Origin: a virus
DNA: 28,073 nucleotides
Reading direction: 5' to 3' (one strand)
Virus record (IMG/VR): IMGVR_UViG_3300042544_004043
Span: 1 to 28,073 of that record
The notes under the pieces were generated by a model. That model made no database searches, was not told where the DNA came from, and worked only from the letters and a program-made list of their open reading frames with translations. Positions within the stretch are counted from its first letter, which is position 1; each line of letters starts with the position of its first letter. Both the position numbers and the translations under genes were made by a program. This document shows, piece by piece, positions 1 through 28,073 of the stretch.

Positions 1-88
1 CATAAAAATTTTATTAAATATTTAAAAAAAGTTAAAAAAAAATACTAAAATAATACTTTTAGAGTGTGATATTTTAATATATAGTAAT

Positions 89-250
89 ATGAAAAAGATA
101 ACTAAAAAAACAATCGCTATGTCACTAGACAAAAATCTATCAGATTTGATAGACAAAAATATTACAAATAAATCAAAATATATCGAATGGTTGATATATC
201 AAGATTTGAAGAAAAAGGAAGTTCAAGGAACAGAAAAAATTATTATTTGA
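89..250 (+). CDS. Small ribbon-helix-helix-like protein (53 aa)
   Basis: This 53-residue protein has an Arc/CopG-like pattern: a short basic first strand (TKKTIAMSLDKNL), then two amphipathic helices (SDLIDKNI and KSKYIEWLIYQDL). The family binds DNA as dimers and usually represses transcription; that role is inferred here. It ends two bases before the ATG of the homing endonuclease at 253, so the two are probably co-transcribed and it may regulate the endonuclease. A TTTTAATATATA block at 72-83 lies just upstream and may be the promoter. The fold is judged from pattern only. Confidence 0.6.
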   Translation: MKKITKKTIAMSLDKNLSDLIDKNITNKSKYIEWLIYQDLKKKEVQGTEKIII

Positions 251-252
251 TT

Positions 253-1455
253 ATGAAATTTGAAATGAATTCTCGTAGCTTTGAATATCTTAATAATTTT
301 GAATTTATAGAGAAAAACGAAATTTTTGTTGATATTGACACTGAAAAAATAAAAATAAAAACAGACTCCTATATAAAAGTTTTCAGTGAATGTTCTTCTT
401 GTAAAGAAAACAAAAAAATAAAATATGCAGCTTATTTGACGAACATTAAAAAGAATGAAAAATTTGTTTGTAAGAGTTGTAATCAGAAAATTGTGAATTC
501 GAAAAGGAAGGGAATTAAATTTTTGAACTCGAAAAGAAAGGGTTATAAAATTATAAACAAAGAATTTAAAGTAGATTTTAAACAAATTGTAAAAGATAAA
601 TTTGGTTTGATTGCACTAAATGATGAATTAGTTAGATATGATGAAAATTTCGAGGCAAATTGCGAAAAACACGGAGTGTTAAAAATAAACTATAAAAATA
701 TTCAAAGAACTGGATGCACAAAGTGTAATCTCGATAATAAACAATCAACTCAACAAAAGAAATTTATTGAGAAATCAACAATAAAACATCTAGACAAATA
801 CTCATATGAAAAAGTAAAATACGTAAACAATAGAACAAAAGTCATAGTAATCTGTAAAAAACATGGTGAATTCAAAATAAGTCCAATGAATCACTTAAAT
901 GGTAACGGATGTGAATCATGTAGCAAATTAGACATCACAGATTTTATAGAAAGAAGTAAATTAGCACACGGTGATAAATATATTTACGATAAGTCAATTT
1001 ATATAAACGATATAACCAAGATAGAAATTATTTGCCCGACACATGGATCCTTTTTACAAAGACCTTCTTCCCACTTTTCTGGAAACGGTTGTCCGTCTTG
1101 TAGATGGTCACTTGGTGAAAAAAAAGTTTCTAGTTTTCTTGAAAAAAATTTAATAAGGTTTGAAACACAGAAAAGATTTCCGGAATGTAAGAATAAATTT
1201 CAATTAAAGTTTGATTTTTACCTGACAGATTTAAACATATTAATCGAATATGACGGAATTCAACACTTCATACCTGTTGATTATTTCGGAGGAGCAGAAG
1301 CTTTCGAATATCAAAAGAAGTTGAGAAAAATAAAGGAGAAATTTTGTGAAGAACAAAAAATAGAATTAGTCAAAATCTCATATTTAGATGATGTAAATGA
1401 AATCTTGACTAATTTACTTTTATCTCTATCCAAAAATACTCATAACAACGGATAA
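253..1455 (+). CDS. Homing endonuclease with zinc-ribbon repeats and PD-(D/E)xK-like nuclease domain
   Basis: The frame is open from 187, but ATG 253 (MKFEMNSRSFEYL) is preferred because it follows the stop of the small RHH gene by two bases. The first third carries CSSC and CKSC pairs. Two or three repeats of about 50 residues follow, of the phage type I-x-K-x-x-H-G-D-K-Y-x-Y ... C-x-x-H-G-x-F ... G-C-x-x-C (DUF723-like), which probably bind DNA. The last 90 residues form a nuclease domain with KFDFYL, LIEYDGIQHF and a following K/E-rich helix, matching a PD-(D/E)xK/Vsr-like active site. Such proteins cut intron-less or intein-less alleles to spread themselves. Its last 30 bases overlap the polymerase C-terminal gene tail-to-tail. 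Confidence 0.8.
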   Translation: MKFEMNSRSFEYLNNFEFIEKNEIFVDIDTEKIKIKTDSYIKVFSECSSCKENKKIKYAAYLTNIKKNEKFVCKSCNQKIVNSKRKGIKFLNSKRKGYKIINKEFKVDFKQIVKDKFGLIALNDELVRYDENFEANCEKHGVLKINYKNIQRTGCTKCNLDNKQSTQQKKFIEKSTIKHLDKYSYEKVKYVNNRTKVIVICKKHGEFKISPMNHLNGNGCESCSKLDITDFIERSKLAHGDKYIYDKSIYINDITKIEIICPTHGSFLQRPSSHFSGNGCPSCRWSLGEKKVSSFLEKNLIRFETQKRFPECKNKFQLKFDFYLTDLNILIEYDGIQHFIPVDYFGGAEAFEYQKKLRKIKEKFCEEQKIELVKISYLDDVNEILTNLLLSLSKNTHNNG

Positions 1456-2649
1456 CCTTTCTGTTATCTTCGGAAGACCCAACGGCTCAATAATTGAATT
1501 TATTGGAGATAAGATACATTTGGAAAATTGGAGGTCATTATCAATTTCCGGGCCGAATTCGTGAGGGAAAGAACCCCTCACATAGGCAAAAATATCACCA
1601 AGTGACTTATCTTTACAGTAGTAATATTTTATCTTTGTTCCAGACTTAATAAATTCATATTTAGACTGCAAATGCTTGTTTTTGTGAAGAAGGTAGTTAA
1701 AATGTCCAGCCGCTTTAACTGCGAAGTGACAACCCGTAACAAACTCCAATCTATCCTTATCATTCAACACCTTCTCCTCATAATTAGAACAGGATGACTG
1801 CATAGAAATATCATCAATCCTATCAGGAACACACAAATCAAACTCCTTCTTCAAATTCTTCACCAATTTCAACAACTCCTTAATGTTAAACGTGTCAGGA
1901 TGCTCAAACAAATATTTAACAATCCCAATAATCTTATCACGAGCAAATAATGGAGTAGAAGACCTAACCAACTCAACACCCTTAGGGAATAAATAAGTCA
2001 ATCTATCATAAGGAATACCATCCTCATAAACTATATGCTGAATATATTTCTTCTTAGCAATGTTAATAATAGACTCAGAAACTCTCTCTAACTCAAAATC
2101 CTGTTTGTTCTCAACACCATAAGATGCAGCCAAATCATCTAAACACTCCTTGAAATAATCAGCAAATCTGAACTTGTCTAGACCATGAATGAAATCTAAT
2201 TCTCTCTTCCAATTGTAAAAGATTTCTCCCTTAAAATCCTTTATAACCTTTTCTAAATTCCAATCTTTAATAAACTCACCATCAATCAATAAAAGTTCTG
2301 ACTTAGAAAGTGCATCCTTAATCTTACTTTCCGTTTCTTCATTTAACTTATCAACTAAAATTGCTGCCTGTAAATTAGAATTCTTAAATTTAGCCTTGAA
2401 CTTAGTTTTTGTTAAGATAGAAAAAGGTTTTTCAACTGAATTAAGATATTCAGAATTGAAGATTTGGTCTTGCCATTTACAAGATTTTATAGCAGGTTCA
2501 AATCCAACAAAAACAGAATTATGAACAAGCATATCATTTGCAATAAATGTATGTGTATCATCATTCATTTCTATATCATAAACCCACTCATCCTCGAATT
2601 CTCCGATTTGCTCACAAGATTCTATATCATCAAAAAAATACTCTTTCAT
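1426..2649 (-). CDS. Family B DNA polymerase C-terminal part preceded by a C-intein
   Basis: Residues 1-44 are the C-terminal half of a split intein, with block F (VYDIEMNDDTHTFIAND) and the terminal His-Asn (MLVHN). Residue 45 is Ser, the +1 nucleophile, followed by VFVGFEP, which continues the catalytic YGDTD motif of a replicative polymerase. The remaining 363 residues are the palm end and thumb: KKKY (199-202) and KGVELVRSSTP (223-233) are standard polB DNA-contact motifs. On its own the protein lacks two of the three polymerase motifs. After trans-splicing to the product of 4155-4899 it would complete the active site. It is preceded by a decayed gene whose final TGA overlaps this ATG. 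T4 gp43 is the functional counterpart. Confidence 0.9.
   Translation of the reverse strand: MKEYFFDDIESCEQIGEFEDEWVYDIEMNDDTHTFIANDMLVHNSVFVGFEPAIKSCKWQDQIFNSEYLNSVEKPFSILTKTKFKAKFKNSNLQAAILVDKLNEETESKIKDALSKSELLLIDGEFIKDWNLEKVIKDFKGEIFYNWKRELDFIHGLDKFRFADYFKECLDDLAASYGVENKQDFELERVSESIINIAKKKYIQHIVYEDGIPYDRLTYLFPKGVELVRSSTPLFARDKIIGIVKYLFEHPDTFNIKELLKLVKNLKKEFDLCVPDRIDDISMQSSCSNYEEKVLNDKDRLEFVTGCHFAVKAAGHFNYLLHKNKHLQSKYEFIKSGTKIKYYYCKDKSLGDIFAYVRGSFPHEFGPEIDNDLQFSKCILSPINSIIEPLGLPKITERLSVVMSIFG
2518..2649 (-). other. C-intein half (44 aa) of split polymerase intein
   Basis: Encodes residues 1-44 of the gene above. It has the block F/G signature ending LVHN and a Ser at +1. It pairs with the N-intein at 4155-4514, giving an intein of about 163 residues with no internal endonuclease domain. 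Confidence 0.85.
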
Positions 2650-2948
2650 AGATTAAAGTTTTTAACAAACATTATACATTCTTTACACGAATTGGTTTTA
2701 ATCGGAATGCGAATATAGTTTTCTTCATTCCAATTCACCAACTTAAAACATTATTTCATGGACAATTTGACACTGAATAGGATAAACAATTTATGGAATT
2801 ACAAACTTATAAAAATCATCATCTAAAAAACATTCTTTAGTTTTCCAATCATCAACTAAGAAGTCACATTTTTAAAAGAAAATGTTTAACCAAATTCTCT
2901 GAGTTGTATAGTCTGATTGAGTAGAGTTCCGTAGGTGAATATTTCCAT
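2646..2948 (-). pseudogene. Decayed gamma-glutamylcyclotransferase (AIG2)-like gene
   Basis: Three fragments in different frames line up in the order expected for a GGCT/AIG2-type protein. The first starts at ATG 2948 with MEIFTYGTLLN, the family's characteristic F-x-Y-G-T-L start, and stops after 20 codons. The second reads CDFLVDDWKTKECF then DDDFYKFVIP, like the W-K-x ... D-G-x-F-Y-P-x-x-x-P strand pair. The third reads NWNEENYIRIPIKTNS, like the C-terminal E-G-x-x-Y-x-R-I-x-V strand, and ends at the TGA overlapping the C-intein ATG. At least two frame changes and several stops separate them. This accounts for most of the 366-base gap between 2649 and 3016. The family call comes from motif recall only. 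Confidence 0.55.
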
Positions 2949-3015
2949 TGTTAAAAAAAATATTATTTTTAATTATTTTGTTTCAGGATTTTTTTCAAAA
3001 TGTATAAATATGAAT

Positions 3016-4131
3016 TTAAAGTTGCTTCAAGATCTTCTTAACTGTCAAATCTAAACCATCTTTCAAATAATCATTTTCCCAAACAATTATTAATTTACTC
3101 AACTTATCTCTCAAATATTCTACTTTAATCTTATCTCTCTTCCAAATAGTCTCAGCCATCATATTACCAGCAAAAGGCATAGGAGTCGAGTTAGATTCAT
3201 AAATGGATGGATTAGCATGCCATTTATCACCATTAAATTCAATACCTATATTCAAATCCTCAATCCAATAATCTAAATAATATTCAAAACTTCTATCTCC
3301 GATTTTTCTTAAAAATGACTTCTCGCCATTTTTGGTAGCATAATAAGTTCCGAACTTAGATAGATGTTTATCAAGTTCAATAAACAATTTCTGTGACATT
3401 TCTGAAAATCCACCTTTGAAAATTCTTTTATTGGAAAACTCATTGTATTTCTGAGAACCGATTTCCTCTCCATATTCCTCAATAAAGTATTCTAATGTAG
3501 TAGTATATCTCTGACGATCACAATAATTTAACCAAATTTCTAATCCCTTTTCCTCACCCCATCTACTAATCAAGTTTGGAAGTGTCACAGAACGACTTTT
3601 ATTATACTCATCAAATTGTTCTCTTGTCCAACCCCATTTATCTCTTTTAAACTCAAATGTGTTAGATATAGACTGCTTTTCACAGTAATTTTTCCACCTC
3701 TCTTTACCCTCAACTTCACCCCATTTCTCAATCAAAGTCTTTTCAGTAATTGAATAGTTTTGATTAATCCACTGAGAAGAAACATCTTCAGGAATTTCAA
3801 ATGCAAATTTCGTAGTTTCATTCATACCATTGAAGACCCTTGATTTATTCTTTGTTGCATAATCAGGAAATTTCTCTGTCAAACACTTCTCACAAATAGT
3901 TAGGTGATAATCTTTATCCAAAACAGTTTTTTTGATGTGATAAGACTTACCAATAGTTTCAAGTTCTTTAGTCTTTTTGGAAATCTTAAAAGAAGAATCA
4001 TAATAATAAATCACATCTTCACAGACTCTACAATGATGTTTTTCTGCAATAAAATTAGAATAAATCTCTCTATATAAATCGAGAGATTTATTCTTGTTAA
4101 ATTTTTCAATGAATTCTTTGTTTATAGTCAT
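3016..4131 (-). CDS. Vsr-like homing endonuclease lying between the split-intein halves
   Basis: This is a 371-residue protein. The N-terminal third has C-x-x-C pairs (CRVC, CEKC) that look like a zinc site. The middle repeats a W-G-E-x-x-G-x-x-x-W/Y-x-x-Y/F-x-x-x-x unit about three times (KWGEVEGKERWKNYCEKQ, RWGEEKGLEIWLNYCDRQ, EYGEEIGSQKYNEFSNKR), which probably contacts DNA. The C-terminal domain has YYLDYWI, IGIEFNGDKWHANP, a W-K-R-D-K-I-K helix and LIIVWENDY, matching the EDxHD/Vsr-like homing nucleases. It is on the same strand as both polymerase pieces, 23 bases after the N-intein gene. This is the arrangement described for fractured genes with split inteins, where a free-standing Vsr-like endonuclease mobilises the interruption. 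The target is presumably the intein-free D-T-D codons of the polymerase. Confidence 0.85.
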   Translation of the reverse strand: MTINKEFIEKFNKNKSLDLYREIYSNFIAEKHHCRVCEDVIYYYDSSFKISKKTKELETIGKSYHIKKTVLDKDYHLTICEKCLTEKFPDYATKNKSRVFNGMNETTKFAFEIPEDVSSQWINQNYSITEKTLIEKWGEVEGKERWKNYCEKQSISNTFEFKRDKWGWTREQFDEYNKSRSVTLPNLISRWGEEKGLEIWLNYCDRQRYTTTLEYFIEEYGEEIGSQKYNEFSNKRIFKGGFSEMSQKLFIELDKHLSKFGTYYATKNGEKSFLRKIGDRSFEYYLDYWIEDLNIGIEFNGDKWHANPSIYESNSTPMPFAGNMMAETIWKRDKIKVEYLRDKLSKLIIVWENDYLKDGLDLTVKKILKQL

Positions 4132-4154
4132 GATTTACGGTGATAGGTTTATCT

Positions 4155-4514
4155 CTATATATTATTTTCCAAACATAAAATTTTGTCAGTTTTTAAAATT
4201 TCCGATGGTTTAACTACCAATTTTTTACCATCACGGAAGACTACCATAGAATGATCACCAGTTACTATGATTTCTTTACCAGATTTGGTCTTCAACTTCC
4301 ACTTTGGTTTAGAAACTTTATGTCTAATAATTCTACGAACATCCGCATAGTAAAGTTGGTCGTTATCCCAATTAAGAACTCGATCATGTGTTAATACGGA
4401 TTCGTGACCGTTAGTGGTTTCACCAGCGGAACCATTCAACATATTGGAATTATAGAATTCTTCTATAGTTTTGATTCCAACACTCGTATGAATTAGTGTG
4501 TCTTTAAAAACGCT
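4155..4514 (-). other. N-intein half (119 aa) of split polymerase intein
   Basis: The intein begins with Ser directly after YGDTD (SVFKDTLIHTSVGIKTIEEF, block A) and has the block B motif VTGDHSMVV with the conserved T-x-x-H. It ends LCLENNI before a stop, where a contiguous intein would go on to its endonuclease or C-terminal part. Thermococcal polymerases also carry inteins starting with Ser at this D-T-D site. Cutting at Ser1 and rejoining at the +1 Ser of the C-half would restore YGDTDSVFVGF. Confidence 0.85.
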
Positions 4515-4899
4515 ATCCGTATCCCCATACACACTAACAGGTTGATTATCAGGTATTTGCACAACATCTGAAATCTTTAACTTATCATGAATCCACTTTT
4601 CAGTGTGCCACATCGTATACCAATATTTCTCATTCTTTTCTGACATTGTTCTTGTCAGATTTCTTCCTTCGGCTGTGATGGTTCCCGCTACATTTTGATT
4701 AAAAAGAATGAAGTAGGGGGTCGCAAATGCACCGTAACTTCCATTTAAAACTAATTTAAGAGCTTATTTACCCCCTCCAATTACTCAGAGGGGGTCATCG
4801 AGCAAGCTGAAGAGCGTTGAAGTATTCCACTTCTTTCTTCAGCTCATTTGCTTTCAATTTTAACTCTTCAATTCTTACTTGAATATCAGATTTGTTCAT
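4155..4899 (-). CDS. Family B DNA polymerase middle part ending in an N-intein; frame interrupted at 4764-4800
   Basis: From ATG 4899 a 34-codon frame encodes a charged helix ending NALQLAR and stops at TGA (4795-4797). In another frame, from GCT 4763, comes ALKLVLNGSYGAFA. This is polymerase motif B (K-x-x-x-N-S/G-x-Y-G). It runs on to the catalytic YGDTD and then the N-intein, stopping at 4155. There is no ATG, GTG or TTG between the break and motif B; the first ATG (4646) comes after it. Joining the first frame at GCT 4801-4803 to GCT 4761-4763 gives QLALKLVLNGSYG, the Q-x-A-L-K-L-x-x-N pattern of family B polymerases. Both pieces therefore look like one protein whose reading needs the 37-nt gap to be skipped. 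The exonuclease and N-terminal domains are not in this window. The start 4899 is the only plausible one after the divergent promoter region. Confidence 0.75.
4764..4800 (-). other. Bypass-like hairpin insert in the polymerase frame
   Basis: On the minus strand the 37 bases lie between two GCT (Ala) codons. They start CGA-TGA, then form a hairpin CCCCCTC / 10-nt loop / GAGGGGG (arms 4788-4794 and 4771-4777), then read TAAATAA. The insert is very GC-rich for this genome and has no U-run, unlike the terminators elsewhere in the window. GGAGG sits about 10 nt before the second GCT. Matching take-off and landing codons, an early stop, a stem-loop and an SD-like sequence before landing are all features of the T4 gene 60 bypass. 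Function is inferred. Confidence 0.55.
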
Positions 4900-4936
4900 A
4901 AAAAAAATTAACTTATTTTAAAAGGGACTTATTGTC

Positions 4937-4950
4937 TTTTAATATATATA
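4937..4950. promoter_or_regulatory. Putative shared promoter motif TTTTAATATATATA
   Basis: Lies between the divergent starts at 4899 (-) and 4971 (+). The same TTTAATATATA core recurs before many genes here: 72-83, 6129-6139, 10889-10899 on the minus strand, 14790-14801 (shorter) and 19207-19226. It may be a phage promoter element. This is based on recurrence only, in an AT-rich genome. Confidence 0.35.
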
Positions 4951-4970
4951 AATAAAAAGAACAATAGTTT

Positions 4971-6128
4971 ATGATTAAAGAAGAAAAAATTATAATCTCT
5001 ATTAATGCTCGAAACATTAGCCATTTCAGAGAACTCGGATACAATCTTTCTTTTAGTAATTTTACTGAAAAAATAAATTTAGAAGTTCCTATCGAACAAG
5101 TTTCTAAGTCATCAAAAGAAAGAATAACCGCTATCTGTGATATTTGTAGCTCTGAAACCAATTTAAGCATATCTAAATACTGGCGTAATTATGAAAGAGG
5201 TGGATATAACTTCTATTCTTGTTTTTCTTGTAAGAATAAAAAGAAAGAAATGACTAATATAGAAAAGTATGGTGTAGCATCATATTCAAATACGGAAGAG
5301 TTCAAAGAAAAATTCGAAAAATCTTGTCTTGAAAAATATGGTGTTAGCAATCCAAATAAATTGAGTTCACATAGAGATAAAATAAAAGAAACCTGTATGA
5401 AAAAATATGGTTATACACATGCTATGTTATCACCAGAGATAATAGAGTCGAATCGTGTTTGGATGTCTTCTGAAGAGTTTAAAACAAAATCTAAAGAAAC
5501 ATTAATGAATAAATATGGTGTTGATTCGTTTTCAAAAACTGATGATTTCAAGAAGATGATTTCAGATAATAAAGATAAAATCGTGGCAAAAATTAAGAAG
5601 ACATTTTTGGAAAAATATGGCGTTGAACACTTTTCACAATCCGAAATTTGGAAGAAGAAATTTATTGAAGGATTAGAACAGATGGAAAAGAAGAAAATTG
5701 AAACTTGTCTTGAAAAATATGGAGTTGATAATGTTTCAAAAGTTCCGGAAATTGTTGAAAAGGGATTGAGCACAAAAATTGAAAGGAATATTATAATAGA
5801 TCCGGAGTTAATTGAGCCTTGGGAAAAATATAAAAGAGAGGTCAGAAAATTCACCAAAAGAAATACAGCTAAACTCTATGAAAATTGGGATGGTGATGAT
5901 TTTTATGATGGAGAATTAATAAAAAAATATTTAGGTTTATCACATGTTCATAGATTTTATCCAACAATAGATCATAAAATTAGTGTATTTTATGGATTTC
6001 AAAATGGGATATCTTCCGAGGAAATAGGTTCTTTAGATAATTTATGTATTACTAAAAGATATTTGAATTCAATTAAAAGAACTTTAATTGATAGCGAGTT
6101 TATTGAGAAATTAAATTTAATGAATTAA
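4971..6128 (+). CDS. HNH-like homing endonuclease with repeated EKYGV modules
   Basis: This is a 385-residue protein. The N-terminus resembles the fragment at 20373-20786 (a start of the type I-x-I-x-x-x-N ... ELGYN, then CDIC and CFSCK zinc pairs). Six or seven modules follow of the form T-x-x-E-K-Y-G-V-x-x-x-S-x-x-x-E-F-K-x-K, about 30 residues each, a tandem DNA-binding array seen in many phage homing enzymes. The C-terminus has YPTIDHKIS ... GFQNGISSEEIGSLDNL ... LNSIK, which fits an HNH core (D-H near the start, then N-L). It diverges from the polymerase fragment starting at 4899, so it sits right at a point where the polymerase is split. No full HNH Cys knuckle is visible. Confidence 0.75.
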   Translation: MIKEEKIIISINARNISHFRELGYNLSFSNFTEKINLEVPIEQVSKSSKERITAICDICSSETNLSISKYWRNYERGGYNFYSCFSCKNKKKEMTNIEKYGVASYSNTEEFKEKFEKSCLEKYGVSNPNKLSSHRDKIKETCMKKYGYTHAMLSPEIIESNRVWMSSEEFKTKSKETLMNKYGVDSFSKTDDFKKMISDNKDKIVAKIKKTFLEKYGVEHFSQSEIWKKKFIEGLEQMEKKKIETCLEKYGVDNVSKVPEIVEKGLSTKIERNIIIDPELIEPWEKYKREVRKFTKRNTAKLYENWDGDDFYDGELIKKYLGLSHVHRFYPTIDHKISVFYGFQNGISSEEIGSLDNLCITKRYLNSIKRTLIDSEFIEKLNLMN

Positions 6129-6164
6129 TTTAATATATACCAAAAATACTTATTCTAAAAAAAA

Positions 6165-6457
6165 ATGATAAAATCTTTCAGACAATTTTTAACAGACCCA
6201 TTAGAAACAAAGGTTGTTGATGAGTTTGGAAAACCACTTCTAATGTATCATGTAGGTTCCTATACAAGTGGTGAATTCCGGGGTGCTGGTTGGTTTACAT
6301 CTTCAAAAAAAGACGCTACTTATTATGCTAAATTGAACCGAATGTTGGTGTATTGATTGCACAGGATTTAGCTCGAGATGGTGTAATTGACTTACATCAA
6401 GGTAAAATAATAGATGCTGTTATATTTGATAATAAACAAATAATATTAGTGAAATGA
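6165..6457 (+). pseudogene. Broken ADP-ribosyltransferase-like gene with capsid-targeting-like start
   Basis: The first frame (63 codons, stop at 6354-6356) begins MIKSFRQFLTDPLE. It continues with VVDEFGKPLLMYHVGSY and GAGWFTSSKKDATYYAK, the V-V-D-x-x-G-x-P-L-x-x-Y-H ... F-T-x-x-x-x-x-A-x-x-Y-A pattern of ART-fold toxins and phage MuF-type C-terminal domains. A second frame, entered by a shift near 6333-6350, gives VGVLIAQDLARDGVIDLHQG ... VFDNKQIILVK, like the D-G-V-I ... I-F-D-x-x-Q-I end of the same fold. The middle is shorter than usual, so both a deletion and a one-base shift (possibly in the AAATT run) seem to have occurred. The final TGA overlaps the next ATG (ATGA). A sequencing error is possible. 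Confidence 0.55.
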
Positions 6458-7164
6458 AAAGAATTAAAACGTATAAACAGTTATTCGAAAGTGTATCCAT
6501 AGTAAAAGAATCCGAGAGTAAAAATATTTTCAGAGAATTTGGATTTGATTGGTTTATAATTGAAAATGAATTACCATCGAATCACACATATGTTTTTCTA
6601 CATCCAATAGGTGGTTATAGAACTATGGTTTTTGATTTTGGATTTGAGTTCACTGAACTTAGAGAAGAAGATAAATTTAGAGTTGAGTATTACTACAGAA
6701 AGGTGAGAGAATTAATTGAAAGATATAATTTATATGTTTTGAAGGAAATTAAAAATGATGATTCTTTCTACATAGAAGCGAGATTGGAAGGTGAAGAGAA
6801 TATCACAGACATAATTAAGAAATATTCAAAAATTTATCATGTTACACTTGAGAAATATCTTGATGGTATACTTACGAATGGATTGATACCTAACATATCG
6901 AGCCCTGATATGAATTATTCTTGGGAATATCCAAAAACACACTTTACAAACAATCCATTCAACGAAATGGAAAAAGATTTATTATTTGATTTTGTGATGA
7001 AACAAAAGGATAGAAATGATAAACCAGTTCTTTTAGAGATTGATATGAAAGGCTTGAATATTAATTTTTATCTAGATAAAGATGCTTGGCAATCGCCAGA
7101 AAATGATGTTTGGAATTTTTGGACAGATTCTAAAATAGAAAAGGAAAGAATTAAAATTAGATAA
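6454..7164 (+). CDS. Possible ART/Tpt1-fold protein with capsid-targeting-like N-terminus
   Basis: This 236-residue protein begins MKRIKTYKQLFES, close to the T4 capsid-targeting sequence MKTYQEFIAE, including a possible prohead-protease site (L-F-E then S). The C-terminal half reads KIYHVTLEKYLDGILTNGLI, then PKTHFTNNPFN, PVLLEIDMKGL, FYLDKDAWQ and IEKERIKIR. The H-V-T-x-x-x-x-L-x-x-I-L-x-x-G-L-x-P start and F-T-x-x strand recall Tpt1/KptA, DarT and related ADP-ribosyltransferase folds. It overlaps the broken ART-like gene by ATGA and the pair may be duplicated cargo. T4 Alt, an ART packaged in the head, is a precedent. The active site cannot be verified by eye, so the enzyme call is tentative. 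Confidence 0.45.
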   Translation: MKRIKTYKQLFESVSIVKESESKNIFREFGFDWFIIENELPSNHTYVFLHPIGGYRTMVFDFGFEFTELREEDKFRVEYYYRKVRELIERYNLYVLKEIKNDDSFYIEARLEGEENITDIIKKYSKIYHVTLEKYLDGILTNGLIPNISSPDMNYSWEYPKTHFTNNPFNEMEKDLLFDFVMKQKDRNDKPVLLEIDMKGLNINFYLDKDAWQSPENDVWNFWTDSKIEKERIKIR

Positions 7165-7197
7165 AAAAATCCAGACCTCTAAAGATCTGGATTTTTT
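7164..7197. terminator. Bidirectional Rho-independent terminator
   Basis: Perfect 12-bp stem AAAAAATCCAGA / TCTGGATTTTTT (7164-7175 with 7186-7197) around a 10-nt loop. It has U-runs in both directions and lies between the convergent genes ending at 7164 (+) and 7215 (-). Confidence 0.85.
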
Positions 7198-7214
7198 CTA
7201 TATATCCATTTTGA

Positions 7215-8489
7215 TTAGAAATCAGTCAACAAATCAATTTGTGAAGTTGTTGTCCAACTAAATGCTGATTTATTAGCACCTGTTCCTCTTGTTGTTACTT
7301 GAGTTGCGAAAGCGTCAGTTCCATTTTTGAATACTGATGAAAGTGCTACACCATCAGGAAGGATTGCTTGAAGATTTGAGAATACTAATAATCCTTGTGT
7401 GAAATTATCGGTTGTGCAGGTTGGTGAACTTGATGTAGTTGGATTTGAAAGTGAAAGATCACCTCTTGAGTCAACTGCAGGATTAGGAAAGTTAAAGAAA
7501 AATATATTTTCAAAAGTTCCTCTTGCACAAGCTCTGAAGTCACCTAATTCAGCAACTGATGAACCTTTAACTGAACCGTTTTTAAGTGTATGTGAACCTA
7601 AAAGTGTTCCTTCTGGACCGTCAATTTCGAGAGCGTGGTCGGTAGCAGCGCCACAGATAACGATAAAGTTATTAAGTGTTCCAGTCCAAGCTTGATCTGT
7701 ATCAACTGCGTCATCACCAGAATTCACAACGATTAAATTTGTTAGATTAACAGAACCTCCGAAGAATTCGACACCATCATCTTGGTTACCGATAATTTCG
7801 ATATTTTCGATGGTTGTTCCATTACCCACCCCACCTAAAGTAAGACCGTTGATTTCATTGCCGTTTCCGATATTTGCACCACCGTGACGAATAGAAACAT
7901 ATTTAATAATACCAGAGTTATCTGTTGCATCAGTTCCACCATAAAGACCGTTCATATCGGTTGTAGGAATACCTTCGATTTGAATTTCTGTTGAAGATGC
8001 GGAAATTGGTGCTTTTCCTAAGATGATGACACCACCCCAAAGACCAGAGATATCATTTGTAAGATTTGGGCTTGTGAAGTTACCGGCAGCAACTTGTTCT
8101 TTGGAGATTTCGTCTGCCACGGTTGTAAAGATAATTGGTGCGAGTTCGGTTCCCACAGCATTTAATTTTGCACCTCTTGCGATTAGTAGAGCGGTGGCAT
8201 TCGAACCTGATCCTGCTTGACCTTTGATAATTGTTCCGGCTTCGATTGTAAGTGTTGCACCATTTTCGACTGTGATTCTTCCGGATAATTCGTAAACATT
8301 ATCTTTAGTCCAAGTTGTGTTTGTAGAGATATTTGAATTTACGATTGTGTTAATTTGTGATCCTTGGCAAGTTCCATCTACACAGACTTGACCGGTTGGA
8401 CAGATTGTGTTAAGACATTTGTCCTGTTGACATGATTGAAGTGCAAAAACAACTAACAGAATTTGCAGAATCATTAATAAATTTTTCAT
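7215..8489 (-). CDS. Secreted lipoprotein with beta-helix-like domain, Bacteroidetes type
   Basis: This is a 424-residue protein. Residues 1-19 are a lipoprotein signal peptide with lipobox LQS before Cys20. Then comes a small Cys-rich EGF-like piece (CLNTICPTGQVCVDGTCQ). The rest is Gly/Asn/Thr-rich with a parallel beta-helix look, opening with NVYELSGRITVENGATLTIE and IAPGT-like turns (EAGTIIKGQAGSGSNATALL), followed by I-x-G-L-x-L-G-G-V-G-N-G repeats. Related sequences are common cell-surface lipoproteins in Bacteroidetes. Base composition is less AT-rich than in neighbouring genes and the protein does not resemble a virion part. It could be a cargo gene that changes the surface of the infected cell, or a tail component anchored by lipid. 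It lies alone between two terminators, suggesting its own transcription unit. Confidence 0.75.
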   Translation of the reverse strand: MKNLLMILQILLVVFALQSCQQDKCLNTICPTGQVCVDGTCQGSQINTIVNSNISTNTTWTKDNVYELSGRITVENGATLTIEAGTIIKGQAGSGSNATALLIARGAKLNAVGTELAPIIFTTVADEISKEQVAAGNFTSPNLTNDISGLWGGVIILGKAPISASSTEIQIEGIPTTDMNGLYGGTDATDNSGIIKYVSIRHGGANIGNGNEINGLTLGGVGNGTTIENIEIIGNQDDGVEFFGGSVNLTNLIVVNSGDDAVDTDQAWTGTLNNFIVICGAATDHALEIDGPEGTLLGSHTLKNGSVKGSSVAELGDFRACARGTFENIFFFNFPNPAVDSRGDLSLSNPTTSSSPTCTTDNFTQGLLVFSNLQAILPDGVALSSVFKNGTDAFATQVTTRGTGANKSAFSWTTTSQIDLLTDF

Positions 8490-8565
8490 AATGGTTTTAA
8501 TTTTTTTTCTTTATATATGAATTAAAAATTGAAATGTTAATTTATTATTAATTTGATAAAGTAGA

Positions 8566-8601
8566 AAAATCCTTGGAAGTTAAAGTGTTTCCAAGGATTT
8601 T
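8566..8601 (-). terminator. Rho-independent terminator
   Basis: Stem AAAATCCTTGGAA / TTCCAAGGATTTT (8566-8578 with 8589-8601) with a 10-nt loop. It lies downstream of the minus-strand gene ending at 8649 and before the lipoprotein gene's leader. Confidence 0.75.
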
Positions 8602-8648
8602 GAGTTATGTTAATTTAATGTTAAGTTTGGGTTAATCTTAGGTTAATT

Positions 8649-10883
8649 CTATCTAATGTTATCTGGATCAAGTGGATCTAATGGATAATTTGGTAGTGTT
8701 AATCTTTGATTAGCATTATCAGCGAAAATTAGATATTTAGAATCGTCTCTGATAATTGTTTGGTTAAGGATTTTGTTGTGTTGTTCTTCAGGTGTAACAT
8801 CAACGAAGAATCTTAGATTTGTAATTTTCATATCACCTGATAAAACTCTTGCGTTTATATTTTCTATTTTAATTTCAACAGGTTCAAGTTCTTGAGTATT
8901 TGAATATATTTTCTTCAACTTTGTTGAACCGAGAGATGGGGCATCTGCTTCATCTGTGACATTTCTTTTGTAGATATATTGAGAAATGGTTCTTTGTCTT
9001 TGATCTACATTTACAAGGTAAGCATACCAAGTTTCTTCATCTAATCCAGCAGAAAGTGTTAGACCGAAGTTTTGATCATTCCATTTAACTTTAGCTAAAT
9101 CATTATTAATTGTTATATCTATTCCCTGTTGAGATGTGTCGTCATAGTAATTAAACATGTTATAATTGTCATTATAAGTGTAATTATTGATATTGAACCA
9201 ACACATGAAAGAAACATTTGTGCCTTTTGCAAAATAATTTTTCATATTCTGATAAGAAACTGCCGTATTAGAAGTTGTTAAACCAAATGGAACTGAAGAA
9301 AGGTCATAATTGGTTTTTGAAATAATAATTTCAGCATTCTCAATTAGTTCCTTTACAATTTTAGCAACAACTGTTAATCTTATTGGCTCAGCTGTTAATG
9401 GTTTGAATTGTTCTTTATTAGCAACAGCATTTTTATCTTGAATGTTTTCTAAACCAAAGAGTTCATTAATAGTTGAGTTTCTCGTGAGTGCTGTAACCTT
9501 ATCAGTCATTGTTTGATTAATACCAATAACATTTGATTTTTGATTGTATTTTTTCAACATAACTTTATAATAAATTGAATTGTTATTGAATTGTCTATAA
9601 GCATGTGAATGTTCAACGGTAAACATCTTGTTTATTTCACAAAACCAAAGGAAATCTTCTTTTGATGGTCTTTTATCTGCACCAAAAGCTTCCTTAAAAA
9701 CTTTTTTCGGAACATGAATCTCAAAAGAATCAAAAAGAGAAAGATCGAACTGATTAATTGCACCCGTGTTTTCAGGAAATTGATTTCCTTCAACTGATAC
9801 TTTGATATTACAATTCGCAACAAAATTATATAATTGATATTCGTGGAATGTATAATCGATTCCCTTTTTATCTGGGTCAGTCAAGAAATAAGTAATCTCA
9901 TGTCCAAAAATAAGGTTAGCATCGTTAGACATTTTATTTAAAAGATCAGTTGCAACTTGCACTTTATAAGGCTCAAACAACTTTGTTTTATCTTCTTCTG
10001 TCAATTGAGGTAATACAGACATTGTTTCTGGAATCGGAGAATCTTCGTCACCTGAAACTTGAGCAGGAAATGTTGAAGGATCTCCTACAAGACCTAATTT
10101 TAAACAGTTACAATCTTCTCTAACACCATATAAATTTGTTTTGAAGTAATCTTTAGATACATTTTGAAAATCACCAATTAGATTGATGTCCCAAATTTTA
10201 GCACTTCCTGATTTCAATTCAATAAGATATTCAATCTGAAAAAATCTGATCGGAGATATCCTTAAAGTCGTAATATTTTCCTTTGTAAAATATTCCCAAT
10301 TCGAAATTGATCTTCCATAATCCTGTGAATATCTATACTTTATTGTATAGTCAACATCTATCTCACCACTTGAAATAACTTCAATATCTGTAATCTTAAA
10401 AACTTTGTATATAAAAGGTGGTTTTAGTATAAATGTAGATTGATCCGGTGTGAGAGAAATAGGTTGATCTCCCTGAACAACATTTCTTTCAAGAGTTCCG
10501 TTTAGTATATACTCTAAAATTTTAATAGAACCAACAGTCGATGTTCCCTTTCTAACAAATTTTATATCAATCCAAAGTCTATCACTTGAATTAACTGCGG
10601 GAAAATTACCAATAGATGGAGCTAATGTCAACCAATTGGTGTAAGCCTGACCATCTCTACTTATTCTATAAAAAGTTTCTACAAATCTATTTTCGGTTTT
10701 TCCTAAATAGTCATAAGAAAAAGTTTTGAATTTTTCTACATCTTCCAGTTCTATATAACTAAAAACGAACTCATCACCAGGTTGTAAGAGTTGCGGGGCA
10801 GCACTACTTCCAGTAGCAGATATCGACCAAGAATCGGATAGTTGAATTGTTCCCTCAGTTGGATTACGAGTAATTTGATACAT
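8649..10883 (-). CDS. Large presumed virion protein with a LamG/concanavalin-like region
   Basis: A 744-residue protein with no signal peptide or membrane segment. It is rich in beta-strand and N/T/Y residues, as in phage neck, baseplate or fibre proteins. Residues about 560-700 (VSFMCWFNINNYTYNDNYN, DITINNDLAKVKWND, WYAYLVNVDQRQRTISQYIY) have the pattern of a LamG/concanavalin A-like lectin domain, often used for sugar binding. The central part (RPSKEDFLWFCEINKMFTVE) is alpha/beta and unfamiliar. It is followed by a terminator and is divergent from the peptidase gene. The motif TTTAATATATA, read on the minus strand at 10889-10899, stands five bases before the start. Exact role unknown; a structural protein is the best guess. 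Confidence 0.6.
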   Translation of the reverse strand: MYQITRNPTEGTIQLSDSWSISATGSSAAPQLLQPGDEFVFSYIELEDVEKFKTFSYDYLGKTENRFVETFYRISRDGQAYTNWLTLAPSIGNFPAVNSSDRLWIDIKFVRKGTSTVGSIKILEYILNGTLERNVVQGDQPISLTPDQSTFILKPPFIYKVFKITDIEVISSGEIDVDYTIKYRYSQDYGRSISNWEYFTKENITTLRISPIRFFQIEYLIELKSGSAKIWDINLIGDFQNVSKDYFKTNLYGVREDCNCLKLGLVGDPSTFPAQVSGDEDSPIPETMSVLPQLTEEDKTKLFEPYKVQVATDLLNKMSNDANLIFGHEITYFLTDPDKKGIDYTFHEYQLYNFVANCNIKVSVEGNQFPENTGAINQFDLSLFDSFEIHVPKKVFKEAFGADKRPSKEDFLWFCEINKMFTVEHSHAYRQFNNNSIYYKVMLKKYNQKSNVIGINQTMTDKVTALTRNSTINELFGLENIQDKNAVANKEQFKPLTAEPIRLTVVAKIVKELIENAEIIISKTNYDLSSVPFGLTTSNTAVSYQNMKNYFAKGTNVSFMCWFNINNYTYNDNYNMFNYYDDTSQQGIDITINNDLAKVKWNDQNFGLTLSAGLDEETWYAYLVNVDQRQRTISQYIYKRNVTDEADAPSLGSTKLKKIYSNTQELEPVEIKIENINARVLSGDMKITNLRFFVDVTPEEQHNKILNQTIIRDDSKYLIFADNANQRLTLPNYPLDPLDPDNIR

Positions 10884-10965
10884 ATCCTTATATATTAAAT
10901 TTTTTTTTCATCAATTGGAACTTTTAAACATCATGATAAGTTATATCAACAAATAACTACACAAT

Positions 10966-12108
10966 ATGGACATCAGAGAAACATTTTTATCATTAACAAC
11001 AAGAACATATCCACACGGAACTGAAGCAGATTTGTTTCATTTATTACCAAGTAATCTTCAAAAAGATGAATTCGGTAATCTCTTCATACAGATTGGAGAA
11101 AATCCTTCAGTCATGTTCACATCACACTTAGACACAGCAACATCAAAATTAGTCGAGGTCATTCACAAAGAAGAAGATGGAATGATAAAGTCGGATGGAA
11201 CTACTATTTTAGGAGCTGATGATAAGGCGGGAGTAACAATCATGATGTTTATGATTCAACATAATATCAAAGGTCTATATTACTTTTTCTTAGGTGAAGA
11301 AGTTGGTTGTAAAGGTTCAAAATTGGTTGCATCAAAACACAAATTAGAACCAATTCAATCAATCAAAAAAGTAATATCATTTGATAGACGTGGGACTGAA
11401 TCAGTGATAACATTTCAAAGTTACTCAAGATGTTGCTCAGAAAAATTCGGAGATGCGCTTTCTAAAGAATTGAATGAAAATTGTCCAGATAGAAGTTTCA
11501 GTTATAAAAATGATCCGACTGGAATTTACACAGATTCTGTTCAATTTGTTTCAATATATCCAGAATGTACAAACATATCAGTAGGATACTACAATGAACA
11601 TACTTCAAGAGAATGTCAAGATATTAATCACTTGATAAAATTAGCAAATACTTGTCTTAAAGTAGATTGGGAAAATTTGCCGGTTGATAGAGATCCGAAA
11701 GTGTCTGAAACAAGAGATACTGGATATACAATTGGTGGAGGTTGGGATTGGGACTACGAATCAACACCAAAGAAAGTGAAAGATTCAGAAAAACAAAAAC
11801 ATTGGTTTTTTGACTATGATTTTGACAAACACATCTCATATATCGAGATAGATAAAAATTCGAAAACAGTGACATCTATAGATATTTGTCAAAGAAGGAA
11901 ACTTTATGAAACGAGCTTGATTAAAAAGTTTTTAGTGGAGTATGGAATAAAATTCAAAAAGTATTTCTGGGATGGAATCACATTAAAGCTTGAATATCAA
12001 CCAGATATGGGGGGTCACGAAAGCACAATGAACAGGACAGAAGTTGAAGAATTAATACCCGCTCTATCTTATTGGAGAAAAATGTCACAAAAGAAAACAA
12101 ATATATAA
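10966..12108 (+). CDS. M20/M28/M42-type zinc aminopeptidase-like protein
   Basis: This 380-residue protein has the metal ligands of the co-catalytic zinc peptidases in order: H54 and D56 (FTSHLDT), D85 (GADDKAGV), E111-E112 (FFLGEEVG), D140 (ISFDRRG) and H212 (NEHTSRE). The catalytic domain is compact, like tripeptidase T or M28 aminopeptidases without a full dimerisation insert. About 130 extra residues (from about 250, GGGWDWDYESTP) form an unfamiliar C-terminal domain. In a phage it may recycle peptides, process a virion protein or act on the host cell wall; the sequence does not say which. It is divergent from the virion gene with 82 bases between. Confidence 0.8.
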   Translation: MDIRETFLSLTTRTYPHGTEADLFHLLPSNLQKDEFGNLFIQIGENPSVMFTSHLDTATSKLVEVIHKEEDGMIKSDGTTILGADDKAGVTIMMFMIQHNIKGLYYFFLGEEVGCKGSKLVASKHKLEPIQSIKKVISFDRRGTESVITFQSYSRCCSEKFGDALSKELNENCPDRSFSYKNDPTGIYTDSVQFVSIYPECTNISVGYYNEHTSRECQDINHLIKLANTCLKVDWENLPVDRDPKVSETRDTGYTIGGGWDWDYESTPKKVKDSEKQKHWFFDYDFDKHISYIEIDKNSKTVTSIDICQRRKLYETSLIKKFLVEYGIKFKKYFWDGITLKLEYQPDMGGHESTMNRTEVEELIPALSYWRKMSQKKTNI

Positions 12109-12190
12109 ATATATGTAGATACATTAATATAAAATTCAAAATTTCAAGGGTTTTGAAAAATGACTGTCTAAATTAAAGAATATATATATC

Positions 12191-12670
12191 ATGATGTTGC
12201 ATGAAATTGAAAAACTTAAAAACCTAAGAGTGTACCAGATTGATTTTTTCAGAACCCCCTTTGATGTAGCACATGATTATAACACAATGACTTCGGGGGA
12301 GAAGGAAAAACTATCTACGCTTGATATATTCTCATCCTTTGATTACGAGGATGACTTCAATAATTATACCCTGATATTGATAACTGACAGTAAAACTGCG
12401 GATAAATACAAAATAGTTCTTTTTAATAATATCATTCCGAATGTAACAAAAGACATATCTAAACATATATTAGATTGTAATATTGATTTGAATGAAAACC
12501 TTAAAAAATTTCGTAATAAAAAGAACACTGAAAAACTATTTGATTTTTTAGTTGCATTAGAGAAATGGATGGAATCAAATTTAGATGTTGATAAAATTTT
12601 AGATTTAATAAATGAAAAGGGAATAGAATCATTAAAAGAAATACACCTTAAAATCCTAAAAAAGAGTTAA
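12191..12670 (+). CDS. Unrecognised phage protein (159 aa)
   Basis: Not recognised. A soluble, acidic alpha/beta protein with a hydrophobic strand YTLILITDSKTADKYKIVLF near residue 60 and a helical C-terminal third rich in Lys, Glu and Leu. Two adjacent ATGs (12191, 12194) could start it, preceded by AATATATATATC. Its stop is immediately followed by the ATG of the next gene, so the two are probably co-translated and may act together. Confidence 0.6.
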   Translation: MMLHEIEKLKNLRVYQIDFFRTPFDVAHDYNTMTSGEKEKLSTLDIFSSFDYEDDFNNYTLILITDSKTADKYKIVLFNNIIPNVTKDISKHILDCNIDLNENLKKFRNKKNTEKLFDFLVALEKWMESNLDVDKILDLINEKGIESLKEIHLKILKKS

Positions 12671-13414
12671 ATGGATGAAGAGCACATAAATGAAAGGTTT
12701 AAAAATGAATTTTGGGAAGAAAATCTTTTTATAAAATATAATTATAAAATGACTTTTTCCTGTAAGGAAACTGGATGCCTTGAAGACGACTATTGTAGAT
12801 GTGCTCAAATAGAACAATTAGAATGTGAAGAAATAAATATATTCGAATTTGCAAATTATATTTATAATACACTTCACCCAAATTTCAAAAATATAAATAG
12901 AAAAATTAGTATTCTTAACATACTACATGATTATGACTATAAAATAGTTAATCTTTATTTTATAATAAGGTTATTATCAATCAATAAATTATGGTCACTA
13001 AATAATTGGACTTGTGAAGTTAAGAATGGATATTATGGTCAAGAATTAGGAATCATCAAGATAATTGATGATGTTTTTTTTAAGTTGAGAAAAGAATTAT
13101 TTGAACTCTTTAACAAAGACTCTCTAAAAGAAAAAGTCGAACATTCATTACTTTTAGAATATCAATGGATAAGAGATGATATTTCAGATAAATCTTTTGA
13201 GATTATGACTATACCTAAACCACAATTGATTTTCCCAGAAAAAACCCATCATCTAAGAGTTCAGTCAAAAAACCTTGATTACCTAAAAAAATGTAAAATT
13301 GATTTACCTTTGGGTATTGCCATCAAAAGAGGTGATAGTTTTTATCTTGTAGATGGATATCACAGAGCCATAACAAACGGCAAAGATTCAATAACTTTAA
13401 TAATAGCAAAATGA
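12671..13414 (+). CDS. Protein with C-terminal ParB-like motif (247 aa)
   Basis: Residues 1-60 contain a Cys-rich patch (CKETGCLEDDYCRCAQ) that could bind metal. The middle is helical and unfamiliar. The last 40 residues (DLPLGIAIKRGDSFYLVDGYHRA) carry V-D-G-Y-H-R, the signature of the ParB/sulfiredoxin-like fold, in which D-G-x-H-R binds nucleotide or phosphate. Its start abuts the previous stop and its end overlaps the dihydrofolate reductase gene (ATGA), so the three genes form one translational unit. A role in nucleotide metabolism is possible from context only. Confidence 0.6.
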   Translation: MDEEHINERFKNEFWEENLFIKYNYKMTFSCKETGCLEDDYCRCAQIEQLECEEINIFEFANYIYNTLHPNFKNINRKISILNILHDYDYKIVNLYFIIRLLSINKLWSLNNWTCEVKNGYYGQELGIIKIIDDVFFKLRKELFELFNKDSLKEKVEHSLLLEYQWIRDDISDKSFEIMTIPKPQLIFPEKTHHLRVQSKNLDYLKKCKIDLPLGIAIKRGDSFYLVDGYHRAITNGKDSITLIIAK

Positions 13415-13878
13415 TTACTTTAATAGCAGCCTGTTCAGAAAATAGAGTTATCGGTAAAGATGGAACTCTAATTTGGCATATACCAGAAGATTTGAAAAGA
13501 TTCAAAAAGTTAACCTTAGGTAACCCAATAGTGATGGGAAGAAAAACATACGAATCAATTGGAAAACCTTTACCAGGAAGAACTAATATCATTTTAACGA
13601 GAGATAAGAACTTCAAGGCAGAAAATTGTCTTGTTTACAATAAGATTTCTGATGTCTTAGAGATCTTTGAAAAGAACAATATCTTTGTCATTGGAGGTGG
13701 TGAAATCTATAAACAGTTTTTAGATAGAGCTGATAGAATAGAATTGACACTTATTCATAAAAATTTTGACGGAGATACTTATTTTCCACAAATAGGAAAT
13801 GATTGGGAAGTTATTGAATGTCAAAAATCTAATTTCGAAAATATAGATATTGATTATATTTCTTATCAAAAAATTTAG
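13411..13878 (+). CDS. folA: Dihydrofolate reductase
   Basis: This 155-residue enzyme reduces dihydrofolate to tetrahydrofolate with NADPH, supplying one-carbon units for phage nucleotide synthesis. It shows the full family pattern: ITLIAACSENRVIGKDGTL at the N-terminus, W22 and the active-site acid D27 in IWHIPEDLKRFK, the NADPH segment VMGRKTYESIGKPLPGRTN, and the second nucleotide loop FVIGGGEIYKQFL, ending in the usual D-x-D-T-x-F-P strand (DGDTYFP). Length is normal. Its ATG overlaps the stop of the preceding gene. T4 also encodes its own DHFR (frd). Confidence 0.95.
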   Translation: MITLIAACSENRVIGKDGTLIWHIPEDLKRFKKLTLGNPIVMGRKTYESIGKPLPGRTNIILTRDKNFKAENCLVYNKISDVLEIFEKNNIFVIGGGEIYKQFLDRADRIELTLIHKNFDGDTYFPQIGNDWEVIECQKSNFENIDIDYISYQKI

Positions 13879-13975
13879 AAAAATTATAAACTTTTCTAAA
13901 ACATGTTGAAAGCCTTATAATATAAGAGATATATGTAAATTCAATATTTCATACTAAAAAATTAAAACATTAAAA

Positions 13976-14251
13976 ATGAAAAAATCAGAATTGATAGACG
14001 AAGTTGCTGGCACGGCTGGTATTACTAAAAAAGCTGCTGGTGAAGCGGTTGATGCTGTTATCAAAGCAATCGAAACATCTCTTACAAAAGGAGAAAAATT
14101 GACACTTGTTGGTTTCGGAACTTTTGAAACTATCTCAAGAGGTGAAAGAACAGGTAGAAATCCTAAGACAGGTGAGGAAATTAAAATCCCAGCTAAGAAA
14201 TCAGCTAAATTCAAACCAGGTTCAAGTCTTACAAAACAGATTAATTCTTAA
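13976..14251 (+). CDS. HU-family DNA-bending protein
   Basis: 91 residues covering a complete HU/IHF monomer: helical dimerisation part (MKKSELIDEVAGTAGITKKA), the strand GFGTFETISRGERTGRNP leading into the DNA-gripping arm with the R-N-P-x-T-G tip (GRNPKTGEEIKIPA), and the closing helix KSAKFKPGSSL. It probably bends and compacts phage DNA during replication or packaging. It is separated from the DHFR gene by 97 bases of AT-rich leader and ends 5 bases before a strong terminator, so it looks like a single-gene unit that could be highly expressed. Codon use is richer in GC than in its neighbours. Confidence 0.95.
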   Translation: MKKSELIDEVAGTAGITKKAAGEAVDAVIKAIETSLTKGEKLTLVGFGTFETISRGERTGRNPKTGEEIKIPAKKSAKFKPGSSLTKQINS

Positions 14252-14255
14252 TCTT

Positions 14256-14288
14256 AAAGACTGATAAAATTTTTTATCAGTCTTTTTT
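14256..14288 (+). terminator. Rho-independent terminator after HU gene
   Basis: Inverted repeat AAAGACTGATAAAA / TTTTATCAGTCTTT (14256-14269 with 14272-14285), followed by more T. The innermost A-T pairs would open to form the loop. Confidence 0.85.
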
Positions 14289-14300
14289 TAACTTAAAAAG

Positions 14301-14777
14301 ATGAATAAATTAGAACTTAGAATGTATGGATTCGTCAATTATCAATTGACCGGGATCCAAAAGGGAATTCAGTTTGGTCACGCAGTTGTTAAATTTGGTC
14401 AAAAGATAAAGAACTCTGGCGACGAAGAACTACTTCAAATATGGAATGATTGGGCTGATAATTGGCAAACATTTATAATTTTAGATGGAGGAACTACAAA
14501 TCTTAACACTACTTGCCCAGGAACTCTAAATGAATACTTCAATCAGTTTGAAGAAATGGAAATTCCTTGTCAAGATTTTAGGGAACCAGACTTAGGCGAT
14601 CAAATGACTGCTTTTGTATTTTTAGCAGATGAAAGAGTTTTTAACAGAAAAAAATACCCGGATTTTAAGACAAATTGGTTTAATCCGTTTTCTAAAAGTA
14701 ACTGGATTAAAGAAATAGGTGGTGATAAAAATTATTTTTTAAGAGAATTTTTAAGAGATAAAAAGTTAGCACTCTGA
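14301..14777 (+). CDS. Peptidyl-tRNA hydrolase 2 (Pth2)-like fold protein
   Basis: This 158-residue protein has the Pth2 layout: a first strand with a following loop and helix (LRMYGFVNYQL, then GIQKGIQFGHAVVKFGQ, comparable to the G-K-x-x-A-Q-x-x-H-A helix), a second strand TFIILDGG, a helix LNEYFNQFEEM and the closing strands DFREPDLGDQMTAFVFLA, matching E-P-D-L-x-x-x-x-T-A in phage homologues. Pth2 enzymes free tRNA from stalled peptides. Whether this protein does so is unproven, since the phage branch is divergent. It stands between terminators and AT-rich leaders as a single-gene unit. Confidence 0.5.
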   Translation: MNKLELRMYGFVNYQLTGIQKGIQFGHAVVKFGQKIKNSGDEELLQIWNDWADNWQTFIILDGGTTNLNTTCPGTLNEYFNQFEEMEIPCQDFREPDLGDQMTAFVFLADERVFNRKKYPDFKTNWFNPFSKSNWIKEIGGDKNYFLREFLRDKKLAL

Positions 14778-14824
14778 ACTTAGAATAAATTTTTTAATAT
14801 AAATTGAAACATTAAATAAAAAAG

Positions 14825-15157
14825 ATGCAAGAGAAAGAATTAAACTTACCAAAAATGTCACTCGAAGACGATGACTTTGATGATAAATTCAAAGGCCAGA
14901 AAAAACATGTTGATCCCAAATCAAAAACTCCAGTTTTAGACTCTTTTAGTAGAGACTTGACTAAGTTGGCTGAAGAAGGAAAAATAGATCCAATTATTGG
15001 CCGTGAAAAAGAAATCGAAAGAGTTTCACAGATTCTTTCAAGGAAAAAGAAGAGTAACGCTATTTTGATCGGTGAACCGGGATGTGTAGATGGTGATACC
15101 AAAATTAAAGTTAGAAAAATTAGTGATTTAGGAAGTCATAAAATTGTAGTACAATAA
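14825..15157 (+). CDS. ClpB/ClpC-like AAA+ ATPase N-terminal piece, ending inside an intein
   Basis: Residues 36-86 ([48 protein letters not shown]) match the start of the first AAA+ module of ClpB/ClpC, which normally continues V-G-K-T in the Walker A loop. Instead residue 87 is Cys, followed by [19 protein letters not shown], the block A start of an intein. The frame then stops after 24 intein residues. The usual Clp N-domain is absent and replaced by a 35-residue acidic leader. A terminator follows directly, so the piece is a self-contained unit. The rest of the intein and ATPase is not in this window. Either the gene is broken, or it is the N-half of an atypically split intein. Confidence 0.8.
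15083..15157 (+). other. Short N-intein (24 aa) at Walker A of the Clp-like ATPase
   Basis: Starts with Cys directly after GEPG and shows C-V-x-G-D-T-x-I-x-V, the block A consensus. Naturally split inteins with N-pieces of about 25 residues are known, for example AceL-TerL, so the size alone does not mean it is dead. Confidence 0.7.
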
Positions 15158-15164
15158 AATTAAA

Positions 15165-15191
15165 AAAGTCATAGATTTTATCTATGACTTT
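15165..15191. terminator. Bidirectional terminator
   Basis: Stem AAAGTCATAGAT / ATCTATGACTTT (15165-15176 with 15180-15191) with a 3-nt loop. The U-run is better on the minus strand. It separates the convergent genes ending at 15157 and 15223. Confidence 0.8.
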
Positions 15192-15222
15192 AATTTTTCT
15201 ATGATATCATCACAAAAATATT

Positions 15223-16242
15223 TTATTTTTCCTCTGGTTTATCTACTAAAGCACCTACTTCTACATTGAAGTCAGCTTTACCCGTTTTTACTTGAACAAA
15301 CCCCTTATCATTTGGTTGACCTATTACCTGAACTGTTATAATTCTGTCGTTATTTTCACTGTAATACCCATATTCCCCCTCCATTTCAGGCTTGAATACA
15401 GTGTCAATATTATCAACAGTAAAGTCTTGTTCTTTATCTTTGGTGTCACCATAAGTATAAGCAGCTTTAATCTTACCTTCTTCCTCTGATTTCCCTTTTA
15501 TAACAATAGTTTTTACACCATCTTCGGACTTGTATCTATATTTTTTACCTAAATTGAATGTTTTATCGTCAACCTTTATTTGAGATGTAGCAGCAGTTCC
15601 AATTTTTTTGTAAGAGGCGTCTAACTCTTTAGTTACTTTATCTCTATTCTTGGTAACCTTATCAAGTGCTGTCTTATCACCGGCTTTATCTAGAAAATCC
15701 ATTTCCGCATTCAAAAGAGCTAAATCGAATTCTCTAATTTTATTATCTATTATCTCCGCTAAGTCAGGACTCTTTTCAGTACCGCCATATTTCTTAAGAA
15801 CTTTTTGCATTTCTTTTTTTGCAGCTTCTTTTTGTAAATTAATAATCTGAGTTATAATTGACATTTTTTGTTTCAATGTCGCTGAATCCAATTTTACATT
15901 TTTATCCTGATCCTCCTCTTCTTTTGGGTCTAAAACTGGTGCCTCATCTGCTTCCTTGATAAGTAAACTTTCATTTTTATCCTCCTTTTCAGATTTGATT
16001 GTCTGATCAGCACTTTTCAAATTCAAATTAATTTTAGCCTTATTCGCAAGTTGTAAATTTATTATTTTTAAGTATTTGTCATAAATAGCTTGCACTTCTT
16101 TACCACCTTTAGTTTTATTTATAGCTGCTTTTGCCCTACCAAAAACACCTTTTACCAAGTTGAATAGACCACCGAAAATGTTTTCGTTTACTGACTCATC
16201 TTTATCATGTTTGAAAGATTCGTAAGATTTAATATATTTCAT
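15223..16242 (-). CDS. Putative prohead core / internal head protein with capsid-targeting-like start
   Basis: A 339-residue, highly charged, helical protein beginning MKYIKSYESF and then SVNENIFGGLFNLVKGVFGR, an amphipathic segment. Residues about 35-215 are Lys/Glu-rich coiled-coil-like sequence. The last 110 (VDDKTFNLGKKYRYKSEDGV) are beta-rich. The start resembles the T4 capsid-targeting peptide, and V-N-E then N, and I-K-E then A, look like prohead protease sites. It lies on the same strand downstream of the portal gene, the place where T4 has core genes 67 and 68. A role in the prohead core or as injected cargo is inferred from these points, not from homology that I can see. Confidence 0.5.
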   Translation of the reverse strand: MKYIKSYESFKHDKDESVNENIFGGLFNLVKGVFGRAKAAINKTKGGKEVQAIYDKYLKIINLQLANKAKINLNLKSADQTIKSEKEDKNESLLIKEADEAPVLDPKEEEDQDKNVKLDSATLKQKMSIITQIINLQKEAAKKEMQKVLKKYGGTEKSPDLAEIIDNKIREFDLALLNAEMDFLDKAGDKTALDKVTKNRDKVTKELDASYKKIGTAATSQIKVDDKTFNLGKKYRYKSEDGVKTIVIKGKSEEEGKIKAAYTYGDTKDKEQDFTVDNIDTVFKPEMEGEYGYYSENNDRIITVQVIGQPNDKGFVQVKTGKADFNVEVGALVDKPEEK

Positions 16243-16340
16243 CTTTAATTTTTTTCTTTTATATATAAAAAAATAAAATCCAAATTATCTATTTTAAACA
16301 AATTGTTGGTATTTGACTATAAAAATCAGAATTGAAAAAG

Positions 16341-16540
16341 AGACACCCAAGATTTGGCAACGTTACTTAAAAATGTTGTGACTGACACCTCGACACAGGT
16401 CTTAAAAAAGGGGTCTAGGATCAAAGGCAGGTAGCAGAGCCTCCCAGTAGCTTGACTGTTTTAAATGTGGTAAGACACTAATTGGTTTTTTGAAGAGAAA
16501 ACAAACCAGCTAAATTCTACTCATCTGAGTCTCCGATGAG
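16341..16540 (+). ncRNA. Candidate structured RNA of unknown class
   Basis: This 375-base intergenic stretch (16243-16617) has no ORF and is less AT-rich than its flanks. It can form several helices in a row: 16341-16348 with 16410-16416 (7 bp plus a bulge), enclosing hairpins 16358-16364/16372-16378 and 16384-16390/16397-16401. These are followed by 16425-16428/16439-16442, 16483-16488/16503-16508 and 16520-16525/16535-16540. The first three form a three-way junction. A terminator with eight T residues follows directly on the plus strand, which is why plus is preferred. No known family was recognised, and exact ends and promoter are unclear. Confidence 0.35.
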
Positions 16541-16543
16541 GAA

Positions 16544-16574
16544 AAAAGTCTGAAATTTATTTCAGACTTTTTTT
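16544..16574. terminator. Terminator at the end of the candidate RNA
   Basis: Stem AAAAGTCTGAAAT / ATTTCAGACTTTT (16544-16556 with 16559-16571), followed by T-run on the plus strand; A-run before it also allows use on the minus strand. Confidence 0.8.
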
Positions 16575-16582
16575 TATTAATT

Positions 16583-16608
16583 AAAAAAACCCAGATTAAA
16601 TCTGGGTT
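16583..16608 (-). terminator. Terminator of the portal gene
   Basis: Stem AACCCAGATT / AATCTGGGTT (16588-16597 with 16599-16608) with a T-run on the minus strand, ten bases past the portal stop. Confidence 0.8.
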
Positions 16609-16617
16609 CTCTTTTTT

Positions 16618-18315
16618 TTAGAATTCAAATTCCGAACCACCACCTTCTTCACCTCCAGCTTCTCCACCACCGGTCTCACCACCAGTTTCAGCACCCGCTT
16701 CAGCTCCACCAGTTTCAGCACCAGCTTCAGCTCCCATTTCACCACCACCTTCAGCACCAGCTTCACCACCACCTTCAGCAGCTCCAGCACCTCCTTTGAA
16801 TTTAATCCAATAAGACTTATTTTCTTCTTTTTCTTCAGGTGTCAATTTCAAATATTTATCAACTAAGTATTCAATATGGAAATAAGGTTGACCATCAGCA
16901 GTCTGAATACCTAACATTGTGCTAAGAATTCCCGCTCTTTTTTCCATATTTCCTAATTTTTTCCACTCTTCAAATAATTGATTGGATACAAAAATAATAT
17001 CTACACTATTCAAAAATATCTCGTCATCTTTCAATTCCGGAAAATCCATACACATTTGAAGTTTCAAAGGCTTCACTATCAATTCTTTCCAATTGGCTCT
17101 CAACCTATTAATAAAATTATTAAACTTAACTTCATCTCTTGTCATCGAAGCAGCATCATCAAATACAGTTCCACCACCACTCTCTTTCTCAAAACGTTGA
17201 GCCGGAATTTTAGAAGCTCTCTTTAATATATTGTAGAACCAACTCAACATGTCATTCTCATTCAAATTATGACCCTGAGGAGACTCCAATGTCATATTAG
17301 GTGTTCCAGCATCACCCTCTGGAAACCAAATTTGCTTATTGTAAGGTAGATGCTTTCTTCCATTAATAGAAACAGTACCCAATGTATCATCCCATTCAAT
17401 TTCTTCTGAATAGTCAGCAATCAATTGACCAATTTGCTCTTCTGCTCTTTGTCTTGGTAAACCCTTAATTGGAACAGTAAATTTTTGATAAACTGAAGCA
17501 TTCACAATATTGAACATAATTCTTGTTTGTTCCATAATCTTTAACTGATTATAAGGTTTAATCAATCCCTCCAAATATGAAGTTTCTGTATAATCATTTT
17601 GAGTTGAATAAGAAATAAAAACAATCTGAGAATCTAAAAATATTCTTCTTAATTGTGGATCTTCTGGATATTGAATCCATAAAGTTCCTATAGCAGGTTC
17701 ATAAGCCGGAACTAAAGTCTCTGGTCTTAATCTATTAAAGTAAACTATATTTTTCTTCTTATCATCCCAAACTATTTCCATAGCAACATAACCATCTATC
17801 AAGAAATCTTTCATCATGTTCCAAGCAGTGATTGTGTCATTGAATCCAAATCTGTTATAAATAGTCTCAAAATTCTCTTGATACTTATCTAAAATATCCT
17901 TCGAATATGAATTTGGCAAAGGTCTTGGGGAACAAAAGTCTCTTTCATCATTATAGATGATCGACTCATCTGAAACCGATGAAACAAAATCCCTCAATTC
18001 ATCCTTAATTGAATACTCTCTCAAAATTCTTCTCTTATCAGCATATGACTTATCTAAATAAGGAACAGATTTCTTGTTTAAGACTGAGGCGACTGCCTTC
18101 TGTGAAAAAAACGCAAGCATCGAATCACTCTTCTGAGAATAAGGATCCTCATTGATACCAACACCTACTGTGTTTCTCATTATCATATCGTCATATTTCA
18201 TTCCCCAATTCGATAGGTTTCTTAGTAGCCTACTAAAAAGTCCCTTGTTTTCAACTGCTGTTGATACAAATGTATTTTGATTTTGATTATTTAATGGATT
18301 ATAACTTCCTGCCAT
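16618..18315 (-). CDS. Portal protein (T4 gp20-like)
   Basis: This 565-residue protein forms the ring at one head vertex through which DNA is packaged and where the tail joins. Recognisable T4-type portal features include the N-terminal basic helix and early segment, WNMMKDFLIDGYVAMEIVWD near residue 165, NENDMLSWFYNILKRASKIP near residue 350, and TRDEVKFNNFINRLRANWK with the following V-K-P-L. The last 55 residues (after IKFKGGAGAAEGGGE) are almost only Gly, Ala and Glu, a low-complexity acidic tail ending EFEF, not present in T4 gp20. It is followed by a terminator and, on the same strand, by the presumed core protein, matching T4 gene order. Confidence 0.85.
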   Translation of the reverse strand: MAGSYNPLNNQNQNTFVSTAVENKGLFSRLLRNLSNWGMKYDDMIMRNTVGVGINEDPYSQKSDSMLAFFSQKAVASVLNKKSVPYLDKSYADKRRILREYSIKDELRDFVSSVSDESIIYNDERDFCSPRPLPNSYSKDILDKYQENFETIYNRFGFNDTITAWNMMKDFLIDGYVAMEIVWDDKKKNIVYFNRLRPETLVPAYEPAIGTLWIQYPEDPQLRRIFLDSQIVFISYSTQNDYTETSYLEGLIKPYNQLKIMEQTRIMFNIVNASVYQKFTVPIKGLPRQRAEEQIGQLIADYSEEIEWDDTLGTVSINGRKHLPYNKQIWFPEGDAGTPNMTLESPQGHNLNENDMLSWFYNILKRASKIPAQRFEKESGGGTVFDDAASMTRDEVKFNNFINRLRANWKELIVKPLKLQMCMDFPELKDDEIFLNSVDIIFVSNQLFEEWKKLGNMEKRAGILSTMLGIQTADGQPYFHIEYLVDKYLKLTPEEKEENKSYWIKFKGGAGAAEGGGEAGAEGGGEMGAEAGAETGGAEAGAETGGETGGGEAGGEEGGGSEFEF

Positions 18316-18330
18316 ATGTTTATTTAGTTT

Positions 18331-18459
18331 TTAATTTTTCTCGAAATATAAATATCTACCACTCGGAGTCTTTTCAACCCGAATTTTACCACTTTTAACC
18401 CAATTATAAAGAGTTTTTCTCGTGATTCTATATTTTTCTAAGATTTCTTTTGCTTTCAT
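18331..18459 (-). CDS. Tiny MerR-like helix-turn-helix protein (42 aa)
   Basis: Translation gives 42 residues with a clear HTH: KAKEILEKYRITRKTLYNWV, then a wing-like SGKIRV ... PSGRYLYF. This is the excisionase/MerR-type HTH_17 pattern (A-x-x-x-L-x-x-x-x-x-T-x-x-T-L-x-x-W). It lies 15 bases upstream of the portal start on the same strand, and its ATG is three bases from a TTAATATATAT block. It may regulate the portal operon. Confidence 0.65.
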   Translation of the reverse strand: MKAKEILEKYRITRKTLYNWVKSGKIRVEKTPSGRYLYFEKN

Positions 18460-18508
18460 TCTTAATATATATCAAAGAAGTCTTCCTCTCTTTCTATATT
18501 TTTCTATA

Positions 18509-19195
18509 TTATTTTCCTCTAATTCTTTTTTGAACTCTAAATATGTGATCTTTTAATAATTTGAAATTTTCATTAATTTCTTCCGACGCCTTCGTAAAAT
18601 CTCTCATCAACAATTCATTCATTTCTTCGTGTCTTTGTGATCTACCATCAATTTTTGACTCCCAAATTGAATATAATTTTTGAGGATCATATTTATTCAA
18701 AGGGTGACTTGAATATAGAAATCTAGGAACAACAGACATATCTATTTTATGAGCTAAAACAATCTGATTAACACTATATTCAACAATTGCATACTCAAAT
18801 CCCCATTTCATTAGTTCTTTATAAACACCTTCAAATGAAACTGATAAAGCCTTATCTTTTTCAAAATCATCTTCTACCATATACTTATCAAAAATAGCCT
18901 CTCTAATCTCAAATGGAATGAAATTAAAGTTTATACCTAAAATCATTATAACATTTGAAAATTTCTTGAAATCAACAGTGAATATTGGTGAATATTGAAT
19001 CCAGTTTGAAACATCATTACAATGAAGATGATAAAATCTACCCAACTGAATATCACCGGGTGAAAGACTTTTCACTTCTTCATCCGATTGTCTAAACTTA
19101 TTATAAAAATATACAGTATTATTTTTATAGGCATCAGCAATTCCATTTCCATTAACCAATATACTCAATTTACATCTTTCCGATAATTCACCCAT
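18509..19195 (-). CDS. Unrecognised protein beside head genes (228 aa)
   Basis: Not recognised with confidence. Residues 44-100 (LSPGDIQLGRFYHLHC, IQYSPIFTVDFKK, LGINFNFIPFEIREAIFD) resemble a pattern I associate with T4-type phage virion or late proteins: P-G-x-F-Y-x-x ... Y-x-x-x-P-x ... G-x-N-x-x-x-I/L-P-x-x-x-R. The C-terminal 50 residues are a charged helix. It is divergent from the head-completion gene across a palindromic promoter-like element and precedes the HTH and portal genes on the same strand. A virion-assembly role is likely from position only. Confidence 0.55.
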   Translation of the reverse strand: MGELSERCKLSILVNGNGIADAYKNNTVYFYNKFRQSDEEVKSLSPGDIQLGRFYHLHCNDVSNWIQYSPIFTVDFKKFSNVIMILGINFNFIPFEIREAIFDKYMVEDDFEKDKALSVSFEGVYKELMKWGFEYAIVEYSVNQIVLAHKIDMSVVPRFLYSSHPLNKYDPQKLYSIWESKIDGRSQRHEEMNELLMRDFTKASEEINENFKLLKDHIFRVQKRIRGK

Positions 19196-19206
19196 AGAAA
19201 TTTATT

Positions 19207-19226
19207 TTTTTAATATATATTAAAAA
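19207..19226. promoter_or_regulatory. Perfect 20-bp palindrome, putative divergent promoter
   Basis: TTTTTAATATATATTAAAAA is its own reverse complement and contains the recurring TTTAATATATA motif in both directions. It lies 12 bases from the start at 19195 (-) and 14 bases from the start at 19240 (+). Confidence 0.45.
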
Positions 19227-19239
19227 TTCTTAAAAAAAG

Positions 19240-19746
19240 ATGCTTAATTCGAAACCGAATAACTCACAATATCATCAAGGTCTATATGTTCCTAAAAATA
19301 AAGACAAAGTAATTAAACTGAATTCCCAAGGAGGTCTCTTTTATCGTTCAGGACTTGAACAAAAAATGATGATCTATTTAGATAATAATGAAAAAATATC
19401 TATGTGGGGATCTGAAAATCTTAAAGTACCATATACTAAAACCGAATGGCTTTCAGAAGCTCAAGAATATAAAACTTCAGAACATACTTATTACCCAGAT
19501 TTTTATTATGAACTAAAAAGAGAAGATGGTTCTATAAGTAAAGTTGTAGCAGAAGTTAAACCCTATTCAGAAACAATTGAACCTGTATTGAAGCAGAATC
19601 CAACAGCAAAACAACTTAAAAATTTTGAATATGCACTAAAAATGTATAACAAAAATCTATCAAAATGGTCTTATATGATAGATTACTGTCAAAAAAAAGG
19701 ATTCGAATTTATTATAATAACCGAGAAATTGCTTGGAGTAAAATAA
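19240..19746 (+). CDS. Head-completion nuclease (T4 gp4-like)
   Basis: This 168-residue protein matches T4 gp4 (gp50/65), which finishes packaged heads before tail joining and has a TnsA-like nuclease fold. Visible signs are LFYRSGLEQKMMIYLDNN near residue 36, WGSENLKVPY, the metal-binding YYPDFYYEL strand with VVAEVKPYSET (D, E-V-K triad), and the C-terminal KWSYMIDYCQKKGFEFIIIT. Length is close to T4 gp4. Its 3' end overlaps the membrane-protein gene on the other strand by 35 bases. Confidence 0.85.
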   Translation: MLNSKPNNSQYHQGLYVPKNKDKVIKLNSQGGLFYRSGLEQKMMIYLDNNEKISMWGSENLKVPYTKTEWLSEAQEYKTSEHTYYPDFYYELKREDGSISKVVAEVKPYSETIEPVLKQNPTAKQLKNFEYALKMYNKNLSKWSYMIDYCQKKGFEFIIITEKLLGVK

Positions 19747-20071
19747 TGATTAGTATAATTGAACTGACAAAACAGTTAAACAAATCATAAACATTGATCC
19801 ATAAATTTTTACCAGTCATTAAAATAAAATTTTTGGAAAATCCAATCAGGATTAAACTCAAAATCTGAATCCAAGCCCAACCGAATAATCCAAAAATCAT
19901 CCAAAGTAAATAAGTTACCCTTAAACTATAAAATGTCAATAATAGATTTGGATTGACTGAATCTATTTTTTCGGGAGTTAACCTTCCATATAAAAGACTC
20001 CTATTCATCAATCCCCAAATTTCAACAAATAAAAAAATTGGAGCAAAAAGTAAGATAATATTATTCAACAT
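19712..20071 (-). CDS. Small integral membrane protein
   Basis: ATG 20071 (MLNNIILLF) is preferred over 20086 because it gives an 11-base overlap with the upstream gene. The 119-residue product has three or four hydrophobic segments (NIILLFAPIFLFVEIWGL, LLWMIFGLFGWAWIQILSLI, FNCFVSSIILIIILLQA) and few charges. Not recognised; possibly a holin-like or envelope-modifying protein. It is co-oriented with the gene at 20061-20327 and overlaps the head-completion gene at its 3' end. Confidence 0.6.
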   Translation of the reverse strand: MLNNIILLFAPIFLFVEIWGLMNRSLLYGRLTPEKIDSVNPNLLLTFYSLRVTYLLWMIFGLFGWAWIQILSLILIGFSKNFILMTGKNLWINVYDLFNCFVSSIILIIILLQAISRLL

Positions 20072-20327
20072 CCGAAAATTCTTCACTTTTTATTTCACCT
20101 AATTTTATTAGGTTATTAACCGAGTTCTGTCTCAGTTCAAAACTTCCATCATTATATAACATCTCAAAGTATAAATTTGTTGAAACTTCCACTTCCTTCA
20201 ATTCTTCAAAAACTGTTAATTCTTTGTTCATTTTTGACCATTTCAAAAAAACTTCTTTATTTAAGTGTAAAGTTGCACCAGCCGGACTTCCCTCATAACT
20301 CCAAAATTGGATAAATGCCTTTTTCAT
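20061..20327 (-). CDS. Unrecognised small acidic protein (88 aa)
   Basis: Not recognised. It begins MKKAFIQFWSYEGSPAGATL, has a beta-then-helix pattern, and ends in an acidic tail (EIKSEEFSDVE). No signal or membrane segment. Its stop overlaps the start of the membrane protein, suggesting they are translated together. Confidence 0.6.
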   Translation of the reverse strand: MKKAFIQFWSYEGSPAGATLHLNKEVFLKWSKMNKELTVFEELKEVEVSTNLYFEMLYNDGSFELRQNSVNNLIKLGEIKSEEFSDVE

Positions 20328-20372
20328 ATCTAATTAATTTTAACTTATAATAATTTGTAAATTTATATCAAT

Positions 20373-20786
20373 TTATCTACTTTTGTTTTTCAATTTTTTC
20401 TTAATTATTTCATCAGACCTTGAAGGATTATCAACACCCCAATTTTGTAATAAAGTGTTTTTCCATTTATCCTTTATCTGAGCACTCTGATAAGGATATT
20501 CGACTCCAAAATTTTGCTGTAAAGTCTCCTTTCTCTTCTTTTCTGCACATTTCCTACAATAATATTCTCCCCAACGATTACCATATTTAACATAATTCTT
20601 AAACATGACTTCTTTTATTATTTCACATCCATCACACTTACACTGTATCTTTATTTGACTACCATAAGATAAGAGATCAACAGGTATAATTATAGTCTCA
20701 CCACAATATACATCATAACCCAACTCCTCATAATAAGAAAGATTATAATCATTAATTTTAATTTCTATTTCTCTAGTTAGAATCAT
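20373..20786 (-). pseudogene. Truncated homing endonuclease, N-terminal modules only
   Basis: ATG 20786 starts MILTREIEIKIN, and an ELGYD stretch and CDGC/CRKC zinc pairs parallel the N-terminus of the intact HNH-like endonuclease at 4971. Two of the Q-N-W/F-G-V-x-x-P modules follow (QQNFGVEYPYQSAQIKDKWK, LQNWGVDNPSRSDEIIKKK), then a stop. There is no nuclease domain, so it is probably a remnant, though a small regulatory form is possible. Confidence 0.65.
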
Positions 20787-20808
20787 AAATTTTTTCACAT
20801 TTTATTTT

Positions 20809-20958
20809 TCATTTTTTACATAAATAAGCACCATCCGAATATCCATAAGATGTATATAATTTGAATTTCAATTTCTTTTCAATAGAACATTCATCACACC
20901 TAACTTCAATTTCAGCATTACTCCATTTACCGATTCCCTCAATATTTGATAATATCAT
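20809..20958 (-). pseudogene. Homing endonuclease zinc-domain remnant
   Basis: A 49-codon frame from ATG 20958 carries EVRCDECSIEKKLKFKLY and GAYLCKK, which parallels the zinc-ribbon part of the next fragment (IQCKCDGCEIIKEVMFKNY, GEYYCRKC), but stops mid-domain. It starts four bases after the stop of the intact endonuclease at 20963. It looks like the remains of a second inserted endonuclease. Confidence 0.5.
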
Positions 20959-20962
20959 ATGA

Positions 20963-22519
20963 TTACTTTTTAATTTCAAATAGATAAGAACCACAATCAT
21001 GTATTCTTCTCCAACCTAATTCGTGTAATATCTGAACTTCAGTTTTCTTCTTATCATAACCCATTTTTACAAGAATATCTTTTCTCCATTTCCAACGATT
21101 TTCTCTCAATCCTACATCTTTATGAAACCAATAATAGTTCGGTTCAGTCTCCTTTATTTTAGTAAATCCAACTTTTAAATAAGACCTACCATCATTAAAA
21201 GATTTATCACAATAGGATAATAATTTTTCAACTTCATAATTTGAAAGGAAAAAATTAATTAATTTTGATAAACCACCAACCACATTAGTATTTAATTTAT
21301 TGCAAAATCTAAGTAATTCCCATTGTCCTTCAGAAACATTTCTCCACCCAAGATTTCTTCTTAGTTTACCAAAAGTACAAATTGAAACCAATTCGTTGTT
21401 ATAATAAAGACCCAAATTAACCGAAGAAATACAATTACCTTGTATATGATTTTCGTTAAGAAATTTAGTCGTATCATTCTTATTCACAACAGAAATTTTA
21501 CATTTTCTTGCTCCAATATTATTTTTATTTAAGCCTAACTTATTAATTATTCTACTTTTGATAATATCGGTTTTGTTCTTCCAATCATCTTCCCAAATAT
21601 TCAAAATCTTAACACCGTTTTCTTCAAAAAACTTTAATTTATCTTTATGATATGAATTTTCTTTATAAACTTCAGAATGCCACCATAATCCATTACATTC
21701 AACCCCAACATTTAACTCAGGTAAAAAAATATCCAATTCGTATTTTTTATAACCTCTATAGTTATTAACTATTCTACCATTATATACTGTTTGAATCCAT
21801 TCTTGAACCCTTTGTTCGAAATTAGATTGACCAACTGGATTACAAATTAAACAAATATCGTTCTGAAATCTTTTTCTACTATTAAACAAGGTTCTTCTTA
21901 TCTTAAAATCATTAGAACACTTTAAACAATTTAATTCAAACTCAAAATTTGTAAGTCCTAAAAGCTTGAATCCAGATTCTTCCAATCTCTCTAGAACTTT
22001 TCTATTTCTCACTTCTGGTAGAGAATTTCTTAGTCCTATTGATATTTTCTCTTTTATTTGATCACATTGACTGATGTTCTTCACACCCCATTTCTCAATA
22101 TTGAAATTCTGTCTTTTTGTATTAATTTCACTTTTTCTTTCTTCTGAAAATTCGGATTTGGTTTTATTAGCTTTTTCCGTCATTTCCTTTCTCAATTCCG
22201 GATCCTTATTCGATTTTTCGAAACCAGATAATCTTTTTGATTTAACTTCAGGATTTTGTGCAGTCATTGTAGCCGCACATTTTTTAGAACAATATTTAGT
22301 ATAACCTTTGTAGAATTTGAGAAAATTAGTTTTATTCTCTTTACAATACTGACACTTTGGCTTTTCACTTAAATTATTTTGATATAAGTAAATTCTTTCA
22401 GAAAGTGAAATATTTTCTTCTTTAACAAAAACAAAAAGATTATCATAATATTCCTTATGATTTTCTCTTAGAAATTTATCCGAAACACCATTAGTAGTTT
22501 TAAAAAACAAATCGTCCAT
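20963..22519 (-). CDS. Vsr-type homing endonuclease with GNAT-like C-terminal region
   Basis: ATG 22519 (MDDLFFKTTNGVSDKFL) is chosen because the frame further upstream is AT-rich, hydrophobic and unlike the family. The product has 518 residues. There is an N-terminal zinc region (KCQYCKENK ... YCSKKC), then a module FNIEKWGVKNISQCDQIKEK, and a second Cys pair set (CLKC ... CLIC). The nuclease domain reads ELDIFLPELNVGVECNGLWW with HSE following, then KDKLKFFEENGVKILNIWED: the E/D-x-H-D Vsr-like active site. The C-terminal 180 residues (LNENHIQGNCISSVNLGLYY ... WELLRFCNKL) resemble a GNAT-like domain and end GWRRIHDCGSYLFEI. It lies between the head-completion and protease genes. Confidence 0.8.
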   Translation of the reverse strand: MDDLFFKTTNGVSDKFLRENHKEYYDNLFVFVKEENISLSERIYLYQNNLSEKPKCQYCKENKTNFLKFYKGYTKYCSKKCAATMTAQNPEVKSKRLSGFEKSNKDPELRKEMTEKANKTKSEFSEERKSEINTKRQNFNIEKWGVKNISQCDQIKEKISIGLRNSLPEVRNRKVLERLEESGFKLLGLTNFEFELNCLKCSNDFKIRRTLFNSRKRFQNDICLICNPVGQSNFEQRVQEWIQTVYNGRIVNNYRGYKKYELDIFLPELNVGVECNGLWWHSEVYKENSYHKDKLKFFEENGVKILNIWEDDWKNKTDIIKSRIINKLGLNKNNIGARKCKISVVNKNDTTKFLNENHIQGNCISSVNLGLYYNNELVSICTFGKLRRNLGWRNVSEGQWELLRFCNKLNTNVVGGLSKLINFFLSNYEVEKLLSYCDKSFNDGRSYLKVGFTKIKETEPNYYWFHKDVGLRENRWKWRKDILVKMGYDKKKTEVQILHELGWRRIHDCGSYLFEIKK

Positions 22520-22626
22520 AATATAATATATATTTATATTGTAAATAAAGTTTCTATAAAAAATCCACCTTGAAAAAAATTGTTTTTTTAGCGATATATA
22601 TACAATTATAAAAATAACTATTTTAA

Positions 22627-24798
22627 ATGAAACCAATTTTAATCGTTGAAAACAACACAAATCCTTTGAAGGAGAACGTTAAGATTTCTGGTGGTAAAAA
22701 AGAATATGTTTTAGGTGGTGTTTTCACTGAGTTCGGAATTAAAAATCGGAACGAGCGTATATACACAGCTGACAAATTTATTCCTTGTTTAAAGGAATTA
22801 AATGAACGTATCCAAACAATGGGTGTAGTTTATGGTGAGTTCGATCATCCCGATGTGTTCGACACCTCATTATCAAGAGCTTCCCACATTATCAGAAAAG
22901 CATTTTACGTTAAAGAGGGTAACCGAGTTGATGGTGAAATTAAACTTCTTAATACTTACTGGGGAAAAGAAGCTCAATCACTAGTGAATGATGGTTGTCC
23001 TGTTTTTGTTTCTTCAAGAGCAGCTGGTGTCACTGAATCTGACGGTACTGTTACACTTAAAAAACTTTTCACATACGATATTGTTGCTGATCCTGGATTC
23101 GCTTCTGCAAGAATGCAGTCAATTAATGAATCTGTTGGATATTCTAACAAAACTAACTTTAGGATATATGAAATGTCCGACGAGTCAAAAATTAACGAAT
23201 TATTTAACATGAACAAAAATGATTACGTTACTAAGAAGCAATTGGCTGACTATTCCAAGTATTTGGTGAATGAAATCGCAACTACTAAACAGGCAGCACA
23301 AACAGCTATCAAAAAAGGTAACCTCACTCCAAGAAAATTGGAACAACTCCTTGAGTACTACGAAGAACTCAACAAAACCAACTCTCAAATGGTTAAATAT
23401 TTAGACTATTTAGCTGAGAAAGTACAAGTTGTTGTTAACGAAAACAAAAGCTTGAAATCTACTACAAAAAAACTTATTTCTCACAACGATTACTTAGCTG
23501 AAAATCTTGAGAAAGCAGTTAACTACACTGAGTATGTAGCTGAAAATTTGGACAAGAATATCACTTATTCTGAATATCTCGCTGAGAACTTAGATAAGAA
23601 CATTTCTTACTCTGAATATCTTGCTGAAAACTTAGATAAAAACATCGCTTATTCTGAGTATATCGCTGAAACTGTTGATAAGAACATTTCTTATTCTGAA
23701 TACATCGCTGAAAACTTAGACAAGAATATCGCTTATTCTGAGTATATCGCTGAAAACTTAGACAAGAATATCGCTTACTCTGAATACATCGCTGAAAATT
23801 TAGATAAGAATATTGCTTACTCTGAATATATCGCTGAAAATTTAGATAAGAACATTGCTTATTCTGAATATATCGCTGAGCACTTAGACAGTTCAATTGC
23901 ATACTCTGAGTATCTTGCTGAACATGTTGAAGGTAATATCGCTTATGCTGAATACATCGCTGAACATCTTGATGATAACATCGCTTATTCTGAATATCTT
24001 GCAGAAAATCTTGACAAAACAGTTTCTTATGCTGGTATGATCACAGAAAAATTGAATGGTGGTAGAATCAACGAAAACTTCGCTGATCAGTTCCCAACTT
24101 TAGATGCTGCTGGTTTTGAAGAAGTTGCTGAAGAAGAAAAACATAACACTTTTGCTCAAGAAAAAGAAGAAGATGAATACTATATGATGTCAAATCCTCA
24201 TAGTGCTCAATCTTATAATGAAATTGAACCTAATGAAGAAGAAGAAAATAATACATGGGAAATGGGAGAAACAGAAATGAAAACCGATTCTCAATTATCT
24301 GAACAAATTAATATTTTGATACAAGAAGCTAGAAAACGTAAAGTTTCTGAAACCAATGATTTGCACTTCTTGAAGTTTTTGAACAAATCTCAAGTTGATA
24401 GTTTTTACAACTTGACTAAAGCTGAACAAGAACAAGTTAAACTTTATCTAAACGAAAAAAGTTACTTCTCATCTGCTGAAGTTTTAAGACTTATCCAAGA
24501 ATCATTATCAAACAAAGGAGAATCTTTAGAAGAAAAATTAATTAGACTTATGCCTGAAAACGTAAAGCCAATTTGGTCTAAATTAAACGAATCTAACAAG
24601 AGATCAATCCTTTCTCAAGCTAGACTTTATCCGGAACTAACAAACGAAGCAAAAATTGAACACTTCTGGTTAACAAGACAGTTGAAAAAAAATGAATCTA
24701 CTACAAAAAATTTAGTTGATTCGAATCCAATCATTCAAGAGGAAAAAATTTCTGGAAATGAAATGAAATTGATTCTTGAAAGATTTAAAAATCTATAA
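22627..24798 (+). CDS. Prohead protease fused to a repeat scaffold (T4 gp21-gp22 like)
   Basis: Residues 1-170 are a serine protease of the T4 gp21 kind: GVFTEFGIKNRNERIY, the His motif VVYGEFDHPDV (H74), the Ser motif FVSSRAAG (S129/S130) and DIVADPGF. T4 makes the scaffold as separate gp22; here a 550-residue helical region follows in the same frame. It contains 13 repeats of 14 residues (type YSEYIAENLDKNIA), then an acidic stretch (from about 495) and a second helical region to the end. It would form the prohead core around which the capsid protein assembles and then cut it away. The I/L-A-E before N in each repeat matches the I/L-x-E cleavage preference of T4 gp21. It lies 95 bases before the capsid gene. 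Confidence 0.85.
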   Translation: MKPILIVENNTNPLKENVKISGGKKEYVLGGVFTEFGIKNRNERIYTADKFIPCLKELNERIQTMGVVYGEFDHPDVFDTSLSRASHIIRKAFYVKEGNRVDGEIKLLNTYWGKEAQSLVNDGCPVFVSSRAAGVTESDGTVTLKKLFTYDIVADPGFASARMQSINESVGYSNKTNFRIYEMSDESKINELFNMNKNDYVTKKQLADYSKYLVNEIATTKQAAQTAIKKGNLTPRKLEQLLEYYEELNKTNSQMVKYLDYLAEKVQVVVNENKSLKSTTKKLISHNDYLAENLEKAVNYTEYVAENLDKNITYSEYLAENLDKNISYSEYLAENLDKNIAYSEYIAETVDKNISYSEYIAENLDKNIAYSEYIAENLDKNIAYSEYIAENLDKNIAYSEYIAENLDKNIAYSEYIAEHLDSSIAYSEYLAEHVEGNIAYAEYIAEHLDDNIAYSEYLAENLDKTVSYAGMITEKLNGGRINENFADQFPTLDAAGFEEVAEEEKHNTFAQEKEEDEYYMMSNPHSAQSYNEIEPNEEEENNTWEMGETEMKTDSQLSEQINILIQEARKRKVSETNDLHFLKFLNKSQVDSFYNLTKAEQEQVKLYLNEKSYFSSAEVLRLIQESLSNKGESLEEKLIRLMPENVKPIWSKLNESNKRSILSQARLYPELTNEAKIEHFWLTRQLKKNESTTKNLVDSNPIIQEEKISGNEMKLILERFKNL
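23479..24024 (+). repeat. 13 tandem 42-bp repeats coding for 14-residue scaffold units
   Basis: Units start every 42 bases at 23479, 23521, 23563 and so on to 23983. Positions 1 and 13 are more diverged; the middle units are nearly identical in protein but differ at many third codon positions. This means that selection acts on the peptide rather than recent DNA slippage being the only cause. The partial unit at 24025 begins SYAGMITEKLN. Confidence 0.9.
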
Positions 24799-24893
24799 TC
24801 TATAAAAAATCCACCTTTATCAAAAAAGGGACATTAAGTGATCATATATATAGATATAAGATAAAAATTAAAAAAAAAAAATTAAAATTAACT

Positions 24894-26666
24894 ATGTCAA
24901 ACATTAGAATAGACAAACAAAAAGCCCTTAAGAAATGGTCTCCAGTATTAGAGAACATGGGTATCGTTAACGAAGACAGACTTGACTGGATGTCTGAATA
25001 TGCTGAGTTTCACACAATCAATGAAAACGCATATGTAAATGCAGCTAACGCTGGTATGGGTGGAGTATTTTCTCCTCAACCTGCTGTTTTTGCTGGTTCT
25101 AACAACTATACACAAGCGTCAAATACAGCGCCAAATGCTTATGGTAATTTCGGTTCAGGTGACCTTGGACAAAACTTGTTGCCAGTAGCTATGAAAATTG
25201 CAGCTCAGACAATTGGTCTTGACTTGGTTTCAGTTAAACCAACCCCAGGTCCGAAATTGGATTTGTTGTATATTGACTTCCAATATGATGATGTTGATCA
25301 AAGTGTAGGTCGTCCTCAGGTGTTCAAATATTCTGACTCACAGTTGAATCTTTATACAACGTCGATTAGAGGTTTCTTAGCTGCACAAACACCTGCTATC
25401 ACTGAAAACTCTGGTGGGTTGAATTTTCAAACAACTGGTGGGCCTGGAACATCATACAAAAAAGTTTATGTTAATATTTCAAACGGTCTTATGACGACCA
25501 CAGCTCCAACTGTTTATACAGACTGGGTTGAGTTCTTAGGTTTCTCTCGTATTGATGGTAACCTTATCTTCAAAGCTTTCCGTCAAAATAATGCCACTGG
25601 TAACATGCAGACTACTCCATATCCTGCGCCAAATGTAGGTTGGATTCAGGATTTAAATACTTTTGGTTTAACACTTTCAATTGTTGATTCAATTGCTTTC
25701 TTACCTGCAACTGCAACTGGTTTAACTGCGGGTGCAACTGCTGCTGGTTCATCTAAAACTGTTAATTTAGTATCAGCTCTTGAAGATCACCTTCCAGGTT
25801 TCTCAACTAACTTCTCTGATAATTCAAGAGGTGGACAATACCCAATGTCACGTGCTGAAGATGATTTAGCTTACGCTGGTGTAATCGGACCAAAAGTTTC
25901 TACTAAGTCTATCGCAGTTGGTACCATCGAAGTTTCTTCTGTTCTTAGAAGAACTGAAATCGAAGATATCAAAGCTAACACAGGTATGGACATCGTTCAG
26001 AAAATGGAATCTATCCTTGTAAACGAATTGTCTCAAGTAATCTCTAAGCAAATCGTTGGTAAGATCTTTGAAATGGGTGATCTTAACAGAGCTTCTGCTC
26101 CACTTTACGCTGGAACAATTACAACAACAATTGCAAACGCAACTGTATTTGACTTAGATACATCTTATGCTAGTACTGGTGCTGGACCTGGTGGTGAAAC
26201 TACTCACGCTATCCAACGTAAACTTATCACTAAGATGGTTCACGCTTCTAACTACATCGCAACTGAAGGTCGTGTAGGTCCTGCTCAATATGCAGTAACT
26301 AACGGAGCTTTAGCTGCTTCTTTGATGGATATCGCTGGTTACACTATCAACCCAACTAAATCTAAAATCAACGGTTCTGGTCAACTTTATCCAGTTGGAC
26401 AAATTGGTGACATCCAAGTTTATGTTGATCCATATATGAAATATAACGACAATCGTATCGTTCTTGGACGTAAGAACAATCCTGATCAACCAGGTATCAT
26501 CTTCGTTCCTTATTTGATGGCTCAATCAATCAGCTTGATCTCTGAGGCTACATTCGCACCAAGAATGTTATTGAGAAGCCGCTACGCAGTCGCAGAAGTT
26601 GGATGGTTCCCACAAAAACAATATATGACAATCCAAGTTAAAGACGCTAACAACTTCCTTAACTAA
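24894..26666 (+). CDS. Major capsid protein (T4 gp23-like)
   Basis: This 590-residue protein forms the head shell. Features that fit T4 gp23 are an N-terminal helical propeptide (KKWSPVLENMGIVNEDRLDW) with a predicted cut after E44 (I-N-E then N), and then NLLPVAMKIAAQTIGLDLVS with VKPTPGPKLDLLYIDFQYD, matching the gp23 G-P pattern. The C-terminal half has RAEDDLAYAG, VSSVLRRTEIEDIKANTG, FGPQY-type strands, and the ending RYAVAEVGWFPQKQYMTIQV. The gene is much richer in GC and codon bias than its neighbours, as expected for a highly expressed structural gene. A strong terminator follows. Confidence 0.92.
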   Translation: MSNIRIDKQKALKKWSPVLENMGIVNEDRLDWMSEYAEFHTINENAYVNAANAGMGGVFSPQPAVFAGSNNYTQASNTAPNAYGNFGSGDLGQNLLPVAMKIAAQTIGLDLVSVKPTPGPKLDLLYIDFQYDDVDQSVGRPQVFKYSDSQLNLYTTSIRGFLAAQTPAITENSGGLNFQTTGGPGTSYKKVYVNISNGLMTTTAPTVYTDWVEFLGFSRIDGNLIFKAFRQNNATGNMQTTPYPAPNVGWIQDLNTFGLTLSIVDSIAFLPATATGLTAGATAAGSSKTVNLVSALEDHLPGFSTNFSDNSRGGQYPMSRAEDDLAYAGVIGPKVSTKSIAVGTIEVSSVLRRTEIEDIKANTGMDIVQKMESILVNELSQVISKQIVGKIFEMGDLNRASAPLYAGTITTTIANATVFDLDTSYASTGAGPGGETTHAIQRKLITKMVHASNYIATEGRVGPAQYAVTNGALAASLMDIAGYTINPTKSKINGSGQLYPVGQIGDIQVYVDPYMKYNDNRIVLGRKNNPDQPGIIFVPYLMAQSISLISEATFAPRMLLRSRYAVAEVGWFPQKQYMTIQVKDANNFLN

Positions 26667-26686
26667 ACATATAATTGATAACTCAC

Positions 26687-26720
26687 AAAAAGAGAGAACT
26701 TTAAGTTCTCTCTTTTTTTT
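26687..26720 (+). terminator. Rho-independent terminator after capsid gene
   Basis: Stem AAAAAGAGAGAACTT / AAGTTCTCTCTTTTT (26687-26701 with 26703-26717) followed by T. Central pairs would open to make the loop. Confidence 0.85.
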
Positions 26721-26758
26721 ATATAAAAACAAGTCTTGAAATAATTAATATAACAATT

Positions 26759-28073
26759 ATGAGTAAGTTAGAAAAAATTGATGAAATTTTACAGGATAAA
26801 GGTAATAGATTAAGAGAGTCATATTTCAATAAAAATTATCCTGATATATTAGAAGATATAAAATCTTTCTGTATTAACTTAACAGACTTACCTTTCAACC
26901 AAAAACTTTGGCATTGGGTCAATGATTATCAAAATAATTTTACCTGTAAGTGTGGAAATACAACAACTTTCAATAAAAATTGGAAAGACGGATATAGGAA
27001 ATATTGTTCGGCTAAATGTTCAGCAACCGATCTATCAACTAAAGAAAAAAGAAAAAATACAAACTTAGAAAAGTGGGGAGTTGATAATGTAGCAAAAGCA
27101 GAACAAGTCAAAAATAAACAAACAGAAACCAATCTACAAAGATATGGAACGAAATCTTCTGCACAAAATGAAGAAGTAAAGAAAAAATATAATGAAACTA
27201 TACAGAAAAAATATGGTGTAGATAATTATTTCGAATCAGATGATTTTAAAGAAAAAGCAAAAGACACACTACTAAAAAAATACGGTAAGGAACATTTCAC
27301 TCAAACTGAAGAATATATTCAACTTGTAAAGCAACATAATTTAGAAAAGTATAATACAGAATGGTTTACTCAGACAGAAGAATATAAGGAAAAGTCAAAG
27401 AAAACCAATTTAGAAAACTGGGGAGTTGGAAGTTATTTACAAACACCCGAACTTAGAAATATACTTAAAGATAATAAATTAGAAATATTTGAAAAAATTA
27501 GAAAAACATCTTTAGAAAAATGGGGTGTTGATTCTCACAGCAAAACTGAAGATTTCCGAAATAAAATAAAAGAAAAATGGAAAAGTGGAGTCTATTCAGA
27601 TATTATTTCCAAATCAATAGAGACTAACAAACTTTTATATGGATTTGATTGGTTTACACAGACAGAAGAATATAGAAAATATCTAAAATCCGATGAGTTT
27701 AGAGATAAAATTAAATATTCTTTGATCGACAAATCAAGTGAATATTATAAAAATATAGGATATGATTTATTAGATACTGAAGATGGAATAGTCACACTAA
27801 AAGGTGGTTGTGGTCACACATTTTCTATCACAATTTATAACGCCAGTAGAAGAAATTTAAATGGATTAATTCTATGTACAGAATGTAATCCTATCAATTT
27901 GAGTCAATCTGGCAGTGAAATAAATCTTGCAAATTGGTTAAAAGAGTATATAAATTTAGAGACAAAAAATAGAAGTCAAATACCACCACTTGAATTAGAT
28001 ATTTATATTCCTGATAAAAAAGTTGCCTTAGAATATAATGTTTTATATTTGCATTCTGAAATTTATAAATACA
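26759..28073 (+). CDS. Vsr-type homing endonuclease, cut by window end
   Basis: ATG 26759 (MSKLEKIDEILQDKGNRL) opens a frame that runs to the last base. The first part has CKCG and YCSAKCS zinc pairs. There are then about eight modules of the type T-N-L-E-K-W-G-V-D-N-x-x-x-x-x-x-x-K, interleaved with GFDWFTQTEEY-like units, a middle zinc pair (GGCGHTF ... CTEC), and the start of a nuclease domain (LELDIYIPDKKVALEYN, then HSE). It matches the enzyme at 20963 in its nuclease motif and the one at 4971 in its repeats. It directly follows the capsid terminator. The C-terminus lies outside the window. Confidence 0.8.
   Translation, partial: MSKLEKIDEILQDKGNRLRESYFNKNYPDILEDIKSFCINLTDLPFNQKLWHWVNDYQNNFTCKCGNTTTFNKNWKDGYRKYCSAKCSATDLSTKEKRKNTNLEKWGVDNVAKAEQVKNKQTETNLQRYGTKSSAQNEEVKKKYNETIQKKYGVDNYFESDDFKEKAKDTLLKKYGKEHFTQTEEYIQLVKQHNLEKYNTEWFTQTEEYKEKSKKTNLENWGVGSYLQTPELRNILKDNKLEIFEKIRKTSLEKWGVDSHSKTEDFRNKIKEKWKSGVYSDIISKSIETNKLLYGFDWFTQTEEYRKYLKSDEFRDKIKYSLIDKSSEYYKNIGYDLLDTEDGIVTLKGGCGHTFSITIYNASRRNLNGLILCTECNPINLSQSGSEINLANWLKEYINLETKNRSQIPPLELDIYIPDKKVALEYNVLYLHSEIYKY

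What the first reader, a model, noticed from the sequence alone, without database searches (positions are those of the whole stretch)
1426..4646. Fractured DNA polymerase: split intein at the catalytic D-T-D motif with a Vsr-like endonuclease between the halves
N-intein (ending 4155) and C-intein (starting 2649) flank a free-standing EDxHD-type endonuclease. The extein join restores YGDTDSVFVGF. This matches the fractured-gene arrangement known mainly from metagenomes. Here it hits the active site of the replicative polymerase, so replication would depend on trans-splicing. Both the intein and the C-extein begin Ser-Val-Phe, a repeat that may reflect the insertion event.
Basis: partly seen in the sequence, partly recalled or inferred. 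Interest (0 to 1): 0.8.

Follow-up and report, generated by a model that had tools for sequence, protein, structure and literature searches.

The report
Phage DNA polymerase gene broken three ways

Summary
A Ser1 split intein interrupts a T4-type gp43 at YGDTD^S, with an EDxHD/Vsr-like endonuclease ORF between its halves. That arrangement is already known: it is the Aes123 PolB1 type, present in cultured Aeromonas and Tenacibaculum phages, and trans-splicing has been shown for Aes123. Here it is a new member.

The larger finding lies just upstream. Coding begins at 4899 (gp43B; gp43A lies elsewhere in relatives) and is interrupted after codon 33 by 40 nt with stops and a hairpin. In 28 distinct inserts from relatives, of 36-48 nt in all three frames and at several sites around motif B, the hairpin begins 8-9 nt after the start of the last decoded codon. 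The stem covaries strongly (0 of 500 shuffles). In the window, flanking GCT codons match. An HNH homing endonuclease lies divergently upstream of gp43B in 20 insert-bearing loci and in none of 18 intact ones (p=8e-6). Near-identical polymerases with and without the cassette show a gene-conversion pattern.

Best reading: a mobile homing-endonuclease/ribosome-bypass cassette, like T4 mobA/gene 60, in a replicative polymerase. Bypass itself is inferred, not shown.

The parts
4971..6128 (+). HNH-type homing endonuclease gene (DUF7487 repeats + C-terminal HNH), divergent, 72 nt upstream of gp43B
   Evidence: PHROG homing endonuclease 3.7e-20, Pfam DUF7487 5.8e-28; invariant DHK...NLCITK..NS.K motif in 15 homologues; best fold match is an HNH nicking endonuclease, weak: prob 0.84, E 0.54
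4801..4899 (-). true 5' end of gp43B: 33 codons, MNKSDIQVRIEELKLKANELKKEVEYFNALQLA
   Evidence: matches the uninterrupted gp43B start in intact relatives
4801..4803 (-). proposed take-off codon GCT (Ala)
   Evidence: last codon before divergence; identical to the landing codon
4764..4800 (-). non-coding gap: CGA TGA, 10-bp hairpin, G-run as a Shine-Dalgarno-like site, spacer
   Evidence: insert relative to 18 intact relatives; covariation in 21 aligned distinct stems
4771..4794 (-). hairpin CCCCCTCTGA-GTAA-TTGGAGGGGG
   Evidence: 10/10 paired; the family covaries, score 0.671 vs 0.164 +/- 0.030 shuffled
4761..4763 (-). proposed landing codon GCT, after which decoding resumes CTT AAA TTA
   Evidence: restores LQLALKLVLNGSYG exactly
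4515..4760 (-). gp43B N-extein: motif B (NGSYGAF) to YGDTD (motif C)
   Evidence: Pfam DNA_pol_B; 73% identical to L003 and L093
4155..4514 (-). N-intein, 119 aa, Ser1, with stop
   Evidence: Pfam 4.8e-11; closest solved structure 9HTH; catalytic residues aligned
3016..4131 (-). EDxHD/Vsr-like endonuclease ORF, 371 aa
   Evidence: conserved D287, E298, D302, H305, NP, W330, D333, WE; Foldseek Vsr 1vsr prob 0.90 but E 0.21; homologue annotated VSR endonuclease in PTm1 and Aes509
2518..2649 (-). C-intein, 44 aa, ends HN before Ser+1
   Evidence: Pfam 8.5e-4; 53-83% identical in relatives
1426..2517 (-). gp43B C-extein, 363 aa, with stop
   Evidence: PHROG DNA polymerase 9e-31; 83% identical to L003

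Best explanation
This is the gp43B half of the T4-type replicative DNA polymerase of a phage related to huge phages. In relatives gp43A (exonuclease + motif A) is encoded elsewhere, tens to hundreds of kb away in several genomes, and should assemble with gp43B non-covalently. Two selfish systems sit in gp43B. (1) A split Ser1 intein at motif C: the N- and C-fragments are made separately and joined by trans-splicing (inferred; shown for the homologue Aes123). The EDxHD/Vsr-like ORF between them is the homing endonuclease that spreads it (inferred). (2) A cassette of an HNH homing endonuclease gene plus a 40-nt hairpin insert beside motif B. Ribosomes are proposed to decode 33 codons, stall at the hairpin, release GCT, slide about 40 nt, re-pair at the second GCT helped by the G-run (Shine-Dalgarno-like), and resume, giving an uninterrupted polymerase. 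The insert would break the HNH enzyme's target, protecting the carrier. Shown: anatomy, RNA covariation, linkage to the HNH gene, mobility, intact relatives, purifying selection on both sides. Inferred: ribosome bypass, target protection, splicing.
For: Inserts: 28 distinct, 36-48 nt, lengths 8/12/8 in the three frames, 27 with an upstream-frame stop inside the insert. Stem starts 8-9 nt after the first base of the proposed take-off codon in every insert measured, across six take-off sites. Codons: Leu CTT/CTG to CTA, Ala GCT to GCT/GCA, Val GTT to GTT, Gly GGT to GGT, Ser TCT to TCA. Covariation 0.671 vs 0.164 +/- 0.030, 0/500 shuffles. HNH gene x insert 20/12 vs 0/18, p 8e-6; collapsed 17/12 vs 0/18, p 2e-5; independent pairs on the tree 6 same, 0 opposite, median p 0.03. 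Homing: L051 (intact) vs L053 (cassette): upstream 41%, leader 85%, downstream 96-99% identity; L061 vs L055 36/72/97-100%. Labels as scattered on the tree as shuffled ones, at least 11 changes forced. dN/dS-like ratios 0.26 and 0.18 either side of the insert. No ATG/GTG/TTG before motif B in the window. Intein residues Ser1, NX His, TxDH, HN, Ser+1 all present. Only one PolB in complete split relatives.
Against: No translation, RNA or splicing data. In the eight Tyr-type inserts (after NGSY) the landing triplet is AAC, AGC, GAC, CAA or TAA, not a Tyr codon, so matched re-pairing cannot be general. T4's stem contains the take-off codon; here it starts downstream. T4's nascent-peptide signal was not tested here. 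Twelve inserts lack the HNH gene, so the link is not absolute. One group (L068-70) has a GIY-YIG gene upstream and no insert. In 400 kb of one genome only gp43B has such an element.
Confidence: 0.7

Rival explanations
1. The 40-nt insert is removed from the mRNA, as a minimal intron or by cleavage and ligation at the hairpin, and ribosomes never meet it.
For: Aeromonas phage Aes508 carries an annotated group I intron at almost the same motif-B spot (intron 25.g43B in PMC2993671). [quoted passage not shown] Tyr-type inserts lack matched codons, which excision would not need.
Against: 40 nt is far below any self-splicing intron; Rfam finds nothing. The hairpin is locked to codon phase at all six sites, and proposed take-off and landing codons match in all but the Tyr type.
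Confidence: 0.15
2. The polymerase is made in one more piece: the 33-codon leader ends at the stop and the rest re-initiates after the hairpin using the G-run.
For: Stop codon followed by a G-rich Shine-Dalgarno-like run 4-8 nt before the resumed frame. The polymerase already tolerates being split 43A/43B.
Against: The resumed frame would start at CTA, GCT, GTT, TCA or AAC; in the window and many relatives no ATG/GTG/TTG occurs before motif B.
Confidence: 0.09
3. The gene is decaying: the insert and split have inactivated gp43B and another polymerase replicates the phage.
For: 366-nt non-coding gap before the C-intein; the contig is a 28-kb fragment, so an intact copy elsewhere cannot be excluded.
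Against: Strong purifying selection on both sides of the insert; all intein catalytic residues kept; no second PolB in complete relatives with the split.
Confidence: 0.04
4. Assembly or sequencing artefact.
For: Metagenomic contigs only for the inserts.
Against: Same inserts in contigs from separate metagenomes (e.g. L041-L043), compensatory stem changes, phase-locked geometry.
Confidence: 0.01

Closest known systems
Aes123 PolB1 split intein and the gp43A/gp43B1/VSR/gp43B2 locus of Aeromonas phages (JN377899, JN377894; PDB 9HTH)
   Same: Same gene, same DTD^S site, Asp-1, Ser1, Ser+1, split at the endonuclease position (119+44 aa vs 120+39 aa), Vsr-like ORF between the halves, gp43A separate
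   Different: About 36% identical N-intein; extra N-terminal Cys-rich region in the nuclease ORF; gp43A not adjacent in relatives; one non-catalytic Cys in each half; 40-nt insert near motif B, where Aes508 has a group I intron
Phage T4 gene 60 programmed translational bypass with mobA (PMC3014915, PMC5009743)
   Same: Host gene split in two, HNH homing endonuclease upstream of the downstream fragment, non-coding gap 33-42 codons into it (46 in T4), stop codon after take-off, stem-loop, matched landing codon, Shine-Dalgarno-like run before landing
   Different: DNA polymerase not topoisomerase; 36-48 nt not 50; stem starts downstream of the take-off codon; many take-off codons; HNH gene divergent and mostly intact; widespread and recurrent; not yet shown experimentally
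Programmed bypassing elements (byps) of Magnusiomyces capitatus mitochondria (PMC5009743)
   Same: Many short inserts skipped in essential genes; take-off/landing not always matched
   Different: Many genes in one mitochondrial genome; here one gene in many phages, with a linked homing endonuclease
Group I intron 25.g43B / Aes508 gp43B1 intron
   Same: Inserted at the motif-B codons of gp43B; reported to rely on a free-standing homing endonuclease for mobility (PMC2993671)
   Different: Roughly 290 nt in Aes508 (estimated) and annotated as a group I intron; here 40 nt with a single hairpin

Membership tests
Aes123 PolB1-type Ser1 split intein | Ser1 nucleophile, Asp-1, Ser+1 | tested here: met
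   YGDTD|SVFKD and VHN|SVF
Aes123 PolB1-type Ser1 split intein | NX-motif histidine specific to Ser1 inteins (PMC10189870) | tested here: met
   RIIRH aligns with Aes123 YIMKH
Aes123 PolB1-type Ser1 split intein | N3 TxxH, C-terminal His-Asn | tested here: met
   VTGDH and LVHN
Aes123 PolB1-type Ser1 split intein | No cysteine at all | tested here: not met
   One non-catalytic Cys near the IntN end and one in IntC; the catalytic positions are Cys-free, so it works like this type but is not strictly cysteine-less
Aes123 PolB1-type Ser1 split intein | Trans-splicing activity | not testable with these tools
   Shown for Aes123 only (PMC11923092)
Fractured gene with EDxHD/Vsr-like endonuclease | N-half, free-standing nuclease ORF, C-half in one orientation | tested here: met
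   conserved in L005, L006, L015, L026, L027, L090, L108, L111, L115
Fractured gene with EDxHD/Vsr-like endonuclease | EDxHD/Vsr nuclease fold | tested here: inconclusive
   Motif residues conserved; Foldseek Vsr prob 0.90 but E 0.21; no PDB sequence hit
T4 gene 60-type bypass | Non-coding gap interrupting a functional frame, stop soon after take-off | tested here: met
   (stop is the second codon, CGA TGA)
[quoted passage not shown]
   GCT/GCT in the window; cognate in all but Tyr-type inserts
T4 gene 60-type bypass | Stem-loop that includes the take-off codon | tested here: not met
   Strong covarying stem, but it starts 8-9 nt after the first base of take-off
T4 gene 60-type bypass | Shine-Dalgarno-like sequence a few nt before landing | tested here: met
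   GGAGGGGG seven nt before GCT
T4 gene 60-type bypass | Nascent-peptide signal and demonstrated bypassing | not testable with these tools
   Needs translation assays
T4 mobA/gene 60-type mobile cassette | Homing endonuclease linked to the insert and co-inherited with it | tested here: met
T4 mobA/gene 60-type mobile cassette | Insert blocks cleavage by the endonuclease | not testable with these tools
   Never an HNH gene beside an intact site in this clade, as expected
Group I intron | Conserved catalytic core | tested here: not met
   40 nt; no Rfam match

The most novel reading that the evidence does not exclude
Replicative DNA polymerase genes of a widespread group of phages related to huge phages carry a family of mobile homing-endonuclease plus ribosome-bypass cassettes: a second, recurrent case of programmed bypassing in phages, in an essential gene, with dozens of natural variants of take-off codon, hairpin and landing site. 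In this phage making one polymerase chain would need both a ribosome hop and protein trans-splicing.
Probability: 0.65. Interest if true: 0.9.

Novelty: new variant of a known kind. Interest (0 to 1): 0.8.

Why it matters
T4 gene 60 bypassing was described as apparently unique among T4-related phages, and a review asked whether others exist (PMC3014915). Streptomyces phage Hau3 is an unconfirmed candidate (PMC5009743). If right, these inserts give a natural comparative set of 28 or more bypass elements with RNA covariation, varied take-off codons, gain and loss on near-identical backgrounds and a linked nuclease, so the rules of ribosome hopping and the idea that bypass inserts protect homing cassettes from self-cleavage become testable. 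The split-intein part alone adds a family of Ser1 split inteins (plus contiguous versions at the same site) useful to protein engineers but not new in kind.

Tried and rejected
SVF direct repeat as an insertion footprint: rejected, codons differ and relatives do not keep it. Second intein or group I intron at the upstream break: no Rfam hit, no intein-like sequence seen. Insert as a genome-wide repeat: in 400 kb of G009 only gp43B has a C-rich ORF-interrupting hairpin; an exact-pattern scan of all viral contigs gave 14 hits, six in gp43B and eight with no resumed coding frame that I could see. HNH homologues away from gp43B have no such hairpin beside them. PDB sequence searches for both nucleases found nothing useful. 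Dassa et al. 2009 (PMC2677866) is not held, so its defining text could not be read. Insert-versus-synonymous-site conservation was considered but the closest pair (L055/L059) shares one conversion tract, so it was not informative. Papers on bypassing in gp43 were searched for and not found; the library lacks most subscription journals.
Full report
WHAT IS THERE. The window is a complete 28,073-base IMG/VR virus record, a linear fragment. Its genes include T4-type portal, prohead protease and major capsid proteins. On the minus strand the C-terminal half of a family-B polymerase runs from 4899 to 1426. The intein is homologous to the Aes123 PolB1 intein whose crystal structure is 9HTH (phmmer E 6.8e-17) and keeps Ser1, Asp-1, the NX histidine of Ser1 inteins, TxDH, HN and Ser+1.

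THE SPLIT INTEIN IS OF A KNOWN KIND. Aeromonas phage Aes123 is annotated gp43A, gp43B1 with N-intein, putative VSR endonuclease, gp43B2 with C-intein. Aes508 is the same, with a GIY-YIG gene between 43A and 43B and an annotated group I intron in 43B1. Tenacibaculum phages PTm1/PTm5 are annotated with an 'intein-containing split DNA polymerase precursor', a 'VSR endonuclease' and a 'DNA polymerase'. Lak-C1 has the same parts. Trans-splicing by the Aes123 intein is published (PMC11923092), with about 30% efficiency for the native fragments. In IMG/VR relatives every state exists at this one site: empty (for example L003, 83% identical C-extein), contiguous mini-intein (L093, 77%/73% identical halves; L083-85; L112), and split with the EDxHD ORF (L005, L006, L015, L090, L108, L111, L115). 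Two relatives have unrelated nucleases in the same slot: L024 a DUF7487 homing endonuclease, L104 a treble-clef/REase protein (family read from resemblance to window proteins). So the split intein looks like a dock for interchangeable homing endonucleases. The complete genomes of PTm1 and Lak-C1 have no second family-B polymerase, which supports dependence on splicing; in this fragment it cannot be tested.

THE POLYMERASE IS ALSO SPLIT 43A/43B. The window lacks the exonuclease domain. In relatives a 500-520-aa gp43A carrying motif A (DFASLYPT) is encoded away from gp43B, for example at 233 kb vs 131 kb in LR745206 and 17 kb vs 108 kb in G003.

THE SECOND INTERRUPTION. The missing 5' end, MNKSDIQVRIEELKLKANELKKEVEYFNALQLA, lies 40 nt further up in another frame, starting at 4899. 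In relatives L022, L023 and 16 others the two parts are one open frame. A one-gap codon alignment over about 105 loci gave 28 distinct inserts of 36-48 nt. Their positions fall at six codons around motif B: Ala and Leu in LQLAL, Val, Gly, Ser, and Tyr of NGSY. In every insert measured the stem begins at nucleotide 9 or 10 counted from the proposed take-off codon, is followed by 4-8 nt (10 and 13 in two cases), and then by the landing codon (the script stopped before the last few, whose folds are). Lengths fall in all three frames (8/12/8) and 27 of 28 have an upstream-frame stop inside the insert. The stem is mostly C5...G5 at its base with freely covarying upper pairs: 96.7% paired, covariation score 0.671 against 0.164 +/- 0.030 in shuffles, 0 of 500 as high, and far above slid controls. 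Landing codons are cognate in the Leu (CTT or CTG to CTA), Ala, Val, Gly and Ser types, but not in the eight Tyr-type inserts (AAC, AGC, GAC, CAA, TAA). A cited study title states that minimal pairing can suffice in T4 bypassing (Herr 2004, in the reference list of PMC3014915), but I count this as unexplained.

IT TRAVELS WITH A HOMING ENDONUCLEASE. An HNH-type gene homologous to window 4971-6128 lies divergently within about 90 nt of gp43B in 20 insert-bearing loci and in none of 18 intact loci of the same clade; 12 inserts lack it (Fisher p 8e-6; 2e-5 after collapsing near-copies). On a tree of the downstream protein, insert and HNH states are as scattered as shuffled labels with at least 11 changes forced, and in independent pairs they change together about 6 times and oppositely never (median p 0.03). 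Near-identical polymerases differ in state. L051 (no insert, no HNH gene) and L053 (both) are 96-99% identical from just after the insert, 85% in the leader and unrelated upstream. L059 and L061 have identical downstream proteins but different insert types. This is the pattern expected of homing with gene conversion. Selection on the protein is purifying on both sides of the insert in carriers (ratios 0.26 and 0.18, against 0.29 and 0.12 in intact genes; synonymous sites near saturation).

HOW IT MOST LIKELY WORKS. T4 gene 60 is the model: the topoisomerase gene was split by an HNH endonuclease (mobA), and 46 codons into the downstream part a 50-nt gap is skipped by ribosomes after a take-off codon followed by a stop, with a stem-loop, a Shine-Dalgarno-like GAG six nt before a matched landing codon (PMC3014915, PMC5009743). 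Here the host gene is split 43A/43B, an HNH gene sits at the 5' end of 43B, and 33-42 codons into 43B there is a gap with stop, stem-loop, G-run and usually matched landing codon. Differences: the stem starts downstream of take-off, the gap is shorter, and the take-off codon varies. I put about 0.7 on ribosome bypass, 0.15 on RNA excision and 0.09 on a further split of the protein. No translation or RNA data were available.

VERDICT. The interruption it missed, about 250 nt upstream of the intein, is a new variant of a mechanism otherwise well established in one phage gene, and is recurrent, mobile and directly testable.

Noticed in passing
window 14825-15157 (+): Clp/Hsp100 ATPase fragment broken at the Walker A motif: [30 protein letters not shown]-stop, then a terminator-like hairpin. 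Looks like an atypically split intein with a ~24-aa N-part; same in L236 (91%) and L248; intein-free relatives read LIGEPGVGKS. The partner half is not in the window.
   Followed up: partly
L024:7305-9008, L104:4715-5776: The slot between the polymerase split-intein halves holds unrelated homing endonucleases (DUF7487 type; treble-clef/REase type) instead of the EDxHD ORF.
   Followed up: partly
L083-L085, L093, L112: Contiguous mini-inteins at the same YGDTD^S site with no nuclease, up to 77% identical to the split halves.
   Followed up: partly
L234:5394-6363 (Aes508): Annotated group I intron at nearly the same motif-B position that carries the hairpin inserts in the window's relatives.
   Followed up: partly
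L068-L070: A GIY-YIG endonuclease gene lies divergently upstream of an intact gp43B with no insert; a homologue sits beside an insert-bearing gp43B in L009.
   Followed up: no
window 2650-3015 (-): 366-nt gap before the C-intein, only about 10-40 nt in close relatives, with what looks like remnants of another ORF (MEIFTYGTLLNQT..., perhaps gamma-glutamylcyclotransferase-like; read by eye only).
   Followed up: no
window 6165-6458 (+): Apparent frameshift in a small ORF (...YYAKLN / EPNVGVLIAQDLARDG...); sequencing error or recoding not distinguished.
   Followed up: no
window 187-1455 (+), 20373-22660 (-), 26759-28072 (+): Further homing-endonuclease-like genes; the one at 187-1455 overlaps the 3' end of gp43B tail to tail by 30 nt.
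   Followed up: no
window 22627-24798 (+): Prohead protease fused to a long stretch of a repeated 14-residue unit (AYSEYIAENLDKNI).
   Followed up: no

Follow-up and report, generated by a model that had tools for sequence, protein, structure and literature searches.

The gene for gp43B, the C-terminal portion of a DNA polymerase of family B, is interrupted by a 40-nt insert in the viral DNA analyzed here (the window, positions 1 to 28,073 of IMG/VR record IMGVR_UViG_3300042544_004043), and we consider it probable, at roughly 0.78, that this insert is a translational bypass element similar to that of T4 gene 60, which moves with a homing endonuclease and protects the endonuclease's target. Inserts of this kind occupy six positions of the same gene in related phages, have matched flanking codons at five of them, contain a hairpin, are associated with the endonuclease gene, and are inherited discordantly between near-identical phages.

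gp43B lies on the minus strand and is broken twice in the window (Table 1). The first-pass annotation had described a polymerase fragment starting at 4899 with a bypass-like gap after about 33 codons, and the two reading frames and the hairpin at 4770-4795 confirmed this. Past its 33 codons, the upstream frame runs through CGA into a TGA stop, and the polymerase B motif ALKLVLNGSYGAFATPYFILFN restarts at 4763 in a frame different from that of the 4899 ORF, reading on after the second GCT as LKLVLNGSYGAFATPYFILFN. The bypass-like stretch is where that annotation had placed it, with the boundaries moved from 4764-4800 to 4761-4800 by the take-off and landing codons. The insert length, 40 nt, is not a multiple of 3. 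The arms of the hairpin are ACCCCCTCTGA and TTGGAGGGGGT. Only 3 of 200 dinucleotide shuffles of an 81-nt region were equally stable, and none of 300 letter shuffles of the insert alone folded as well (z -5.3). A C4..G4 hairpin occurs a single time in the 28-kb window, in the insert, against a chance expectation of 0.22. The exact hairpin of the window had no second copy in the viral contigs searched, and an Rfam search at the insert site gave no match, i.e., no group I intron core there.

Table 1. Coordinates of the polymerase pieces, the insert, and the endonuclease genes in the window
Feature	Position	Strand	Remarks
Split-intein C-half (about 44 aa) and polymerase C-terminal part gp43B2	1426..2649	-	
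Free-standing endonuclease gene between the intein halves	3016..4131	-	Related to VSR endonuclease annotations in PTm1 and Aes123; outside the putative bypass cassette
Resumed polymerase frame	4155..4760	-	Motif B (LKLVLNGSYGAFATP..) to YGDTD, then split-intein N-half; DNA_pol_B and Intein_splicing matches
Putative bypass insert	4761..4800	-	40 nt: 37-nt gap plus landing codon; missing from 20 related alleles
Proposed landing codon GCT	4761..4763	-	Directly before the resumed frame
Putative take-off hairpin	4770..4795	-	11-bp stem, 4-nt loop; starts 5 nt after the take-off codon
In-frame stop TGA	4795..4797	-	Second codon after take-off
Proposed take-off codon GCT (Ala 33)	4801..4803	-	Synonymous pairing in 23/23 alleles outside the Tyr class
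gp43B 5' open frame	4801..4899	-	ATG at 4899 opens MNKSDIQVRIEELKLKANELKKEVEYFNALQLA; 33 codons, ending at the take-off codon
HNH-like homing endonuclease gene	4971..6128	+	385 aa; DUF7487 repeats and C-terminal PTIDHK..NLCITKR..NS.K module; divergent from gp43B

We then determined how widespread such inserts are. A search with a motif B fragment returned loci that all read like the window, and a wider search gave 73 loci, in which a script joining two frames across one gap identified 27 distinct insert alleles, the window included. Later additions (L103, L104, L143, and L151, then L218, L220, and L245) brought the total to 34, that is, the window and 33 further alleles from uncultured phages, and 20 insert-free alleles were collected beside them. 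Every insert-bearing relative is a metagenomic assembly. Of the 20 insert-free alleles, 19 have an unbroken gp43B ORF (about 475 aa in most, 641 aa in L025), and L049, absent from the list of such ORFs, reads through motif B without a gap. The ATG of the insert-free alleles lies 39 to 48 codons upstream of GAFATP, roughly where it does in the window. Among these alleles are the huge-phage records LR756502 and LR745206 (L016 and L017), with an uninterrupted polymerase protein, and L033, whose polymerase is nearly identical to those of the insert-bearing L036 and L051. A scan of 29 related records for C5..G5 hairpins returned almost exclusively the polymerase insert; two extra hairpins that were inspected lay at gene ends or outside genes and were terminator-like, and the others came from the insert-free 597-kb record of L032. 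A scan of genome contigs for the insert found none. The sequence relatives of the window are phages of Tenacibaculum and Prevotella, and our guess is that its host may belong to the Bacteroidota.

The inserts measure 36 to 48 nt, and their lengths fall into all three classes modulo 3 (remainders 0, 1, and 2 in 9, 14, and 8 of the 31 alleles tabulated), with an in-frame stop in every one of the nine inserts of a length divisible by 3. They follow LA, LAL, LKLV, LNG, LNGS, or LNGSY, all within about 9 codons at motif B. At five of these positions the two flanking codons are synonymous in 23 of 23 alleles (GCT..GCT/GCA, CTT or CTG..CTA, GTT..GTT/GTA, GGT..GGT, and TCT..TCA), whereas 6% of the remaining trinucleotides within these gaps match. 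The exception is the Tyr position, LNGSY, where none of eight alleles (L022, L036, L038, L047, L051, L056, L064, and L067) has a Tyr-cognate landing codon, TAT or TAC being faced by AAC, TAA, AGC, CAA, or GAC; the rule of matched codons thus does not extend to every insert. The take-off Leu codon of the LAL class is CTN in 12 of 12 cases, compared with 17 of 34 elsewhere.

The hairpin stem comprises 7 to 14 bp, typically CCCCC..GGGGG, begins 3 to 6 nt past the last coding codon in all alleles, and mostly ends 4 to 8 nt before the landing codon. Its bases vary while the partners are kept, with pairs exchanged at most stem positions, and the median folding z is -6. The pair counts were taken from stem-anchored positions, a MAFFT alignment of the inserts having misplaced the 3' arms owing to the variable loops, and they lean towards pairing in that the stems were picked for it. 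The stop is usually the second codon after take-off; it is the first only in L024, L040, L048, L071, and L104, and L063 and L067 have no early stop. The downstream polymerase is strongly conserved among the alleles. The upstream peptide is just as well conserved in phages without the insert, which leaves no sign of a nascent-peptide signal dedicated to bypassing.

From these features we infer that ribosomes slide across the insert. They would read gp43B codons 1 to 33 and halt at GCT as the hairpin moves into the A site; peptidyl-tRNA(Ala) would then detach, and the ribosome would slide about 40 nt and re-pair with the second GCT. Decoding would restart at CTT-AAA and yield an uninterrupted motif B, NALQLA-LKLVLNGSYGAF, the predicted joined peptide across the gap being NALQLALKLVLNGSYG. 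A fixed frameshift or stop readthrough was rejected, given the three length classes and the stops in all inserts divisible by 3, and re-initiation was rejected since no start codon common to the alleles precedes motif B.

The gene at 4971-6128, read by the first-pass annotation as an HNH-like endonuclease on the strand opposite the polymerase fragment, is a real endonuclease gene: its product matches Pfam DUF7487 (E 6e-28) and a PHROG homing endonuclease family (E 4e-20), and its C-terminal module, YPTIDHK.S...G....NLCITKR.NS.K, is mostly invariant in 14 homologues. The HNH assignment is made by motif (invariant D-H, N, and N-x-x-K) and by the PHROG names, with none of the HNH Pfam models matching. 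Directly upstream of gp43B, in divergent orientation, 16 of 30 insert alleles carry a homologue, as do none of the 20 empty ones (Fisher p 3e-5). The 30 are those obtained by the polymerase search; four alleles found through the endonuclease, all of which also carry inserts, were left out as biased. Bypass-free relatives with the same endonuclease at this spot, which the first-pass annotation had named as evidence against its proposal, did not turn up among the 20 insert-free alleles (L016, L017, L033, and 17 more). ORF-238 of PTm1, beside an insert-free 43B, was considered as a counterexample and rejected: it is without the HNH-like module, and the common part is the repeat region only. Thirteen of the 30 insert alleles are without the endonuclease, which can be read as loss, and one more (L040) retains a remnant. 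On a polymerase tree from which the insert region was left out, the distribution of the insert requires 15 changes, 12 of them forced by well-supported branches, and in independent pairs of lineages differing in the endonuclease, the insert differs in the same direction in about seven and in the opposite direction in none (median p 0.016). The endonuclease tree has one clade accompanied by LA, LAL, and LKLV inserts and another by LNG, LNGS, and LNGSY inserts plus one LAL. The association of clade with 5'-side or 3'-side position (p 4e-4, with L047, an LNGSY allele in neither clade, assigned to the second side) would follow from recognition of a separate part of motif B by either clade; the exception is L063, in which a clade II endonuclease accompanies a 5'-side insert.

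Near-identical phages were then compared over the 126-nt tract from the gp43B start to GAF. L033 (empty, without endonuclease), L036 (insert and endonuclease), and L051 (insert only) are 91 to 96% identical downstream and only 73 to 80% identical in the tract. L067 and L068 encode an identical downstream polymerase protein at 96 to 99% DNA identity and differ in insert position and endonuclease status, with 73% identity in the tract. Endonuclease, 5' tract, and insert are thus discordant as one block between otherwise near-identical phages, and such tract-limited divergence is the pattern left by co-conversion during homing. Pairs of insert-free phages that were compared showed no local identity dip in the tract. 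The cassette would accordingly have two halves, the insert and the divergent endonuclease gene. The target of the endonuclease would be the highly conserved motif B where, in insert-free relatives, it is uninterrupted. Repair templated by a cassette-bearing genome would copy endonuclease, 5' part of gp43B, and insert jointly, and the insert, by destroying the target site, would protect its carrier; cutting at motif B and protection are deduced, as is the sliding, from the patterns described above.

It is unlikely that bypassing is real and the endonuclease a mere hitch-hiking neighbor, with an insert that does not protect against it and no cassette. The 13 insert alleles lacking the gene would fit such a neighbor, as would the presence of the endonuclease family at other genomic places without such hairpins (a strict stem scan near these paralogues gave no comparable hairpin). 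Against it stand the absence of the gene from all 20 insert-free alleles, the count of about 7 to 0 in independent pairs, the tracking of insert position by endonuclease clade, and the discordance of endonuclease, 5' tract, and insert as a block.

Somewhat less probable again is a micro-intron, cut from the RNA around the hairpin and followed by re-ligation, so that ribosomes never meet the insert. Removal from RNA is frame independent and could take place wherever the insert lies, and it would account for the lack of matched codons in the LNGSY class; moreover, a group I intron at the same motif in Aeromonas phage Aes517 means that splicing does occur here in relatives. The region has no Rfam match, however, the insert is only about 40 nt long, and splicing does not require the synonymous codons that flank it in every allele outside LNGSY. 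Excision of hairpins like these in bacteria or phages is not known to us. We regard it as very improbable that the gene is a pseudogene or that its two parts are truly made as separate polypeptides. The polymerase already works in pieces (43A/43B and the split intein), and the ORF of 33 to 34 codons ends as the hairpin begins, but no common start codon lies between the gap and motif B, and LNGSY alleles would be cut inside the motif (NGSY|GAF); the downstream protein is moreover under strong purifying selection, as in the identical L067 and L068 proteins. That errors of assembly or sequencing created the insert, a GC-rich hairpin amid AT-rich genomes, is hardly credible. All insert-bearing relatives are indeed metagenomic, and the near-identical L218 and L220/L221 differ by one G in a G-run within the gap, a difference that would break any decoded gap and may be a homopolymer error. 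Yet contigs assembled from different samples have inserts in common (L010/L011/L012, L072-L075, L050/L053, and L055/L059), and six ordered positions, a conserved geometry, and near-exclusive occurrence at the polymerase are not what such an artefact would leave.

The likeness to T4 39-mobA-60 suggested by the first-pass annotation, an independent occurrence in another gene of a bypass-bearing split gene next to a homing endonuclease, is supported by all the comparative tests applied. One part of the parallel does not hold, since in T4 mobA itself splits the gene. Here the split into 43A and 43B occurs also in insert-free, endonuclease-free phages, with 43A tens of kilobases away. gp43A was located far from gp43B in 12 of 29 records, insert-free ones among them, and its neighborhood, inspected in L101 and L102, showed no apparent endonuclease gene. 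Since the split is present in phages with neither insert nor endonuclease, it is, on this distribution, older than and separate from the putative cassette.

The second break of gp43B is a split intein after YGDTD (YGDTD|S..; 1426-4646, minus strand). Annotations of Tenacibaculum phage PTm1 and Aeromonas phage Aes123 show the same layout of intein and VSR gene, Aes123 having the order 43A/43B1/VSR/43B2 and no hairpin. Among relatives, the intein is independent of the bypass insert, being absent from L033, L036, and most insert alleles. The insert-free, continuous 641-aa gp43B of L025 (-126..1799 relative to GAFATP) probably contains a contiguous (unsplit) intein. In Aes517 (L259), a group I intron (2721-2966; RF00028 match) sits in 43B directly after NSLYGAF; mobile inserts have thus targeted motif B repeatedly. 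According to one review, a 43B intron may rely on an endonuclease that is free-standing (PMC2993671), and another describes endonucleases directed at codons critical for function (PMC2988022).

In T4 gene 60, a 50-nt gap after codon 46 is bypassed with the help of matched codons and a hairpin in the A site, and sliding processivity was constant for gaps up to 56 nt (PMC5009743, PMC11194080). All the gaps described here are shorter than that. Counterparts to gene 60 have long been expected and hardly found (PMC5009743). Shared with T4 are a non-coding insert of about 40 to 50 nt that lies early in the C-terminal piece of a split replication gene (it follows codon 46 in gene 60 and codons 33 to 42 in gp43B alleles), matched take-off and landing codons at five of the six positions, a hairpin after take-off, an adjoining free-standing HNH-type endonuclease, and the proposed protection (PMC5009743, PMC2988022, PMC11194080). 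In contrast to T4, the gene is a DNA polymerase, the endonuclease is divergent and did not make the split, the inserts occupy six positions with many alleles rather than one, the stop usually lies one codon later instead of directly after take-off, one class is without matched codons, and no dedicated nascent-peptide signal is evident. The byp elements of Magnusiomyces capitatus mitochondria are likewise many short bypassed inserts, some with imperfectly matched codons (PMC5009743), but they number 81 in 12 genes of a yeast mitochondrion, whereas the gp43B inserts lie at one hotspot of one phage gene, are centered on a hairpin, and are linked to an endonuclease. The split gp43 of Aeromonas T4-like phages has the same polymerase architecture: its split intein is likewise accompanied by a VSR gene, and its motif B likewise bears a mobile insert (PMC2988022, PMC2993671); there, however, the insert is a self-splicing group I intron, unlike our 40-nt hairpin of no known splicing class, and 43A, distant in the phages studied here, is adjacent. 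The intein halves of the window with their VSR-like gene share the layout of fractured genes with split inteins and free-standing endonucleases, the difference being that here the intein entered the polymerase gene in a second invasion, distinct from that of the insert. We found no published description of hairpin inserts in gp43B in the literature searched, which excluded most subscription papers.

With some hesitation, we lean towards a broader view, in which bypass hairpins of about 40 nt form a distinct mobile class, "translational introns," that occupies six codon positions of one gene, is carried by an endonuclease and protects against it, and in which ribosome hopping, rendering the hairpin harmless, would depend chiefly on a stem, in most cases together with a second cognate codon, and not on a nascent peptide dedicated to it. 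To our knowledge, T4 gene 60 is the sole well-established phage case of efficient bypassing. With 34 natural alleles at six sites, 20 insert-free controls, and co-varying take-off and landing codons, bypassing would become open to comparison. The alleles support the view that bypass elements originate as tolerated scars protecting against homing endonucleases, and the inserts would be a third kind of mobile insert at conserved polymerase motifs, beside introns and inteins. Gene callers will report insert-bearing polymerases as broken.

Other genes of the window also appear fractured. At 14825-15157 (plus strand), the start of a ClpA-like ATPase (GEPG) passes into an intein-like C-VDGDTKI.. and ends at 110 aa; the rest does not adjoin it, and this is probably a second fractured gene. 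A small ORF at 6165-6452 (plus strand), MIKSFRQFLTDPLETK.., appears to read on in a different frame past about 6335 as EPNVGVLIAQDLARDGVIDLHQGK, as if by a small indel, with no hairpin seen at the break. Further endonuclease-like genes or fragments (phrog_559 HNH, DUF7487, MTES_1575) lie at 187-1455 and 26759-28073 on the plus strand and at 20373-21000 and 20963-22660 on the minus strand, and the load of mobile genes around the structural genes of the window is unusually dense.
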